From assembly GCA_949285915.1 (NCBI GenBank), contig CASDZW010000003.1, positions 1 through 64,000 on the forward strand: a stretch of DNA of 64,000 nucleotides, given 5' to 3'. Below the pieces are notes generated by a model. The model made no database searches, was not told the origin of the DNA, and saw only the letters and a list, made by a program, of their open reading frames with translations. This document shows positions 1 through 64,000 of the stretch, piece by piece (position 1 is the stretch's first letter; each line of letters opens with the position of its first letter). This DNA is from an uncultured Collinsella sp. GTDB taxonomy: Bacteria; Actinomycetota; Coriobacteriia; Coriobacteriales; Coriobacteriaceae. Made by a program: the position numbers and the translations under genes.

Positions 1-1153
1 CGCGCCCCTCGCGGGCGCGTGGATTGAAACTCGTCTGCCGTCATCTGCTTGTAGCTGGTCATGGTCGCGCCCCTCGCGGGCGCGTGGATTGAAACCTGCA
101 GTCGGTGACGTGGGTCATCGACCCGGCGCGTCGCGCCCCTCGCGGGCGCGTGGATTGAAACGGCGCCATGACGGGCCGCCTGGAGGACGACGGGCGTCGC
201 GCCCCTCGCGGGCGCGTGGATTGAAACAAGGGCCTCGCCGGCAACAGGCTCACCATCAGCGTGTCGCGCCCCTCGCGGGCGCGTGGATTGAAACGTATCT
301 CACCCCCAGCAGGTCGCTCACGATCCGGTCGCGCCCCTCGCGGGCGCGTGGATTGAAACGGCAGGAGCATCGCCAAGTCCGGGACGTCTGCCGTGTCGCG
401 CCCCTCGCGGGCGCGTGGATTGAAACAACGAGCGCCCCATCGATGTGCGCGGCGACATCAGCGTCGCGCCCCTCGCGGGCGCGTGGATTGAAACTGACAG
501 ATCCGCGTGAGCCTGCCGCGCGTCTTCTGTCGCGCCCCTCGCGGGCGCGTGGATTGAAACGACCAGCTCTGGGGCGAGTTGGAGATAGCCGCCTCGTCGC
601 GCCCCTCGCGGGCGCGTGGATTGAAACCCATGGCGACGGACGAGGCGCCGTAGGTCGCGAGTCGCGCCCCTCGCGGGCGCGTGGATTGAAACCTGGTGCC
701 CGACGTGGGCGTGGAGGCCACCGCGGTCGCGCCCCTCACGGGCGCGTGGATTGAAACAATCGTCTGGCGCTCGTAGGCATCCCAGCACGCGGTCGCGCCC
801 CTCGCGGGCGCGTGGATTGAAACGTCTTCATCGCCGGCGCCATGAGCAGGACGTCGAGGTCGCGCCCCTCGCGGGCGCGTGGATTGAAACGAGACGAGCG
901 TGCCGTCCGGCACGACCGAGTACAGTCGCGCCCCTCGCGGGCGCGTGGATTGAAACAGCCAAGCGAGCGTGAGCTCGTCTCCGGCTGAAGTCGCGCCCCT
1001 TGCGGGCGCGTGGATTGAAACTTGAAGAAGACCGCTCCCTCCTCGGGTTCGATGGGTCGCGCCCCTCGCGGGCGCGTGGATTGAAACTTGTCGTGCGAGA
1101 CGACGGCCTCGGCGACGGTAAGTCGCGCCCCTCGCGGGCGCGCGGATTGAAAC
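1..1153 (+). CRISPR. Type I-C-like CRISPR array, 18 repeats and 17 spacers visible, left end cut by the window
   Basis: A 32-base repeat starts with GTCGCGCCCC and ends with GTGGATTGAAAC. Starts are at 64, 130, 196, 263, 328, 395, 463, 529, 596, 661, 726, 792, 859, 925, 990, 1056 and 1122, and the first copy (1-30) lacks its first two bases. Spacers are 33-36 bases and all look different. The ATTGAAAC end is typical of subtype I-C repeats, where it becomes the 5' handle of the crRNA, so the array should be read on the plus strand with its leader and cas genes to the left of the window. Single-base variants occur only in copies at 726, 990 and 1122, as expected near the old, trailer end. No cas gene is present in this window. 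Confidence 0.97.
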
Positions 1154-1183
1154 ATCTGACGGACCTTGCACTCGCTGACTGCC

Positions 1184-1279
1184 GTCGGGCGCGCTCCTTG
1201 TGGGCATGCGGGCTGAAGAGGCCCAAACAGCTTTACGATCGATGACTGCTGCGAGATGCTTGTCCGTACATTTTGAAAC
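1184..1279 (+). repeat. Two decayed CRISPR repeats after the array
   Basis: At 1184-1219 a stretch begins GTCGGGCGCGC and ends GGGCTGAAGA, resembling a damaged copy of the array repeat. At 1248-1279 a second stretch keeps only the TTGAAAC end and a few inner bases. The distances between them (30 and 28 bases) are close to the spacer length. They look like eroded terminal repeats. The first is fairly convincing and the second is weak. Confidence 0.5.
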
Positions 1280-1589
1280 TGGCATCGCCAAATCCGATGG
1301 GGCTTACCGTCTGGCTGGGAAGATCATTCTCGTGATCTCGCTAAAGGGCGATGGCAATCTGCGCGGTGACTCGACCGAAGCCGAACGTGTGCGCCCAGAC
1401 GCTGCATAGCTTTCCGACAGTCTGTCATATTCCAGGCCATGGCAAAGATGGTTTGATTTCTTTGGGGGCATACAATGTATTCCTTAGCTCTTAGTTGAGG
1501 TTGTCAATGTCGCTGAGGAGACAGCTTTGGAGGCTGTTTTTCTCGCCGAGGCAGCTTCGGGCGTGTCTGCGGGGAAACGAGGGATTAAT
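1280..1589. other. Intergenic region between CRISPR trailer and the SRAP gene
   Basis: No convincing gene is seen in this 310-base stretch. An AT-richer segment at 1470-1482 contains TACAAT (1471-1476), a possible -10 element for the downstream gene; no good -35 element lies at the right distance. An upstream in-frame ATG at 1527 has no ribosome binding site and would bury the catalytic cysteine. Confidence 0.4.
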
Positions 1590-2210
1590 ATGTGCCAGCG
1601 AATGTGTCCGCTCACCGTAGAGGAGGCGGAGGAAGTGCTCGATGCTCGCCGCGTGACGGGTCGGGCGCGTCTGGATGCCGCCGATGAGGACTTCGATCCC
1701 GCGCGCGATGCATGGCCGGGGTCGCTCGTGCCCGCCTACGTACCTGGGGAGGACGGCGCGCTCGCCACGGTGTCGCTCATCTGGGGCTTCGAGTCCCCGC
1801 GGGACGGGCGCCCCGTCTTCAACACGCGCCTCGACACAGCACTCGCCCAACTTGAGCGCGGGCGCGGGCTCTGGCTCGACGCTATTACGTACGGCCGCTG
1901 TCTTGTGCCGGTTCGCGCGTTTTACGAGGGGCATATGACCGAGCGTGTGCCGAGTGAGCGCACTGGCAAGCCCGTTCGTCGCCAATATCGCTTCTGCCTG
2001 TCGGGCGCCCGCGCCTTTTTGCTCGCTGGCGTGACGGAGGGCGGGCGCCTCTCCATTGTCACGACCGAGCCCAACGCCGCGGTCGCGCCCGTGCACAACC
2101 GCATGCCGCTCGTGCTGGGGCCGGGGGAGTCTGCCACATGGCTCTCGGGCGATTTTGCGAGCCTCGCCGACCGTAGCCGCATCGCGCTTGCCGCCGAACC
2201 GGAGCGATGA
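1590..2210 (+). CDS. yedK: SRAP (YedK/HMCES-type) abasic-site shielding protein, 206 aa
   Basis: Members of this family form a thiazolidine crosslink between Cys2 and abasic sites in single-stranded DNA, protecting them during replication. The ATG at 1590 was chosen because it places Cys at residue 2, which the chemistry requires, and because GAGGGA lies just upstream. Other hallmarks are an asparagine in FNTRLDTA (about N78), glutamate in RCLVPVRAFYE (about E113), the TTEPN strand and His169 in HNRMP. The length fits the family. The gene stands alone on this strand, 310 bases after the CRISPR remnants; no SOS box was found in front of it. Confidence 0.93.
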   Translation: MCQRMCPLTVEEAEEVLDARRVTGRARLDAADEDFDPARDAWPGSLVPAYVPGEDGALATVSLIWGFESPRDGRPVFNTRLDTALAQLERGRGLWLDAITYGRCLVPVRAFYEGHMTERVPSERTGKPVRRQYRFCLSGARAFLLAGVTEGGRLSIVTTEPNAAVAPVHNRMPLVLGPGESATWLSGDFASLADRSRIALAAEPER

Positions 2211-2288
2211 GCGGCCCCGCACGGCGCCTTGGAAGAAGGGGGTATAACGGTTGCTGCCTAAGAATCCTCCGTCGAGCATTCGCGTAGG

Positions 2289-2915
2289 CTAGAGCACCGC
2301 CTGTAAGATGTCCTTGGGGGCGTCGAGGACAACATCCGGCTCCTCGATGCCCTCCGAGGACGTGCTGCCCCATGTGGCGTAGCCAAAAGCCATGTGGGCG
2401 TTGCGCGCCGCCTCGTAGTCCGAGCGCGCGTCGCCGATGTAGATCGCCTCGGCGGGCTCGACCCCCAGGCGCTCAAGGCATATGAGAAGCGGGGTGGGGT
2501 CGGGCTTGTGGCGGTCGGTGTCATCTGCAAGCACCGCTGTCTCCATATAGCGGTCGATGCCCTTGGAGACAACGTCGATCTCATACTGCGCGCGCGTTTT
2601 GGCCGAGACCACGGCCTGCGTGACGCCACGGGCGGAAAGCTCGGCAAATACCTCGCCAAAACCCTCGTAGAGGGTCGCGCCCTCCTCGTACTCGTTCACA
2701 TAGCGCACCCAGCGCGCGTAGGTGCCCTCGGGGTCCGCGACGCCGAGCGCCTCCATCACCTTCATACCGGGCCATGGGGCAAACTTGAGCACCTGTTCAA
2801 AGGTCCACGCCTCGCCCGTTTCCTCCTCGATGATGCGCATGAGGGGGTACATGTTCATGTTGAGGGTGTTGAGGACGGTCCCGTCGATGTCATAGATCAC
2901 GGCGCGGTAGGGCAT
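2289..2915 (-). CDS. HAD-superfamily phosphatase (phosphoglycolate phosphatase-like), 208 aa
   Basis: The protein opens with the HAD nucleophile motif DIDGTVLNT (residues about 9-17). It has a threonine/serine motif in VVSAKT, the lysine of KPDPTP, and the acidic motif IGDARSD, with a helical cap domain in between, so all catalytic motifs are present. The family removes phosphate from small molecules such as phosphoglycolate or pyrophosphate, and the substrate cannot be read from the sequence. AAAGGA precedes the ATG at 2915. It is transcribed divergently from polA, with 157 bases between the two starts. Confidence 0.85.
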   Translation of the reverse strand: MPYRAVIYDIDGTVLNTLNMNMYPLMRIIEEETGEAWTFEQVLKFAPWPGMKVMEALGVADPEGTYARWVRYVNEYEEGATLYEGFGEVFAELSARGVTQAVVSAKTRAQYEIDVVSKGIDRYMETAVLADDTDRHKPDPTPLLICLERLGVEPAEAIYIGDARSDYEAARNAHMAFGYATWGSTSSEGIEEPDVVLDAPKDILQAVL

Positions 2916-3072
2916 GGCGGTCCTTTCTTGTAGCAGCCGGGCGGGATGCTTGCGCCATTATCGCACGCAGGCGGCGCGGGCGTACGAGCCGGCAGCGATA
3001 TGGCGCAACGTTGTGGCGCGCGTCCGCGTGGGCGGGTAGACTGGTAGGCAGCCAACCGGAGAGGATGCCCCC

Positions 3073-5853
3073 ATGTCTGACACCGCCGCGCCCAAGGACC
3101 GCCGCACGTTTGCCGTCATCGACGGCAACTCGCTCATGCACCGCGCGTTCCATGCCGTGCCGCCCACCATGAACGCGCCGGACGGCCGGCCCACCAACGC
3201 CGTCTTTGGCTTTCTCAACATGTTCCTCAAGATGGTGGACGCGTTCCATCCAGACGGGGTCGCCGTTGCCTTTGACAAGGGCAAACCGCGTGTGCGCATG
3301 GAGATGCTTCCGCAGTACAAGGCGCAGCGCCCGCCCATGGACCCAGACCTTCGCGTGCAGTTCCCCATGGTAAAGGAGCTGCTCTGCGGCCTTAAGGTGC
3401 CTATTCTTGAGGCCGAGGGCTGGGAGGGCGACGACATTCTGGGCACGCTCGCCCGCACCGGCGAGGCGGCCGGTTGCGACATGTACCTCATCACGGGTGA
3501 CCGCGACATGTACCAGCTCTCTACCGAGCACGTGAAGATCGTGGGCACCAAGAAGGGCCTCTCTGATGTCCAGATCATGACGCCCGAGACGGTAGAGGAC
3601 CTCTACCACGGCATCACGCCCGAACTCGTACCCGACTTTTACGGCCTTAAGGGCGACACGTCCGACAACATCCCCGGCGTGCCGGGTATCGGCCCCAAGA
3701 AGGCGAGCGCCCTCATTGCGCAGTACGGCTCGCTCGACGAGGTCATTGCGCATGCGGACGAGGTCAAGGGCAAGATGGGCGAGAACCTGCGCGCGCACAT
3801 CGACGATGCCCTGCTCTCGCGCAAGGTCGCGACCATCCAAACGAACGCGCCGGTGGAGGTCGACTTTGACGCGACGGCGTTTCCCGCCTACACCGCAGAC
3901 GACGTTACCGCTTCTCTTGGGGCGCTCGGCATCATGGCCATGCAGAATCGCTTTCTGGCGCTCCTCGGCGGGGAGGGTGCGGCGGCCTCCGGCCCCTCTG
4001 AGCTCACGCTGCCCGAGGTCCTGTGCGCCGATGTGGCGGACGCGGCAGCCCTCGAGGCGGCGCTTGCCGAGCTCGACCGCGCCATCGAGGCGGGCGAGTG
4101 GCTGGGCGTGACGCTCGACGACGACCGCGAGGAAGGCGCGCTCTTTGGTCTTACGCGCACGCTCTGGGTCGCTACGTCGCGCGCGCTCGTGGCGGTGGAC
4201 GAGCCTGCGGACGGCGCAACGGCGATCTTTGCGACCGGTCCCGTCGCCGGCTTCACCTTTGAGGGCGGCCTTGTGGCGAGTGTGCTTGCGCGCCTGCTGC
4301 GCGAGGGGCACGTTGCCTCGCCAGATGTGAAAGCGCTTTTGCACGAGCTCTCGCCCGTGGACTCTGCCGAGGCGGAGCTTCTCGACCCGCTTTCGCTCGA
4401 TGCGTCGCGCCTCTTCGATACCGTGGTGGCGGCCTATCTTCTCGACTCGGTGCGCTCGAGTTTTGACGACGCCTACCTCGCCGATACCTACCTCGCCCTC
4501 TCGCTGCCCGTAGCAGCAGGGGAGGAGGGTGCCGGTGACGACGCGCCCACGGCTGCCGCGCGCGGCGCGGTCGTTGCCCGCGCATGCCAGGAGCCGCTTG
4601 CCGCCGCACTCGACCGCGACGGCGCGCGTCCGCTCTTTGACCAGATCGAGATGCCGCTCGTGCCGGTGCTCGCTGTCATGGAGCGTACGGGCATGTACGT
4701 CGACCCCGAGCGCCTCTCCGCTCTTGCCGAGGGCCTGGGGGCGGAGATCGACGACCTCGCCCACCGCATCCGCGCACTCGCCGGCGACGAGACCTTCAAC
4801 ATCGCGAGCCCCATGCAGCTCTCGCACATCCTCTTCGACGTGATGGGCCTGCCGACCCGCGGCCTCAAGAAGACCGCGCGCGGCTACTACTCCACCAACG
4901 CCCGTGTGCTCGAGGAACTCGCCCGCGACAACGAGTTTGTCCAGCTTGTTCTTGAGTACCGCGAAAAGACCAAGATCAAGAGCACCTACCTCGACACCCT
5001 GGGCGCGCTTCGCCGGGCGGACGGCCGCGTGCACACCACCTACAACCAGACCATCACGGCGACGGGCCGCCTCTCCTCGTCCAATCCCAACCTGCAGAAC
5101 ATCCCCACGCGCTCCGCGCTCGGCCACACGGTCAAGACCGCCTTCACGGTCGCGCCGGGCAGCGTCTTCGTGGCGGTCGACTACAGCCAGATCGAGCTGA
5201 GGCTCCTCGCGCACCTCTCGGGCGACGCGCACCTTATCGCCGCGTTCAACGAGGGCGAGGACTTCCATGCCGAGACCGCCGCGCGCGTCTTTGACGTGCC
5301 GGTGGACGAGGTCACGCCCGCGCTCCGCAGCCGCGCGAAGGCCGTTAACTTTGGCATCGTGTACGGCCAGCAGGCATACGGCCTCTCGCAGTCGCTCGAC
5401 ATCCCGCAGGCCGAGGCGCGCGAGATGATCGACCGCTACTTTGAGGCGTATCCGGGCGTGCGGACGTTCCTCGACCGCACGGTGGTGGACGCCAAGCAGA
5501 CGGGTTACGCCGAGACGCTCTTTGGGCGCCGGCGCCCCATCCCCGAGCTCAAGATGCGCGTGCCCTCGCAGCGCGCCTTTGGCGAGCGCACCGCCATGAA
5601 CCACCCCATGCAGGGCACCGCGGCGGACATCATCAAGATCGCCATGGTGCGTGTGGCGCACCGTCTGGAGGACGAGGGCTTTGCCGCGCGCATGATCTTG
5701 CAGGTGCACGACGAGCTCGACTTCGAATGCCCCGAGAACGAGGTCGAGCGCCTCATCGCGATGGTCCGCGCCGAGATGGAAGGCGTGGTCACGCTCGCCG
5801 TGCCGCTCGTGGCGGATGCCTCCGTGGGCACCACCTGGGCAGACGCGAAGTGA
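3073..5853 (+). CDS. polA: DNA polymerase I, 926 aa
   Basis: Fills gaps and removes RNA primers during replication and repair. The N-terminal third is a 5'-3' exonuclease (VIDGNSLMHRAFHA; LITGDRDMYQL; the helix-hairpin-helix GVPGIGPKKASALI). The polymerase domain carries motif A VDYSQIELR (about residue 701), motif B RSRAKAVNFGIVYGQ (about 752) and motif C QVHDELDFE (about 876). The middle domain (about 320-540) lacks the usual DxE of exonuclease motif I (LDDDREE is seen instead), so proofreading is probably absent, as in Bacillus and Taq enzymes. Its stop overlaps the GTG start of the next gene by four bases. Confidence 0.98.
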   Translation: MSDTAAPKDRRTFAVIDGNSLMHRAFHAVPPTMNAPDGRPTNAVFGFLNMFLKMVDAFHPDGVAVAFDKGKPRVRMEMLPQYKAQRPPMDPDLRVQFPMVKELLCGLKVPILEAEGWEGDDILGTLARTGEAAGCDMYLITGDRDMYQLSTEHVKIVGTKKGLSDVQIMTPETVEDLYHGITPELVPDFYGLKGDTSDNIPGVPGIGPKKASALIAQYGSLDEVIAHADEVKGKMGENLRAHIDDALLSRKVATIQTNAPVEVDFDATAFPAYTADDVTASLGALGIMAMQNRFLALLGGEGAAASGPSELTLPEVLCADVADAAALEAALAELDRAIEAGEWLGVTLDDDREEGALFGLTRTLWVATSRALVAVDEPADGATAIFATGPVAGFTFEGGLVASVLARLLREGHVASPDVKALLHELSPVDSAEAELLDPLSLDASRLFDTVVAAYLLDSVRSSFDDAYLADTYLALSLPVAAGEEGAGDDAPTAAARGAVVARACQEPLAAALDRDGARPLFDQIEMPLVPVLAVMERTGMYVDPERLSALAEGLGAEIDDLAHRIRALAGDETFNIASPMQLSHILFDVMGLPTRGLKKTARGYYSTNARVLEELARDNEFVQLVLEYREKTKIKSTYLDTLGALRRADGRVHTTYNQTITATGRLSSSNPNLQNIPTRSALGHTVKTAFTVAPGSVFVAVDYSQIELRLLAHLSGDAHLIAAFNEGEDFHAETAARVFDVPVDEVTPALRSRAKAVNFGIVYGQQAYGLSQSLDIPQAEAREMIDRYFEAYPGVRTFLDRTVVDAKQTGYAETLFGRRRPIPELKMRVPSQRAFGERTAMNHPMQGTAADIIKIAMVRVAHRLEDEGFAARMILQVHDELDFECPENEVERLIAMVRAEMEGVVTLAVPLVADASVGTTWADAK

Positions 5854-7193
5854 CACGTCTCATACGCACCGGCTTGCCGGCGGGAACGTTCCTTCTGGTG
5901 GCTACGCGCTTTCTCGTTTACCTCGGCGTGCAGGCGGCCTACTTCATAGGCATCATCGGGACGCTCACCTATGAGGTGGGCGCCTCCACCTGGGCGCTTG
6001 CCGGAGCGGTGGGCTTTTTCAACCTGTTCATCATCTTTGGCAACGCCGCCGGCGGGACGCTGCTTGACGTGCGCGGTCCCCGGCTGCATGCCGCGGTGAC
6101 GCTTGCCGTGGCAGTGGCAACGAGCGTGCTTTTTCAGCTCGCCACCCCCGGCGTGACAAACGTGCTTGCCATGAGCTGCGCCTTTGGGTTTGCGACGGGG
6201 CTCGGCTTTGCCTTTCTCTCAGCGTACCCCGCCTATCTGACTGATGACGCCGACGAGCTCAAGCGCGTGAACGCCCTGCTCGCGGTGGTGTCCAACGTTG
6301 CGGTGGTGGTGGGGCCCGCCGTGGGCGGCCTCATCGCCACGGTGCTGCCCGCCCAGCGCGTCTTTCTGGCCACCGCGGTGTTCTCCGCCGCCGCAGCGCT
6401 GCCCGCCTACCTGCTTGTGGAGCGGGTTTTGCGCGTTCGTGCAGCGCGGGTGCGTTCGCGCGCACTCGACGCACCCGAGCCCGAGCCCGCCGCTGCCGAG
6501 CCCGATGCCCCCGGCGCCACCGCGCCCAGTGCCGCCGCCCCCGAGTCCGCGCCTGATGCTCCGTCGGCGACGTTTGCGGACTCGGTGCGAACGGTCTTTA
6601 CCGTGCCCTCGCTCGCCTTGCTCTTTGGCGTGGGCGTGCTCGCCTACACCGGCTACGGCGCCTTCGACCCGCTCGAGTCGCTTTTCTACCGTGACGTCCT
6701 GCATGTGGGTATCGCCTGGATGGGCTGGCTCTCAAGCGCGGCGGGGGCGGGGAGCGTCATCGGGTCGCTTCTGGCAATCCGCGTGCCGCGCGCCCATGTG
6801 GACGTGCTCACCCTCATCCTCCTCATCGCCTTGCAGGGCGTGGGCTGCCTGCTCTACGTGGGCACGCCGTACGTGGCGTGCGCGCTTGCGGGGCAGATGG
6901 TGCTCGGCTGCGCCTTTGGCATGGTGACGCCGCTCCAGAACACGCTCGTGCAGATGCACGCTCCCATTGAGGTCCTCGGTCGCGTGAACTCGGTCATGAA
7001 CGCCGGGTTCAACGGGGCGGGCGCGCTGCCGCTCTTTGCCGCGCCGGCACTTGCCGCCATCTTTGGCGTGCAGGGTGTGCTCGTGGGGGCGAGTCTGGTG
7101 GTGCTCGCCGTTCCTCTCGTCTACCTCGCCGTTCACCGTCGGACGGTGGCGCGCATCGTGGCGGAGGAGCGCAAGCGCGGACAGGAGGGATAG
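5850..7193 (+). CDS. Major facilitator superfamily transporter, 447 aa
   Basis: About twelve hydrophobic segments indicate an MFS permease, with a central Ala/Pro/Glu-rich loop around residues 205-245 separating the two halves. Motifs such as GGTLLDVRGPRLHA after helix 2 and the NALLAV/VGPAVGGL region fit drug or metabolite exporters. The GTG at 5850 overlaps the polA stop in the sequence GTGA, so translation is probably coupled. An open frame reaching back to 5727 lies inside polA and is not hydrophobic. The substrate is unknown. There is no obvious functional link to DNA polymerase I. Confidence 0.88.
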   Translation: MTRLIRTGLPAGTFLLVATRFLVYLGVQAAYFIGIIGTLTYEVGASTWALAGAVGFFNLFIIFGNAAGGTLLDVRGPRLHAAVTLAVAVATSVLFQLATPGVTNVLAMSCAFGFATGLGFAFLSAYPAYLTDDADELKRVNALLAVVSNVAVVVGPAVGGLIATVLPAQRVFLATAVFSAAAALPAYLLVERVLRVRAARVRSRALDAPEPEPAAAEPDAPGATAPSAAAPESAPDAPSATFADSVRTVFTVPSLALLFGVGVLAYTGYGAFDPLESLFYRDVLHVGIAWMGWLSSAAGAGSVIGSLLAIRVPRAHVDVLTLILLIALQGVGCLLYVGTPYVACALAGQMVLGCAFGMVTPLQNTLVQMHAPIEVLGRVNSVMNAGFNGAGALPLFAAPALAAIFGVQGVLVGASLVVLAVPLVYLAVHRRTVARIVAEERKRGQEG

Positions 7194-7396
7194 CTTCGAA
7201 ACGATCCTCGGTGCCTTCTCGTTCTCAGTTTTTTCATTTATTCAATAATCTGAGAGCGCGCGGGCAGATAGGCCACACACGGGCGACTGCCCTACCTCGG
7301 GTTTCCCTTTTTGAATTCACGGGATACCCGGCGACGCTTAGAGACATTATTGAATTCCTGCATTTTTGCGAAAGGACACGAGAAAGGAAACGTCCT

Positions 7397-7864
7397 ATGG
7401 CTCAGATTTCCCCGTCTCCAAATGCGAGCATCGCGGCGATTGGGCCCGCTGACGGTCTGTGGAGCGCGGCGCTCGCGTTCGTGGACGCCTGCCCGTGGCG
7501 CGGTGCCCGCTCGCTCGCCCGCAAGATGCGCGAGGGCTACTTCACCGGGTGGCAGCGCGTGATCTTGGCGATGGTCGATGGGGAGCCGGCGGGGTTTTGC
7601 ACGCTCGCGGCAGAGGACGGCCTTGTGGACGACGACCGCACGCCCTTCATCGGCTACGTGTACGTAGGCGAGCGCTTCCGCGGGCGGCGCCTCTCCGAGC
7701 GCATGATCCGCGTGGCGGAGGACCTGGCCCGCGCGGTGGGATTTGCCCACATGTACATCCGCTCGGGCGAGGAGGGACTCTACGAGAAATTTGGCTACGA
7801 GCCCTGCGGAGTCGGTCGCGACCGCCACGGCGAGGTCGAGACGGTGTTCTCGCGCGAGCTCTGA
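7397..7864 (+). CDS. GNAT-family N-acetyltransferase, 155 aa
   Basis: The central segment YVYVGERFRGRRLSERMI has the acetyl-CoA pyrophosphate loop (R/Q-x-x-G-x-G/R) of GNAT enzymes, followed by a short helix and a C-terminal strand region (LYEKFGYEPCG) usual for the fold. GAAAGGAAA stands just before the ATG at 7397. The reading frame is open back to 7211, but that extension has no ribosome binding site and lies in an AT-rich intergenic stretch. The acceptor substrate is unknown; protein and small-molecule acetylation are both possible. Confidence 0.85.
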   Translation: MAQISPSPNASIAAIGPADGLWSAALAFVDACPWRGARSLARKMREGYFTGWQRVILAMVDGEPAGFCTLAAEDGLVDDDRTPFIGYVYVGERFRGRRLSERMIRVAEDLARAVGFAHMYIRSGEEGLYEKFGYEPCGVGRDRHGEVETVFSREL

Positions 7865-7936
7865 TTCCCACATTGCCTCAGGGCTATCCGCGCATGCGCC
7901 TACGTAAAGGATGGGGCAAAGCGCCGGTGCGTTGTA

Positions 7937-8260
7937 TCAGCGGATGAGCTCCTCGATGTTGCGAGCTCGGTATAGCAAGCGTCTAACCTCCATGGTGTTA
8001 CCGTCCACGACATAGAACGCCCGGTAATTCCCGACCCCAAAATAGTAATAAGGGAGAGGGCGCTGTCGGGTGGTGTGATACGTTGCCGCCATGGTGGGGT
8101 TTTGAAGATGTGCCAAGATGCCCTTCTCCACATCGTCTACCAGGCGTTTAGCAGCGGAGGGATTGTGAAGGTCGTGAGCGATATAGGTAGCTGCCGCGCT
8201 TAGGTCTTCCCAAAAAAGCGGCAGATAACTCAGCTTATAACGCGGTGGCTTCTGAGTCAT
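7937..8260 (-). CDS. RelE/ParE-family toxin, 107 aa
   Basis: A small basic protein with the RelE/ParE outline: an N-terminal strand (RYKLSYLPLFWEDL), two helices (AAKRLVDDVEKGI), and a strand pair containing YYYFGVGNYRAFYVVDG followed by VRRLLYRARN. Family toxins either cut mRNA on the ribosome or poison gyrase, and which applies here is not clear. It starts inside the end of the upstream antitoxin gene (26-base overlap), the usual antitoxin-first arrangement with coupled translation. Confidence 0.88.
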   Translation of the reverse strand: MTQKPPRYKLSYLPLFWEDLSAAATYIAHDLHNPSAAKRLVDDVEKGILAHLQNPTMAATYHTTRQRPLPYYYFGVGNYRAFYVVDGNTMEVRRLLYRARNIEELIR

Positions 8261-8510
8261 GGTCGAGCATCTCCCTTACCGAGCCGAAGACCTCATCATG
8301 CGTGTAGCGCAGGCTCATGCTTCTGGCCTGCCGGTCGGCGGCGTCAAGGGCGTTTTCTACGGTCTCGCTTGCTCGTTGATACTGTTCGAAACTCATGACA
8401 ACCATCGAGCCTCGTCCGTTTTTCGTCAAAAAGACGGGGCCATTCTCTGCGACGTCGCGCTCGATGTCGGTGTAGTTGTTTCTAAGGTCGGAAACAGGTC
8501 TGATGTTCAT
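8235..8510 (-). CDS. Phd/YefM-family antitoxin, 91 aa
   Basis: The N-terminus MNIRPVSDLRNNYTDIERDV and the segment PVFLTKNGRGSMVVMSFEQY are characteristic of Phd/YefM antitoxins, which bind their operator through this half and mask the toxin with the C-terminal tail. It is the first gene of the pair. By analogy with the family it should repress its own promoter, alone and more tightly in complex with the toxin. Confidence 0.92.
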   Translation of the reverse strand: MNIRPVSDLRNNYTDIERDVAENGPVFLTKNGRGSMVVMSFEQYQRASETVENALDAADRQARSMSLRYTHDEVFGSVREMLDHDSEATAL

Positions 8511-8531
8511 GACATCACCTCACCTCTCAGA

Positions 8532-8547
8532 ATACTATCAATATTAT
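8532..8547 (-). promoter_or_regulatory. AT-rich candidate operator/promoter of the toxin-antitoxin pair
   Basis: ATACTAT (8532-8538) and ATATTAT (8541-8547) form two similar, internally near-palindromic heptamers in otherwise GC-rich DNA. They lie 22-37 bases upstream of the antitoxin ATG, where Phd/YefM proteins normally bind. Which part is the -10 element is not resolved. Confidence 0.4.
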
Positions 8548-8665
8548 CAGATGCTCTTACGCCGAGCGTGGCGGTCGAGCCGAGTGGACGACGTCTTAGG
8601 ATTTCCTTCATGTTCGCACGTCGCGCCCGCGCTATGCTGCTGCGTATAGGATGAGGAGGGATGGC

Positions 8666-9388
8666 GTGAGCGAGAGAATACTGGTCGTGGACGACGAGCG
8701 CGAGATTTGCGATCTCGTCCGCGTCTATCTGGAAAACGAGGGCTATACGGTCGAGACGTTTCGCGACGGCGCCGCCGCGCTCACGCGCATCGAGGACACC
8801 CAGGCGCCCGCCTTTGACCTCGCCCTGCTCGACGTGATGCTTCCCGGTACGGACGGCTTCACCCTGTGCCGCAAGATCCGCGAACGCCACACCTACCCCG
8901 TCATCATGCTCACCGCCAAAGGGGAGGAGGTCGACCGTATCACCGGGCTCACCCTGGGGGCGGACGATTACGTGGTGAAGCCCTTCTTGCCGCTTGAGCT
9001 CGTTGCGCGCGTGAAGGCGCAGCTTCGGCGCTACAAGACCTACTCGGCAGGCGAGGGCGGCGTGGCGAACGGTCACGATGCGGGCGAGGTGCTTGCCTAC
9101 GCGGGCCTTGTGCTCGATGTGCGGGCGCACCGCTGCACGCTTAACGAGCGCGAGCTCTCCCTCACGCCAACGGAGTTCTCCATCCTGCGTATTTTGCTGG
9201 AGGCCAAGGGCGCCGTGGTTTCGGCGCGCGACCTTTACTGCAAGATCTTTGGCGACGCATACTACGAGAACGGTTCCGGCTCTATCACGGTGCACATTCG
9301 CCATCTTCGTGAGAAGTTGGGCGACTCGTTCGACGACCCAAAGTACATCAAGACCGTCTGGGGGTGCGGATACAAGATTGAACGCTAA
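8666..9388 (+). CDS. OmpR/VanR-type response regulator, 240 aa
   Basis: The receiver domain (about 1-120) has the acidic pair DDE, the phospho-acceptor aspartate in LLDVMLPG, the T of LTAKG and the lysine in VVKPF. The C-terminal winged helix (about 140-240) ends with SGSITVHIRHLREKLGD and TVWGCGYKIE, typical of OmpR-type DNA-binding domains. The GTG at 8666 was preferred because GAGGAGGG sits 6 bases before it; an ATG at 8651 would overlap that site. The kinase gene starts before this gene ends, so the two form one operon. Confidence 0.93.
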   Translation: MSERILVVDDEREICDLVRVYLENEGYTVETFRDGAAALTRIEDTQAPAFDLALLDVMLPGTDGFTLCRKIRERHTYPVIMLTAKGEEVDRITGLTLGADDYVVKPFLPLELVARVKAQLRRYKTYSAGEGGVANGHDAGEVLAYAGLVLDVRAHRCTLNERELSLTPTEFSILRILLEAKGAVVSARDLYCKIFGDAYYENGSGSITVHIRHLREKLGDSFDDPKYIKTVWGCGYKIER

Positions 9389-10655
9389 GAGACGCTCTGG
9401 TACCCCGGTGCCGCCCAATACCCCCTCCGTCGACCGCCCGGCGCCGCCTCTCATCGCCGCGGCGGACGAGTCTCGCCGCGAGCGCCTGCGGCTCGCTGCC
9501 GTCGTCATCGCGGGGGCTGCTGTGGGCATCATGCTCTACATCCTGCTCTTTCGTTTTGTTGACGACGGCCTAAACGGCGCCTTCGTCGACTGGTTCTTCT
9601 CGACCTTTGTCTCCACGTGGGAGGTCGACTATCAAACCAATACCACATACAACCTCGTCTTCAACCCCACAGGCGCCAAGGAGTTCTTTCTCAAGCTCGG
9701 CCTTGCATTCGTGCTGATCCTCGTGGTCGTGTCCGCGATCGCAGCGCATCTCTACGCCCGCCGGCGCTCGCGCGAGACAGCCGAGCGCGCGGCCGAGCTG
9801 CTTGCGTTTTTCATGCGCCACGACGCGGAGGCGAGCGAGGTCTTTCCCGACGGTTTTGGCGCGCTCGCGCTCACGGCGACCGAGGTCAAAAGCACGGCAG
9901 AGGCGCACGAGCGGGCGCTGCGCGACGAGGCGCAGCGCAGAAGCGACCTCATCACCTACCTCGCGCACGACCTCAAGACGCCGCTTACCTCGGTTATCGG
10001 CTACCTCTCGCTTTTGGACGAGATTCCCGAGATGCCGCGCGAGCAGCGCTGCCGCTACGTGGGCATCACGCTCGACAAGGCGAAGCGCCTGGAGCGCCTC
10101 ATCAACGAGTTCTTTGACATTACGCGCTACAACCTCTCGCACATTGAGCTCGAGACGGAGAGTGTCAATCTGTCCTACCTGCTCGTGCAGATGGCAGACG
10201 AGTTCTATCCGCTGCTCGCGGCGCACGGCAACACCGTCTCGCTCACGGTCGAGGGCGCGCCGGCAAGTGTGGAGGCGCCGGGTGCGGAGCTCTGGATCAC
10301 CGCGGACCCCGGCAGACTCGCGCGCGTGTTCAACAACATCCTCAAGAACGCTATCGCCTACAGCCACGAGGGGACTGAGATTGCCGTTACGGCGGAGCGC
10401 TTTGACCGCGCCGACGCGCCGGGGGAGCCGTGGGTGTGCGTCACGGTGAGCGACGAGGGGGCAACCATCCCGCCGCACAAGCTCGAGGCCATCTTTGACA
10501 AGTTCTTCCGTCTGGATGAGGCGCGCGCCACCTCCACCGGCGGCGCCGGGCTCGGTCTTGCTATCGCGCGCGAGATCGTGGAGCTCCACGGCGGGACCAT
10601 CACCGCGGCGAGCGAGGCGGGGCGCACGACCTTTACCGTCGAGCTGCCCGCGTAA
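9378..10655 (+). CDS. Membrane sensor histidine kinase (VanS-like), about 425 aa
   Basis: Two transmembrane segments (about residues 37-60 and 98-122) flank a short extracytoplasmic loop of roughly 40 residues. Next come a linker, the phospho-acceptor H-box (LITYLAHDLKTPLTSVIGYL) and the ATPase domain with the N-box (NNILKNAIAYS), a weak G1 box (VSDEGATIPP), F-box (FDKFFRLD) and G2 box (GGAGLGLAI). The start is uncertain: TTG at 9378 overlaps the regulator gene by 11 bases, and a GTG at 9408 is an alternative. It probably phosphorylates the partner regulator encoded just upstream. The signal is unknown. Confidence 0.9.
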   Translation: MNAKRRSGTPVPPNTPSVDRPAPPLIAAADESRRERLRLAAVVIAGAAVGIMLYILLFRFVDDGLNGAFVDWFFSTFVSTWEVDYQTNTTYNLVFNPTGAKEFFLKLGLAFVLILVVVSAIAAHLYARRRSRETAERAAELLAFFMRHDAEASEVFPDGFGALALTATEVKSTAEAHERALRDEAQRRSDLITYLAHDLKTPLTSVIGYLSLLDEIPEMPREQRCRYVGITLDKAKRLERLINEFFDITRYNLSHIELETESVNLSYLLVQMADEFYPLLAAHGNTVSLTVEGAPASVEAPGAELWITADPGRLARVFNNILKNAIAYSHEGTEIAVTAERFDRADAPGEPWVCVTVSDEGATIPPHKLEAIFDKFFRLDEARATSTGGAGLGLAIAREIVELHGGTITAASEAGRTTFTVELPA

Positions 10656-10690
10656 GGTAGTACGGGCGACAGGCGCTTTCGCGTGCCGCG

Positions 10691-10808
10691 GGGCGCCGTT
10701 AGGCAAGGGCGCCGTTGGGCAGGCGTGCTGTTAGGCAAGTGATGCCGTAAGGCAAGCGATGCCCCTAGACCGGCGATGCCCTTAGACAGGCGATGCTGTT
10801 AGGCAAAC
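10691..10808. repeat. Seven imperfect 17-base tandem repeats
   Basis: Units begin at 10691, 10708, 10725 (16 bases), 10741, 10758, 10775 and 10792 and share the pattern GATGCC-N-TTAGGCAAGC. The block fills the gap between the histidine kinase stop and the C39-like gene. It is not in an open frame that looks like protein. It could be a multi-site operator or simply a mini-satellite. Confidence 0.85.
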
Positions 10809-10887
10809 CTTAGTGTTTCGCTCAAGTCTTGTTATGCGGCCGCCTTCTATCTTGGGAGCGTGAGTTCCCTAAGAGAGAGGTCGCCTT

Positions 10888-11751
10888 ATGAGGCTTTGCG
10901 AGAATGCGCCGACACCTACTCAGTCTGATATTACGTATGCGGTTGGGAGCACGCGTCCGCTGCCCGTCCTTGTTGCCCGGGCATCGACGCGCGTGGCCCC
11001 TGCGCGGTACCGGCGCGGTGCCCGTGCGGGCACATCGGCGGACGAGACCCGCTACCGCCGCCCCCGTCGCCCGCGCAGACGGCATCGGCTGCTCAAGGCC
11101 TTTGCCGCCGCAATGCTTGTTGCGCTGACGGTGCTGGGCATGGCAGGGCGCGGTCCCCTGAGCGCTCTTGGCGGCATTGGTTTCGCTGCAGGCCGGATGG
11201 GGGAGAGCGCGGTGCGCGACCTGGGGCTTGCGCCATCGTCGACCCCGGTTGCCGCGTGGCGCGCCGGCGAGGTGCCGGAGCTCTACCAGATCGACCCTGT
11301 CTGGGTGGATGAGCCATACGCGGGTGGCACGGTGGGCGAGAACGGCTGCGGCCCCACGTGCCTCACCATGGCCTACGTCGCGCTCACGGGGCACACGGAC
11401 ATGGATCCCGCTTCCATGGCGGCCTTCAGCGAACGTGAGGGTTACACGGTCGACGGCATGACGGCCTGGGCGCTCATGACGGAAGGCGCCCATACGCTCG
11501 GCCTCACCAGCGAGGAGCTGCCGGCAAACGCGGCGAGTATTCGCGCCGCGCTTGAGGCGGGGCAGGTGATCATCGCAAGCGTGCGCCCGGGCGATTTCAC
11601 CACGACGGGACACTTTATCGTGCTCGCCGGCATCGCCGCCAACGCCGAGCTGGAAATCCGCGACCCCAACAGCGCGGAGCGCACGCACGAGACGTGGAGT
11701 ATCGACCGAGTACTCGGCCAGTGCGCCAACCTCTGGGCGCTGAGCGCATAG
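10888..11751 (+). CDS. Membrane-anchored or secreted C39-like cysteine peptidase domain protein, 287 aa
   Basis: An Arg/Pro-rich cytoplasmic N-terminus (about 70 residues) is followed by one hydrophobic segment (LLKAFAAAMLVALTVLGMAG, about 71-90) and an extracellular C39_2-type domain. The domain has the catalytic cysteine in NGCGPTCLTM, histidine in GHFIVLAG and an acidic/Asn residue in IRDPNS. Such domains process peptides or cell-wall proteins; here no transporter is attached. GAGAGAGG precedes the ATG. The gene directly follows the tandem repeat block and the two-component system, which may regulate it (inference). Confidence 0.8.
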   Translation: MRLCENAPTPTQSDITYAVGSTRPLPVLVARASTRVAPARYRRGARAGTSADETRYRRPRRPRRRHRLLKAFAAAMLVALTVLGMAGRGPLSALGGIGFAAGRMGESAVRDLGLAPSSTPVAAWRAGEVPELYQIDPVWVDEPYAGGTVGENGCGPTCLTMAYVALTGHTDMDPASMAAFSEREGYTVDGMTAWALMTEGAHTLGLTSEELPANAASIRAALEAGQVIIASVRPGDFTTTGHFIVLAGIAANAELEIRDPNSAERTHETWSIDRVLGQCANLWALSA

Positions 11752-12171
11752 GGGCGGCGCAGGGCGCCCCCGCCTGGCGGGGGCATGGATGTCCCGTCGC
11801 CACCGCCTTCGCACAACATCTTGGTCAAGAGGCAATCTGTGCCATTTGCCGAACGGTCAGCGGTCGATGTTGTGGAACAAATCTGGACGATAAAATCGCC
11901 ACGGGTGATACATGCGCAGGTGGGGGCGCCGGCGCCTCTCGGGTGCTTTGAGCGCCTAAACCAATTTATAATGTGTCCCGAATTAGTCCATTTATATCTA
12001 CCTGCAGAAACACAACATGTTGTGTTGTGCAGAATAAAATCATCAGCATATGGTGAACGCGCGTGCCGTAAGATGGATAGCACGCCGCAGCGCTGCCCCG
12101 CAAACGACGGGCCCGCGCCGCGGTTTTGCACTCAGCTAACCCTATACGAGGAGAATGGAAACGGGACTCGC
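11752..12171 (+). other. 420-base leader region of nrdD
   Basis: No gene is supported here. The left part has a GC-rich hairpin (11766-11784) without a T-run. A TATAAT occurs at 11967-11972 without a recognisable -35 element. The right part holds the NrdR-type operator described separately. The open frame running through the region into nrdD has no coding character and no recognised domain. No riboswitch consensus was recognised. Confidence 0.5.
12010..12056 (+). promoter_or_regulatory. Tandem NrdR-box operator overlapping the nrdD promoter
   Basis: ACACAACATGTTGTGT (12010-12025) is a perfect 16-base inverted repeat matching the NrdR-box pattern ACAC-W-ATAT-W-GTGT in its outer bases. A weaker half-matching box lies at 12041-12056 (TATGGTGA on its right half), and its centre is exactly 31 bases away, the usual helical spacing of paired NrdR boxes. 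A possible promoter, TTGTGC (12025-12030) with TATGGT (12049-12054) at 18 bases, overlaps both boxes, so NrdR binding would block it. Confidence 0.75.
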
Positions 12172-14394
12172 ATGAAGATCATCAAGCGCAGCGGTACCGA
12201 GGTCGCCTTCGACATCACCAAGATCGAGAACGCCATCCGTTCGGCCAACAAGGACGTGGCCGAGCACGACCGTCTGACCGAGCGCCAGGTCATCTACGCC
12301 TCGCAGAACGTTGCCGAGGCATGCGAGAACGCCGGCCATACCGTGTCGGTCGAGGAGATCCAGGACCTCGTCGAGGACGAGCTCATGAAGCTCGACCGCT
12401 TTGAGGTCGCGCGCAAGTACATCATCTACCGCTACGTGCAGAGCCTGAAGCGCCAGAAGAACACCACCGACGACAAGATCCTCGCCCTCATTGAGTGCAA
12501 CAACGAAGAGGTCAAGCAGGAGAACTCCAACAAGAACCCCACCGTGAACTCCGTGCAGCGCGACTACATGGCGGGCGAGGTCTCCAAGGACCTTACCAAC
12601 CGCGTGCTGCTGCCGGCCGAGGTCGTCGAGGCGCACAACGAGGGCATCATCCACTTCCACGACTCGGACTACTTCGCGCAGCACATGCACAACTGCGACC
12701 TCGTGAACCTCGAGGACATGCTGCAGAACGGCACGGTCATCTCCGGTACGCTCATCGAGCGCCCGCATAGCTTCTCGACCGCCTGCAACATCGCCACGCA
12801 GATCATCGCCCAGGTGGCCTCCTGCCAGTACGGCGGCCAGTCCATCTCGCTTACGCACCTCGCGCCTTTTGTTGAGGTCTCGCGCCAGAAGATCCGCCGT
12901 CAGGTGGAGGCGGAGCTTGCCGAGCTCGGCGTCGACGCGCCCGAGGAGAAGATTGCGAGCGTGGTGGAGGACCGCCTGCGCGACGAGATCCGCCGCGGCG
13001 TCCAGACCATCCAGTACCAGGTCGTGACCCTCATGACCACCAACGGCCAGGCGCCGTTCGTAACCGTGTTCATGTATCTGGGCGAGGCCCGCTCCGAGGC
13101 CGAGAAGCACGACCTGGCCATGATCATCGAGGAGACGCTCCGCCAGCGCTACGAGGGTGTCAAGAACGAGGCCGGCGTGTGGATCACCCCCGCGTTCCCC
13201 AAGCTCATCTACGTGCTCGACGAGGACAACGTCTACGAGGGCAGCCCCTACTTCTACCTCACGCAGCTCGCGGCCAAGTGCACCGCCAAGCGCATGGTGC
13301 CCGACTACATCTCCGCCAAGAAGATGCGCGAGCTCAAGCTCTCGAAGGGCGAGAAGCCGGGCGAGGGCGATGTCTACACTTGCATGGGCTGCCGCAGCTT
13401 CCTCACGCCCGACCGCTCGGGCAACGGCTACGACAACGTGGCCCGCGCCAAGAACTACGAGCCGGGCAGGCCCAAGTACTACGGTCGTTTCAACCAGGGC
13501 GTCGTCACCATCAACCTGGTGGACGTGGCCTGCTCCTCCGCGCGTGACGAGGACAAGTTCTGGCAGATCTTTGACGAGCGCCTGGAGCTCTGCCACCGTG
13601 CGCTGCGCTGCCGTCACGAGCGCCTGAAGGGCACGCTCTCCGACGCCGCGCCGATCCTTTGGCAGTACGGTGCGCTCGCGCGCCTCGACAAGGGCGAGAC
13701 CATCGACAAGCTCCTCTACGGCGGCTACTCGACTATCTCGCTCGGCTACGCCGGCCTCTACGAGTGCGTGCGCTACATGAAGGGCGTGAGCCACACCGAC
13801 GAGTACGGCCGCGACTTCGCGCTCGCCGTCATGCAGCGCATGAACGACAAGTGCGCCGAGTGGAAGGCTGCCGAGAACATCGACTACTCGCTCTACGGTA
13901 CGCCGCTCGAGTCCACGACCTACAAGTTCGCCAAGTGTCTGCAGCGCCGCTTTGGCATCATCCCCGGCGTGACGGACAAGGGTTACATCACCAACAGCTA
14001 CCACGTCCACGTGTCTGAGAAGATCGACGCCTTCGACAAGCTCAAGTTTGAGAGCGAGTTCCAGGCGCTCTCCCCGGGTGGCGCCATCTCGTATGTCGAG
14101 GTGCCCAACATGCAGGACAACCTCAAGGCTGTCATCCGCGTCATGCAGTACATCTACGAGAACATCATGTACGCGGAGCTCAATACCAAGAGCGACTACT
14201 GTCAGGTGTGCGGCTACGACGGCGAGATCCAGATTGTGGAGGACGATGGCAAGCTTGTGTGGGAGTGCCCCAACTGCCACAACCGCGATCAGGAGAAGAT
14301 GAACGTGGCGCGTCGCACCTGCGGCTACATCGGCACGCAGTTCTGGAACCAGGGCCGCACCGAGGAGATCCGCGACCGCGTGCTGCATCTGTAG
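12172..14394 (+). CDS. nrdD: Anaerobic ribonucleoside-triphosphate reductase (class III), 740 aa
   Basis: Reduces NTPs to dNTPs without oxygen using a glycyl radical. An ATP-cone allosteric domain occupies about residues 1-95 (MKIIKRSGTEVAFDITKIENAI). The catalytic barrel follows, with cysteines in CMGCRSF (about 403-406). A C-terminal zinc site (CQVCGYDG about 677 and CPNCHN about 698) precedes the glycyl radical loop RRTCGYIGTQFW (about 712-723). The ATG at 12172 opens the ATP cone exactly; longer versions of the frame add unrelated residues. The activase gene nrdG follows, separated by one unusual gene. Confidence 0.98.
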   Translation: MKIIKRSGTEVAFDITKIENAIRSANKDVAEHDRLTERQVIYASQNVAEACENAGHTVSVEEIQDLVEDELMKLDRFEVARKYIIYRYVQSLKRQKNTTDDKILALIECNNEEVKQENSNKNPTVNSVQRDYMAGEVSKDLTNRVLLPAEVVEAHNEGIIHFHDSDYFAQHMHNCDLVNLEDMLQNGTVISGTLIERPHSFSTACNIATQIIAQVASCQYGGQSISLTHLAPFVEVSRQKIRRQVEAELAELGVDAPEEKIASVVEDRLRDEIRRGVQTIQYQVVTLMTTNGQAPFVTVFMYLGEARSEAEKHDLAMIIEETLRQRYEGVKNEAGVWITPAFPKLIYVLDEDNVYEGSPYFYLTQLAAKCTAKRMVPDYISAKKMRELKLSKGEKPGEGDVYTCMGCRSFLTPDRSGNGYDNVARAKNYEPGRPKYYGRFNQGVVTINLVDVACSSARDEDKFWQIFDERLELCHRALRCRHERLKGTLSDAAPILWQYGALARLDKGETIDKLLYGGYSTISLGYAGLYECVRYMKGVSHTDEYGRDFALAVMQRMNDKCAEWKAAENIDYSLYGTPLESTTYKFAKCLQRRFGIIPGVTDKGYITNSYHVHVSEKIDAFDKLKFESEFQALSPGGAISYVEVPNMQDNLKAVIRVMQYIYENIMYAELNTKSDYCQVCGYDGEIQIVEDDGKLVWECPNCHNRDQEKMNVARRTCGYIGTQFWNQGRTEEIRDRVLHL

Positions 14395-14402
14395 CAACCG
14401 TG

Positions 14403-14433
14403 AAGCTTCACGATTTTTCTGAAGCTTGAATTT
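14403..14433 (+). terminator. Hairpin with T-rich tail after nrdD
   Basis: AAGCTTCA (14403-14410) pairs with TGAAGCTT (14420-14427) across a 9-base loop, followed by GAATTTTCTT. The stem is only 8 bp and AT-rich, so termination may be partial, letting some transcripts continue toward nrdG. Confidence 0.5.
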
Positions 14434-14459
14434 TCTTCCTATGAAAGGGCGAGACGGGG

Positions 14460-14532
14460 TATAGTAGACATGCAAGCCCCGTGTGACCGCTGGATTCCAT
14501 GTCACCGGGGCATCGTTTTTTTGGAGGTGCAA
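14460..14532 (+). ncRNA. Candidate leader RNA or attenuator in front of the HEPN gene
   Basis: A possible -10 element TATAGT (14460-14465) is followed by an intrinsic-terminator-like hairpin. GCCCCG plus GTGAC (14476-14488) pairs with GTCAC plus CGGGGC (about 14500-14511), with one bulged base, and is followed by ATCG and eight T residues (to 14522). GGAGGT (14523-14528), the ribosome binding site of the HEPN gene, begins directly after the T-run. The arrangement of short RNA, terminator, then HEPN toxin-like gene recalls abiF-type RNA motifs and type III toxin-antitoxin loci. No tandem antitoxin repeats are seen, so an ordinary attenuator is also possible. Confidence 0.5.
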
Positions 14533-15669
14533 ATGACTCTGAGCGATAAGGAGCATGATGCACCTTCGGCATGGATGAAGAGGTGGCTTTCTGAGCCGCG
14601 TCTCAAAAGATATCTTGATGTCTGCCAAGGGGATTATGCTCGTGCGATGATGCTGTATGAGTGGAATCTCGATCTCGGCGCCGAGCTCATGAAGGACATC
14701 TCGTATTTTGAGGTTGCCCTGCGTAATGCTTACAACCAGACGATGTGCGAGCAGTGGCTGGGTGGCGAAAACTGGCTTTTTGATGCGCAATCACCCGTTA
14801 ACCTAGCATTGCCTCGCAAGACTCGTTCTGGAATGGTGCGTGATGCCAACGCATTGAACCGAAAGGCAATCAAGGACGCAACTCCGGCGGGCAGCCGTGC
14901 GGCATCTCTGAGCAGTGTTGTTGCGCGTTTGCCGTTTGGTTTTTGGGCTCATCTCTCAGACCGTGCGCACGAGCGCGTTCTTTGGATACCTTATTTGCAA
15001 CGTGCGTGGCGCAGAGGGACCAGCCGTGCTCAGCTCGATGCTCGGATTCGTTTGATCAATGAATGCCGGAATCGCATTGCCCATCATGAGCATCTATTCC
15101 ACCCCTCGAAGACCGAGCTTGAGCCTGCTGTTGTCGATCGTGTCGTCGTGGACTTGCTTTACCAACTGGTTTCCGAAGGGTCATGGTTGCTTTCTGATGG
15201 CGAGACGCGTGTTGAGCGATTCCTTCGCGAGCGTCCCTTCGAGGCCGTCATTTCTGGCGCTCCGTCTAGGGCCGATTCTTTCCAAGCTGAGGTAATTAAG
15301 GATTACTTTGCCATGTGGCTCACGCGCGATTTCTCTCGTTTCGACGAGCTGTTCTCGTCCTGTTGTCGGTACGAGGAATGCTGCGGGACCATTTATGAGG
15401 GCGCTGACGAGTTACATCGTTGGATTGCGCACATGCTCGAGGTGCAGCGCGTGACGGTGTGGGACATCCACGATGTCGTGCCCGCCGCGGACGGACGCAG
15501 TGTGACAGTTACGTGGACGTTTGCCGCAACCGAGCAGGAACCCTACATCTTCGACGGCTGCTCGCTCATTCATTTTGATGACGAGGGTCGTATCGACCGG
15601 GTGCGGGAGTTCAAAGCGGACCATGAGCGCTGTTTCCCACAGCGTAGAGAAGGGGATGACCGGGCGTGA
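14533..15669 (+). CDS. Abi-like HEPN protein fused to an NTF2/SnoaL-like domain, 378 aa
   Basis: The N-terminal part (about 1-240) resembles the Abi-like (Abi_2/AbiD/AbiF) family of phage-abortive proteins: an opening RLKRYLDVCQGDYARAMMLYEWN, the helix EVALRNAYN, PFGFWAHL, and the HEPN ribonuclease signature R-x4-H in RNRIAHHEHLF (R179, H184). The C-terminal part (about 255-370) reads as an NTF2/SnoaL-like cone domain (VIKDYFAMWLTRDFSRFDELF through SLIHFDDEGRI), which usually binds a small ligand or forms dimers. The gene sits between nrdD and nrdG and overlaps the nrdG start by 4 bases. Its codons look less GC-rich than those of nrdD, suggesting acquisition. Toxic RNase activity is inferred. 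Confidence 0.75.
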   Translation: MTLSDKEHDAPSAWMKRWLSEPRLKRYLDVCQGDYARAMMLYEWNLDLGAELMKDISYFEVALRNAYNQTMCEQWLGGENWLFDAQSPVNLALPRKTRSGMVRDANALNRKAIKDATPAGSRAASLSSVVARLPFGFWAHLSDRAHERVLWIPYLQRAWRRGTSRAQLDARIRLINECRNRIAHHEHLFHPSKTELEPAVVDRVVVDLLYQLVSEGSWLLSDGETRVERFLRERPFEAVISGAPSRADSFQAEVIKDYFAMWLTRDFSRFDELFSSCCRYEECCGTIYEGADELHRWIAHMLEVQRVTVWDIHDVVPAADGRSVTVTWTFAATEQEPYIFDGCSLIHFDDEGRIDRVREFKADHERCFPQRREGDDRA

Positions 15670-16259
15670 ACTACGCTGAGATCAAATACTCAGACATCGC
15701 CAACGGCGAGGGAGTGCGCACGTCGCTCTTTGTCTCCGGTTGCCGCCGTGGATGCCCGGGATGCTTCAACTCGGGTGCGTGGAGCTTCCAAGCGGGCGAG
15801 CCCTTCACCCGCGAGGTTGAGGACCAGATTATAAAGAGCTTGGACCACCCGTTCTGCGACGGCCTCACTGTGCTCGGCGGCGAGCCCATGGAGCCCGAGA
15901 ACCAGCTCGGTCTTGTGGACTTTCTCGAGCGCGTGCGCGATCGCTTCCCGCGGGGTGAGTCCGGCGCGCCCGCGAAGAGCATCTGGTGCTTTACGGGTGA
16001 CACGCTCGACGTGCTTATGCCGGGCGGACGTCACCATACCGAGGTCACCGACCGTATGCTCGACTGCATCGACATCCTGGTCGACGGCCCCTGGGTGCAG
16101 GAGCTCTACGATATCAGCCTCAGGTTCCATGGTTCTTCCAACCAGCGCCTGATCGATCTCAACGTCACGCGGGCCGCTGCTGCCAAGAAGGGCGTGAGCC
16201 TAGCGGAGGCCGTGGTTCCTTGGCGCGACGAGGAGGTCTATTCGACCCACTCTATGTAG
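15666..16259 (+). CDS. nrdG: Anaerobic ribonucleotide reductase activating protein, 197 aa
   Basis: A radical-SAM enzyme that installs the glycyl radical in NrdD. The iron-sulfur cluster motif CxxxCxxC appears as GCRRGCPGC (about residues 25-33), preceded by NGEGVRTSLFVSG, and VLGGEPMEPEN matches the SAM-binding GGEP motif. The GTG at 15666 overlaps the stop of the HEPN gene in GTGA, so nrdG translation is probably coupled to that gene. Length is a little above the usual 150-180 residues because of a C-terminal extension. Confidence 0.96.
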   Translation: MNYAEIKYSDIANGEGVRTSLFVSGCRRGCPGCFNSGAWSFQAGEPFTREVEDQIIKSLDHPFCDGLTVLGGEPMEPENQLGLVDFLERVRDRFPRGESGAPAKSIWCFTGDTLDVLMPGGRHHTEVTDRMLDCIDILVDGPWVQELYDISLRFHGSSNQRLIDLNVTRAAAAKKGVSLAEAVVPWRDEEVYSTHSM

Positions 16260-16319
16260 CACGGGCGGCCGCGCGCATCGCCACGCGGTCGTATTTCATC
16301 GCGAGAAGGGGGTTGCGCG

Positions 16320-16868
16320 ATGAGTGAGATGAAGGTTTCGGCACGTGAGCACAAGCGCGGTATGCCGTTTATGCCAAAGGTCGATGCGGTCTGGATGCAC
16401 CCGACGTTTAGATGCGCCTACCGCTGGCTCGAGGAACTCGAGCGCGACCGCGTCTTCTGCCGTCACGACCTCCGCCACCTCATGGATACCGCGCGCATCA
16501 TGTGGATCGTGAATCTCGAAGAGGGGATGGGCATTGACCGCGAGGTCATCTACGCGGCCGCCCTTCTGCACGATGTGGGAAAACCCGTTCAGTACACGCT
16601 CGGCGCCCCGCACGAGGAGGTCGGTGCGCGCCTTGCCGATACGATTCTGGCGAGCCTTACGGGGGACGAGGCGTTCTCGCCCTCCGAGCGGCGCGCGATT
16701 GTGGGGGCTATCCGCGGGCACCGTCGCCTGCGCGAGGGTGCAGAGCCTCTCGAGCGGCTGCTCTATCGCGCCGACAAGGCGTCGCGCCCGTGCTTTGCCT
16801 GCCCGGCCGAGGTGCGGGAGGCCTGTTCGTGGCCGGATGAGAAGAAGAATCTCGCGATTCAGGTGTGA
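16320..16868 (+). CDS. HD-domain metal-dependent phosphohydrolase, 182 aa
   Basis: Carries the HD pattern: a histidine in FCRHDLRHLMDTAR, the paired LLHDVGK, and a later histidine/aspartate region (GHRRL ... YRADKASR). HD enzymes hydrolyse phosphoesters of nucleotides or related compounds. In several Firmicutes a similar HD gene sits among folate genes, and folB follows here, so a role in pterin/folate metabolism is a reasonable guess, though its position behind nrdG would also suit a dNTP-related role. A cysteine pair near the C-terminus (CFACPAEVREAC) could bind metal. The start at 16320 follows GAAGGGGG. Confidence 0.82.
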   Translation: MSEMKVSAREHKRGMPFMPKVDAVWMHPTFRCAYRWLEELERDRVFCRHDLRHLMDTARIMWIVNLEEGMGIDREVIYAAALLHDVGKPVQYTLGAPHEEVGARLADTILASLTGDEAFSPSERRAIVGAIRGHRRLREGAEPLERLLYRADKASRPCFACPAEVREACSWPDEKKNLAIQV

Positions 16869-17084
16869 TATCTATTCATGATTTGCCCAAAAGGGTGCCT
16901 GCGAATCAGGAACGCTTGGATTCCGCTGCCTTCCGACGGGTTGGTTCGCGGTGCCAATCCCATGGTTTGTACCGAACGAGCGTGTATCGCAACCTGCAAC
17001 GTCGGCCTGAATGGGTATAGAAAGACTCGGACAAAAGCTAAAGGGACTACAGCGTTGCTTTCTGTGGTCCGGAAAAGAGGCATT

Positions 17085-17573
17085 ATGGCGGACAAACATC
17101 TTCCGGAGGACACATCGGAGGGCGAGGAGAAGACGCTTGCGCAACGGGCAAAGGCAGGTCTACCTGCCACACGCCGCGAACTCGCCAAGGTCGATCCCGC
17201 AGCGCTCGAGCATGCGGACCGGATCATCATCAGTGGGCTCGAGGTCTTCGCTAACCACGGCGTCTACCCGGCGGAAAACGAGCTCGGCCAGAAGTTCGTG
17301 GTCTCGGCGACGCTCTTTACCAGCCTGCGCGCAGCGGGGGAGGCAGACGACCTCACCCTCTCAGTCAACTATGGCGAGGTTTGCCATACCATCGACGCCT
17401 TTTTGCGCGCACACACTTTCAAGCTCATCGAGGCGGCGGCAGAGGCGTGTGCCCAGCGCTTGCTCGCGGACTATCCGACGCTCCTTGCCGTGCGCCTGAA
17501 GATCGAAAAGCCATGGGCGCCCATCGGTCTTCCGCTCCAGAGCGTGGCAGTGGAGATCGAGCGCACGCGGTAA
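17085..17573 (+). CDS. folB: Dihydroneopterin aldolase, 162 aa
   Basis: Converts dihydroneopterin to hydroxymethyl-dihydropterin in folate synthesis. The core starts at about residue 45 (DRIIISGLEVFANHGVYPAENELGQ), containing the substrate-anchoring region and glutamate, and ends with the catalytic lysine in LKIEKPWAPIG. AAAGAGG lies in front of the ATG at 17085; the frame upstream of it is not conserved. The N-terminal 45 residues, Lys/Glu-rich, are an addition to the usual 120-residue enzyme. No folK or folP is next to it in this window. Confidence 0.9.
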   Translation: MADKHLPEDTSEGEEKTLAQRAKAGLPATRRELAKVDPAALEHADRIIISGLEVFANHGVYPAENELGQKFVVSATLFTSLRAAGEADDLTLSVNYGEVCHTIDAFLRAHTFKLIEAAAEACAQRLLADYPTLLAVRLKIEKPWAPIGLPLQSVAVEIERTR

Positions 17574-17621
17574 GTGGATGCGGGGCGTCGGCTTTAGCGG
17601 ATAGGGCCGTGCCAGTGCTTT

Positions 17622-18272
17622 CTAACCCAAAAGATTTGAGGCGACCGTTGCGGCGGGGCGCTTGAGTATGCGTGCGATTTCGCGGTTGCGCGGGCAGAAC
17701 CGATCGAGCAGCGCGTGGAAGCGGGCGTTGTGGCTCGGCTCCAGTAGATGCGTGAGCTCGTGGACAACCACGTAATCGAGGCACTCAGGCGGGTAGGCGG
17801 CAAGGGCGCTGTTGATGCGGATGGTCCGGCGCGCCGGCGTGCACGAGCCCCAGCGGCTTGTCATGCGCCGGATCTGCCAGCCGGCGGCATGGGCGCCCAC
17901 GCGCGCCTCACCGCGCGCGATGGCGCCGGGAAGCGCCCGGGCGACCTCGCGGCGGTACAGGGCCTCAATCTCCTTGGCACCGCCCGGGGCGGGCTTAAGG
18001 CGCCCCCAGAGGGGGACGAGCCCATCTGCGGTTGCGTTTGCGCGCTCCCGCGCGTCGGCGCGCCCGCGCATGCGCTCGATGTGCGCGGCGATCCACCCGG
18101 CGCGTCGGTCAAGAAAGTCCTGCGCTACGGCGTAAGGGGCGCGCATCGGGATGCTCAGGCTCACGGTGCCGTCGCGGTGGACGCGCAGGTTGAGGTTTTT
18201 CACGCGCTTGCGCACCACGGTGACCGGGACGGTGCCCGCGGGGGTGCGCACTTCAAGGGTTGTTGTTGCCAC
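17622..18272 (-). CDS. YgjP/DUF45-family zinc metallopeptidase, 216 aa
   Basis: The zinc motif HELTHLLEPSHNARFH (about residues 180-195) and the preceding TSRWGSC are hallmarks of the YgjP (WLM-like, DUF45) family. The N-terminal half (VTVVRKRVKNLNLRVHRDGTVSLSIP) is the typical strand-rich lead-in. The GTG at 18272 is chosen because GGAGG stands immediately upstream; upstream in-frame codons lie in the intergenic region shared with the divergent FKBP gene. The cellular substrate of this family is poorly known. Confidence 0.88.
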   Translation of the reverse strand: MATTTLEVRTPAGTVPVTVVRKRVKNLNLRVHRDGTVSLSIPMRAPYAVAQDFLDRRAGWIAAHIERMRGRADARERANATADGLVPLWGRLKPAPGGAKEIEALYRREVARALPGAIARGEARVGAHAAGWQIRRMTSRWGSCTPARRTIRINSALAAYPPECLDYVVVHELTHLLEPSHNARFHALLDRFCPRNREIARILKRPAATVASNLLG

Positions 18273-18451
18273 GGCCACCTCCTCACACAGACGCGCCGCC
18301 CTGTCCGGCTTTGTCAGGCCACCAATTGTAAGGGATTGCGCGCCCATCTCCTGATAATCCCTTTACTCAGGTAAAATGAACGCTGTTGTTGCAAACGAGC
18401 CGGCTGTGCGCGCCACCCGGATTCGCGCCATCCGGTAGAAAAGGAGTTCCC

Positions 18452-18880
18452 ATGTCCAACCAGGGTAAGAAGGTCCGCGCGCACTACCGCGGCACGCTCG
18501 ACGACGGCACGCAGTTCGACAGCTCCTACGATCGCGGCGAGCCCATCGAGTTCACCTGCGGCGCGCACCAGATGATCGCCGGTTTCGACGCTGCCGTGCT
18601 CGACATGGTGGTCGGCGAGAAGAAGACCGTTCACATCCCGGCGGCGGAGGCCTACGGCGAGCGCCGTGACGACCTCGTGCTCGATTTCCCGGCGGCCCAG
18701 GTGCCCAATATCGAGCAGATTAACGTCGGCGACCGCCTGTTCCTCTCCGGCCCCGGCGGCCAGCCCGTGCCTGTTACGGTCATTGAGGTCAGCTCCGAGG
18801 GCGTTAAGCTCGATGCTAACCACGAGCTTGCCGGCAAGGACCTCAACTTCGACATCGAGCTCGTCGAGGTTGTCGAGTAG
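18452..18880 (+). CDS. FKBP-type (SlyD-like) peptidyl-prolyl isomerase, 142 aa
   Basis: A cytosolic proline isomerase and folding chaperone. The FKBP half-motifs VRAHYRGTLDDGTQFDSSYDRGEP and IAGFDAAVLDMVVGEKKTVHIP surround an insert-in-flap region (AYGERRDDLVLDFPAAQVPN...), which gives SlyD proteins chaperone activity. The metal-binding His-rich tail of E. coli SlyD is absent. AAGGAG precedes the ATG at 18452, and an AT-rich TAAAAT at 18372-18377 may be its -10 element. It is divergent from the YgjP-type peptidase gene. Confidence 0.93.
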   Translation: MSNQGKKVRAHYRGTLDDGTQFDSSYDRGEPIEFTCGAHQMIAGFDAAVLDMVVGEKKTVHIPAAEAYGERRDDLVLDFPAAQVPNIEQINVGDRLFLSGPGGQPVPVTVIEVSSEGVKLDANHELAGKDLNFDIELVEVVE

Positions 18881-18909
18881 CGCATTTGCGTTGCATGTCA
18901 CATATGCAT

Positions 18910-18948
18910 CGACGGCCGCTTCCGCATCGCGGGGCGGTCGTTTCTTGT
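18910..18948 (+). terminator. Probable terminator after the FKBP gene
   Basis: CGACGGCCGC and GCGGGGCGGTCG can form an imperfect GC-rich stem around CTTCCGCATC, followed by TTTCTTGTTT. Pairing is interrupted by mismatches, so this is a moderate call. Confidence 0.4.
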
Positions 18949-18957
18949 TTGGATGCT

Positions 18958-19102
18958 CATTTGGGGACGGGGTCGGAATAAGCAGGGCAACTGCCCTACC
19001 TGCTCATTTCGAACCGTCCCCAAATGTGCACGTCGGGTGATGTGCAGAGGCGGGGTCGTTTTATGCAATCACGTCTGCATACTTTGAACCCGTCCCCAAA
19101 TG
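18958..19102. repeat. Three copies of a CATTTGGGGACGG element, one inverted relative to the others
   Basis: CATTTGGGGACGGG (18958-18971) is repeated in opposite orientation at 19011-19026 (GAACCGTCCCCAAATG) and 19086-19102 (GAACCCGTCCCCAAATG). The first and second can fold into a long hairpin. They fill the gap between the convergent FKBP and acylphosphatase genes. The pattern is reminiscent of REP-like palindromes associated with RAYT transposases, but no transposase gene is present here. Confidence 0.7.
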
Positions 19103-19116
19103 AGCGCAAATGAGCG

Positions 19117-19545
19117 CTAATTCGCCATGCGGAAGGCCTTCTCGTCTGCCTTAGGCGGCTGTTCGACGAGCTCTTCCAACCAGATGCGGCAGCGCAGGCG
19201 CCGGTAGTTGTTGTGCAGGGTGTCGAGATGCCGGATGATGCCGGCAGGCGGCCCTTGGATCTCCATGTCGACCGAGCCGTCGGGCAGGTTCTCGACCCAA
19301 CCGGTAAGGCCGAGGTCGTTTGCGATGCCGGCGTTGTTCCACCGAAAGCCCACGCCTTGCACGCGCCCGGTGAAGCGCAGGTAGAAGCGGCGACAGGGCG
19401 GCTCGGCCACCTCGAGCTCACCTTGCAGGCGCTCGATAAGGTCTTGCTCGAGGGGGCTGCGCGCATCAGCGGGGTTGTCCCCGTTATCGGCAGCCGCCGC
19501 GGGGTTCACGAACGGGTTCTCGCGAAGGCGGTCCCAGATTCCCAT
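19117..19545 (-). CDS. Acylphosphatase-domain protein, 142 aa
   Basis: The domain from about residue 48 onward has the acylphosphatase signature GRVQGVGFRWNNAGIANDLGLTGWVENLPDGSVDMEIQG, including the phosphate-binding arginine and catalytic asparagine. The enzyme hydrolyses acyl phosphates such as carbamoyl phosphate. The ATG at 19545 has GGAGG in front; the frame is open a little further. The first 45 residues (acidic, Asn/Pro-rich) and the C-terminal 20 are outside the usual 90-residue domain, so extra contacts are possible. Confidence 0.88.
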   Translation of the reverse strand: MGIWDRLRENPFVNPAAAADNGDNPADARSPLEQDLIERLQGELEVAEPPCRRFYLRFTGRVQGVGFRWNNAGIANDLGLTGWVENLPDGSVDMEIQGPPAGIIRHLDTLHNNYRRLRCRIWLEELVEQPPKADEKAFRMAN

Positions 19546-19569
19546 AATGCCTCCAATCGGTAGCACTCT

Positions 19570-20661
19570 TTAGCGGACGTCTGCGGGAAAGACGATGCCC
19601 GCCTGGCGGCGCGCCTCGTCCATAAGGGCGATCGAGGCGAGAGTCACCTCGCGGAAGTACCCAACGGTCCCAAACGGTCCGGCTGCCGCCTCGAGCGGGT
19701 CCGCACCCGCCCGCACCGCCTCCACCGCCGCCGCAAAGTCGGCGAGCTCGTACGCCATGGTATTTGCACAGCCGGGGAGTTCAAGCTCGCGGCTGTGCGC
19801 GCCCTCGGCGGGACGCACCTCCTTGGCGGCGCCGCGCAGCGCCCGGCCGCGGTAGTCAATGCGCGTCTGCACGGGGACGGATACACCCGCAAAGCTCAGC
19901 GTCGCCTCTTCGCCCTCGACCTGGCAGGGGAGGTTGTCGTTGGTGATCTTGGCGTAGCTCAGCGTGGCGGACATGTGCGGGTAGCGGGCGACGATGGTGC
20001 CCGCTCCGTCGAGCGCGCCTGCGGTGAGCCCGCGCGTGTCCTCGTCGAGCAGAACGGGCGTGCAGGTTATGGCGTCCGGCTTGCCAAAGAGGGCGATGAG
20101 CGCCTCGACGCAGTACACGCCGATGTCCATAAGCGCGCCCGACGCCATCCGACAGTCAAAGATGTTGGTCTGCCGTCCAGCAAGAATCTCGTCATAGCGC
20201 GAGGAGTACTTGCCAAAGCGCAGGTCCGCGCGGCGGATGCGGCCGAGCTCGCCGAGCGCGCCCTGCACCGCCCAAAAGGCGGGGTCGTGTACCGGGCGCA
20301 TGGCCTCAAGTGCGACAACGCCCGCATCGCGCGCCGCGTCGAGCACCGCTTTTGCCTCGTGCTCGTTCGCACCGAGGGGTTTCTCCACCATCACGTGCTT
20401 GCCGCCCGCGATGCAGGCGAGCGCCTGCTCGGCGTGGAGGGCGTTGGGGCTGCCGATGTAGACGGCATCCACCGCGTCGCTCGCCGCAAGCTCGCCTAGG
20501 TCGCTGAAGGGGAGCGTGCCGCCGCGCTCGGCGGTGAAGCTCGCCGCTCGCTCGGCGTTGCGTGAGAGCGTGCCCACAAAGACGGCGTTTGCGCTGTCGT
20601 TCACGACCTCGATGAAGTCGCTCGTGATCATGCTGGTGCCGATGGTGGCGATGCGAAGCAT
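19570..20661 (-). CDS. Gfo/Idh/MocA-family NAD(P)-dependent oxidoreductase, 363 aa
   Basis: An N-terminal Rossmann domain starts MLRIATIGTSMITSDF. The EKPLGANEHEAK motif carries the catalytic lysine, VYIGSPNALHAEQAL binds the cofactor, and the C-terminal half (about 130-330) is the substrate-binding sheet with FDCRMASGALMDIGVY. Family members oxidise or reduce sugars and related alcohols, and the exact substrate is not clear. It is transcribed ahead of the acylphosphatase gene on the same strand, with only 24 bases between them, so the two may share a transcript. Confidence 0.9.
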   Translation of the reverse strand: MLRIATIGTSMITSDFIEVVNDSANAVFVGTLSRNAERAASFTAERGGTLPFSDLGELAASDAVDAVYIGSPNALHAEQALACIAGGKHVMVEKPLGANEHEAKAVLDAARDAGVVALEAMRPVHDPAFWAVQGALGELGRIRRADLRFGKYSSRYDEILAGRQTNIFDCRMASGALMDIGVYCVEALIALFGKPDAITCTPVLLDEDTRGLTAGALDGAGTIVARYPHMSATLSYAKITNDNLPCQVEGEEATLSFAGVSVPVQTRIDYRGRALRGAAKEVRPAEGAHSRELELPGCANTMAYELADFAAAVEAVRAGADPLEAAAGPFGTVGYFREVTLASIALMDEARRQAGIVFPADVR

Positions 20662-20704
20662 GGATGAACCCCCGTTCGGTCTCGATCCCGCCGGCCCCTG
20701 CCTG

Positions 20705-21193
20705 TCAGTCCGCGTCGTCTGCGGTAAAGCCGGTGTCTTCGCTCAGTCTACCCGAATCCGCGGCGGTCGTTGCGAGCTCGTCGCATCGCTCGTTCTCCGG
20801 GTGGCCGGCATGGCCCTTCACCCACGTGAACGTGACCGTGTGCGGCTCCTTGGCGGCGATGAGGCGCTGCCAGAGGTCGATGTTTTTGACGGGCTTTTTG
20901 TTTGCGGTCTTCCATCCGCGGCGGATCCAGCCCTCGATCCAGTGCTGGTTGAAGGCGTTGACCACATACTGCGAGTCGGAATGGACCTCGACCTCGCAGG
21001 GACGGTTCAGCGTCTCGAGCGCCACGATGACCGCCATGAGCTCCATGCGGTTGTTGGTGGTGAGGCGGTAGCCGCCCGAGAGCTCGCGCGTGAAGGTCTC
21101 TCCCGCGCGGTTGGTGTAGGAGAGTATCGCGCCAAACCCGCCGTTGCCGGGGTTGCCGCGCGCCGAGCCGTCGGTGTAGATCGTGACCTTCAC
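20705..21193 (-). CDS. rnhA: Ribonuclease HI, 162 aa
   Basis: Cuts RNA in RNA/DNA hybrids. All four active-site acids are visible: [33 protein letters not shown] and ENERCDELA. The handle region [20 protein letters not shown] is also conserved. The GTG at 21193 ([10 protein letters not shown]) follows AAAGGCGG; the longer frame adds a residue run without conservation. The short tail after the last motif is acidic. Its minus-strand neighbour downstream is the Gfo/Idh oxidoreductase gene. Confidence 0.96.
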
Positions 21194-21362
21194 GAAGCCG
21201 CCTTTCTGTACGCGCCCCGCCCGTGCGGGGTCGCGCTCTGCATTATCCCCCAGAACCGCCCGGCGAGACAAACGCCGTGCCTTTGCACGGGGCTTACGGT
21301 GCGCTTGCGGGCCCCTGTTGGGCGCGCGCTAGCCTAGATGCATGCGACGAAAGGGGAGGGAC

Positions 21363-21488
21363 ATGTCGATCATCGCTGCCGGCGTGCTCATGGCGGGAGG
21401 TATCGCGGCGCTTCTGGCGTCCGACTGGGCGCACGCGCTCGAGGATGCCGCGGACGAGGTCTCCGCAGAGGAGGACCTCCAGCTGTAG
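21363..21488 (+). CDS. Small membrane protein of 41 aa
   Basis: ATG at 21363 follows an ideal GAAAGGGGAGGG and opens a 42-codon frame ending TAG at 21488. The product has one hydrophobic N-terminal helix (MSIIAAGVLMAGGIAALLA) followed by an acidic tail (LEDAADEVSAEEDLQL). Codon use is GC-biased like the neighbours. No family is recognised. Evidence is the ribosome binding site, codon use and the clean helix/tail design only. It precedes the aldo/keto reductase gene by 98 bases. Confidence 0.6.
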   Translation: MSIIAAGVLMAGGIAALLASDWAHALEDAADEVSAEEDLQL

Positions 21489-21586
21489 GGCTGCGCGGCC
21501 CTGTACCCCTGCGGCCATGCGCGCCTTGTGCCCGTGTTGCACCGCGCGGTACACTTGCGGGCGACGTCCGTCGTCCGAGGAGGGCT

Positions 21587-22777
21587 ATGCAGTACCGCAC
21601 CGACCCCAAGACCAACAACCGCATCTCCGCCCTCGGCCTGGGATGCATGCGCTTTCCCGCCACCGTGCCGGGGCGGCCCGATGCCCGCGCTGCCGAGGCC
21701 ATTATCGCGCGCGCGGTCGAGCGCGGGATTAACTACCTCGATACGGCCTACCTCTACCCGGGAAACGAGGCGTGCGTGGGCGCCGCGCTCGAGCGCCTGG
21801 GTCTGCGCGATAAGGTGTTTCTCGCAACGAAGCTCCCGCACGGGTCGTGCAAGCGCCCGGAGGATTTCGACCGCTTCCTCTCTGAGCAGCTGCGCCGCCT
21901 GCGCACGGACCGCGTCGACTACTACCTCATCCATAACGTGACGAGCCCTGCCCAGTGGGAGCGCCTGTGCGCACTCGGCATCGAGGCGTGGATCGCGCGC
22001 CAAAAGGAGGCGGGGCGCATCGGCGCCATCGGCTTCTCCTATCACGGCAGCGCCGGTGACTTCACGACGCTGCTCGACGCTTTTGCGTGGGATTTCTGCC
22101 AGATCCAGTACAACTACGCCGGCGAGAACTACCAGGCAGGCACGGCCGGCCTCAAGGCGGCTGCGGCGCGCGGGCTCGCGGTGTTTGTGATGGAGCCGCT
22201 TCTGGGCGGCAGGCTCGCGGGCAAGCTGCCGCCCGATGCCAAGCGCATCCTCGAGGGGGCGAGAACCGACGTGCTCGACACACCCGCCGCCTGGGGGCTC
22301 GTCTGGGTGTGGGCCCACCCCGAGGTGACGATGCTGCTCTCGGGCATGGCGTCGCCCGAGCAGGTGGATGAGAACGCCCGTACCGCCTCCCGTGCGCTCG
22401 CGGGCGGGCTTACCGAGGAGGAGCATGCGGTTATCGACAGGGTTCGCGCTGTCTTTGAGCGGGCCAACCGCGTGCCCTGCACGGGCTGCAACTACTGCAT
22501 GCCCTGCCCGCAGGGAATCAACATCCCGGGCTGCTTTTCGGCGTATAACGCCTCGTTTGCGCACAGCTGGTTCACGGGCGTGGCGCAGTACTTCACGGCG
22601 TCCGCCATCAGAAGCGGGCACCCCAAGCTCGCGACCAACTGTATCCGCTGCGGTGCGTGCGCTCGGCATTGCCCGCAGCACATAGAGATTCCCGACCGCT
22701 TGGATGACGTGCGCCGCCGTCTCACGCCGGGACCGGTGGGTGCGGCGCTGCGCCTGCTTGCGCGGCGCGATCGCTAG
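21587..22777 (+). CDS. Aldo/keto reductase with a ferredoxin-like 4Fe-4S domain, 396 aa
   Basis: The first 280 residues form an aldo/keto reductase barrel (ISALGLGCMRFP, YLDTAYLYPGNE, the lysine in FLATKLPHGS, and DYYLIHNV). The C-terminus holds two cysteine clusters, CTGCNYCMPCPQG (about 300-312) and CIRCGACARHCPQ (about 354-366), which bind iron-sulfur clusters. This architecture is common in anaerobes and probably links aldehyde/ketone reduction to ferredoxin-type electrons. The ATG at 21587 follows GAGGAGGG; the open frame upstream overlaps the small membrane protein in another frame. Confidence 0.92.
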   Translation: MQYRTDPKTNNRISALGLGCMRFPATVPGRPDARAAEAIIARAVERGINYLDTAYLYPGNEACVGAALERLGLRDKVFLATKLPHGSCKRPEDFDRFLSEQLRRLRTDRVDYYLIHNVTSPAQWERLCALGIEAWIARQKEAGRIGAIGFSYHGSAGDFTTLLDAFAWDFCQIQYNYAGENYQAGTAGLKAAAARGLAVFVMEPLLGGRLAGKLPPDAKRILEGARTDVLDTPAAWGLVWVWAHPEVTMLLSGMASPEQVDENARTASRALAGGLTEEEHAVIDRVRAVFERANRVPCTGCNYCMPCPQGINIPGCFSAYNASFAHSWFTGVAQYFTASAIRSGHPKLATNCIRCGACARHCPQHIEIPDRLDDVRRRLTPGPVGAALRLLARRDR

Positions 22778-22799
22778 AAACAGAGATTAAGGATCTGCC

Positions 22800-23666
22800 A
22801 TGTTCTATGTAGGATGCCATCTCTCCATCAGCCAGGGCTTTGAGACCATGGGGCGCACGGCGTTATCGATCGGCGCCAATACCTTTGCGTTCTTCACGCG
22901 CAACCCGCGCGGCGGCAGCGTGCGCGAGCTCGATCTGGAGGATATCGCGCGCCTGCGCAACCTTATGGACGAGCACGGCTTTGGCCCGCTCGTGGCGCAT
23001 GCCCCTTACACGTACAACCCGTGCTCCGCTAAGGAGCGGGCACGCGAGTTTGCGCTCGAGGCCATGGGCGAGGACCTCCGCCGCATGGAGGCGCTGCCGG
23101 GGATGTACTACAACTTCCATCCCGGCGCGCACGTGGGCCAGGGCGTGGAGCGTGGCATCGAGCTCATATCCGACGTGCTTTGTCAGGTGATGTTTGAGGG
23201 CATGCGCACGCGCGTGCTTCTTGAGACCATGGCGGGCAAGGGAACTGAGGTGGGGAGCCGCTTTGAGGAGCTCGCCACCATCATCGAGCGCGTGGAGACG
23301 GCCCGCCCCGAGCTCGCGGGAAACCTTGGCGTCTGCCTCGATACATGCCACGTGAGCGATGCGGGTTATGACATCGTGCACGACTTGGACGGCGTGCTTT
23401 CTGAGTTCGATTGCGTGGTGGGGCTCGAGCGCCTCTGCGCGGTGCATCTCAACGACTCCAAGAACCCGGTGGGTGCGCACAAGGACCGGCATGCCTGCCT
23501 TGGCGAGGGCTATCTGGGCAGCGCCGAGCTGGGCGGCGGCTGGGATGTGCTTGCCGCCGTGGTGAACCACCCTGCGCTCGCGCATCTCCCGTTCATTTTG
23601 GAGACGCCCAACGACCTCGATGGCTATGTGCGCGAGATTGCGGAGCTGAGAAGGCTGCGCGCCTAG
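22800..23666 (+). CDS. nfo: Endonuclease IV (AP endonuclease), 288 aa
   Basis: Cleaves DNA 5' to abasic sites in base excision repair. Zinc-ligand motifs of the TIM-barrel enzyme are all present: HLSIS near the start, NFHPGAH, LETMAGKGTEVGSRFEEL, CLDTCHVSDAGYD, AVHLNDSKNPVGAHKDRHACLGEGYLG and the final ILETPNDLDGY. It starts 22 bases after the aldo/keto reductase, so the two are probably cotranscribed. Its TAG stop lies in the palindrome CTAG that also supplies the stop of the opposite gene. Confidence 0.97.
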   Translation: MFYVGCHLSISQGFETMGRTALSIGANTFAFFTRNPRGGSVRELDLEDIARLRNLMDEHGFGPLVAHAPYTYNPCSAKERAREFALEAMGEDLRRMEALPGMYYNFHPGAHVGQGVERGIELISDVLCQVMFEGMRTRVLLETMAGKGTEVGSRFEELATIIERVETARPELAGNLGVCLDTCHVSDAGYDIVHDLDGVLSEFDCVVGLERLCAVHLNDSKNPVGAHKDRHACLGEGYLGSAELGGGWDVLAAVVNHPALAHLPFILETPNDLDGYVREIAELRRLRA

Positions 23667-24913
23667 GCGAGGATGCCCGCCTGCTCCTTTACGGTAAGAA
23701 CGCGCAGGACGCTCTCGTCGATGCGCTCCTTGGTGATGGTGCCGGCGTTGACGGCATCGAGGACGCCCTGGTATGCGGCGTTGAGATCCTCGGGCATGAG
23801 GAGCATGTCGCCGCCTGCCTGGAAGAAGCGCACTGCGGCGTCCGCCGGACCGAAGTTCTGCGTGATGGCGCCCATGGAGAACGAGTCGGTGATGATAACG
23901 CCCGTGAAGCCGAGCTCGCCGCGCAAAACGTCGGTGATCATCACCTGCGAGAGCGATGCGGGCAGTCCGTCGGCGGCGAAGTTGGGGGTCTCGATGTGGC
24001 CGACCATGACGAAGGGACAGCCGGCCTCGATCGCGGAACGGAAGGGGGCGAACTCGCAGGACTCGATCTCCTCGCGGGAGCGCTCGGCGTAGACGGCACC
24101 GGTGTGAGAGTCGCCGGCGGTGTCGCCGTGGCCGGGGAAGTGCTTGACGCAGGGGAGGGTGCCCGTCTCGAGCATGGCCTCAACCTCTGCGGAGACCATC
24201 GAGGCAACGAGCTCAGGGTCAGACCCAAAGGAGCGCACGCCGATGGCGGTGTTGTTGGGGTTGGTGAGGACGTCGGCATCGGGGGCGAAGTCGAGGTTGA
24301 AGCCGATGTCGCGCAGATAGGTGCCGATGGACGTGCCGACCTCCGCCGCCCGGGCGGGGTCACCCGTGGCACCGATCTCTGCCATGTTGGGGAACGTGGG
24401 CACGTCGAAGAGCCCCGACTTGGCGACGCGAGCGACGAGTGTGCCGCCCTCCTCATCGACGCCGAGGAACGGCGGGATGCCGGCACCCGCGGCGCGGCAG
24501 AGCTCGTCGGTGCCGGAGAGCAGGTCGCGGACCTGCTGGGCACCGGTGAGGTTCTGGGCGAAGTAGATGAGGCCGCCCACCGGGATGCGCCCGAGGGCCT
24601 CGGCCGTCATGGAACCGGCGACCGTCGCCACGGAGGCGCCGGTGAGCTTCTCGGGCGTGACGCAGAAGAGTTGGGCGACCTTCTGCTCGAGCGTCATCTT
24701 CTCAAGCGTGCGCTCGGCGAGCGTAGGCTCGGGCTCGGGTTCAGGCTCAGGCTCGGCAGGGGTCTCCTCCGTACCGGGGTGGTCGGAGATCTCGGGCGTT
24801 TCGCCGCGCTCGGGCAGGACGCTCTCCAACATATCGCAGCCTGCAAGGAGGCCGGTGGCGGCGACTCCGCCCATGGCGACAAGGCCGCGGCGCGTAATGG
24901 TCGAACGATGCAT
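23663..24913 (-). CDS. Glycoside hydrolase family 3 beta-N-acetylhexosaminidase-like lipoprotein, 416 aa
   Basis: The signal peptide has a twin-arginine-like start (STITRRGLVAMGG) and a lipobox (LLAGC), so it is an exported lipoprotein. The mature protein has an acidic Pro/Glu linker and then a GH3 barrel with LGVDEEGGTLVARV, the NagZ-type catalytic loop KHFPGHGDTAGDSH and the nucleophile in IITDSFSMGAI. It probably removes N-acetylglucosamine from wall fragments outside the membrane. GGGGAAG precedes the ATG at 24913. Confidence 0.88.
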   Translation of the reverse strand: MHRSTITRRGLVAMGGVAATGLLAGCDMLESVLPERGETPEISDHPGTEETPAEPEPEPEPEPTLAERTLEKMTLEQKVAQLFCVTPEKLTGASVATVAGSMTAEALGRIPVGGLIYFAQNLTGAQQVRDLLSGTDELCRAAGAGIPPFLGVDEEGGTLVARVAKSGLFDVPTFPNMAEIGATGDPARAAEVGTSIGTYLRDIGFNLDFAPDADVLTNPNNTAIGVRSFGSDPELVASMVSAEVEAMLETGTLPCVKHFPGHGDTAGDSHTGAVYAERSREEIESCEFAPFRSAIEAGCPFVMVGHIETPNFAADGLPASLSQVMITDVLRGELGFTGVIITDSFSMGAITQNFGPADAAVRFFQAGGDMLLMPEDLNAAYQGVLDAVNAGTITKERIDESVLRVLTVKEQAGILA

Positions 24914-25029
24914 GGCTTCCCCCTTCCCCGAGCGTTTGCTCCCCAACGCTCTCATAATCCGTCTCGCTGCACAAGAGGTGTCAACGCCTTGTTGCGCCGT
25001 TTTGGCGTCGCCGGCGCTGCGCCGGTGTC

Positions 25030-26271
25030 CTAGAGCGCGCTTTGGTAGATGGCGCGCGCATCCTCGAGCGTGAGGGTGGCAAATGTGCCAAAGCGCTCGC
25101 CGCGCGTTACCTTGAGGCCCTCGAGCAGCCGGTCGATGTCGCCCTCGGTGATGCCGAGCTCGCCCAAGGTGCGGGGCATGCCGAGCGAGACAAAGAAGTC
25201 CTGCAGCTCGTCGATCGCCGCCTCCACCGCATCGGCTACGGCACGCTCGGGCGTGATGTCCTCATCGATGTCGGAAAGATCATCCACCTCGGGGTCGACA
25301 GGCTCGATGCCAAAGACCTCCTTGGCAAACGTCAGGAAGCGCTCGGGGTGCGCGCCCCATACGTAGCGCATCCACGCGGGGAAGACGACCGCAAGGCCCG
25401 CGCCGTGGGTGATGGAGGTGTCGAGGGCGGAGAGCTCATGTTCCATCCCGTGACACGTCCAGTCGCCGTCGCGCGCGCCGGGGACGTTGAGGCCGCAACC
25501 TGCGAGTCCGTTGTGTGCGAGCGTGCCCACCCACATGAGGCTCGCGCGCGCGTCGTAGTCGCGCGGGTCCTCCATGACGCGGGGAGCCGCCTCCATCGCC
25601 GCGCGGATGAGCCCGCAGGCGATGTAATCGGTCACGGGCACGGAGGGCTGCCCCGAGAAGAAGCGCTCCATCACGTGGCTGATCATATCGGTGATGCCCG
25701 CGGCGGTCTGGTACGCCGGCAGCGTGAAGGTGAGCTCGGGGTCCATGATGGCCACGGCAGGACGGTTGAGGTCGGTGTTGACGCCGCACTTCATGCCTAG
25801 TTCGTCGTTTGAGATGACGCACGAGTCCGACGCCTCGGAGCCCGAGGCGGGGATAGTGAGCACCGCCGCCACGGGGAGGGCGCGCGTTGCGGTGGCGCGC
25901 TTGCAGAAGAAGTCCCACACGTCGTCCTCGTAGGGCACGCCGAGCGCGATGGCCTTCGCGGTATCGATGACAGACCCGCCTCCCACGGCGACTACGGCGT
26001 CGACCGACTCGCTGCGCGCCTCCGCGATGCCCTCGCGCACGAGGGCGACCTCAGGGTTGGGGCGCACGCCACCGAGCTCTGCGTGGGCAATGCCTGCCGC
26101 ATCCAGCGAGCTGAGCACGCGCTCGAGCGTGCCGGTTCGCACGACCGACCCTTGGCCGTACACCACGAGCACGCGCTTCCACCCCTGTGCGGCGAGCGTC
26201 TCGCCCGTGCGGTCGCAGGCGCCGCGTCCAAAGACAAAGCGGGTGGGGGAGTAGAAGTTGAAGTCGTTCAT
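25030..26271 (-). CDS. Iron-containing alcohol dehydrogenase (butanol dehydrogenase-like), 413 aa
   Basis: Type III alcohol dehydrogenase. The N-terminal NAD(P) domain has GVRPNPEVALVREGI and the glycine-rich AVGGGSVIDTAKA. The metal site is formed by the ITDMISHVMERFF, CHGMEHELSALDTSITHG and THGAGLAVVFPAW histidines plus an aspartate. It reduces aldehydes to alcohols in fermentation. The ATG at 26271 has GGAGG upstream. A 30-residue acidic insert (EPVDPEVDDLSDIDEDITPE) near residue 330 is unusual in the family. Confidence 0.92.
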   Translation of the reverse strand: MNDFNFYSPTRFVFGRGACDRTGETLAAQGWKRVLVVYGQGSVVRTGTLERVLSSLDAAGIAHAELGGVRPNPEVALVREGIAEARSESVDAVVAVGGGSVIDTAKAIALGVPYEDDVWDFFCKRATATRALPVAAVLTIPASGSEASDSCVISNDELGMKCGVNTDLNRPAVAIMDPELTFTLPAYQTAAGITDMISHVMERFFSGQPSVPVTDYIACGLIRAAMEAAPRVMEDPRDYDARASLMWVGTLAHNGLAGCGLNVPGARDGDWTCHGMEHELSALDTSITHGAGLAVVFPAWMRYVWGAHPERFLTFAKEVFGIEPVDPEVDDLSDIDEDITPERAVADAVEAAIDELQDFFVSLGMPRTLGELGITEGDIDRLLEGLKVTRGERFGTFATLTLEDARAIYQSAL

Positions 26272-26321
26272 AAGGGCCTCCTCGACGTAGTGGTTCCCCA
26301 AGAACGATACCCCAACGCGCG

Positions 26322-26663
26322 CTAGGCTACGACCTCGAGCTCGCGCAGGTCGTCGAGGGCGATGGTCGTCTCGACGATGGTAAGGGTTCGGTAGATAAGG
26401 TCTATGCGCGCCACGCACCCGGTGAGCTCGACGTAGGCGTCGCGGTCGTAGTAGACGGCGCGCACCACCTGACCGCGCGCGAGGCCGACGAGGGTATCGG
26501 AGAGGGAACGCGCCTCCTCGTCGGTGAGCTCGTGGCGGGGCTCGATAACACGCTCCTGGGCACGCACAAGCTCGTAGTAGCCTCTCAGCGCCGCGAAGGG
26601 CATGAACTGGGCCGCGCGGTCGGCTCGCGCGCGCCCGCTTGCGGTCAGGCGCCTCTCACTCAT
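26322..26663 (-). CDS. YolD-like protein, 113 aa
   Basis: The segment RADRAAQFMPFAALRGYYELV followed by a strand-rich half matches YolD-like proteins, which accompany Y-family polymerases in Gram-positive bacteria and are considered functional counterparts of UmuD. The ATG at 26663 overlaps the stop of the polymerase gene by 8 bases (ATGAGTGA), so both are made from one SOS-controlled message. The exact biochemical role of YolD proteins is not established. Confidence 0.85.
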   Translation of the reverse strand: MSERRLTASGRARADRAAQFMPFAALRGYYELVRAQERVIEPRHELTDEEARSLSDTLVGLARGQVVRAVYYDRDAYVELTGCVARIDLIYRTLTIVETTIALDDLRELEVVA

Positions 26664-28119
26664 GGTGTCCTCCCACCTGCTCGTTGCGCTCGCGAGCGGT
26701 GCCGGCATCGGTCAGGCTGATGCCGCGCACGAGGGCGTTCTTGCCAAACTTGCTTTTTACGGCCACGACGGCGCTTGCAAGGTCGTGCTCGCGCGCGTCT
26801 GCCTGCGTATCCGTAAAGAGGTCGACGGTCGCGAACTCCTCGGGCATGAGGTTGCCGAGGCCAACGTTGATACGTCGTATCCGCCGCGCGGGGTCGACCG
26901 TCTCTGCCCAGAGCCGCTCGAAGTGGGCGAGGAGCTTTCTGCGCGAGTTGGTCCGCTCGCCGATCTTGCGCGACCCGCCCGCGTGCCCAAACTGCCCGTG
27001 CGCGCCTACCCGCCGTGTGCCGTGCTCGCCGCGAAAGACCTCGCTCGCATTGGTGCCCGGTACAGGCGCCATCGCGCCATCGCCCGGACCGCCCCCGTCG
27101 CGCGCGCCCCCGGACCCCGCTCCGACAAGGTCTGCGCGGGCGTAGCCCACATAGAGCGAGATGTGGTCGCACACCTCGCCGCGCTCTACGAGCTCGAGGG
27201 CCGAGGCGTCCACCATCTCGCGCAGCACCAGATGCGCCTCATCATGGGTGTAGTCGCGCGGCAGGACCTGCCCGTTCACGTAGGAGCTCTCGTCCGGCCG
27301 GTAGGCCTGTATGTCGGCGATCGTGGTGGGCTCGCGCCCAAAGGCGTGGTCGATCAGGTACTCGGCATTGACGCCGAGCTCGCGATAAAGAATCTCTTCG
27401 TCGAGCGCTGCCACGCCCATGAGGTCGTACACGTAGTACTTGGCGAGGCGCGCCGCGATTCCCGGTCCGATGCCCCAGATATCGGTGATGGGGCGGTGGG
27501 GCCAGATCTCGCGCCGGAAGCTCTCCTCGGTTAGCACGCCTATGTTGTCCGGCACGTGCTTGGCGGTGATGTCGAGCGCGACCTTGGCGAGAAAGAGGTT
27601 GGGGCCGATACCCGCCGTGGCGCAGATGGAGAAGCGGTCGCGCACGCGCGCCATGAGCATCTCGGCAAACGCGCGCGGCTCCACCCCGTAGCGCCCGAGG
27701 TAGGGCGTGGCATCGATAAAGCACTCGTCGATGGAGTAGGGGTGGATGTCTGAGGGGCTCACGTATTCCAGGTACGTGCCATAGATCTTGGCCGATACCT
27801 CCATGTAGTGGCGCATGCGCGGACGCGCCATGATGGTGGTGGCGAGGATCTCGTCGGGAATCTCAAACACGCGGCAGCGGTTGCGGATGCCGAGCTTCTT
27901 TAGCGCCGGCGTGATGGCGAGGCAGATGGTCGTGTTGCCGCGGCTGGGGTCGGCCACCACGAGGTTGGTGGTGAACGGGTCGAGCCCGCGATCGGCGCAC
28001 TCGACGCTCGCATAGAAGGTCTTGAGGTCGATGCAGAGGTAGCAGCGCTCGTCCGCATCCGTATCAAGCGGCTCGTCGGCGTCTGGCACAGGCATAGGCA
28101 CAGGCACGGTCTCTACCAC
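26656..28119 (-). CDS. Y-family DNA polymerase (UmuC/YqjW-like), 487 aa
   Basis: A translesion polymerase. Motifs: CYLCIDLKTFYASVECADRGLDP (palm, first acidic residue), VFEIPDE, YSIDECFIDAT (catalytic S-x-DE), CATAGIGPNLFLAKVALDITAK, and the helix-hairpin-helix WGIGPGIAARLAKYY. The C-terminal little-finger region contains a Gly-rich low-complexity insert (about residues 350-390, GAGSGGARDGGGPGDG). The GTG at 28119 follows AGGAGG; an upstream open frame passes through the SOS box and is not used. It is coupled to the YolD gene. Confidence 0.93.
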   Translation of the reverse strand: MVETVPVPMPVPDADEPLDTDADERCYLCIDLKTFYASVECADRGLDPFTTNLVVADPSRGNTTICLAITPALKKLGIRNRCRVFEIPDEILATTIMARPRMRHYMEVSAKIYGTYLEYVSPSDIHPYSIDECFIDATPYLGRYGVEPRAFAEMLMARVRDRFSICATAGIGPNLFLAKVALDITAKHVPDNIGVLTEESFRREIWPHRPITDIWGIGPGIAARLAKYYVYDLMGVAALDEEILYRELGVNAEYLIDHAFGREPTTIADIQAYRPDESSYVNGQVLPRDYTHDEAHLVLREMVDASALELVERGEVCDHISLYVGYARADLVGAGSGGARDGGGPGDGAMAPVPGTNASEVFRGEHGTRRVGAHGQFGHAGGSRKIGERTNSRRKLLAHFERLWAETVDPARRIRRINVGLGNLMPEEFATVDLFTDTQADAREHDLASAVVAVKSKFGKNALVRGISLTDAGTARERNEQVGGHHE

Positions 28120-28137
28120 GGGGCACCTCCTCACACT

Positions 28138-28149
28138 GAACGTATGTTC
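28138..28149. promoter_or_regulatory. LexA (SOS) box of the polymerase operon
   Basis: GAACGTATGTTC fits the Gram-positive LexA consensus GAAC-N4-GTTC, with the flanking T and G. It lies 19 bases before the polymerase start and directly next to its -10 element, so bound LexA would block transcription until DNA damage. Confidence 0.9.
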
Positions 28150-28150
28150 G

Positions 28151-28179
28151 ATAATAGACGCTCGACCGGACAAGGTCAA
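28151..28179 (-). promoter_or_regulatory. Strong promoter of the Y-family polymerase operon
   Basis: On the minus strand TTGACC (28174-28179) and TATTAT (28151-28156) are separated by exactly 17 bases, close to the sigma-70 consensus. The LexA box begins 2 bases downstream of the -10 element. Confidence 0.8.
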
Positions 28180-28292
28180 TCCGGTAACGCGGCCTATCTT
28201 GTCCGCACATGCGCTAGAATGGGGACGTCTATGCAACGAGGCGTCTTCGCGCCGCTTTCCGGCAGAAAAGACCCGTAGCAAGGGAGGATCAT

Positions 28293-29987
28293 ATGTCCTG
28301 TGTTCCCGCACCGATCGATGCCACCCAGACGGAGGCTTGGGCGGCCCTGAAGGCTCATTACAAGGCCCTTCAGCGTGACGGCATCAGCCTTAAAGATTGG
28401 TTTGCCGCCGACCCCGAGCGCGTTGAGAAGCTCACCTTTGACGTGAACGACCTGCGCTTTGACCTCTCCAAGAATCTCGTGACCGACGAGACGGTGAAGC
28501 TGCTCTGCGACCTTGCACGTGCCACGAACGTCGAGGAGCGCCGCGACCAGATGTACGCCGGCGTGCATATCAACACCACCGAGGACCGTGCCGTGCTGCA
28601 CACCGCGCTCCGTCGCCCGGAGAGCGAGATCGGTACCATCATGGTCGATGGTCAGGACGCCGTGGCAGACGTTCGCCACGAGCTCTCCCGCATGTACGCC
28701 TTTGCCGAGAAGGTCCGCTCCGGTGAGTGGAAGGGCGTCACGGGCAAGCGCATCGAGCACCTCGTCTCCATCGGCATCGGTGGCTCCGACCTCGGCCCGG
28801 TCATGGTCTACGAGGCGCTCAAGCCCTTTGCCGACGCCGGCATCGACTGCCGCTACATCTCCAACATCGACCCCAACGACATGGCCGAGAAGGTCAAGGG
28901 GCTCGATCCCGAGACCACGCTCGTCATCATCGTCTCTAAGACGTTCACCACGCTGGAGACGCTCACCAACGCGCGCGAGGTGAAGGCCTGGATGCTCGAG
29001 CGGCTGGCCGAGCAGGGTGCCATCGACGGCTCCGACGCGCAAAACGCTGAGGCCATCGCTAAGCACTTCGTCGCCGTCTCCACCGCGCTTGACCTCGTGG
29101 CCGACTTTGGCATCGACCCCGAGAACGCCTTTGGCTTCTGGAGCTGGGTCGGCGGCCGTTACTCGGTCGACTCCGCCGTGGGTCTCTCGCTCATCGTCGT
29201 GTATGGCCCCGAGCGTTTTGAGGAGTTCCTCGCCGGCTTCCACGCCATCGACGAGTACTTCCAGAACACCCCGCTCGAGCAGAACGCCGTCGCGCTCATG
29301 GGCATGCTGAACGTGTGGTACCGCAACTTCTTTGGCGTCTCGAGCCACGCGGTGTTGCCCTACAACCAGTACCTGCACCGCTTCCCGGCCTACCTCCAGC
29401 AGCTCACCATGGAGTCCAACGGCAAGCAGGTCCGCTGGGACGGCACGCCGGTTACCTGCGACACGGGTGAGATCTTCTGGGGCGAGCCCGGCACCAACGG
29501 CCAGCACGCCTTCTACCAGCTCATCCATCAGGGCACGGCCATGATCCCGGCCGATTTCATCGCCTTCGTGAACACCGAGAACCCCTACACCGACGGCGAC
29601 CAGGATGTGCACGAGCTGTTCCTCGGCAACTTCCTCGCCCAGACCAAGGCGCTCGCCTTTGGTAAGACCGCCGACGAGGTCCGTGCCGAGGGCACGCCCG
29701 AGGAGATCGTGCCCGCACGCGTCTTCACCGGCAACCGCCCGACCACCTCGATCTTTGGCGACCGTCTGACCGCCTACGCGCTCGGCGAGCTCATTGCCGT
29801 GTACGAGCACATCACCTTTGTCGAGGGCACGGTCTGGGGCATCGACTCCTACGACCAGTGGGGCGTCGAGCTCGGCAAGCAGCTTGCCAAGCAGATTACG
29901 CCTGCGTTCCACGACGACGCTGCGCTCGCGGAGCAGGATGCGTCCACCAAGTCGCTCATCGAGTTCTATCGCGCGCACCGCAAGTAA
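28293..29987 (+). CDS. pgi: Glucose-6-phosphate isomerase, 564 aa
   Basis: Interconverts glucose-6-phosphate and fructose-6-phosphate. The SIS-type phosphosugar site is visible in [21 protein letters not shown] and [13 protein letters not shown]. The active-site glutamate region is [20 protein letters not shown], and the C-terminal signature is [22 protein letters not shown] with the catalytic lysine/histidine nearby (ESNGKQV). The length is usual for the large bacterial form. The ATG at 28293 follows AAGGGAGG. A strong terminator follows, so it is probably not cotranscribed with the sugar locus downstream. Confidence 0.98.
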
Positions 29988-30013
29988 ACGGCGCTACATA
30001 GGCTGATGCAGGG

Positions 30014-30047
30014 GCGGCGGCACTGGAGACGGTGCCGCCGCTTTATT
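30014..30047 (+). terminator. Intrinsic terminator after pgi
   Basis: GCGGCGGCAC (30014-30023) pairs perfectly with GTGCCGCCGC (30032-30041) over an 8-base loop, followed by TTTATT. Confidence 0.85.
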
Positions 30048-30091
30048 CGCTTCCAGGTGTTCATGCCGTCACTGGTATCTCTAATATAAGA

Positions 30092-30195
30092 CAACATATA
30101 ACGTCTGCAGACAAATATCGACCGTTCACCGGTAAGTAAGATGTTATAAGACGTTTCAATTATTGAGCTGCTATAGTTCATATCGTCATATAACG
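30092..30195 (+). promoter_or_regulatory. Operator region of the PTS operon with three related sites
   Basis: Three 12-base sites share ATATAAC: CAACATATAACG (30092-30103), CGTCTTATAACA on the minus strand (30142-30153) and CGTCATATAACG (30184-30195). A similar site precedes the GntR gene. A possible -10 element TATAGT (30172-30177) lies between the last two. The likely binder is the GntR/HutC-type protein encoded at 34062, acting as a sugar-phosphate-responsive repressor. The AT-richness stands out in this GC-rich DNA. Confidence 0.65.
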
Positions 30196-30217
30196 ACTGT
30201 TCCAAAGGAGGAACACT

Positions 30218-31252
30218 ATGGCAGAACTCGAGACCATCCAGTTGTCCAAATTCGACATCAATGAGTATCTCAGGGACGGTGATGCTACGGTCGCGGCATG
30301 CGCCGAGGCCAAGGCAGTTGCCGATGAGATCCACGAGCAGGGGTATGAGAACATCTTCCTGCTCGGTATCGGCGGCACCTATGACGAGCTCGACATGGTG
30401 CGCTACTTCATGAACAAGTACTCCGAGGTTGAGGTTCACCTCATCAACGCCGCCGAGTTCAACGTCCTTGGCAACAACCGCCTCAAGAAGAATTCCCTTG
30501 TGGTGACTGCCTCCGCCTCCGGCGATACCAAGGAGATCGTCCGCGCCGTCGATACGATCGTCAACCAGGGCATTCGCGTCGTCGCCTTCACGCGCAACGA
30601 CACCCCGCTTGGCAAGCTCGCCACCAAGGTCATCGCTGCCCCCGTTGCCACGGGCCGCTGCGACTTCACCTATCTGCTGTTCGATGCCTTTGCGCTGCGC
30701 CTCCTCAACCTGCGCGGTGACTTTGATCGCTATGACGACTTCATCGCCCAGACGAAGAACATCTTCCACGACCTCGTGGACATCCGCATCAAGTTCGAGC
30801 CCCGTGCCGAGGAGATCGCGCGTCAGTTTGCGCACGAGCCCTACACCATCTTTATCGCTTCGGGCGCCCTCTGGGGTGAGAACGTGCTGTTCTCCATGTG
30901 TGTCCTCGAGGAGATGCAGTGGATCCGCACCCGTGCCGTCACCTCTGCCGAGTTCTTCCACGGCACCCTCGAGCTCGTCGAGCCCGGCGTGCCGGTGATT
31001 CTCACCAAGGGCGAGGACGAGTGCCGCGAGCTCGACAACCGTGTTGAGACCTTCTGCCGTCAGTACACGGATAAGTTCGCCGTCATCGATACCGCGGAGT
31101 TTGCCATCGATGGACTCGATCCGGAGTTCCGTCCTCTGGTCTCTCCGATCATCGCTGCCGCGACTCTTCACGAGCGTCTGTCCAAGCACTACGAGACCGA
31201 GACCAAGCACAACCTCGCGTATCGTCGCTACTATCGTCAGTTCTCGTATTAA
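30218..31252 (+). CDS. SIS-domain sugar isomerase/deglycase (FrlB/GfrF-like), 344 aa
   Basis: Two SIS domains are present: residues about 30-150 (IFLLGIGGTYDELDMV; SLVVTASASGDTKEIV) and about 190-320 (TIFIASGALWGENVLF; TRAVTSAEFFHGTLEL). The SAEFFHG glutamate/histidine region matches FrlB-type fructosamine-6-phosphate deglycases, which split phosphorylated Amadori compounds into glucose-6-phosphate and an amino acid. It is the first gene of a five-gene operon with a complete mannose-family PTS, matching the layout of glucoselysine/fructoselysine systems. A glucosamine-phosphate isomerase-like role cannot be excluded. GGAGGAA precedes the ATG. Confidence 0.8.
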   Translation: MAELETIQLSKFDINEYLRDGDATVAACAEAKAVADEIHEQGYENIFLLGIGGTYDELDMVRYFMNKYSEVEVHLINAAEFNVLGNNRLKKNSLVVTASASGDTKEIVRAVDTIVNQGIRVVAFTRNDTPLGKLATKVIAAPVATGRCDFTYLLFDAFALRLLNLRGDFDRYDDFIAQTKNIFHDLVDIRIKFEPRAEEIARQFAHEPYTIFIASGALWGENVLFSMCVLEEMQWIRTRAVTSAEFFHGTLELVEPGVPVILTKGEDECRELDNRVETFCRQYTDKFAVIDTAEFAIDGLDPEFRPLVSPIIAAATLHERLSKHYETETKHNLAYRRYYRQFSY

Positions 31253-31273
31253 CAGATGGGGGAGGTGCCTTGC

Positions 31274-31693
31274 ATGCGGCATTTCATCCTGGCTACCCAC
31301 GGACACTTCGCGGCAGGCATTCGCGAAAGCCTCGAGTTAGTCTTCGGCGCGCAAGAGGGTATCAGTACGATATGCGCTTTTGTCGATGGGGCGAGTGATA
31401 TCCATGCTCTTGTCCAGGATGCCTTGGACCAGGAGCCGGAAGACGTCGACATCGTGGTGTGCACGGATATCTTCGGTGGCAGCGTGAATAACGAATTCCT
31501 CAATGCGCTGCCCAGCCATCCGCGGGTCCATCTCGTTGCCGGAATGAACCTGCCGATGCTCATCGCCTTGTTTCTCTCGCCCGAGCCTGACACCGCGGCG
31601 CTCATTCGCTCGGTGCTCGCATCGGACGATATCAAGCCCCGCTATTGCAACGACGAACTCCGCGCCGCTGCAGATGAGGATGAGGAATTCTAA
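31274..31693 (+). CDS. PTS mannose-family EIIA component, 139 aa
   Basis: The phospho-accepting histidine is H9 in ILATHGHFAAG. The remaining features fit the EIIA-Man fold: DIFGGSVNNEFLNAL and the helix VHLVAGMNLPMLIALFL. It takes phosphate from HPr and passes it to EIIB. The ATG at 31274 has GGAGGT at the best spacing; an ATG at 31256 would leave none. It has an acidic C-terminal tail instead of a fused EIIB domain. Confidence 0.93.
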   Translation: MRHFILATHGHFAAGIRESLELVFGAQEGISTICAFVDGASDIHALVQDALDQEPEDVDIVVCTDIFGGSVNNEFLNALPSHPRVHLVAGMNLPMLIALFLSPEPDTAALIRSVLASDDIKPRYCNDELRAAADEDEEF

Positions 31694-31710
31694 ACGAGAG
31701 GAGGGTCCTC

Positions 31711-32181
31711 ATGATCAAACTCGTACGCGTCGACCATCGCCTGCTTCATGGTCAGGTTGCCGTATCGTGGGTCAACGGCATCGGTGCGGATTGCATTCTT
31801 GTCGCGAGTGACACGGTGGTAAACGATCCGGTGTGGAAGACCACGCTCAAGCTCGGCAAGCCGGCGGGCTGCAAGCTCGTCATGAAGAACATCGCCGATT
31901 CCATCACGGCTATCAATAGCGGTGTGACCGATAAGTACAAGCTTATCGTAGTCGTTCAGACCATTGCCGATGCAAAGCGCCTGGCAGATGGTTGCCCCGC
32001 CATCACGAGTATCAACCTGGGCAACACCAAGGAGAGCGCTACCACCAAGCAGGTGAGTCGCCAGATCTTCTTGGAGCCTGACGAGATTGAGATGCTACGC
32101 GAGCTCGATGCCCGCGGCGTTGAGTGCGAGATTCGCCCCATGGCAGCGGATTCAAAGACAAACGTCATCCCGCTTCTCTAG
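31711..32181 (+). CDS. PTS mannose/fructose/sorbose-family EIIB component, 156 aa
   Basis: The start MIKLVRVDHRLLHGQVAVSW contains the phosphorylated histidine (H13) of this family. The central SINLGNTKESATTKQVSRQIFLEPDE loop contacts EIIA. It transfers phosphate to the incoming sugar at the membrane EIIC/EIID complex. GAGAGGAGGG lies before the ATG, 17 bases after the EIIA stop. Confidence 0.95.
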   Translation: MIKLVRVDHRLLHGQVAVSWVNGIGADCILVASDTVVNDPVWKTTLKLGKPAGCKLVMKNIADSITAINSGVTDKYKLIVVVQTIADAKRLADGCPAITSINLGNTKESATTKQVSRQIFLEPDEIEMLRELDARGVECEIRPMAADSKTNVIPLL

Positions 32182-32190
32182 CACCTCACG

Positions 32191-32240
32191 GCGGTCGGGC
32201 GTCATGATCTCCCCGCGCCCGACCGCATCTCTTTCTCTCT
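32191..32240 (+). terminator. Hairpin between EIIB and EIIC genes
   Basis: GCGGTCGGGCG (32191-32201) pairs perfectly with CGCCCGACCGC (32216-32226), loop 14 bases, then ATCTCTTTCTCTCT. The tail is only moderately T-rich, so it may be a partial terminator or an mRNA-stabilising stem that sets the ratio of soluble to membrane subunits. Confidence 0.6.
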
Positions 32241-32280
32241 GACTCTTCAAGTAAAGCAATTTTGTTGAAAGGAGAAAGCC

Positions 32281-33063
32281 ATGCTGATGCAGGCTTTGCT
32301 GGTCGGTCTTGTCGCGGCCTTTGGCACGCTCGACACCGCACTTGGAACCAGCTACCTTCAGCGCCCCATCGTGCTCGGTCCGCTTGTGGGCCTCGTGCTG
32401 GGCGACCTCGAGACGGGTCTTATCATCGGAGCGAATCTCGAGCTCCTGTTCATGGGCGCAATCTCTGTCGGCGCCTACATTCCGCCCGATGTCATCACCG
32501 GCGGCGTTCTTGCGACCGCGTTTGCCATTTCCACCGGATCTGGCCTTGAGGCGGCTTACGCTCTCGCGATGCCTATCGGTCTTGCAGCGCTCGGCATCAA
32601 GAACGTGTTCTATGCGATTCTTCCGCTCATCCTTCCTCTGGCCGATCGTGGTGCAGAAGAGGGGAACGACGGCAAGATCAAGCTCACCTATGTGCTGCTC
32701 GGCCTCTTCGGTAAGACCATCTGGACCTTCACGCTGACGTTTTTCGCGTTCTACCTCGGCTCTGAGGCCGTTACTGCTGCGCTCAACTCTGTACCGTCGT
32801 TCGTGTTCGACGGCCTGGGTATCGCTGCTGGCATCCTTCCCGCCATGGGCTTCGCGATGCTCATGCGCATGATCGTCAACAAGAAGCTAATCCCGTTCTT
32901 CGTTGCGGGCTTTGCGCTGGCTGCTTACCTTAACCTTTCCGTTCTCGCCGTTGCCATCTTCGCCGTCGTCATCGCTATCGAGAAGCTCGACTTCCTCGAG
33001 GAGCGCCCGATGGTCGCTGCAGCAGCTGCGGGTGTAGATGGAGGCGATGACGATGACTTCTAA
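32281..33063 (+). CDS. PTS mannose-family EIIC membrane component, 260 aa
   Basis: A hydrophobic protein of about 6-8 membrane segments that starts MLMQALLVGLVAAFGTLDTALG. It contains the EIIC-Man motif RPIVLGPLVGLVLGDLETGLIIGANLELLFMGA and the loop YIPPDVITGGVLATAFAI. With EIID it forms the sugar channel. The Asp-rich tail (GVDGGDDDDF) overlaps the EIID start by 11 bases, so the two are coupled. Substrate specificity cannot be read directly and is inferred from the neighbouring deglycase. Confidence 0.94.
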   Translation: MLMQALLVGLVAAFGTLDTALGTSYLQRPIVLGPLVGLVLGDLETGLIIGANLELLFMGAISVGAYIPPDVITGGVLATAFAISTGSGLEAAYALAMPIGLAALGIKNVFYAILPLILPLADRGAEEGNDGKIKLTYVLLGLFGKTIWTFTLTFFAFYLGSEAVTAALNSVPSFVFDGLGIAAGILPAMGFAMLMRMIVNKKLIPFFVAGFALAAYLNLSVLAVAIFAVVIAIEKLDFLEERPMVAAAAAGVDGGDDDDF

Positions 33064-33904
33064 GATGAACGACCAGGCGACGCAGGATGCCTACCAGGGC
33101 GATATTACCAAACAAGATCTCACCCGCATGGCGGTGAACCCGGGTGCCCTGGGCATGGAGTACTCCTGGAACTACCCGAAGCAGATGAGCGTCCCCTTCT
33201 GCCTCATGCTCAACCCGCTGCTGAAGAAGATCTACAAGAACGACCCCAAGGGCTATTCCGAGGCTCTGCAGCGCCATCTCGAGTTCTTCAACATCACCAT
33301 GTACTTCGCACCGTTCGTGGGCGGCGTCGTCGCTTCGATGGAGGAGCGCGTTGCGAAAGGTGAGATGGCGCCCGAGGCAATCAACCAGGTAAAGGCGGCG
33401 CTCATGGGACCGCTGTCCGGCATCGGTGATTCGCTCTTTTTGGGAACGCTGCGCGTGATTGCCGCTGCGGTGGGTATTAGCCTTGCTGTCAACGGCAACC
33501 CCTTTGGCCCGATTGCGTTTCTGCTCATTTACAACATCCCGACGTTCCTCACGCGTATCATCGGTGCGCACAAGGGCTATGAGCTTGGCGTCTCCTTCCT
33601 GACGAAGGCCCAGGAGAGCGGGCTCATGGACAAGGTCATCTATGCGGCGGGAATCATCGGCGTCATGGTTATCGGCGCTATGACCGTCACGATGACCTCG
33701 GTTTCCATTCCGATCGAGTTCGGTCAGGGCGAGAGTGTCCAGACCATCCAGAGCGTCCTTGACGGCATCCTCCCCGGTATGCTTGCTCTTATCGCTCTCG
33801 GTCTGTACTACTGGGCGCTGAGCCACAAGGTCAGCCCGATGGTTCTCATCATCATCACTATGGTGGTTGGCGTGCTCGGTGCCTTCACGGGCGTCCTCGC
33901 CTAG
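33053..33904 (+). CDS. PTS mannose-family EIID membrane component, 283 aa
   Basis: Matches EIID: soluble N-terminus with NPGALGMEYSWNYPKQMSVPFCLMLNPLLKKIY, the FFNITMYFAPFVGG segment, GPLSGIGDSLFLGTLRVI, and a C-terminal pair of membrane helices (LPGMLALIALGLYYWAL; PMVLIIITMVVGVLGAFTGVL). Of three nearby ATG codons (33038, 33047, 33053), 33053 has GGAGG at the best 8-base distance. It is the last gene of the PTS operon and is followed by a strong terminator. Confidence 0.94.
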   Translation: MTSKMNDQATQDAYQGDITKQDLTRMAVNPGALGMEYSWNYPKQMSVPFCLMLNPLLKKIYKNDPKGYSEALQRHLEFFNITMYFAPFVGGVVASMEERVAKGEMAPEAINQVKAALMGPLSGIGDSLFLGTLRVIAAAVGISLAVNGNPFGPIAFLLIYNIPTFLTRIIGAHKGYELGVSFLTKAQESGLMDKVIYAAGIIGVMVIGAMTVTMTSVSIPIEFGQGESVQTIQSVLDGILPGMLALIALGLYYWALSHKVSPMVLIIITMVVGVLGAFTGVLA

Positions 33905-33945
33905 CACCAATACCGGTTTGCCCCTTACCGTGATTGCGTAGGGTG

Positions 33946-33999
33946 ATGCGGCGGCAAGGTTCAATCTTCCGTGAACGAACCTTGCTGCCGCATTCTTAT
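33946..33999 (+). terminator. Terminator of the PTS operon
   Basis: A 17-base stem (33946-33962 with 33977-33993; one G-T wobble, core CGGCAAGGTTC) with a 14-base loop is followed by TCTTATG. It separates the PTS genes from the regulator gene. Confidence 0.75.
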
Positions 34000-34009
34000 G
34001 AAGTCATCC

Positions 34010-34025
34010 TATAATGTATATAACG
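34010..34025 (+). promoter_or_regulatory. GntR-gene -10 element with overlapping operator
   Basis: TATAAT (34010-34015) is followed immediately by ATGTATATAACG (34014-34025), the same type of site found three times before the PTS operon. This suggests that the regulator represses its own gene. No clear -35 element is seen. Confidence 0.6.
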
Positions 34026-34061
34026 TGTTAGTTGGCATACCGCTGAAGGGAACGTTGCGCT

Positions 34062-34799
34062 ATGGGTGCCAAGCTGCTTGAGGATTCTTCGACACCTCTG
34101 TACCAACAGGTTGCGAACGATCTGAAGACAACGATTGAAAACGGCATCTATCGGGTTGGACAAAAGATTCCCCCCGAGCCCGAGCTGAGTCAGCTGTATT
34201 CTGTGAGCAGGATTACCGTACGAAAGGCAATCGAACTTCTTGTTGAGGACGGGCTCTTGTCCAAGCGACAGGGTAAGGGTACGTTCGTCTGCCAGAGTGA
34301 GCCCTCTCGAAAGATCCGGGACGATCGCAGTTCAAAGGTCATGGGTTTTTCTGAGTCATGTCGTGCCAACGGGGTTGTTCCCGGCGCTGCATTGCTTTCG
34401 CGCGCTGTCGAGCCGGTTCCAGAGGAAGAGCGGCCGTTCTTCGGTCCGGACGTGGAGCAGGTTATTTCCATTGATCGCGTTCGCACCGCCGACGGGCAAC
34501 CGCTCATGGTCGAGTCCAATTTGTTCGCTGCGCCTGGCTTGGAGTTTTTGGAGAGCGCGCCTCTGGACGACTCATCGCTGTTCGACATCATCGCCGAGAA
34601 GACAGACAGGCATGCGGTCCGAGGCAGTGCGCAGTCGCTCAACATCATGCTCGCTGACGATCGCTTGGCAAAGCTTTTGAACGTCCCCATCGGAGAGCCG
34701 CTTTTCTACCTTCTCGGGCACTATCACGACCAGTTTGGAAAGCCTCTCTACGTGGGCAAGCAGTTCATTATCGGATCGCGCTATACCTTCACGATGTGA
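34062..34799 (+). CDS. GntR/HutC-family transcriptional regulator, 245 aa
   Basis: The N-terminal winged helix (about 10-80) shows the GntR pattern PLYQQVANDLKTTIENGIYRVGQKIPPEPELSQLYSVSRITVRKAIELL and GKGTFV. The C-terminal UTRA domain (about 95-240) binds small ligands, usually sugar phosphates in this subfamily (VISIDRVRTADGQPLMVESN; YVGKQFIIGSRYTF). Located directly behind the PTS operon and carrying the same operator motif in its own promoter, it is the probable regulator of the sugar locus. The inducer could be the phosphorylated Amadori compound. Confidence 0.92.
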   Translation: MGAKLLEDSSTPLYQQVANDLKTTIENGIYRVGQKIPPEPELSQLYSVSRITVRKAIELLVEDGLLSKRQGKGTFVCQSEPSRKIRDDRSSKVMGFSESCRANGVVPGAALLSRAVEPVPEEERPFFGPDVEQVISIDRVRTADGQPLMVESNLFAAPGLEFLESAPLDDSSLFDIIAEKTDRHAVRGSAQSLNIMLADDRLAKLLNVPIGEPLFYLLGHYHDQFGKPLYVGKQFIIGSRYTFTM

Positions 34800-34852
34800 T
34801 GCCGACTTCCCCGATGCGCCCGGGTCCAGGGCGCGGAAGGACAGTCAGTGTT

Positions 34853-35548
34853 ATGGATACCGAATTCCCTTTTAAGGCCGTCATCTTCGATATGGATGGC
34901 GTCATCGTTGACACCGAAGCGTTTTACCAAAGTGTTCTCCGGCAATTCATCGCGCGGTTGGGTATTGATGTCTCCTCGGAGGAGCTTCTTGGCCTCATCG
35001 GGACGGCCCAGCAGGTATTCGACAGGACGTTGGTCAACTGGTATCGCGCGGCAGGGGAGGGCGAGTACTCCGTTCCTGAGGCGAAGCGCCGCTATCGTGC
35101 ATGGCGAAGCGCCATACCGTGCGACTACCATGCTCTGATGTTTCCTGGTGTTCCCGAGGCAGTTGCGGGTCTGAAGAGCCGCGGCGTTCGCCTCGCTCTC
35201 GCGTCCTCCTCGCCCCGCTCCAACATCAAAGAGGTCCTCTCCGCTTGCGGCCTCTCTCGCTTCTTCGAGGTCGTCGTCTCTGGTGCCGAGCTCAAGGAGA
35301 GCAAGCCAAATCCTGCTATCTATCTGCATACGCTCAAGCTCTTAGGGCTGCCTGCCGCCTCATGTTGCTGCATCGAGGATTCCGTGCCGGGCATCACGGC
35401 GGGAAAGAGAGCGGGGCTCACCGTCATTGCGCGTCGGGAGGAGCGCTTTGGCTTTTCCCAGGACGCTGCCGATCTTGTGGTCGATCGAGTTGACGACGTT
35501 CTCAACGCCGATGCGGTCGCCGCGCTTGGACGCCATCGCATCCGCTAG
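34853..35548 (+). CDS. HAD-superfamily phosphatase/beta-phosphoglucomutase-like, 231 aa
   Basis: HAD motif I is AVIFDMDGVIVDTEAFY, motif II LALASSSPRSNI, motif III lysine in ESKPNPAIYLH, motif IV CIEDSVPGITAGKRAG. These belong to the beta-phosphoglucomutase/phosphatase subgroup with a four-helix cap. The ATG at 34853 was chosen because the frame before it is unrelated; GGAAGGA lies 11 bases upstream. It is a close paralogue of the gene at 36500 and follows the GntR gene by 53 bases. A role in dephosphorylating or remodelling sugar phosphates from the PTS is likely. Confidence 0.87.
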   Translation: MDTEFPFKAVIFDMDGVIVDTEAFYQSVLRQFIARLGIDVSSEELLGLIGTAQQVFDRTLVNWYRAAGEGEYSVPEAKRRYRAWRSAIPCDYHALMFPGVPEAVAGLKSRGVRLALASSSPRSNIKEVLSACGLSRFFEVVVSGAELKESKPNPAIYLHTLKLLGLPAASCCCIEDSVPGITAGKRAGLTVIARREERFGFSQDAADLVVDRVDDVLNADAVAALGRHRIR

Positions 35549-35659
35549 GTCTCGTGATCCGTCTCCGCAGTTTCGTTGGTTGCTGGCGCAATGCTTACCT
35601 CTGTGTTGCGACCGCGTGGTACTATGGCGCCTGTTTGGAATCCAATAGGAAGGACAGCC

Positions 35660-36496
35660 GTGGCTATCAAGGCGATCGCGCTCGACATTGACGGAACGCT
35701 TACCAACGACAAGAAAGTCGTGACCCCGCGCACTAAGGAGGCGCTGTTTGCCGCCCAGCGCGCGGGCATCCGCGTCATCCTCGCCTCGGGGCGTCCGGTG
35801 CAGGGCCTGCGCGCGCTTGCCCGCGAGCTCGAGCTCGACCGCTACCACGGCCTTCTTGTCGCCTTTAACGGCGCGCACGTGGTAGATGCCGAGACCGACG
35901 AGGTCCTCTTTGACCAGCCCATGGCGGTGGGGGACATGCGCGCGCTTCTTGATCACCTGCGTGGCTTTGACGTCATCCCGTGGGTGACGGAGGGCGAGCA
36001 TCTCTATGTTGAGGACGCCTACCGCTGCGAGATTCTCCACAAGGGCCGGCCCATCAACATCGTCAAGTACGAGCGCGACGCGTGCGACCTCAAGATCTGC
36101 GAGGTGCGCGATCTGGCCGAGGTGCTCGATCATCCGCAGGACAAGATTCTGACCGCCGGTACCGATACCTACCTCGCCGCTCATTGGGAGGAAATGTACG
36201 CGCCATTCCGCGACCGTCTCTCGGGCATGTTTACGGCGGACTTTTACTTTGAGTTCATGGCGCTCGGCATCAACAAAGCGCACGCGCTTGCCGGAGCGCT
36301 TCCCAAACTCGGCATCGACGCCGCCGAGGTTGCGGCGTTTGGTGACGGCCAGAACGACGCGGCCATGATCGCATGGGCGGGCACGGGCGTTGCCATGGCA
36401 AACGCCATCGACGAGACCAAGGCGGTTGCCGACATGGTCACCGCATCCAACAACGAGGACGGCATCGCGCTCGCCCTCGAGAAGATTCTGGGGTAG
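35660..36496 (+). CDS. Cof-type HAD phosphatase, 278 aa
   Basis: Cof-family (type IIB cap) HAD hydrolase: AIALDIDGTLTNDKK, VILASGRPVQGL, GINKAHALAGAL and the motif IV FGDGQNDAAMIAWAGTGVAMANA. Such enzymes dephosphorylate sugar phosphates, FMN or pyridoxal phosphate. The GTG at 35660 follows AGGAAGGA; the longer frame starting at 35576 has no site. It lies between two paralogous HAD genes and the third begins 3 bases after it ends. Confidence 0.9.
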   Translation: MAIKAIALDIDGTLTNDKKVVTPRTKEALFAAQRAGIRVILASGRPVQGLRALARELELDRYHGLLVAFNGAHVVDAETDEVLFDQPMAVGDMRALLDHLRGFDVIPWVTEGEHLYVEDAYRCEILHKGRPINIVKYERDACDLKICEVRDLAEVLDHPQDKILTAGTDTYLAAHWEEMYAPFRDRLSGMFTADFYFEFMALGINKAHALAGALPKLGIDAAEVAAFGDGQNDAAMIAWAGTGVAMANAIDETKAVADMVTASNNEDGIALALEKILG

Positions 36497-36499
36497 GGC

Positions 36500-37177
36500 A
36501 TGAGAGACGACTTTCCGTTTGCCGCCGTCATCTTCGACATGGACGGCGTGATCGTCGACACGGAACGTTATTACTGGGACGAGCTGCGCATCTTTGCGGA
36601 CAGCTTGGGTATCGATGTGACCGATAAGGAGCTTGACGCGCAGGTCGGCCAGTCCACTCAGGCGTTTTTGCGCATGCTCGTCGACTGGTACGAGCGCGCC
36701 GGACGGGGCCGCATGACCGTTGACGAGGCGTCACGCACCTATGACGCATGGGCCCAGACGCAGGAGTGCGACTACGCCGCGCTGCTGAACCCGGGTGTGC
36801 ACGAGGGCATCGCCGGCCTTAAGGAGCGCGGGGTGCGCGTGGCGCTTGCTTCGTCGTCGCCTCTCGACAACATCCGCACGGTGCTGGCGGCGTGCGGGCT
36901 CTCTGATGCGTTCGAGGTGATTGTCTCAGGCGTGGACTTCACCGAGAGCAAGCCCGACCCCGACATCTACCTCCATACGCTTGCCAAGCTCGGTCTTCCC
37001 GCTAAGGCATGTTGCTGCATCGAGGATTCGGTCCCGGGTATCACCGCCGGTAAGCGTGCGGGGCTTACCGTGTTTGCCAAGCGCGAGGAGCGCTTTGGCT
37101 TCTCGCAGGACGCGGCGGACGCCATCATCGACCGTGTGGACGACATCCTGGACGTGGCGCCGCGCCTGTTTGGGTAG
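36500..37177 (+). CDS. HAD-superfamily phosphatase, paralogue of the gene at 34853, 225 aa
   Basis: Same architecture and motifs as the upstream paralogue: AVIFDMDGVIVDTERYY, VALASSSPLDNI, ESKPDPDIYLH, CCIEDSVPGITAGKRAGLTV, REERFGFSQDAAD. The two proteins share most residues by eye, especially in the C-terminal half, while the cap domains (about 20-90) differ more, hinting at different substrates. It starts 3 bases after the Cof-type gene and is clearly in the same transcript. Confidence 0.88.
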   Translation: MRDDFPFAAVIFDMDGVIVDTERYYWDELRIFADSLGIDVTDKELDAQVGQSTQAFLRMLVDWYERAGRGRMTVDEASRTYDAWAQTQECDYAALLNPGVHEGIAGLKERGVRVALASSSPLDNIRTVLAACGLSDAFEVIVSGVDFTESKPDPDIYLHTLAKLGLPAKACCCIEDSVPGITAGKRAGLTVFAKREERFGFSQDAADAIIDRVDDILDVAPRLFG

Positions 37178-37371
37178 GTTTTGCCAGATTGAAGACACTC
37201 GATGCTGAAATGGGCATCAAGTTGTCGCGTTGGCGGGTACACCGGCGACATGGCTTCGCGACGGCTGCGGAAACGGCTGAATTTGAAACGATCTATGTGA
37301 CGCCTGGAGAATTTGATACCCATTTTAGGCGTGAGCCTGCGACCACGTGCTTGCTCGTTTGTAGTCAGGTG

Positions 37372-38163
37372 CTATCCAAGATGTAAAAGAGCTGCGCTTG
37401 TCGTCGCGATGGTACGGCCGAGCGCCTCTTGCGACGTGCTGCGGATCTCTGCTATGGCTGCAAGTGCTTTTGCGAGAGACGCCTCGAGGGTGTCTGCGCT
37501 GTAGGGTGCGTCAAGTCCCGGCGGGGCGTCCGTCTCGAGCAGGAGCCTGCCTTCCGGCAGCTGCCGGGCGTACTCGCGTCCGCGCTTGCTTTTGAGCATG
37601 TGCTCGCTTACCGAGAAGTAGCAGCCGAGCCGCCGCGCCCGGGCGAACTCCTCAGAGCTGCCGCTGAACCAGTGGAAGATCACGGTCGTGCCGGGGTGCG
37701 CGCTCGCCCCCACAACGCCTGTGCGCTCGAGGATGTCGAGCGCTGTCGTTGCGGCGTGGATGGCGTGGATGGAGATGACACGGTGGGGGAGCGGGCGCTT
37801 TGCGATGGCACGGCAGATGCCCTCGAACGCGGCGATTTGCAGCTCCTGCGTGTTGCCCCCACGCCGCCCAAAGTCGAGTCCCACCTCACCTATATAGGCG
37901 CGCTCGCCCGCAAGCTTTGCCGTGAGATTGGCATCGGCGGCACCGCATCTGCCGTCGGCGAGCCACCAGGGGTGCAGGCCCGCGCCCACGCGCACGTTGG
38001 TATGTGCGCCGAGGCGCTCTTGGGCCGCGAGCGTGTCGGCGGGGGTAACCGGCGTGTCAAAAATGGCAATGCCGCGCTCCGCCGCCTCGCGCGCGACCTC
38101 ATCCGCGTTGCCCATGCGGTCGAGGTGGCAGTGCATGTCCACAAAGCGCCAGGTCATGGCCAT
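37372..38163 (-). CDS. tatD: TatD-family metal-dependent hydrolase/DNase, 263 aa
   Basis: TIM-barrel amidohydrolase-like enzyme with the metal site DMHCHLDRM, the glutamate of GEVGLDFGR, histidines in SIHAIHA and FHWFSGS, and the aspartate of LLLETDAPP. TatD proteins are 3'-5' DNases involved in repair. The ATG at 38163 overlaps the stop of the preceding gene in TGATG; GTG at 38166 or ATG at 38157 are alternatives. Some loops are shorter than in E. coli TatD. Confidence 0.85.
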   Translation of the reverse strand: MAMTWRFVDMHCHLDRMGNADEVAREAAERGIAIFDTPVTPADTLAAQERLGAHTNVRVGAGLHPWWLADGRCGAADANLTAKLAGERAYIGEVGLDFGRRGGNTQELQIAAFEGICRAIAKRPLPHRVISIHAIHAATTALDILERTGVVGASAHPGTTVIFHWFSGSSEEFARARRLGCYFSVSEHMLKSKRGREYARQLPEGRLLLETDAPPGLDAPYSADTLEASLAKALAAIAEIRSTSQEALGRTIATTSAALLHLG

Positions 38164-38957
38164 CACGCACCTTGGACGAGGTTGCGGATAACGTGCCCCG
38201 CGATCATCTGCCCCATGATGGGCGGCAGGTACGAGGCGGTGCCAAGGGTGGGGCGCTGGCCCTCGCTCGTTGCGTCGACGGTATCTGCGCTCGTGCCCGT
38301 TACCGGTAGCGCGCGCGGTTCCTCAAAAGACGAGAGCACCGTGAGATGCCGGATGTCGCGGCGGCGGCACTCTTTGCGCACGATACGTGCGAGCGGGTCG
38401 TGCGAGGTCTGCGCGATGTCGCAGATGCGCAGCTTCTCGGGGTCGAGCTTGTTCGCTCCGCCCATGCTGGCGATAAGCGGCGTTGCGGTCCGCTCCGCCC
38501 ACTCAGCGATGGCGAGCTTAGTTGAGACGGTGTCAATCGCGTCGACCACGTAATCGATGCGACCAATGCCGGCGCGTACCTCAGCAAAGAGACCCTCGAC
38601 GTCCTCAGCGCGCACAAACCGGTCGAGCGCGACCACCCGCGCGGCGGGGTTGATGGCGTGCACAAGCTCAGCGGTCACCTCGACCTTGCGACGGCCGACG
38701 GTTGTGGTGTAGGCGATGGCCTGGCGGTTGATGTTGGAGGGTGCAACCGCGTCGGCGTCGACTACGACAAGCGCGCCCACGCCGCCGCGCGCGAGCGCCT
38801 CGATGCAGTTGGAGCCCACGCCTCCACAGCCGAGGACCATGACAGTCGAGGCAGCGAGGGTCGCGAGCCCGGGGTCACCCCATACAAGCTCGAGGCGCGA
38901 GGTGGGTGTCTCGTGGGCGTCCGTCGATAGCGGCGTCGCACCCTGCTCAAGATTCAT
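38163..38957 (-). CDS. tcdA: ThiF/E1-like ATP-dependent enzyme, probable tRNA t6A dehydratase TcdA, 264 aa
   Basis: The adenylation domain has the nucleotide loop VMVLGCGGVGSNCIEALARGGVG, the VVDADAVAPSNINRQ motif and DAIDTVSTKLAI. Length and the RRRDIRHLTVLSSFEEP and PIMGQMIAG stretches match TcdA/CsdL, which cyclises t6A37 in tRNA. The ATG at 38957 follows AAAGGGC. tatD is coupled behind it. A general E1-like role is the alternative, since ThiF-family subtypes are similar. Confidence 0.85.
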   Translation of the reverse strand: MNLEQGATPLSTDAHETPTSRLELVWGDPGLATLAASTVMVLGCGGVGSNCIEALARGGVGALVVVDADAVAPSNINRQAIAYTTTVGRRKVEVTAELVHAINPAARVVALDRFVRAEDVEGLFAEVRAGIGRIDYVVDAIDTVSTKLAIAEWAERTATPLIASMGGANKLDPEKLRICDIAQTSHDPLARIVRKECRRRDIRHLTVLSSFEEPRALPVTGTSADTVDATSEGQRPTLGTASYLPPIMGQMIAGHVIRNLVQGA

Positions 38958-39188
38958 GGCCAGCCCTTTCGGTTGCAGTTTCTGGCATTGTAGCGCACCG
39001 GGTTTTGTGCCATGCCGGTGGTACCTCTGGTTTCGTGATGGAGACGGCCGGGTTCGCTCGCGTTTGCGGCCGCTACCTGAGAGTATGGTGCAGAGCAAAA
39101 GGGTGCGGGCACGCGTGTGCGCCGCCGGCGGATGCTATTCGGCCGGGTGCGCGTACGCGGTCCCGTGCAGTTAGAACAAGGAGTTTCA

Positions 39189-40868
<1,680 letters not shown>

Positions 40869-40935
40869 GATGCAGAGGCGCCATAGGGGCCTGCGCGCAT
40901 ATGGGTAGCAAATGCTACTAAATGAAGTCAGAGAC

Positions 40936-40970
40936 GGGCCCGTCGGCAAGTGCCGGCGGGCCCTGTGCTA
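40936..40970 (+). terminator. Hairpin after ettA
   Basis: GGGCCCGTCGGC (40936-40947) pairs with GCCGGCGGGCCC (40952-40963), one G-T wobble, loop AAGT, then TGTGCTATT. The T-run is weak. Confidence 0.5.
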
Positions 40971-41016
40971 TTCTGGCAGCGATTTTCCTTTTAATACTCC
41001 GGTGAGGGGAGAGGCA

Positions 41017-41913
41017 ATGGCGGAGAAGGTTCTTCTGGGCTCGCTCGAGGCGGGCGGTACCAAGATGGTGCTCGCCACGGGCTACGCGGACGGCACGATT
41101 GTGGAGCGCGGGCGGTTTGACACCACGACGCCCGAGGAGACAGTGCGCAAGTGCGCGGAGTGGTTCGCCGACCGCGGCGTCGCGGCGCTCGGCGTGGGCG
41201 CGTTTGGCCCGACGGCGGTCGACCCGGCGTCCCCGCGCTTTGGTCAGATTCTCACCACGCCCAAGCTCGCTTGGCGCGACTTCGACCTGCTCGGCACGCT
41301 CAAGGCGAGCTTCGATATCCCCATGGGCTACGACACCGACGTCAACATCGCCTGCCTGGGCGAGGTCACGTTCGGTTGCGCGCGCGGTCTCGAGGACGTG
41401 CTCTACCTCACCATCGGCACCGGCGTGGGCGCGGGCGTGATGGTGGGCGGCAAGCTCATCCACGGCATGCTGCACCCCGAGGCTGGCCATGTGCTGCTCA
41501 CCCGCGACCCGCGCGACCCCATGCCCGAGGGCGAGTCGGGTTGCCCCTTCCACGCCAACTGCCTCGAGGGCCTTATCGCCGGCCCGGGCGTGGCCAAGCG
41601 CTGGGGCGGCAAGAGCGCAAGCGAGCTTGCCGATGACGAGTTTGCCATGGACCTGCTGGGCGGGTACCTCGGCCAGGCGCTCATGGACTTCATCCTCTGT
41701 TACGCGCCCAAGAAGGTCATCATCGGCGGCGGCGTTGCCGACCATACGCCCATTGTCCAGGTCGCGCGCAAGAAGGTTGCCGAGTATCTGAACGACTACC
41801 TGGTCACGCCCGAGGTGGCGGACCTCGATAGCTACATCGTGAACAACTCTCTCGAGGGCAACCAGGGCATCCTGGGCGGCCTCGAGCTTGCCCGTCGCGC
41901 TCTCGAGGCGTAA
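41017..41913 (+). CDS. ROK-family sugar kinase (fructokinase-like), 298 aa
   Basis: ROK features: the phosphate loop LGSLEAGGTKMVLA, VGAFGPTAVD, the catalytic region MGYDTDVNIACLGE, TIGTGVGAGVMVGGKLIHG, and the zinc-binding ROK motif HPEAGH ... CPFHANCLEGLIAGPGV. The CPFH-x-NCLEG spacing fits ScrK/GmuE-type fructokinases more than glucokinases. It supplies hexose-6-phosphate to glycolysis. GAGGGGAGAGG precedes the ATG at 41017; the frame before it crosses the ettA terminator. Confidence 0.87.
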   Translation: MAEKVLLGSLEAGGTKMVLATGYADGTIVERGRFDTTTPEETVRKCAEWFADRGVAALGVGAFGPTAVDPASPRFGQILTTPKLAWRDFDLLGTLKASFDIPMGYDTDVNIACLGEVTFGCARGLEDVLYLTIGTGVGAGVMVGGKLIHGMLHPEAGHVLLTRDPRDPMPEGESGCPFHANCLEGLIAGPGVAKRWGGKSASELADDEFAMDLLGGYLGQALMDFILCYAPKKVIIGGGVADHTPIVQVARKKVAEYLNDYLVTPEVADLDSYIVNNSLEGNQGILGGLELARRALEA

Positions 41914-41949
41914 GGGCGCCGCCTCTCGGCAGGTCGCGGTTTATCCGCT

Positions 41950-42015
41950 GCAAAAGAAGCCAAGTTTAGACGCGTTTCAGACTGTCTGGACGCACCCAAA
42001 CTTGGCTTTCTTTGT
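41950..42015. repeat. Long imperfect inverted repeat, 32-33 base arms
   Basis: The left arm (41950-41982) and right arm (41984-42015) pair along almost their whole length, with cores GAAGCCAAGTTT and AAACTTGGCTTTC, leaving essentially no loop. It lies between convergent genes and could terminate on both strands, but the length and near-perfect folding suggest a REP/MITE-like element. Confidence 0.75.
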
Positions 42016-42027
42016 AGGGGCGATTCT

Positions 42028-42133
42028 CAAAACCAGGTTTACCAGCTCTCCGGGGCGCTGAGGATGGGGGCAATCCGCAAAACCAGGTTTACCAGCTCTC
42101 CAGGGCGCTGAGGAGCTGGTAAACCTGGTTTTG
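42028..42133. repeat. Two 37-base direct repeats plus a 20-base inverted copy
   Basis: A 37-base unit beginning CAAAACCAGGTTTACCAGCT occurs at 42028-42064 and 42078-42114, one base different, period 50. Its first 20 bases are repeated in reverse complement at 42114-42133, so 42078-42097 and 42114-42133 form a perfect 20-base stem with a 16-base loop. This suggests an efficient bidirectional terminator that was duplicated. The whole 41914-42212 gap is made of such elements and holds no gene. Confidence 0.9.
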
Positions 42134-42212
42134 GCTGAAAACACTTCAGTAAAGCAGAGTTTTCCAGTTTTTGGATGCGCCAGTTGTATGGGTGCGGCTT
42201 GGCGCCGTGCGG

Positions 42213-43418
42213 CTAGTCGTCGTGCTCGACCGAGGCAATCGACCAGGTGGCGCCCTCGCCGGCGGTTGCCCTGCCGCCGCGGCGTTTGATGGTAACGAGC
42301 ATCTCGTGGCGCTCGCCCTCGCGGATGTAGGCGACGGGGAAGGTCGCGCGCGAGCGCGAGCCCTCGAGCGTTCCGGCGACGCGGGCGATGTCAAAGTACG
42401 CGCTCAGGATGCCGAGGACGTCTGCTCCATAGGGGAGCAGGTGCGTGAGGGCAAGCAGCAGGTCGCCCGGGCAGTAGACCTCGCGCGTAAAGTCGAGGGG
42501 GTAATCGGCTGTGGGGGTCGGCGCTGCGGGCGTTGCCGGCTCGGGCGCCGCTGCCGCCGCGGGGGCGGCTGCAGGCGTGGTGGCATCGGTGGGGGCTTCG
42601 TGCTCAGCGGCAGCTGTCGGAGTCTCGCCCTCGTCGACCGAAGGCATCTCGGGCTCGGGCGACAAGTCCTCTTCGGGCTCGTTATCCTCCGTCGGATCGT
42701 ACAGGATGGTGAACGAGATGGAGTGCCCAGGCTCGGGTGCCGGCGCAGGTTCAGCCTCCTCCTGGGGCTCCGGCGCGGGCTTGTCTGCCAGCTCGGGCTC
42801 GGGCTGGGGCGCAGGCTCGTCTGCCGCATCCGTCTCGGACTCGGGCTCCGCCGCGGGCGTGACTGCTTCTTCGGGTGCGGCGGTTGCTCCGGTCTCGGCG
42901 AAAAGTTCGACGGCTGGCTCCGGAATGGTGGCGACGGTCTCGGGTGTGCCCGCCGCGCCTGCCTCGGGTGCGATGCCGGACTCCGCTCCGGGTGTGCTCT
43001 CGGCCGCGTCGTCGGCGGGCTGCGCCTCGGGCTCGGGGCGCTTGACGCGGCGCGGCTTCACGGCGCGAAGGGCCTTATCGGATTTCTTGCGCTTCCACGA
43101 TTTTCCGCCCGCCTTGGCGCCGCCCTTGTCGGCATCGCTCGCGGCGAGGGCCTCGTCCCAAGCAGGCTGCGCCACCACGGTCGCGTAAACTCGGTTGCCC
43201 TTGAAGATCTTGAGCGAGATGAAGTCGTCAAGCGCCTCGAGGAGCTCGCGCGTCGAGGCAAAGCCGAGGTCCTCCGCCCCAAGACACTCGGCCGCGAGCG
43301 CCTCCTCTACGGCAGGCAGAAACGTCTGCTTGCCGGCGCCGAGGGCATCGCGTAGAAGTCTATACAGGTAGATATGGTTGCCCAGCGTGAGTGCCGGGGT
43401 CTGTACGCGTGCTGCCAT
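42213..43418 (-). CDS. Protein of unknown function with a possible LOTUS/OST-HTH-like head and Pro/Ala/Glu-rich linker, 401 aa
   Basis: Residues 1-95 form a compact helical domain (IYLYRLLRDALGAGKQTFLP ... GFASTRELLEALDDFISLKIFKGNRVYATVV) that resembles a small winged-helix of the LOTUS/OST-HTH type, an RNA-binding fold; this is a weak, by-eye similarity. A basic patch (KSWKRKKSDKALRAVKPRRVKR) follows, then about 200 residues of low-complexity Pro/Ala/Glu sequence, and a folded C-terminal domain (about 320-401, DFTREVYCPGDLLLALTHLLPYGADVLG). No enzyme motif is seen. Not recognised as a named family. Confidence 0.6.
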   Translation of the reverse strand: MAARVQTPALTLGNHIYLYRLLRDALGAGKQTFLPAVEEALAAECLGAEDLGFASTRELLEALDDFISLKIFKGNRVYATVVAQPAWDEALAASDADKGGAKAGGKSWKRKKSDKALRAVKPRRVKRPEPEAQPADDAAESTPGAESGIAPEAGAAGTPETVATIPEPAVELFAETGATAAPEEAVTPAAEPESETDAADEPAPQPEPELADKPAPEPQEEAEPAPAPEPGHSISFTILYDPTEDNEPEEDLSPEPEMPSVDEGETPTAAAEHEAPTDATTPAAAPAAAAAPEPATPAAPTPTADYPLDFTREVYCPGDLLLALTHLLPYGADVLGILSAYFDIARVAGTLEGSRSRATFPVAYIREGERHEMLVTIKRRGGRATAGEGATWSIASVEHDD

Positions 43419-43511
43419 GCTCGTCCCTTCCTATGTCGTAGAGACCCATCTTAACACCTGCGTCAGAAGGGGTCGCAGCGTAGGAGATGGGGCTCCGGGC
43501 ATTTTCGCGCA

Positions 43512-44558
43512 TCAATTGCGCGCGGTTGTCGAGGACGTTTCCGATGGTGAATCGGTCGCGCCTGAAACGGAACTGTTGGAAGACGAGCCTGTGCTCGCGT
43601 CCGTTCCGTCCCCGGTGCTGACGTCTCCGTCTCCGTTGCCGCTTCCGTCACTGCCCGTTGCGCTGTTAGTGTTCGCTGCGCTGCCCGAGCCCTGTGCAGC
43701 GGTGTCGGATTCGCTCGCGTTATTGCCGGCATCCGTGCCTGTGGTCGTTGGGTCGGCGCTAGAACTATCGGTGGCGCCTGCGTTTGTACCAGTGTTTGCG
43801 GTCTGGCCACCATCTGCGGTGGCATCCGTACTGGGGACAGAGCTCGGTGTGTCGCCTCCGAACGTCTCTGAATCGCCAACGGTCGCATTATCTGCCGCGG
43901 AGGCCTCCGGGCTCTCAGCGGCGGGGGCAGAAAAGAGCGGTTGGGTCTTAGTGCCAAGGCCCGCCCCGCTCGTGCCCAGCATGATGAGGAGAGCGCAGCC
44001 CGCAACTGCAACGGCGGCGGTGGCGATGGAGAACAGAGCAACCTTGCGCTGCGTGCTTTTGCGCTCGGTGGCGGCGCGAGCCTGCAGCTTTGCCGGTGCG
44101 ACACGAGCGCCCCGTACCGGTATTGAGCGCCCGTCGATTACGGTTGTGGGATCAGCGAGCGCCTCTTCGCTCGTTTGGCTCGCGCGTGCCAAGGGGACAT
44201 GCTCGCCCGCCGCAGAGGCCGCCTCGCGCACCGCCGCACCGCCGCGGCGGATCTTCTCGGCCCCAGCGTCGAGAAAGCGACGGTAGATTTGCGACGATAC
44301 GACTGTCACCACCGAGCTCACCGCCGCGCCGATGACCGAGCCGCCGATGCCGATATGCGAGGCGAGTACGACAGAGGTGGCGGCGGCAGCGGCACCGGCG
44401 GCTATCTGTGCGATTGAGATGCCGTCAAAAAGCCCCGGTTTCTCAATCGCCATGAGCTGGGTGTGGCCGATGGATTCGGGCGCGAGCGTTTCGTTTTCAT
44501 CTCCGCGCCGCACAGTGCGCGGACGTTTGCGGTCAAGGTCAGTATAGGAAGATGCCAT
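43512..44558 (-). CDS. Membrane protein with Ser/Thr/Gly/Asp-rich extracellular tail, 348 aa
   Basis: Two hydrophobic regions are visible: a glycine/alanine-rich one (GISIAQIAAGAAAAATSVVLASHIGIGGSVIGAAVSSVVTVV, about 45-90) and a classical helix (VALFSIATAAVAVAGCALLIMLGTSG, about 172-197). The last 150 residues are a disordered Ser/Thr/Asp/Gly tail, typical of surface-exposed spacers. The ATG at 44558 has GGAGG at 8 bases; the ATG at 44564 is too close to that site. No domain is recognised. Confidence 0.7.
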   Translation of the reverse strand: MASSYTDLDRKRPRTVRRGDENETLAPESIGHTQLMAIEKPGLFDGISIAQIAAGAAAAATSVVLASHIGIGGSVIGAAVSSVVTVVSSQIYRRFLDAGAEKIRRGGAAVREAASAAGEHVPLARASQTSEEALADPTTVIDGRSIPVRGARVAPAKLQARAATERKSTQRKVALFSIATAAVAVAGCALLIMLGTSGAGLGTKTQPLFSAPAAESPEASAADNATVGDSETFGGDTPSSVPSTDATADGGQTANTGTNAGATDSSSADPTTTGTDAGNNASESDTAAQGSGSAANTNSATGSDGSGNGDGDVSTGDGTDASTGSSSNSSVSGATDSPSETSSTTARN

Positions 44559-44757
44559 GTTCATAGCCTCCGATCATGGCAGCAATGGTCACGTGGTAAC
44601 CCTAGCGCGCCCGGCGGCGAATGGCGTAAGCGCGCGAGCGAATTCACATAGGTGATACCCGCGCCCGGTGCACTACGCTATACCGCCTGACAGACGGTAC
44701 AATATCGTCAGAACCAATACGGGCGCGCCGGCAGGCGTGCGGCTGAGAGGGGATGCG

Positions 44758-46872
44758 ATGGAGGAGCTGACGTTTACCGGGTTCGGGAACGGCGACGCGG
44801 GCACGGGGGGAGCGTGCGCGGCCGACGGCTTCTTCCGCATCGCCGCCGCGACTCCCAAGATCCGCGTGGGCGATGTCGAGACCAACGCCGCCGCCGTGCT
44901 CGCGGAGGTCCGCCGCGCGGCAGAGGCGGGGGTGGGCGCGCTCGCTCTGCCCGAGCTCACGCTCACCGGCTACACCTGCGCGGACCTCTTCTTCGATCGC
45001 ACGCTGCTGCGCTCGTGCGAGCGCGCTCTCGAGCGCCTGCTTGCCGAGACCCGCGACCTGCCCATCCTGTTCACCGTAGGTATTCCCGTGCCCCACCGCG
45101 CGGCGATCTACAACTGCGCGGCGGTGTGCTGCGCGGGGCGCCTCTTAGGTCTTACCGCCAAGAGCAACCTGCCCAACTACAGTGAGTTCTACGAGCGCCG
45201 CTGGTTCACGCCGGCGCCCTTGAATCCTCTTGGCTACGTGTCGTTCGCCGGTCAGGCGGGCGTACCCCTCGGCGCGCGCATCGTCTACCGCTGCGCGGAC
45301 CCCGGTATGGCTGATGTTGCCATCGGCGTCGAGATTTGCGAGGACCTGTGGGTCGCCGCGCCCCCTTCGACCGACATGGCGACCGCACAGGGCGCGACCA
45401 TCATCCTGAACCCGTCCGCTTCCGACGAGGTTATCGGTAAGTCCGCCTACCGCCACGAGCTCGTGCGCACGCAGAGCGCGCGGCTCTTCTGTGCCTATGC
45501 CTATGCCGACGCGGGCGAGGGCGAGTCCACGACCGACCTTGTCTTTGCCGGTGAGAATCTCGTGGCAGAAAACGGCAGCCTCCTCGCGCGGACGCCGCTC
45601 TTCTCCTGCGATATGGCGGTGGCCGATGTCGACATCGACCGCCTCTGCGCGGAGCGCCGCCGCACGACCACCTGGGTTGCGCCGACCTTTACGCGCGGTG
45701 GTTTCAACGAGGTCTCGTTCTCCTTCACCGGCGCGGTGGGGGAGCGCGCGCAACGCAGCGAGGGCGTCTCTTGCGCGGCATCTGCTGCCGAGGTCTCTGC
45801 CGAGGCGCCCGCTTCCGCGTCCGCGCCCAAGGCGGCGCCCGCGCTCATGCGCTCCGCTCTCGACATCGACCGCGTCTTTCCGAGTGCGCCCTTTGTGCCG
45901 GCGGACGCGGGTGACCTTGCCGAGCGCTGCGAGGAGATTTTGAACCTCCAGGCCCACGGTCTCGCCACGCGCCTTGCCCATACAAACACCAAGCGGGCCG
46001 TGATCGGTCTCTCGGGCGGCCTCGACTCCACGCTGGCGCTCCTCGTCACCGTGCGCGCCTTCGACACCCTCGGCCTTGCGCGCACGGGCATCACGGCGGT
46101 CTCCATGCCGGGCTTTGGCACCACCGCGCGCACCAAGTCCAACGCGCAGACGCTCGCCGAGGCGCTCGGCGTCGACTTCCGCGAGATCTCAATCCACAAG
46201 GCGGTCGAGCAGCATTTTGCCGACATCGGGCACGACCCCGCAGTCACCGACGTCACCTACGAGAACAGCCAGGCGCGCGAGCGCACCCAGATCCTCATGG
46301 ACCTCGCCAACCAACAGGGGGGGTTTGTGATCGGCACGGGCGACCTCTCCGAGCTCGCACTCGGGTGGGCCACCTACAACGGCGACCATATGAGCATGTA
46401 TGCCGTGAACGCGAGCGTGCCCAAGACCCTCGTCCGCCATCTGGTGCACTACGCCGCGGGCGTCTTTGGCGGCACGATCGAGGCAACGCTTACGGACATC
46501 CTCGCGACCCCGGTCTCGCCGGAGCTTTTGCCGCCCACGGGCGACGGCCAGATTGCTCAGAAGACCGAGGACCTCGTGGGTCCCTATGAGCTGCACGACT
46601 ATTTCCTCTACCACCTGCTGCGCTTTGGCTTTACGCCGGGCAAGATCTTCCGCATGGCGTGCCGGAGTTTCGAGGGCGTCTACGATCGCGAGACCATCCT
46701 CAGCTGGCTTCGCGTCTTCTACCGGCGCTTCTTCGCACAGCAGTTCAAGCGCAGCTGCCTGCCCGACGGCCCCAAAGTGGGCTCGGTCACGCTCTCGCCC
46801 CGCGGCGACTGGCGCATGCCGAGCGACGCGGCGGCAACGCTGTGGCTCGCCGAAATCGACCGTCTCGCGTAA
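44758..46872 (+). CDS. nadE: Glutamine-dependent NAD+ synthetase, 704 aa
   Basis: Final step of NAD+ synthesis. The N-terminal nitrilase-type glutaminase domain (about 20-300) has the Glu-Lys-Cys triad: LPELTLTGY, the lysine of TAKSNLPNY and the cysteine of GVEICEDLWVA. The C-terminal ammonia-dependent synthetase has the PP-loop IGLSGGLDSTLALL (about 416-430), GTGDLSELALGW and a C-terminal tail. ATG 44758 follows GAGAGGGG. A 40-residue Ala-rich linker lies between the domains (ASAAEVSAEAPASASAPKAAP). Confidence 0.96.
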   Translation: MEELTFTGFGNGDAGTGGACAADGFFRIAAATPKIRVGDVETNAAAVLAEVRRAAEAGVGALALPELTLTGYTCADLFFDRTLLRSCERALERLLAETRDLPILFTVGIPVPHRAAIYNCAAVCCAGRLLGLTAKSNLPNYSEFYERRWFTPAPLNPLGYVSFAGQAGVPLGARIVYRCADPGMADVAIGVEICEDLWVAAPPSTDMATAQGATIILNPSASDEVIGKSAYRHELVRTQSARLFCAYAYADAGEGESTTDLVFAGENLVAENGSLLARTPLFSCDMAVADVDIDRLCAERRRTTTWVAPTFTRGGFNEVSFSFTGAVGERAQRSEGVSCAASAAEVSAEAPASASAPKAAPALMRSALDIDRVFPSAPFVPADAGDLAERCEEILNLQAHGLATRLAHTNTKRAVIGLSGGLDSTLALLVTVRAFDTLGLARTGITAVSMPGFGTTARTKSNAQTLAEALGVDFREISIHKAVEQHFADIGHDPAVTDVTYENSQARERTQILMDLANQQGGFVIGTGDLSELALGWATYNGDHMSMYAVNASVPKTLVRHLVHYAAGVFGGTIEATLTDILATPVSPELLPPTGDGQIAQKTEDLVGPYELHDYFLYHLLRFGFTPGKIFRMACRSFEGVYDRETILSWLRVFYRRFFAQQFKRSCLPDGPKVGSVTLSPRGDWRMPSDAAATLWLAEIDRLA

Positions 46873-46911
46873 GCGAAGGCGGAGAGACGTTACTTGAGGA
46901 GTTGACCTTCC

Positions 46912-48075
46912 ATGCAGTTTTCAAAGCGGTTGGATCAGTTTGGCGAGGAGGTCTTTGCGTCGCTCAACCAGAAGCGCCTGGCGTTTGAGGCGGCGGGGCG
47001 CAAGATCTACAACCTCTCGGTGGGCACGCCGGATTTCCATCCCTATGACCATGTGGTCGAGGCGCTCGTCTCTTCGGCGAAAAACCCCGATGACTGGAAG
47101 TACAGCCTGGGCGATCTGCCCGAGCTCAAGCAGGCGGTCTGCGCGTACTACGAGCGCCGCTTTGGCGTGGGTGGCATCACGCCTGACATGGTTACCTCCT
47201 GCACGGGCACCCAGGAGGGGATGGGGCAGCTTGCGCTCGCGCTTCTTGATCCCGGCGACATCGCACTCGTGCCCGACCCGTGCTACCCCGTCTTTGCCGG
47301 TGGCGTGAAGATCGCGGGAGGGGAGTGCGCTTACTACCCGCTCTCGGCGGAACACGACTTCTTGCCCTACGTGGCGGGCATCGACCCCAAGCTTGCCGAC
47401 CGCGCCAAGTACATGGTGGTGTCGCTTCCGGCCAATCCTGTGGGCAGCGTCGGCGCGCCCGAGGTCTACGACGAGATCATCGCCTTCGCGCGCGAGCACG
47501 ACCTCCTCATCATCCACGACAACGCCTACTCCGACATCGTCTACGACGGGCCGCGCGGCGGGAGCTTCCTCGCGCGTCCCGGCGCGCTCGAGGTGGGCGT
47601 GGAGTTCTTCTCGCTCTCCAAGTCGTTCAACGTCACCGGTGCGCGTGTGAGCTTCCTGGTGGGGCGTCCGGACGTGGTCGCCGCCTTTGCAAAGCTGCGC
47701 GGGCAGACCGACTTTGGCATGTTCTATCCCATCCAGCGCGCCGCCATCGCCGCGCTCGAGGGTCCGCTCGACGAGGTCGAGCACCAGCGCCATCTCTACC
47801 AGGAGCGCCGCGACGCCCTCTGCGACGGGCTCGAGCGCATTGGCTGGGAGCGCCCCAACGCGCACGGCACCATGTTCGTGTGGGCCAAGATCCCCGGCGG
47901 GCGCACCGACTCGATGGCGTTTTGCGAGGAGCTCATGGAGCGCGCGGGCGTGGTCGTGACCCCCGGCGCGAGCTTTGGTCCGCATGGCGAGGGCTATGTG
48001 CGCATGGCGCTCGTTCTGCCGCCCGAGGGTCTTGCCGGGGCGGTTGCTGCCATCGAGGCGGCGGGTATCCGCTAG
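46912..48075 (+). CDS. Class I/II pyridoxal-phosphate aminotransferase (DAP/N-acetyl-DAP aminotransferase candidate), 387 aa
   Basis: PLP fold type I: substrate/cofactor region NLSVGTPDF, TGTQEGMGQLALAL, DPCYPVF, SLPANPVGS, DNAYSDIVYDG and the Schiff-base lysine in FFSLSKSFNVTGARVSF. The ASFGPHGEGYVRMAL ending is typical of the LL-DAP aminotransferase/acetyl-DAP aminotransferase group. Because the dapH-lysA operon 4-9 kb away needs such a step, this gene is a good candidate for it, but other amino-acid roles are possible. It follows nadE by 39 bases. Confidence 0.85.
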   Translation: MQFSKRLDQFGEEVFASLNQKRLAFEAAGRKIYNLSVGTPDFHPYDHVVEALVSSAKNPDDWKYSLGDLPELKQAVCAYYERRFGVGGITPDMVTSCTGTQEGMGQLALALLDPGDIALVPDPCYPVFAGGVKIAGGECAYYPLSAEHDFLPYVAGIDPKLADRAKYMVVSLPANPVGSVGAPEVYDEIIAFAREHDLLIIHDNAYSDIVYDGPRGGSFLARPGALEVGVEFFSLSKSFNVTGARVSFLVGRPDVVAAFAKLRGQTDFGMFYPIQRAAIAALEGPLDEVEHQRHLYQERRDALCDGLERIGWERPNAHGTMFVWAKIPGGRTDSMAFCEELMERAGVVVTPGASFGPHGEGYVRMALVLPPEGLAGAVAAIEAAGIR

Positions 48076-48293
48076 CCGCCGCGCGCTAGGGCGCATCCGT
48101 TAGCCGCCGCGCACCATCGCGCCTCGCCGCGCCGCTGTGCACCGACGAACGCCGCGGCGCGCCGTCGCGTCCGTTTCTGCTGCCGGCTGGCGATTCGCGG
48201 CGCCCGTGCCCGGCAAAATGGGTACTATTCGAGATGCCATAGGGGTATATCGCGCGGGTAGCACAGAGTCTCGCGCGCCACAAAGGAGGAAAC

Positions 48294-49244
48294 ATGGTAA
48301 ACGATCGTAAAGTCGCCGTCGTGGGCTGCGGTTTTGTGGGTTCGTCGTCGGCGTTTGCCCTCATGCAGAGCGGTCTGTTCTCTGAGATGGTGCTGATCGA
48401 CGTCGATCGCAACCGCGCGGAGGGCGAGGCGCTCGACATCGCGCACGGCGTCCCCTTCGCAAGTCCCATGAAGATCTACGCGGGCGACTACTCGGATGTT
48501 TCCGATGCCGCCATCATCGTCGTCACTGCCGGCGCCGCCCAGAAGCCGGGCGAGACCCGTCTCGACCTCGTCAACAAGAACGTCGGCATCTTCAAGACCA
48601 TCATCCCGCAGATCCGCGAGAGCGGGTTCTCGGGCGTGCTGCTTATCGTCTCCAACCCCGTTGACGTGCTCACCTACGCCGCCATCCGCATGTCCGGCCT
48701 GCCCGAGGGCCAGGTCATCGGTTCGGGCACGGTGCTCGATACGGCGCGCCTGAAGTACATGCTCGGCGAGCATGTGGACGTCGACCCGCGCGACGTTCAC
48801 GCCTACGTCATGGGCGAGCACGGCGACTCCGAGTTTGTCGCTTGGTCGAGCGCCCAGGTTGCCGGCGTGCCGCTCTCCACGTTCTGCGAGCTCCACGGCC
48901 ACCTCAACCATCGCGAGGCCGAGGCGCGCATCGCCGAGGACGTGAAGAACAGCGCCTACGAGATTATCGAGAAGAAGCGCGCCACCTACTACGGCATCGC
49001 CATGAGCGTGAAGCGCATCTGCACCGCCATCATGCACGACGAGGGCTGCGTGCTGCCCGTCTCGAGCCTCATGGTGGGCGAGTACGGCCTTTCTGACCTC
49101 TGCATCTCGCTGCCGACGGTCGTGGGCCGCGAGGGCGTGGTCTGCCGCGTCCCCGTCTCGCTCGACGATGCCGAGATGGCCGAGCTCAAGGGTTCCGCCG
49201 AGGCGCTCAAGGCCATCATCGATCAGGTCGATTTCGAGGCATAA
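48294..49244 (+). CDS. ldh: L-lactate dehydrogenase, 316 aa
   Basis: NAD-dependent fermentative enzyme reducing pyruvate to L-lactate. NAD site VAVVGCGFVGSSSAFALM; VTAGAAQKPGETRLDLV carries the catalytic-loop arginine; SNPVDVLTY; GSGTVLDTARLKYMLGE; and the catalytic histidine in VMGEHGDSEFVAWS. These features distinguish LDH from malate dehydrogenase. AAAGGAGG precedes the ATG at 48294. TACTAT (48223-48228) may be its -10 element. The DUF2974-like gene begins 1 base after it ends. Confidence 0.95.
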   Translation: MVNDRKVAVVGCGFVGSSSAFALMQSGLFSEMVLIDVDRNRAEGEALDIAHGVPFASPMKIYAGDYSDVSDAAIIVVTAGAAQKPGETRLDLVNKNVGIFKTIIPQIRESGFSGVLLIVSNPVDVLTYAAIRMSGLPEGQVIGSGTVLDTARLKYMLGEHVDVDPRDVHAYVMGEHGDSEFVAWSSAQVAGVPLSTFCELHGHLNHREAEARIAEDVKNSAYEIIEKKRATYYGIAMSVKRICTAIMHDEGCVLPVSSLMVGEYGLSDLCISLPTVVGREGVVCRVPVSLDDAEMAELKGSAEALKAIIDQVDFEA

Positions 49245-49245
49245 G

Positions 49246-50646
49246 ATGCCCAAGCAGAAGAAGGGGCGCGCGGCGTCTGCTTCTTCGATACCAGCCGGCG
49301 CCAAGCCTGCGGGAAAGCGCGCGTCCGGTGTGGAGTCCCCCTCCGCCCCGGGCGCCGCGCCTTCGGAGGGCAACTTCGTCACCTACGTCCAGACCCAGCT
49401 CGATACGCTCGACGCGCGCCCACTCGGCGCGGTCGACAGCCTCGTTCTCTCGTGGATATCCTATTTCCGCCTGAGCGAGGACGCTGCCTGCTATGCAGGC
49501 TTTTGCAGCTGGGAGGGGCTCCCGGTGACGGAGCTTCTGCGAGCCGAGGACTTTGGGGTCATGTTTGGCGATAGCTGGGACCCCGAGGGCAGCCGCGACC
49601 TCCTCTTTGCCGTGTGTGCAAACCCGCGCTTTCGCGGGATGCGCGTCTGCGGGTACCGGACAAGCTTCTCCGAGCTTGCCGAGGAGCAGTTCGCCGCCAT
49701 GACCTTCCGCCTGCCGGACGGCTCGGTCTACGTTGCCTTCCGCGGCACCGACTCTACCCTTGTGGGGTGGAAGGAAGACTTCAACATGGCCTTCCAGAGC
49801 CCGGTGCCGGCCCAGGTGTCTGCGGCTGAGTACCTTGAGGAGGCCGCGCGCGCCTGCCCGGGGCCGCTCTTTGTGGGCGGTCACTCCAAGGGCGGCAACC
49901 TCGCCGTCTACGCCGCCATCATGTGCCCGCACGCCCTCCAGGACCGCATTGTGCGCGCCTTCTCGCACGACGGCCCCGGCTTCAATGAGAACTTCCTGCG
50001 CGGCGCCGGTTTTGCGCGCATGCGCGACCGCGTCGACAAGACCCTGCCGCGCTCCTCGATCTTTGGCATGATCTTCGAGGACCAGGAGGACTACGCTATC
50101 GTCGACAGCACGGGCTTCTCGCTGCTACAGCACAACCCCTTCACCTGGGTGGTCGAGGGCAACGAGTTCAAGCAGGTGGAGCACATCTCCGCCGGCGCGC
50201 GCTACCTCGACAAGACCCTCGCCGACTGGATGGCGCGCATCACGCCCGAGGAGCGCGGCGAGGTCATCGACGCGTTTTTTGACATCATCGGCGCGACGGA
50301 TGCGACCTACTTTGCCGAGATTCGCGACAACTGGCAGGAGAGCCTGCCCAAGATGCTTGCCGCAGCAAGCGAGGTTCCGCCCGAGACCCGCGAGCTCATC
50401 AAGCGCGTTATCGCCGCCCTGCTGCGCGCCGCCACCGTGGGCAAAGTCGCAGGCGCTGCCAGTCGCGCCGCCGATGCGGCGGGGCAGTTCATAGAGGCCG
50501 CATCGCAGGCGGCCAGCGAGCTCTCCGCGCAGCTACCGTCGAGCACCCAGGACGCGGCGGCAATCGCGCGCTTGGGCGAGCAGGTGGATGCCGATGCCCT
50601 AAAGCGGCTCGCGCGTCTGGCTGAGCTCTACCAGGTCGAGGAGTAG
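49246..50646 (+). CDS. DUF2974 (Mbeg1-like) alpha/beta-hydrolase, 466 aa
   Basis: An alpha/beta-hydrolase: YVAFRGTDSTLVGWKEDFNMAF (lipase-like oxyanion region) and the nucleophile elbow GGHSKGGNLAVYAA, with later SHDGPGFNENFL supplying the acid. This pattern fits the Mbeg1-like DUF2974 family found in Gram-positive bacteria. A charged N-terminal 40-residue segment and an alanine-rich helical C-terminal tail (about 385-466) flank the domain. The first codon follows the ldh stop by one base, so the two are coupled. The substrate is unknown. Confidence 0.82.
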   Translation: MPKQKKGRAASASSIPAGAKPAGKRASGVESPSAPGAAPSEGNFVTYVQTQLDTLDARPLGAVDSLVLSWISYFRLSEDAACYAGFCSWEGLPVTELLRAEDFGVMFGDSWDPEGSRDLLFAVCANPRFRGMRVCGYRTSFSELAEEQFAAMTFRLPDGSVYVAFRGTDSTLVGWKEDFNMAFQSPVPAQVSAAEYLEEAARACPGPLFVGGHSKGGNLAVYAAIMCPHALQDRIVRAFSHDGPGFNENFLRGAGFARMRDRVDKTLPRSSIFGMIFEDQEDYAIVDSTGFSLLQHNPFTWVVEGNEFKQVEHISAGARYLDKTLADWMARITPEERGEVIDAFFDIIGATDATYFAEIRDNWQESLPKMLAAASEVPPETRELIKRVIAALLRAATVGKVAGAASRAADAAGQFIEAASQAASELSAQLPSSTQDAAAIARLGEQVDADALKRLARLAELYQVEE

Positions 50647-50805
50647 TCGGCCCGTCCCTCGGCGCTCTTCTCTGCCAGCGAGCCCGCTCCGCTCGGCACG
50701 CATCGCGCGCCCGCATCGGCCTGCCCCCGCATTGCGCGCCCGCGCGGTATACTGGTTCCTCGTTTGCGCCCCGTGCGCGACCGTCTCTACCGTAAAGGAT
50801 GCTCC

Positions 50806-51810
50806 ATGCAGATCAACCACGCTGTCTTGCACGTCCTCGATTTTGAGTCCGCCGTGAACGTTCTCTCCGAGCGCGAGCTTGCCCTCGACACCCGCGCCGT
50901 GCGCTCGTTTGTGAGCAAGCACCTCTCGCGCGCACGTGCGGCAGCCGACAATCGCCGCGGGGAGTTTGCCGAGGACAGCGCCTTTGCCGGCGAGCTCAAG
51001 CGCTACTTCTTTGGCGAGCGCGAGTTCCTCGACCTCTCGCAGCAGGTGGCCGAGTTCCTCTCGGGCGAGCTCTCGCGCGCCGATAAGCTCGAGTCGACCG
51101 ATGTGTTGGTTGCCGATTTTGACGACGATGACGACGTTCGCTGGTTTGCGGTGCTTCTGCTCACGAGCCGCATGGCCTTCATGCACGAGGTCGACAACGC
51201 GCAGGGCGCTACCTCCTGCGACATCGCGCGCCACTACGCCATCCTGCCCGCGCCCTCGCAGAAGCTCACCTCCTACGCGCTCGTTCGTGCGAGTTCGCTC
51301 GAGGTCCTCTACCAGGACAAGGCGAGAAGCATCGCCGGCGCCGACCGCATGCTCATCCCCGAAGGGCTTCTCCAGTGCAGCGAAGGCGTGTCGAGCAAAC
51401 AGGTGATGGACACCGTCGCCCGCGTGGTTGCTGAGGTGGCCGAGGAGCACGGCGCCAACACCGCCACGGCGCTCGCCGCGGCCAAGGCAGCCATGGTCGA
51501 GGCAGTGGAGGCGGACGAGGAACTGCCGCCTTGGGATGTGGTCGACGAGGCCTTTGAGGACGAGCCGGTACTCCGCGACGCCGTCAAGCAGGCGCTTGCC
51601 GAGGAGCAGGTGCCCGAGCGCGTGGTTGTGGAGCGCGCGCAGGTGGAGCGCTCTGCCGTGCGCAACATCAAGATCCGCACCGATACCGGCATCGAGATCA
51701 CCATCCCGGCGGAGATGGCGGGCAACGCCGAGTACGTGAACTTTGTGAACGAACCCAACGGCCTCATCTCCATCGAGCTCAAGAACATCGGCAGCATCCA
51801 GAACCGATAA
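50806..51810 (+). CDS. YejK/NdpA-like nucleoid-associated protein, 334 aa
   Basis: Residue pattern fits the 37-kDa nucleoid-associated family: MQINHAVLHVLDFESAVNVLSERELALD at the start, a strand-rich middle (TDVLVADFDDDDDVRWFAVLLLTSRMAFMH) and a C-terminal dimer-like domain (FVNEPNGLISIELKNIGSI). Members bind the nucleoid; molecular function is not well defined. The ATG at 50806 was chosen over an upstream one because AAAGGATG precedes it. TATACT just upstream (about 50748) may be a -10 element. Confidence 0.82.
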   Translation: MQINHAVLHVLDFESAVNVLSERELALDTRAVRSFVSKHLSRARAAADNRRGEFAEDSAFAGELKRYFFGEREFLDLSQQVAEFLSGELSRADKLESTDVLVADFDDDDDVRWFAVLLLTSRMAFMHEVDNAQGATSCDIARHYAILPAPSQKLTSYALVRASSLEVLYQDKARSIAGADRMLIPEGLLQCSEGVSSKQVMDTVARVVAEVAEEHGANTATALAAAKAAMVEAVEADEELPPWDVVDEAFEDEPVLRDAVKQALAEEQVPERVVVERAQVERSAVRNIKIRTDTGIEITIPAEMAGNAEYVNFVNEPNGLISIELKNIGSIQNR

Positions 51811-51848
51811 GCATTTCGATATCCGTTGAAATGTACGGAATATGCAAA

Positions 51849-51884
51849 GTGCCCGGCAGGCCTTGATAATAGCCTGCCGGGCAC
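51849..51884. terminator. Bidirectional terminator between the nucleoid-protein gene and dapH
   Basis: GTGCCCGGCAGGC (51849-51861) pairs perfectly with GCCTGCCGGGCAC (51872-51884) over a 10-base loop. T-runs on either side are short. It separates two convergent operons. Confidence 0.7.
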
Positions 51885-51910
51885 CGGTGGTTTGAATGGT
51901 TTTGAGCTTG

Positions 51911-52639
51911 CTACAGCTGACGCAGACCCTCCTCCAGGCCGGTCTTGCTGTCCGTCTTGTCGTCGCGCTGCTTGATAACGCGCGCGGGGATGCCGGCGAC
52001 GACCGCCTCGTCGGGCACGTCGGTGGTAACGACAGCGCCTGCGGCTACCACGGCGCGACGGCCCACGTGCACGCCCTCGAGGACCACGGCGTTCGCGCCG
52101 ATCATGACGTCGTCCTCGATGATGACGGGCGTGGCGCTGGCGGGCTCCACCACGCCGGCGAGCACGGTCCCGGCGCCGATGTGGCACCTCTTGCCCACGG
52201 TTGCGCGGCCGCCCAGGACAGCGCCCATGTCGATCATGGTGCCCTCGCCAATCACGGCACCGATGTTAATGATTGCACCCATCATGATGACAGCGTTGTC
52301 GCCGATCTCCACCTGGTCGCGAATGATCGCGCCGGGCTCGATGCGGGCGTTGACGCCCTTGAGGTCGAGAAGCGGCACGGCGGAGTTGCGGCAGTCGTTC
52401 TCGATCTCAAAGTGGGCGATGTCGTCCTTGCGGCGCTCGAGCACAGGCTCGAGGTCGGCCCAGTTGCCGTAGACGATGCGGCACTTGTGCCCGCCGTAGA
52501 CGCGAACGGGGTCGGCAGCGCCCGCGCCGTCGCCCGCCTCCCAATCGATGTGAGCACTGCTCTTCTCGCGGACCGTGAGCTTCACGGGCGTCTTCTTGGG
52601 CGCGCGGGCAATGAAGTCGATGATTTCCTGTGCGTTCAT
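51911..52639 (-). CDS. dapH: Tetrahydrodipicolinate N-acetyltransferase, 242 aa
   Basis: Acetylates tetrahydrodipicolinate in the acetylase branch of the DAP/lysine route. The N-terminal alpha/beta part (1-95) is followed by hexapeptide repeats forming a left-handed beta-helix ([69 protein letters not shown]) and [20 protein letters not shown], the acetyl-CoA site. The N-terminal form identifies DapH rather than the succinyl-type DapD. It is the last gene of the lysA-dapA-dapB-dapH operon. Confidence 0.94.
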
Positions 52640-52664
52640 GCATCAAGCCTTTCGTGTGGTGTCG

Positions 52665-52735
52665 GTCGAACTCGTGGTGCCAGTCGATATTGTGGCGACA
52701 GTCGAACTCGTGGTATCAGTCGAACATGAGCTGGT
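52665..52735. repeat. 18-base tandem repeat between dapB and dapH
   Basis: Units GTCGAACTCGTGGTGCCA (52665), GTCGATATTGTGGCGACA (52683) and GTCGAACTCGTGGTATCA (52701) are repeated head to tail, with a partial fourth beginning at 52719 inside the dapB end. It lies on the minus-strand transcript after the dapB stop. It may form an RNA structure that adjusts dapH expression. Confidence 0.75.
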
Positions 52736-53465
52736 CGAAGGTATAGAAGCCCTTCTCACGGCCGATAAGCCGCGCGGCTGCGGCGAGTGCGCCGTGGACA
52801 AAGATCTCGCGGCTCTCGGCGCGGTGGGTCAGGGTGACCTCCTCGCTCGGGCCAAAGAAGTGCACCTCGTGCACGCCGGCAACGGTGCCGCCGCGCAGCG
52901 AGTGCATACCGATTTCGTGGACGTCGCGCGCTCCGCACATGCCCGAGCGGCCAAAGACAGGAGCGTATCCGTCGTCGCCGGCCTCGATATGCGCGCCCAC
53001 AACCTCGTCGAGGAGCATCTTGGCGGTGCCGGAGGGCGCGTCCGCCTTCTGGTTGTGGTGGGTCTCGACAATCTCGACGTCAAAGCCAGGGAGCTCGCGT
53101 GTGGCCTGGGCAGTGAGGTGGCGCAGCGCCGCCACGCCGATTGAGTAGTTGCCCGACCATACAACCGGTGCCACCTCGCCGAGTGAGCGGATCTGGGCGA
53201 GTTCCTCGTCACAATAGCCCGTGGTGCCCGAGACGAGGGCGGCTCCCGTGCGGCGCACGTAGGCGGCGACGGCGTCGAGTGCCGCTACGTTTGAGAAGTC
53301 GATGATGGCATCCGCTGCGGGCGCACTCTCAAGCTCGGAAAGGTCGAAGCCAATCTGCGCCACGACCTCAAACGCCGGCTCGCCCGACGCGTCCTGCGCG
53401 GCTTCGGCAAAGGTGCGGATGAGCGTGCCCATGCGGCCCGCTCCCATGATTGCGATCTTATGCAA
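52716..53465 (-). CDS. dapB: 4-hydroxy-tetrahydrodipicolinate reductase, 249 aa
   Basis: Second dap step, NAD(P)H-dependent. N-terminal Rossmann loop IAIMGAGRMGTLI, VSGTTGYCDEEL, WSGNYSIGV (substrate loop), the histidine motif EIVETHHNQKADAPSGTAKML with the catalytic residues, and GAGR/HRAESREIFVHGALAAA near the end. Its ATG at 53465 overlaps the dapA stop by 8 bases, showing coupled translation. Confidence 0.97.
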   Translation of the reverse strand: MHKIAIMGAGRMGTLIRTFAEAAQDASGEPAFEVVAQIGFDLSELESAPAADAIIDFSNVAALDAVAAYVRRTGAALVSGTTGYCDEELAQIRSLGEVAPVVWSGNYSIGVAALRHLTAQATRELPGFDVEIVETHHNQKADAPSGTAKMLLDEVVGAHIEAGDDGYAPVFGRSGMCGARDVHEIGMHSLRGGTVAGVHEVHFFGPSEEVTLTHRAESREIFVHGALAAAARLIGREKGFYTFDQLMFD

Positions 53466-54348
53466 GGATGCCAGCTCCCTTCATGGCCTCGGTAAGTTGC
53501 GCGCGCGTGTTGTCTGCCATGGGGCAGAGCGGCAGGCGGTAGTTCGCACCGATCATACCCATCTGCGCGAGGGCCTCCTTCACGGGGATGGGGTTCACCT
53601 CGCTAAAGAGCGCGCGCACAAGCGGCAACCCCGCGATTTGGATCTGGCGGGCACGGTCGACGTCGCCGTCGAGATAGGCGCGCACCATATCGTGCACGAG
53701 CTGGGGCTGGACGTTTGCCCAGACCGAGATGACGCCCGAGGCGCCGAGGCTCATGAGCGGCACGACCATGTCGTCGTTGCCCGAGAACATCTTGAAGGTG
53801 GGGCTGAGCGTGTGCGCGATGTCGGCGGCGTACGCGATCGAACCGCTCGCCTCCTTGATGGCCATGATGTTCTCGTGCTTGGCCAGACGCTCGACGTTTT
53901 TCACGCTGATGGAGCAGCCCGTGCGCCCGGGGATGTTGTAGAGGATGCAGGGCACGTCCACCGCGTCGGCGACGGTGGCGAGATGGCGGTAGATGCCCTC
54001 CTCGTTTGCCTTGTTGTAGTAGGGGGTGATGATGAGCAGGCCGTCGGCGCCCAAGCGTTCGTACGAGCGGCTCTTGGCGAGCATCGTGGCGGTCGAGTTC
54101 GATCCCGAGCCGGCGATGACGGGCACCCGCCCGGCGACGCGCTCGACCACAAAGGCACAGACCGCGTCGTCCTCCTCATCGGTCATGGTCGAGCTCTCGC
54201 CCGTGGTGCCGAGCGTGAGGATCGCGTCGGTGCCGTTTGCAAGATGGAAGTCCACGAGGCTGCCGAGCGCGTCGTAGTCGACGTTGCCGTCCTCGTCAAA
54301 GGGCGTTACGAGCGCGACGATCGAACCTTCCAGATCTCTGATGTCCAT
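53458..54348 (-). CDS. dapA: 4-hydroxy-tetrahydrodipicolinate synthase, 296 aa
   Basis: First committed step of DAP/lysine synthesis, condensing pyruvate and aspartate semialdehyde. The Schiff-base lysine is in HENIMAIKEASGSIAY. Other motifs are LGTTGESSTMTDEE, ADGLLIITPYYNKANEEGIYRH and YNIPGRTGCSIS. Length and motifs are ordinary for the (beta/alpha)8 enzyme. The gene begins 3 bases after lysA ends, and the whole set appears to be one operon controlled by the leader upstream of lysA. Confidence 0.97.
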   Translation of the reverse strand: MDIRDLEGSIVALVTPFDEDGNVDYDALGSLVDFHLANGTDAILTLGTTGESSTMTDEEDDAVCAFVVERVAGRVPVIAGSGSNSTATMLAKSRSYERLGADGLLIITPYYNKANEEGIYRHLATVADAVDVPCILYNIPGRTGCSISVKNVERLAKHENIMAIKEASGSIAYAADIAHTLSPTFKMFSGNDDMVVPLMSLGASGVISVWANVQPQLVHDMVRAYLDGDVDRARQIQIAGLPLVRALFSEVNPIPVKEALAQMGMIGANYRLPLCPMADNTRAQLTEAMKGAGILA

Positions 54349-54351
54349 GGG

Positions 54352-55728
54352 TTACTCCTCTCCGTCTTTCGACGTAGTTTTAGCCATGTGCCGCTCGGCG
54401 CATGCAAGCACGCGCCGCCCCGCATCGGTCACGCCGACCGTCGCGAGGTAATCGAGCGGGGTCTCCGCCCGACGGATGAGCTCGCAGCTGCCGTCTCGGT
54501 GCAGGAGCACCTCGGCGGAGCGAAGCCGGGCGTTGTAGTTGTAGCCCATGGAGTGGCCATGGGCGCCGGCGTCGTGGATAACGAGGAGGTCGCCGATCTC
54601 GACCTCGGGAAGCTCCCGGTCGATGGCGAACTTGTCGTTGTTCTCGCAGAGTCCGCCCGTCACGTCGTAGGTGTGCGTCGCTTCGGCGCGACTCTTGTCG
54701 GGGCCGCCTTCCTGGCCGATGACGGTGATGTGGTGGTAGGCGCCGTACATGGCGGGGCGCATAAGGTCGGCCGCGCAGGCATCGACGCCGATGTAGTCCT
54801 TGTAGATGTGCTTCTCGTGGAGGGCGCGGGTCACCAGACAGCCGTAGGGCCCCATCACGAAGCGGCCCATCTCGGTGAAGATGGCCACATCTCCCATGCC
54901 GGCGGGCACGAGGATCTCTTCAAAGGCGCGGCGTACGCCCTCACCGATGGAGCGGATGTCGTTGGGGGTCTCACCAGGGCGATAGGGGATGCCCACGCCG
55001 CCGGAGAGGTTCACGAATGCCACGTGCGCCCCGGTTTCGCGCTCGAGCCTGACCGCGAGCTCAAAGAGGATCCGAGCGAGCGCCGGGTAGTAGTCGTTGG
55101 TAACCGTGTTGGATGCCAAAAACGCGTGGATGCCAAACTCCTCGGCACCGCGGTCCTTGAGCATGCGGAACGCCTCGAAGAGCTGCTCCTCGGTCATGCC
55201 GTACTTGGAGTCGCCGGGGTTATCCATGATGCCGTTGGCAAGCCTAAAGAGGCCGCCCGGGTTGAAGCGGCAGCTCACCGTGCGCGGAATAGGGCCGGCG
55301 ACCTGCTCGAAGAAGGGGATGTGCGTGATGTCGTCAAAGTTCACGATGGCGCCGAGCTCGCGCGCGAGCACAAAGTCGGCAGCGGGCGTGTCGTTCGACG
55401 AGAACATGATGTTATGCCCTGTGACGCCCGACCCCTCGGCAATCATGAGCTCGGTGGCACTCGAGCAGTCGAGTCCGCAGCCGCGCTCGGTGAGAAGTTT
55501 GATAAGGGCGGGGTTGGGGTTGGCCTTGACGGCGAAGTACTCCTTGAACCCGGGATTCCAGGCAAAGGCCTCGTGAATGGCGTCGATGTTGTCGCAGATG
55601 CCCGCCTCATCGTAGAGGTGAAACGGGGTGGGGAAGTGTTCTGCGATGGTAACGAGTTGGTCTTTAGAGACAAACGGCTGCTTGGCCGTGTACGCGGCGG
55701 TCGCGGCGGCGGTATCGCGCTCTGTCAT
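54352..55728 (-). CDS. lysA: Diaminopimelate decarboxylase, 458 aa
   Basis: Last step to lysine, PLP-dependent fold III enzyme. EYFAVKANPNPALIKLL holds the PLP lysine; GCGLDCSSATELMIAEGSG, NLSGGVGIPYRPGE (phosphate-binding glycines), FTEMGRFVMGPYGCLVTRAL and YDVTGGLCENNDKF (metal/substrate region) follow. It is longer than the usual 420 residues, closer to a large clostridial-type form. The ATG at 55728 follows GAGGAAG; an open frame runs further upstream into the leader. It is the first gene of the operon. Confidence 0.95.
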   Translation of the reverse strand: MTERDTAAATAAYTAKQPFVSKDQLVTIAEHFPTPFHLYDEAGICDNIDAIHEAFAWNPGFKEYFAVKANPNPALIKLLTERGCGLDCSSATELMIAEGSGVTGHNIMFSSNDTPAADFVLARELGAIVNFDDITHIPFFEQVAGPIPRTVSCRFNPGGLFRLANGIMDNPGDSKYGMTEEQLFEAFRMLKDRGAEEFGIHAFLASNTVTNDYYPALARILFELAVRLERETGAHVAFVNLSGGVGIPYRPGETPNDIRSIGEGVRRAFEEILVPAGMGDVAIFTEMGRFVMGPYGCLVTRALHEKHIYKDYIGVDACAADLMRPAMYGAYHHITVIGQEGGPDKSRAEATHTYDVTGGLCENNDKFAIDRELPEVEIGDLLVIHDAGAHGHSMGYNYNARLRSAEVLLHRDGSCELIRRAETPLDYLATVGVTDAGRRVLACAERHMAKTTSKDGEE

Positions 55729-55754
55729 GCGAGCTTCCTCTCGAGTAGCGCTCC

Positions 55755-55905
55755 TGCAGATGGCAGACAGTCCCGCGGGTGTTTCCCGCAGGCCCACCCG
55801 GTGCCCGTGCCCGAGCGACCGAGTTCGGCGGGGTTGCCTCTTCGCGGGGTCAATGCCTGCCGGCTCGCCCGCGGGTCATCTCGCCCGCTCCTCTATCGAG
55901 TTTAG
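55755..55905 (-). promoter_or_regulatory. Probable lysine riboswitch (L-box) leader of lysA-dapA-dapB-dapH
   Basis: On the minus strand the leader holds CGATAGAGGAGCGGGCGAGA, then GAAGAGGC and GCCGAAC, and ends with GGGACTGTC. This order matches the conserved islands of L-box RNAs (GATAGAGGYGCG, a GAAAG/GAAGAGG island, GCCGAAG, and a closing CTGTC). Downstream, GAGC and GCTC flank the GAGGAAG site before lysA, suggesting control of translation. This is by-eye matching; a covariance search was not possible. Confidence 0.6.
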
Positions 55906-56033
55906 CCACTGTAGCATATAAAAGCACCTGCCCACAACCGCAGCCGACGCAGAATGCGCGCGTGTTGCCGTTGGGTTTCTTGACTCGGCGCGCTGAAGGT
56001 CGGCGCGATAGGAGAGAGGGCTTGCGCCATTTT

Positions 56034-56059
56034 TTGTGATGCGGCTCTACGGCTACAAT
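56034..56059 (+). promoter_or_regulatory. Candidate promoter of the M20 deacylase gene
   Basis: TTGTGA (56034-56039) and TACAAT (56054-56059) are separated by only 14 bases, so the pair is not ideal. TACAAT is a good -10 match 29 bases before the ATG at 56088. Confidence 0.35.
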
Positions 56060-56087
56060 GGGGCGGTACATCGACAAGGAGGCCGCT

Positions 56088-57233
56088 ATGCTCCACAATC
56101 AGACCGTCGTTCTCGAAGAGCTCACGCGCTACCGCCGCGACCTGCATCGCATCCCCGAGCTCGATTGTGACCTGCCCCAGACTATCGCCTACGTAAAGGG
56201 TGTGCTCGAGGGGCTGTCATGTGCTGTCTTTGAGCCGTGCGAGGGCGCGGTCTGTGCCTATTTCGACCTGGGGCGCCCGCGCACAGTCGCCATCCGCTCC
56301 GATATGGACGCCCTGCCCGTCACCGAGGCGACAGGCCTGCCGTTTGCGAGCGAGCACGCCGGATGCATGCACGCCTGCGGGCACGACGGGCACATGGCCA
56401 TGGCACTCGCCGCCGCCACCTGGGTCGATCGCGTCCTCTCCGGTGCCGAGGACGCCCTCGACGCGTCCGCTTTTTCTCGGAACATCCTCTTTGTCTTCCA
56501 ACCCGCGGAAGAGACCACGGGCGGTGCCAAGTACGTGTGCGAAAGCGGTGTCTTAGAGCGCACCGCCACCGAGCGCATTTTCGGCTTCCATCTCTGGCCC
56601 GATCTGCCCGAGGGTGTCGTTGCATCGCGTCCCGGGGCGCTCCTCGCGCGATCGAGCGAGACCACGCTTACGTTCCATGGCGTCTCGAGCCATATCGCCA
56701 AGTGGCGCGAGGGTCGCGACGCCCTGGGCGCCGCCGCGCGCTTTGTTGTGGGGTCGAAGTGGCTTTCCAACCGGCTCGCGCAGGACGAGCCCGTGACGCT
56801 GCGCTTTGGGCGTCTCGATGCAGGTACGGTGCGCAACGCCGTCGCCGCGGAGGCACGAGTCGAGGGAAGCTTGCGCGTCTTTTCAGATGCGATGTTCGAC
56901 CGGGCGCGCGAGGAGGTCCGCGCTCTCGCAAGCACCGCGGCGGAGGAGGAGGGTGTGAGCTTCGACCTCACGTTTTCGGAGGGTTATCCGCCCGTGGTGA
57001 ACGACGATGCGCTCTACGCGGAGGTTGCCCGCGCCCTTACTGACATGGAAACCGTGCCCGAGCCCCTGCTCATCGCCGAGGACTTTGCGTTCTACCAGCG
57101 CTGCATCCCGGGGGTCTTTATGCTGCTTGGCACGGGAACGGGTATTCCGCTTCATGCGGATACCTTCACCTTTGCCGAGCGCGTGCTCGTGCGCGGTCTT
57201 GAGGCCTATCAGCGGCTGCTCGTTCTTGACTAG
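56088..57233 (+). CDS. M20 amidohydrolase, N-acetyl-DAP deacetylase candidate, 381 aa
   Basis: M20 metallohydrolase: RRDLHRIPELDCD, SDMDALPVTEATGLPF, MHACGHDGHMAMALAAA (metal ligands), NILFVFQPAEETTGGAKYVCESG, and LLIAEDFAFYQ near the end. These match the hippurase/N-acyl-amino-acid amidohydrolase group that includes N-acetyl-diaminopimelate deacetylase. The gene is adjacent to and divergent from the dap operon that contains dapH, so deacetylation of N-acetyl-LL-DAP is the likely job. The ATG at 56088 is chosen because AAGGAGG lies 5 bases before it. Confidence 0.85.
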   Translation: MLHNQTVVLEELTRYRRDLHRIPELDCDLPQTIAYVKGVLEGLSCAVFEPCEGAVCAYFDLGRPRTVAIRSDMDALPVTEATGLPFASEHAGCMHACGHDGHMAMALAAATWVDRVLSGAEDALDASAFSRNILFVFQPAEETTGGAKYVCESGVLERTATERIFGFHLWPDLPEGVVASRPGALLARSSETTLTFHGVSSHIAKWREGRDALGAAARFVVGSKWLSNRLAQDEPVTLRFGRLDAGTVRNAVAAEARVEGSLRVFSDAMFDRAREEVRALASTAAEEEGVSFDLTFSEGYPPVVNDDALYAEVARALTDMETVPEPLLIAEDFAFYQRCIPGVFMLLGTGTGIPLHADTFTFAERVLVRGLEAYQRLLVLD

Positions 57234-57293
57234 GTCTGGCGGCAAAAGCGCGAGGATGGTTCTTTTTTAGAATACGGAACTCTTCAGTTTGAG

Positions 57294-57716
57294 CTATTGC
57301 TCTGCGGCGGAAGATGCTCCATTTAGCTTGGAGATGAGCGCCTCCTGCAATACTTGAGAGAAGTTGAAGCCGCATTCTGCCGCCTTGGCATTGAGCCATG
57401 CGGGTAGGGTAACGGTCCTGCTGACCGATCGCGTGCGGTTTGCCATGCGAATAGATGGCATATAGACGTCGACTAGCACGGTTTTTTCGCGCTCGCCCGT
57501 GGAGATTTCGCTCATGGGCGAAGGTTCAGGAATGTCCTCACCATCTTGCTCAAGCCCAAAGAGCGTAATGCCGAGGAGCGCTCGTGCGGAGAGGAGGGCA
57601 TCCCGTTCGTTTTTGCCGGAAGTTGCGACATCAAGATCTGGGAACGATACCGATATTTCCTCGTCCGGTTCGTAGCCGAAGACAGCGGGAAACATGTAGC
57701 GCTCTGGCATCTTCAT
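57294..57716 (-). CDS. HicB-family antitoxin-like protein without a partner, 140 aa
   Basis: The N-terminal half (residues 1-60) has the HicB pseudo-RNase H fold signature (MFPAVFGYEPDEEISVSFPDLDVATSGKNERDALLSARALLG). The tail contains a ribbon-helix-helix-like segment (SRTVTLPAWLNAKAAECGFNFSQVLQEAL), which binds DNA. No HicA toxin (about 60 residues) is found on either side, so it is an orphan. AGGAGG precedes the ATG at 57716. It could be a free-standing repressor. Confidence 0.82.
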   Translation of the reverse strand: MKMPERYMFPAVFGYEPDEEISVSFPDLDVATSGKNERDALLSARALLGITLFGLEQDGEDIPEPSPMSEISTGEREKTVLVDVYMPSIRMANRTRSVSRTVTLPAWLNAKAAECGFNFSQVLQEALISKLNGASSAAEQ

Positions 57717-57772
57717 CTGACGACCTCCTCAGTTTCGTGATGAATAGCCTCTCATAATCTCCTCCCACAGTA

Positions 57773-57792
57773 ACACATATAACAATATGTGT
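57773..57792. promoter_or_regulatory. Inverted repeat, candidate operator of the HicB gene
   Basis: ACACATAT (57773-57780) and ATATGTGT (57785-57792) form a perfect 8-base inverted repeat with a 4-base spacer, 57 bases upstream of the HicB gene. HicB proteins bind such operators through their helix motifs. Confidence 0.6.
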
Positions 57793-58110
57793 CGCCTCGA
57801 AATACTGTCTGAAGATGAGACTATTGAGGAGGTCTTACTGTTTTTCGCTGGCTTCTTACGGGATTCTGACTAGCCTCTAAAGGAGAGTTGAGTGTTCTCA
57901 CAATTGCGCTGCTAGTCGCTTTGCGTGGCTCGTCCGGCAGGCAATACACTTGAACAATACTGCCGGAGAAACAACCCGTAATCTACATGCGCTGTTAGGT
58001 TTCTTGGGGGTTTGCGCGCGCCCTGCTCGTGCCGACGGAGTTTGCGCGTATCATAATCAACGTATGTGAATGCGCAGGGTGCGCCGACGTTCAGGAAGGG
58101 GAGGACGCGC
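57793..58110. other. Intergenic region before the CDP-glycerol transferase gene
   Basis: No gene is supported in this 318-base stretch. A short frame of 21 codons near 57814 has no credible support. The region is AT-richer than its surroundings. The ribosome binding site GGAAGGGGAGGA of the next gene is at its right end. Confidence 0.4.
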
Positions 58111-59289
58111 ATGGTCATGAAGCTCGCAGCGCTCGTCATCTCGGCGATCTTTCGCGTCTTCTCGCTTTTCCCGCAGCGCAAGAAGATCGCGCTGCTCTCG
58201 CGCCAGTCGGCCCGTCCCTTTGATTTTGAGCTCTTGGAGCCGGCGCTCGCCCAGGCCTTCTCTGGTTACAAGATCGTCTGGTGCTGCGTGACGCAGGGCG
58301 GCAAGATGACGGTCTTGCTCATGTTGAAGCAGCTTTGGCATGTCGCTACCGCAGAAGTCTGCCTGGTCGACGGATACGTCCCCGCTGTCTCCATCCCCAA
58401 GGGGCCGCGTCGCTCGGCCTGCATCCAGCTCTGGCATGCGCTCGGCGCCGTCAAGAAGTTCGGTTTCCAGTCGCTTCATACCGCTGCCGGGCGCTCGCCC
58501 GAGGCGGCGCGCGCGTTCTCCATGCACGCCGGCTACAGCTGCATTGTCGCCGGGTTCAGCGGTGCGGTGCCCGCGTTTGCCGAGGCATTCGGCTACACCG
58601 AGGACAAGTTTTTGCCGCTCGGTCTCCCGCGCTGCGACTATCTGATTCGCCCGGAGTATGCCGAGGAGCGCGCCCGCCGCTCGGCCTCCCTCGCCGCGCA
58701 GGTCGCGGCGCTGCCCGCGCACGCCGCCGCAGACGGTGCCTCTTCTGTGACGCGCCCTGTGGTTCTTTACGCTCCCACCTTCCGCAAAAACAATGCCAAC
58801 CCCGCTTGGCTTGCCGATGCGGTCTGCGCGCTTGACGCGGTGCTTCCCGCCGAGGCGGCGCTTGTGGTGTCGGCGCACCCGCTCGACGTGGAGCACCTCG
58901 AGGGTCGCTCGCTTTCGCGCCGCGTGCTCGTTGCGCGCGACACCGCCACCATCGACGCGATTCATGTGGCTGACTACGCGGTGACCGATTACTCCGCCGT
59001 GGCGTTTGAGGCGCTTCTTGCAGACAAGAAGACCTACTTCTACGTGCCCGATATCGAGGAGTACCGTATCTCGCCCGGCCTCAACGTCGACCCCGTCGCA
59101 GAAGCGTCGACCATCTCCACGACAGATGCCGCCGAGCTCGCGGACCGTATCGCGTCCGACCTTGCGAAGGGCTCCTATGACGCCGCGGGCGCCCGCGCGT
59201 TCGCACGCGCCTACGGCATTGACCCAGATCCAACCTACTGCGCCGTCGACGCCATCGTCGACGTGGTGCGCACCTACCTTAAGAACTAG
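58111..59289 (+). CDS. CDP-glycerol:glycerophosphate glycerophosphotransferase-like (TagB/TagF type), 392 aa
   Basis: The family transfers glycerol-phosphate from CDP-glycerol to wall teichoic acid or related glycopolymers at the inner membrane face. Motifs: QLWHALGAVKKFGF, the catalytic-site region YAPTFRKNN, SAHPLDVEHLEG, and VTDYSAVAFEALLADKKTYFYVPDIEEY, typical of the CDP-glycerol transferase domain. A short amphipathic N-terminus (MKLAALVISAIFRVFSLF) may bind the membrane. The ATG at 58111 is preferred; 58117 is an alternative. The cytidylyltransferase gene follows 10 bases later, supplying its substrate. Confidence 0.92.
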   Translation: MVMKLAALVISAIFRVFSLFPQRKKIALLSRQSARPFDFELLEPALAQAFSGYKIVWCCVTQGGKMTVLLMLKQLWHVATAEVCLVDGYVPAVSIPKGPRRSACIQLWHALGAVKKFGFQSLHTAAGRSPEAARAFSMHAGYSCIVAGFSGAVPAFAEAFGYTEDKFLPLGLPRCDYLIRPEYAEERARRSASLAAQVAALPAHAAADGASSVTRPVVLYAPTFRKNNANPAWLADAVCALDAVLPAEAALVVSAHPLDVEHLEGRSLSRRVLVARDTATIDAIHVADYAVTDYSAVAFEALLADKKTYFYVPDIEEYRISPGLNVDPVAEASTISTTDAAELADRIASDLAKGSYDAAGARAFARAYGIDPDPTYCAVDAIVDVVRTYLKN

Positions 59290-59299
59290 GGGACCGCTC

Positions 59300-59821
59300 A
59301 TGGACGACAACGCCATCAAGATGGTCGAGAACGCTCAGGCGACGGGCCTGCAGGTTGCCGATGCAGACGCGCCGCGCGTCCTCATCGAACAGGACCCCGG
59401 CTTTGCCGCCGCGCATCCTCACGTGGGCGTGCGTCGCGTGCTCACCTACGGCACGTTCGACCTGCTCCATTACGGGCACATCCGTCTTCTGCAGCGCGCC
59501 GCGGCGCTCGGCGACTACCTGATCGTTGCCCTTTCCACCGACGAGTTCAACGCGGCAAAGGGTAAGCGCAGCTTCTACCCCTATGAGGTGCGTCGCGAGA
59601 TGCTCGAGGCCATCCGCTACGTGGACCTGGTGATTCCCGAGAGTTGCTGGGAGCAGAAGCGCTCCGACGTGGAGACCTACCGGGTCGACGTGGTCTGCAT
59701 GGGCAGCGACTGGGCGGGCGACGAGCGCTTCGAGGCCCTGCGCGACCTTTGCGACGTGGTTTACCTCGATCGCACGGACGGCATCTCCACCACCGACGTC
59801 AAGAGCCGCCTCAAGGGGTAG
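59300..59821 (+). CDS. tagD: Glycerol-3-phosphate cytidylyltransferase, 173 aa
   Basis: Makes CDP-glycerol from CTP and glycerol-3-phosphate. The nucleotidyltransferase motifs are clear: VLTYGTFDLLHYGHIRLLQRA (HxGH), the LSTDEFNAAKGKRSFYPYEVRREML lysine/arginine region, and DGISTTDVKSRL (the ISTT motif). The N-terminal 45 residues (about DDNAIKMVENAQATG...) are an extension not found in the short Bacillus enzyme. It is in an operon with the transferase upstream. Confidence 0.95.
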   Translation: MDDNAIKMVENAQATGLQVADADAPRVLIEQDPGFAAAHPHVGVRRVLTYGTFDLLHYGHIRLLQRAAALGDYLIVALSTDEFNAAKGKRSFYPYEVRREMLEAIRYVDLVIPESCWEQKRSDVETYRVDVVCMGSDWAGDERFEALRDLCDVVYLDRTDGISTTDVKSRLKG

Positions 59822-59998
59822 GTCAACTTACGCGTACTACGCTTTGGCTTCGTATTGCATCATCGTGCTGCACCGTGCCGCCCTTCGCATGGTGTCAAAA
59901 CATGTCAGGCTGCTCCTGCTACAACGCTCCCGTACCGAAAAGAAGTGTCCGTTAGCCGAATCCCGCTGCCCTCATGTCGTTTGATGGGCATAACTTGA

Positions 59999-61513
<1,515 letters not shown>

Positions 61514-61633
61514 CGCTAGCAGAGCGAAAGCGCTGCGCACGCGGAGCGACGAGTCAGCCTTGCTCGCCGGTAGAGGTGAGCGATAAGGCGTAGCATCACG
61601 TTCGGCAGGCTGCAATCGCACCTGATGATGCGA

Positions 61634-61680
61634 AAACCGCCGCTGGTCCTGTAAAAGGGGCCGGCGGCGGTTTAAGGTTT
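61634..61680 (+). terminator. Intrinsic terminator after the GH1 gene
   Basis: A 16-base stem (61634-61649 with about 61658-61673; core AAACCGCCGC and GCGGCGGTTT, two G-T wobbles) closes around GTAAAAGG, followed by TTTAAGGTTT. The rest of 61514-61891 shows no gene. Confidence 0.75.
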
Positions 61681-61891
61681 CAGGCGTAATTCCCGCTGTG
61701 TCAGCCATTTCACGTGCTCAAGTCGGTTATGAGCGTTTATTCGCGCCTCTTCTGCCACCACGGCTCGATACGGTCGAAAAACGATAGGGAAATACCAGTT
61801 GAGTGCTTTACAAGACTAAAGTATCGATGTTGTCTTTTGCGCAATACGCTCATAATCGACTTGAGCATACGCGTTCTGGTTGGCGGAGGAG

Positions 61892-62620
61892 TTACAGCGC
61901 TTCCTCCGGCGCCCCCATGGCGTCACGCGTGAGGCTCGAGATATGGGCGAGCACAGGCAGGTATCGGTTCAGGACGTTCACAATGCGACCGACGACAACG
62001 GCGGACACCACGGTCCCCACGCCTACCCCCGCGATGCGTCCGAGCAACAGGAACGAGAGCGCAAGCGCCACCACAACAAGCGTGGTGTCAAACGCCGCCT
62101 TGCAGCTGCCGAAGGGCTTTTGCGTGACGGCGTTGATGGCGCGCACGATGCCCTCGCCGGGAACGAGGATAACGTTGGGTGCGACCTCGATGGCGATCCC
62201 GAGGGCGAGCAAAAAGCAACCTACGGCGAGAGCTACCGCCTGAGCAGGAAGGGTTGCGAGTGCGATGGGGGAGAGGACAAGCGCGCTCACATCGATAAGC
62301 GAGCTGAACACGATGTTGACGATTACCTGCAAAAACTGTACCGGTTTGAAGTCACGGCGCAGCAGGGCGACCTGCCCCACGATAAAGAGCATGTTGACGA
62401 TGAACGTAAAGGCGCCAAAGGAGAGGCCAGACGCCTCGGCGAGCACGTAGGCCACGCAGGAGATTGCGCCGACACCCAAATCGGACTTGGCGATGAGGGC
62501 GATGGCAAACGAGTTGATCATGACGCCGAGGGCAAACCACAGGTATCGGGCGACTAGGTGGTTGCGCCGCACGGTCTCCATTGCCGGGGTGCGGCGGTTG
62601 CTGCGTTGGGCGAGGGCCAT
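61892..62620 (-). CDS. YczE/YyaS/YitT-family integral membrane protein, 242 aa
   Basis: Five to six hydrophobic helices, with the family-typical start LWFALGVMINSFAIALIAKSDLGVGAISCVAYVLAE and VNMLFIVGQVALL. The conserved interior GEGIVRAI and PFGSCKAAFDTTLVV match the YczE family. Molecular role is unknown; in some species related proteins affect antibiotic production or sugar-related transport. ATG 62620 has GAGGTGAGG upstream. It lies 1 base behind the MarR gene, so the regulator and membrane protein form an operon. Confidence 0.82.
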   Translation of the reverse strand: MALAQRSNRRTPAMETVRRNHLVARYLWFALGVMINSFAIALIAKSDLGVGAISCVAYVLAEASGLSFGAFTFIVNMLFIVGQVALLRRDFKPVQFLQVIVNIVFSSLIDVSALVLSPIALATLPAQAVALAVGCFLLALGIAIEVAPNVILVPGEGIVRAINAVTQKPFGSCKAAFDTTLVVVALALSFLLLGRIAGVGVGTVVSAVVVGRIVNVLNRYLPVLAHISSLTRDAMGAPEEAL

Positions 62621-62621
62621 G

Positions 62622-63071
62622 CTACGCCTCACCTCCGTTTTGCTTGAGGTTGCGTATGACGCGCGCGAGAAGGTCCGAGAGCTGACGGCACTCGTCCTCG
62701 GTAAGACCGTCGAGCGCGATCTCGTCGACGCGCGCCGCGTTGTCTGCGGCAACGTGTGCGCGCTCGGCGCCGTGCTCGGTCAGAAGCACGCACGCCTCAC
62801 GCCTGTTGCCTGCTCGGATGGAGCGCATAATGAGGCCGTCTGCCTCCATGCGCGTAAGAATGCTCGTCACTGTTGACTTATCGAGGGCGCATCCCTCGCC
62901 GATCTCCTTCTGCGTGCAGCCGTTGTGCGTAGTCAGGTACTGGAGAATCTTCGGTTGGCCGGGTGTGAGGCCTGCGGCGCGGGTGAGGCGCGTGATAGCC
63001 CGGTTGGAATGACTGAACGCTATCAGCAGCTGCCAGTCAATGTTGCGTTCCCAAGGATCGATGTCCGCCAC
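62622..63071 (-). CDS. MarR-family transcriptional regulator, 149 aa
   Basis: Winged helix-turn-helix of the MarR type: LTPGQPKILQYLTTHNGCTQKEIGEGCALDKSTVTSILTRMEADGLIMRS, then the wing RAGNRREACVLLTEHG. MarR proteins often repress adjacent transporter genes and respond to small aromatic molecules or oxidation. The GTG at 63071 has GGAGG before it. The membrane gene behind it is the likely target, and a palindromic operator precedes the gene. Confidence 0.92.
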   Translation of the reverse strand: MADIDPWERNIDWQLLIAFSHSNRAITRLTRAAGLTPGQPKILQYLTTHNGCTQKEIGEGCALDKSTVTSILTRMEADGLIMRSIRAGNRREACVLLTEHGAERAHVAADNAARVDEIALDGLTEDECRQLSDLLARVIRNLKQNGGEA

Positions 63072-63099
63072 GCCGCCTCCAAAAGTTTGATGCAAAACT

Positions 63100-63113
63100 G
63101 TTTGTATACAAAC
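63100..63113. promoter_or_regulatory. Palindromic operator of the MarR gene
   Basis: GTTTGTATACAAAC is a perfect 14-base palindrome, 29 bases upstream of the MarR GTG. It fits the general MarR site pattern (TTG-N-ATAC-N-CAA like) and sits where an autorepressor would bind. Confidence 0.7.
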
Positions 63114-63183
63114 TAACAAAGCGAGCTTGCGCCGTCAACTATGGACTCTGGGGAGTTTGTCGTAATCTGGGGGGAGTTGGCCG

Positions 63184-63216
63184 TAAGAAAAAGAGGGACG
63201 CCCGTAGGCGCCCCTC
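63184..63216 (-). terminator. Strong intrinsic terminator of the cold-shock gene
   Basis: On the minus strand GAGGGGCGCC pairs with GGCGTCCCTC over a 4-base loop, followed by TTTTTCTT. It lies 29 bases after the csp stop. Confidence 0.9.
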
Positions 63217-63244
63217 CTAACCAGTCTGCTATGTGACCGAGAGC

Positions 63245-63448
63245 TTAGAGCTTGCGGACGTTAGAAGCCTGCAGCTTGCCGTTCTGACCGGTCGTGACGT
63301 CGAACTCGACGCTCTCGCCCTCGTCGAGGGTCTTGTAGCCATCCATCTGGATCTCAGAGAAGTGAACAAACAGGTCATCCCCGTCCTCGCGGGAGATGAA
63401 GCCGTAGCCCTTCTCGGGGTTGAACCACTTAACCGTACCTTGTGCCAT
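63245..63448 (-). CDS. csp: Cold-shock protein, 67 aa
   Basis: A single OB-fold RNA chaperone. The RNP1 motif is [11 protein letters not shown] and RNP2 is [19 protein letters not shown] opens the protein. Length is exactly that of the CspA family. ATG 63448 follows GAAAGGCA. It is preceded by a structured leader and followed by a strong terminator, so it is a single-gene transcript. Confidence 0.97.
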
Positions 63449-63560
63449 GACGTGCCTTTCTTTCGTGCCCTTGCGGGCAAAAGGTGCGCTTTCGCGCGAA
63501 ACTTGAGCGCGGCCGTTTGGCCGCGAGGGATATGGTACCCCACTGGAGCGCGCTTCAAGC
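63449..63560 (-). promoter_or_regulatory. Structured 5' leader of the cold-shock gene
   Basis: Three stacked hairpins lie upstream of the csp ATG: TGCCC/GGGCA (63466-63479), the palindrome TTTCGCGCGAAA (63490-63501) and CGCGGCC/GGCCGCG (63508-63525). On the minus strand TTGAAG (63553-63558) and TACCAT (63532-63537) could be a promoter with 15-base spacing. Long structured leaders of csp genes work as cold-responsive RNA elements. Which hairpin controls translation is unknown. Confidence 0.5.
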
Positions 63561-63748
63561 AGACAAGTTTTCGGGTTTCCATTTCGCGAAATCGGCTCGT
63601 TTGCTTGCACATGCGGTAGCAGGCACATCTAGCTAGGAGTCCTTCAGGCGGATACCTTAGCTGCGAGCTAATGCAACGCGGCGGCTTCTTTCCCATACTG
63701 TGACGTACCGCAGAAGTGGATCGCGGATCTGAACAGGAAGGACAGGTT

Positions 63749-64000
63749 ATGGCAGAGCAAATGGGGAGCAAGCCGCGTTCGGTCGCGGCTATCGTCGGCT
63801 TGGTGTTGGGGATTCTTGCCATCGTTATGTCTTGGATGCCCATCATCAATAACTTTGCGTTTGTCATCGGTGGCATCGGACTCGTATTTGCCATCGTGGG
63901 GTTGGTCGGTGTGCTCCGTGGCAAGAAAGTGGGCAAAGGTCTGGCAATCGCCGCGCTGGTGGTGAACGTGCTTTCGATCGCCATCGTGTTGGGCACGCAA
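63749..64000 (+). CDS. Partial small membrane protein gene, cut by the window end (first 84 codons)
   Basis: ATG at 63749 follows AGGAAGGA. The visible product has three hydrophobic segments: VAAIVGLVLGILAIVMSW, FAFVIGGIGLVFAIVGLVGVL and LAIAALVVNVLSIAIVLG, joined by a basic loop (RGKKVGKG). It continues past position 64000, so the C-terminus and any ligand domain are unknown. Small proteins with this helix pattern are common in Actinomycetota, some with a C-terminal sensor domain. No name is given. Confidence 0.75.
   Translation, partial: MAEQMGSKPRSVAAIVGLVLGILAIVMSWMPIINNFAFVIGGIGLVFAIVGLVGVLRGKKVGKGLAIAALVVNVLSIAIVLGTQ

Follow-up and report, generated by a model that had tools for sequence, protein, structure and literature searches.

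AbiF systems, in which a HEPN toxin is paired with an RNA, are the proposed evolutionary source of Cas13. The C. difficile Abi_2 protein AbiFCd is toxic by means of R202 and H207 and is neutralised in cis and in trans by an ncRNA encoded upstream (PMC12373285), and a bulged part of the ncRNA obstructs the RNase site of PbAbiF, with AbiF also reported to process its own RNA (review, PMC12737573). In the 64,000-nucleotide stretch of uncultured Collinsella sp. DNA analysed here (contig CASDZW010000003.1, positions 1 to 64,000; hereafter the window, whose numbering is used for its features), we found a gene that shares with AbiF/AbiFr (PbAbiF 8vz6, AbiFCd-RCd22, RF03085) the Abi_2 domain, the R-x4-H motif and an AbiF-like fold, together with a short structured RNA lying directly upstream, in the same direction and with its own promoter, in the same gene order. 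It differs from them in having gained a C-terminal NTF2 domain and in its fixed site between nrdD and nrdG, AbiF being found at mobile or prophage loci. Type III ToxIN/CptIN systems have a similar logic, with an upstream RNA antitoxin acting on an RNase toxin and an attenuating hairpin between the two, but the protein here is a HEPN protein and not of the ToxN fold, and the RNA is a single unit and not a set of tandem repeats. The HEPN half also matches the HMMs of AbiD (PADLOC PDLC02344) and PD-T4-5 weakly (E 1.3e-4 and 3e-3), models which record no RNA partner and contain no NTF2 domain.

We consider it likely that the locus is an AbiF-like module, resident in the nrdD-nrdG operon, whose HEPN protein, a putative RNase and presumed toxin carrying a C-terminal NTF2 domain, would be neutralised by the RNA, the trigger and the function of the NTF2 domain being likewise presumed. 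This is a variant arrangement within AbiF toxin–RNA systems and not a categorically new one. Literature titles and abstracts gave no paper combining Abi_2 with SnoaL in a relevant sense and nothing linking nrdD or nrdG to genes of Abi or toxin–antitoxin systems, and a survey of HEPN proteins mentions neither SnoaL nor ribonucleotide reductase (PMC3710099).

The two-domain protein

The gene encoding the fusion (14533..15669, + strand, 378 aa) begins at an ATG preceded by a ribosome binding site and lies, as the initial annotation had described, between nrdD and nrdG, its stop overlapping the GTG start of nrdG by 4 bases. The upstream gene, nrdD, encodes an anaerobic ribonucleoside-triphosphate reductase (12166..14394, +; Pfam NRDD, E 3e-196, with ATP-cone and Gly_radical matches); its open reading frame runs from 11785 to 14394, and the start was put at 12166, where the alignment of relatives begins (residue ~128), which is probably the true start. 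The downstream gene, nrdG (15666..16259, +), encodes the anaerobic RNR activase, with Fer4_12/radical SAM Pfam matches. That nrdD and nrdG are usual neighbours was borne out in 21/21 fusion-free relatives, in which they are separated by a gap of 1-830 nt containing no HEPN, NTF2 or RNA.

The annotation of an Abi-like HEPN domain fused to an NTF2/SnoaL-like domain was upheld, as both domains exceed their Pfam cut-offs. The N-terminal Abi_2/HEPN domain (residues 26-189; 14608..15099, +) is matched at E 1.8e-6, with 28.8 bits against a gathering cut-off of 25.6, and it contains the proposed catalytic motif R179-N-R-I-A-H184 (15067..15084, +), of which R179, N180 and H184 are invariant in all 21 aligned relatives. 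AlphaFold2 gave a confident two-domain model with HEPN and NTF2-like folds (pLDDT 83.7 for the fusion, 88.3 for the HEPN half alone); the HEPN half was modelled separately since a Foldseek search with the whole fusion returned matches to the NTF2 half only. The sole credible PDB match of the HEPN model was PbAbiF with its bound ncRNA (8vz6; probability 1.00, TM 0.59, but E merely 0.037), and the same structure was also matched by the HEPN sequence profile (E 6e-5). On its sequence, the HEPN half is probably an RNase toxin. Its closest relatives are unfused modules at scattered loci with mixed neighbours, AbiEii-like and Abi_2 genes among them, and more distant relatives are plasmid-borne, a plasmid search giving homologues of the HEPN half only, at <60% identity. 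Searching IMG/VR with the fusion protein gave no relative, and no phage-defence context was found around the fusion at the nrdD-nrdG locus.

The C-terminal domain (residues 246-378; 15268..15666, +) is matched by Pfam SnoaL_2 over residues 256-356 (E 3.7e-14), and by Foldseek it resembles NTF2-like enzymes and isomerases (TM up to 0.84 by target). It has its fold and SnoaL_2 in common with SnoaL/NTF2-like proteins such as limonene epoxide hydrolase, polyketide cyclases and B. subtilis 1s5a, but with 11-23% identity to them it has no catalytic assignment, and here it is fused to HEPN. It would be a separately folded unit, with dimerisation or small-molecule binding as its probable role.

Occupancy of the nrdD-nrdG slot

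Full-length fusions were found in Coriobacteriaceae (the window, Collinsella sp. An2 [L003/G026] and G401 [L129]) and in Atopobiaceae (L004-L008, with near-copies in G128 and G295 that are 99.5-99.7% identical). Counting as distinct those with less than about 99% DNA identity to the others gives 8 genes, all 8 of which sit between nrdD and nrdG. In a tree, the fused HEPN domains fall on one side of a branch with support 92/91 and the unfused HEPN domains of Coriobacteriia on the other, which is most simply read as a fusion that arose once.

In addition to the 8 distinct cases in which RNA, HEPN and NTF2 are all present, the slot was found in three reduced states. One genome (G354, L051) retains the RNA with an internally deleted HEPN and a residual NTF2 frame; two (G244, L058; G266, L060) have lost the fusion gene and retain the RNA alone before nrdG; and two (G002, L002; G351, L048) have NTF2 alone, with neither RNA nor HEPN. 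Among the states observed, none had HEPN at this slot without the RNA. The RNA outlasting HEPN, and never the reverse, is what would be expected if the RNA neutralises HEPN, and the separable states (RNA with toxin, RNA alone, NTF2 alone) would document, in nature, the dependence between antitoxin and toxin. The RNA retained before nrdG, including its -10 box, may serve as an nrdG promoter. The HEPN half has been lost in three different ways (L051/G354, L002/G002 and L048/G351), which is useful for dating the fusion.

The stand-alone NTF2 genes of G002 and G351 diverge with a dN/dS of about 0.05 (dS being saturated), which indicates that NTF2 is functional without HEPN. We regard it as an extra domain that probably has its own role linked to the nrdD-nrdG locus, independent of HEPN. 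The initial annotation had tied the gene to anaerobic dNTP synthesis, and had noted that constant company with nrdG would favour housekeeping. The linkage is real, in 8/8 fusions and for NTF2 alone in two genomes, and the functional tie is our supposition from it; the housekeeping alternative is the better fit for NTF2 and a poorer one for HEPN, whose closest relatives are scattered and unfused. From position alone, a guard over anaerobic dNTP synthesis is possible: NTF2 might sense a ligand or NrdD/NrdG themselves, and any disturbance of class III ribonucleotide reductase, such as a phage commandeering nucleotide metabolism, would then free the RNA-neutralised RNase, and phages might answer with RNA decoys (L169, below). 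We think this extension rather unlikely as it stands. As a presumed RNA-guarded toxin with an accessory domain, fixed inside a core nucleotide-metabolism operon, the fusion makes it directly testable whether abortive infection is linked to dNTP supply.

In the nrdD-nrdG gap of ten loci (L004-L008, L048, L134, L135, L145 and L146) long palindromes were also seen, with variable stems and a constant GTGCTCAAACAGC...GAACTGCGCGCG core, which resemble a class of repeats or terminators widespread in Coriobacteriia.

The leader RNA

The leader of the fusion gene contains, in order, a -10 box TATAGT (14460..14465, +), which belongs to the presumed RNA promoter; a conserved RNA element GCAAGCCCCG...CGGGGCAT (14472..14513, +), the presumed antitoxin, within which a hairpin forms at 14476-14511 (-22.6 kcal/mol, z -2.6); a T-run (14516..14522, +); and the ribosome binding site GGAGG (14523..14527, +). 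The box, hairpin, T-run and binding site agree with the initial annotation. A simple promoter and terminator scan found no full consensus promoter in the window. Their conservation is beyond chance: upstream of 8/8 distinct fusions the 42-nt hairpin and the -10 box are almost identical, the box having the form TATA(G/C)T and lying a few nt ahead of the RNA, and the window has one occurrence of the core pattern where 0.00 were expected. Between the window and L003 the 42-nt element differs by 1 base, with the HEPN third codon positions 37% identical and the remaining leader not alignable by eye.

A covariance model of the RNA, built on seven fusion leaders, identified the element before unfused HEPN genes, at distances of about 20-200 nt, in many genera of Coriobacteriia and at unrelated loci. 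It is present before 28/30 of the distinct full-length HEPN genes examined in Coriobacteriia, fused or unfused, the two at which it is not recognisable (L046 and L050) being in fragmented or truncated contexts, and it still precedes 4/8 broken HEPN genes. Many of the unfused copies have a promoter, TTGTTA-17-TAAGAT, with its predicted start point at the hairpin. There are 1-2 copies of the RNA per genome and one hairpin unit per HEPN locus. Across 39 loci, near-duplicates among them, RNA and HEPN divergence are correlated (r 0.61, matched in 0/5000 permutations), for which common descent alone could suffice. Two points of the initial annotation were upheld: the leader as an RNA element in its own right, and the pairing of an AbiF-type HEPN protein with a separate structured RNA, the pairing at loci outside nrd as well.

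The hairpin had been called terminator-type, and it could be no more than the terminator of nrdD or an attenuator of nrdG, with the protein an Abi-like-domain accessory of anaerobic RNR housekeeping. Such an account would fit the T-run of the window's lineage, a possible intrinsic terminator or attenuator there, as well as the invariable position of the fusions between nrdD and nrdG, the persistence of RNA and -10 box directly before nrdG after fusion loss, and the purifying selection on stand-alone NTF2. The hairpin itself is real, but the T-run is confined to the Coriobacteriaceae fusions and is missing from the Olsenella copies, which read on CATTTTCGTATC, and from most unfused copies, so that termination finds no support as a general control mechanism. 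The presence of the RNA at many loci unrelated to this one, in front of unfused HEPN genes, also argues against this account, as does the conservation of the unpaired loop bases, which is roughly that of the stem, and we judge it to be quite improbable. It is very improbable that the leader is a riboswitch-like element responding to dNTPs or nucleotides and gating the fusion and nrdG: a conserved structured RNA in a 5' leader within an nrd context, its hairpin close to the ribosome binding site, would suit this, but the element is merely ~42 nt with one hairpin, its spacing to the gene is variable, and it travels with HEPN, including HEPN genes without an nrd neighbour, and not with nrdG.

Covariation was assessed after aligning 30 distinct RNA cores with MAFFT, blind to structure. 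In these, 97.6% of cells pair; with the partner shifted by 1-3 columns, 25-48% do. Cells changed on both sides at four pairs number 30 against 9.5 in shuffles (0/500). The second outer pair occurs as C-G, G-C and A-U, and the third inner pair as A-U, G-C and C-G; in several copies, however, the loop is short and may keep this third pair from closing. That the element is a DNA feature marking cassette insertion (a REP-like palindrome or recombination site) and not an RNA is likewise very improbable given its asymmetric conserved loop, its covarying pairs, the orientation and -10 box fixed relative to HEPN and its low copy number, even if two copies flank genes in three Collinsella loci and some orphan copies have no promoter.

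Searching Rfam with the leader gave chance matches only, RF03085 (abiF RNA) did not match it up to E 10, and the fusion-type RNA model found no match at Abi_2 genes of more remote Actinobacteria or of further phyla (L009-L023). The RNA family is therefore absent from Rfam and distinct from RF03085. The RF03085 consensus (CCCGCC..GCCUCUCAACGAUGC....GGCGGGU) has in common with the leader RNA the hairpin plan and CC(G/U)CU after the 5' arm, but the stems and loop differ and neither scores as the other, so homology of the leader RNA to AbiFr is not established. True RF03085 copies are present in sister genomes, one of them directly upstream of another Abi_2 gene (G357). With a different hairpin again in distant Actinobacteria, the theme of an RNA before HEPN is conserved and the RNA sequence clade-specific, and the AbiF branch of HEPN toxins gains an RNA family in abundant gut Coriobacteriia. 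This further hairpin, ACCCCGRCCG...CGYCGGGG, stands before the Abi_2 genes L013, L014, L016, L019 and L020 of other Actinomycetota, has no Rfam match and is probably another AbiF-like RNA family.

Predicted action of the RNA and its orphan copies

The most likely role of the leader RNA, as far as sequence comparison can indicate, is to keep the HEPN toxin switched off. The promoter just upstream would yield a hairpin RNA of ~42 nt, as a separate transcript or at the head of the fusion mRNA. Its predicted fold has an outer stem of 6 bp, an inner stem formed by UGAC and GUCA, and a loop with the conserved sequence CC(G/U)CUG...CA. This RNA would bind the HEPN dimer and block the R-x4-H RNase site; if its supply were lost, as in a transcriptional shut-off, free HEPN would cut cellular RNA and growth would stop. 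In the window's lineage the T-run after the hairpin may also curb read-through into toxin and nrdG, and in copies outside the Coriobacteriaceae fusions the RNA would perhaps be released by processing.

In many species of Collinsella (L061-L075) an exonuclease-like gene has an orphan copy of the RNA ahead of it, in some cases without a promoter, and paired copies flank a gene in L064, L072 and L073. As orphans persist in three of these genomes without any Abi_2 gene (G237, G082 and G319), the RNA could be a relic or serve a different purpose. Searches by blastn with the RNA found none in plasmids and annotated phages. The core pattern matched 16 IMG/VR contigs, about chance level by our own estimate, and the full outer stem folds in 3 of the 16 (P about 0.03, flank-swap control). 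In one of these contigs (L169:350-393; IMGVR_UViG_3300046557_000332) the hairpin lies in a four-tRNA array, Trp-Asn-[hairpin]-Gln-Lys, with a terminase gene near. No HEPN gene was found downstream of the phage-contig hairpins; they are possible decoy antitoxins, in numbers too small for a claim. Further RNA-like hairpins on phage contigs were seen at L161:3371 and L172:3031-3060.

Elsewhere in the window there is a lysine riboswitch (RF00168; 55738-55903, - strand, 56.9 bits). The window's genome (G000) has three more Abi_2 genes, at C7:65587-66228, C8:30749-31279 and C8:85774-86298, and the leader of the one on C7 (L091) is likewise rich in hairpins.
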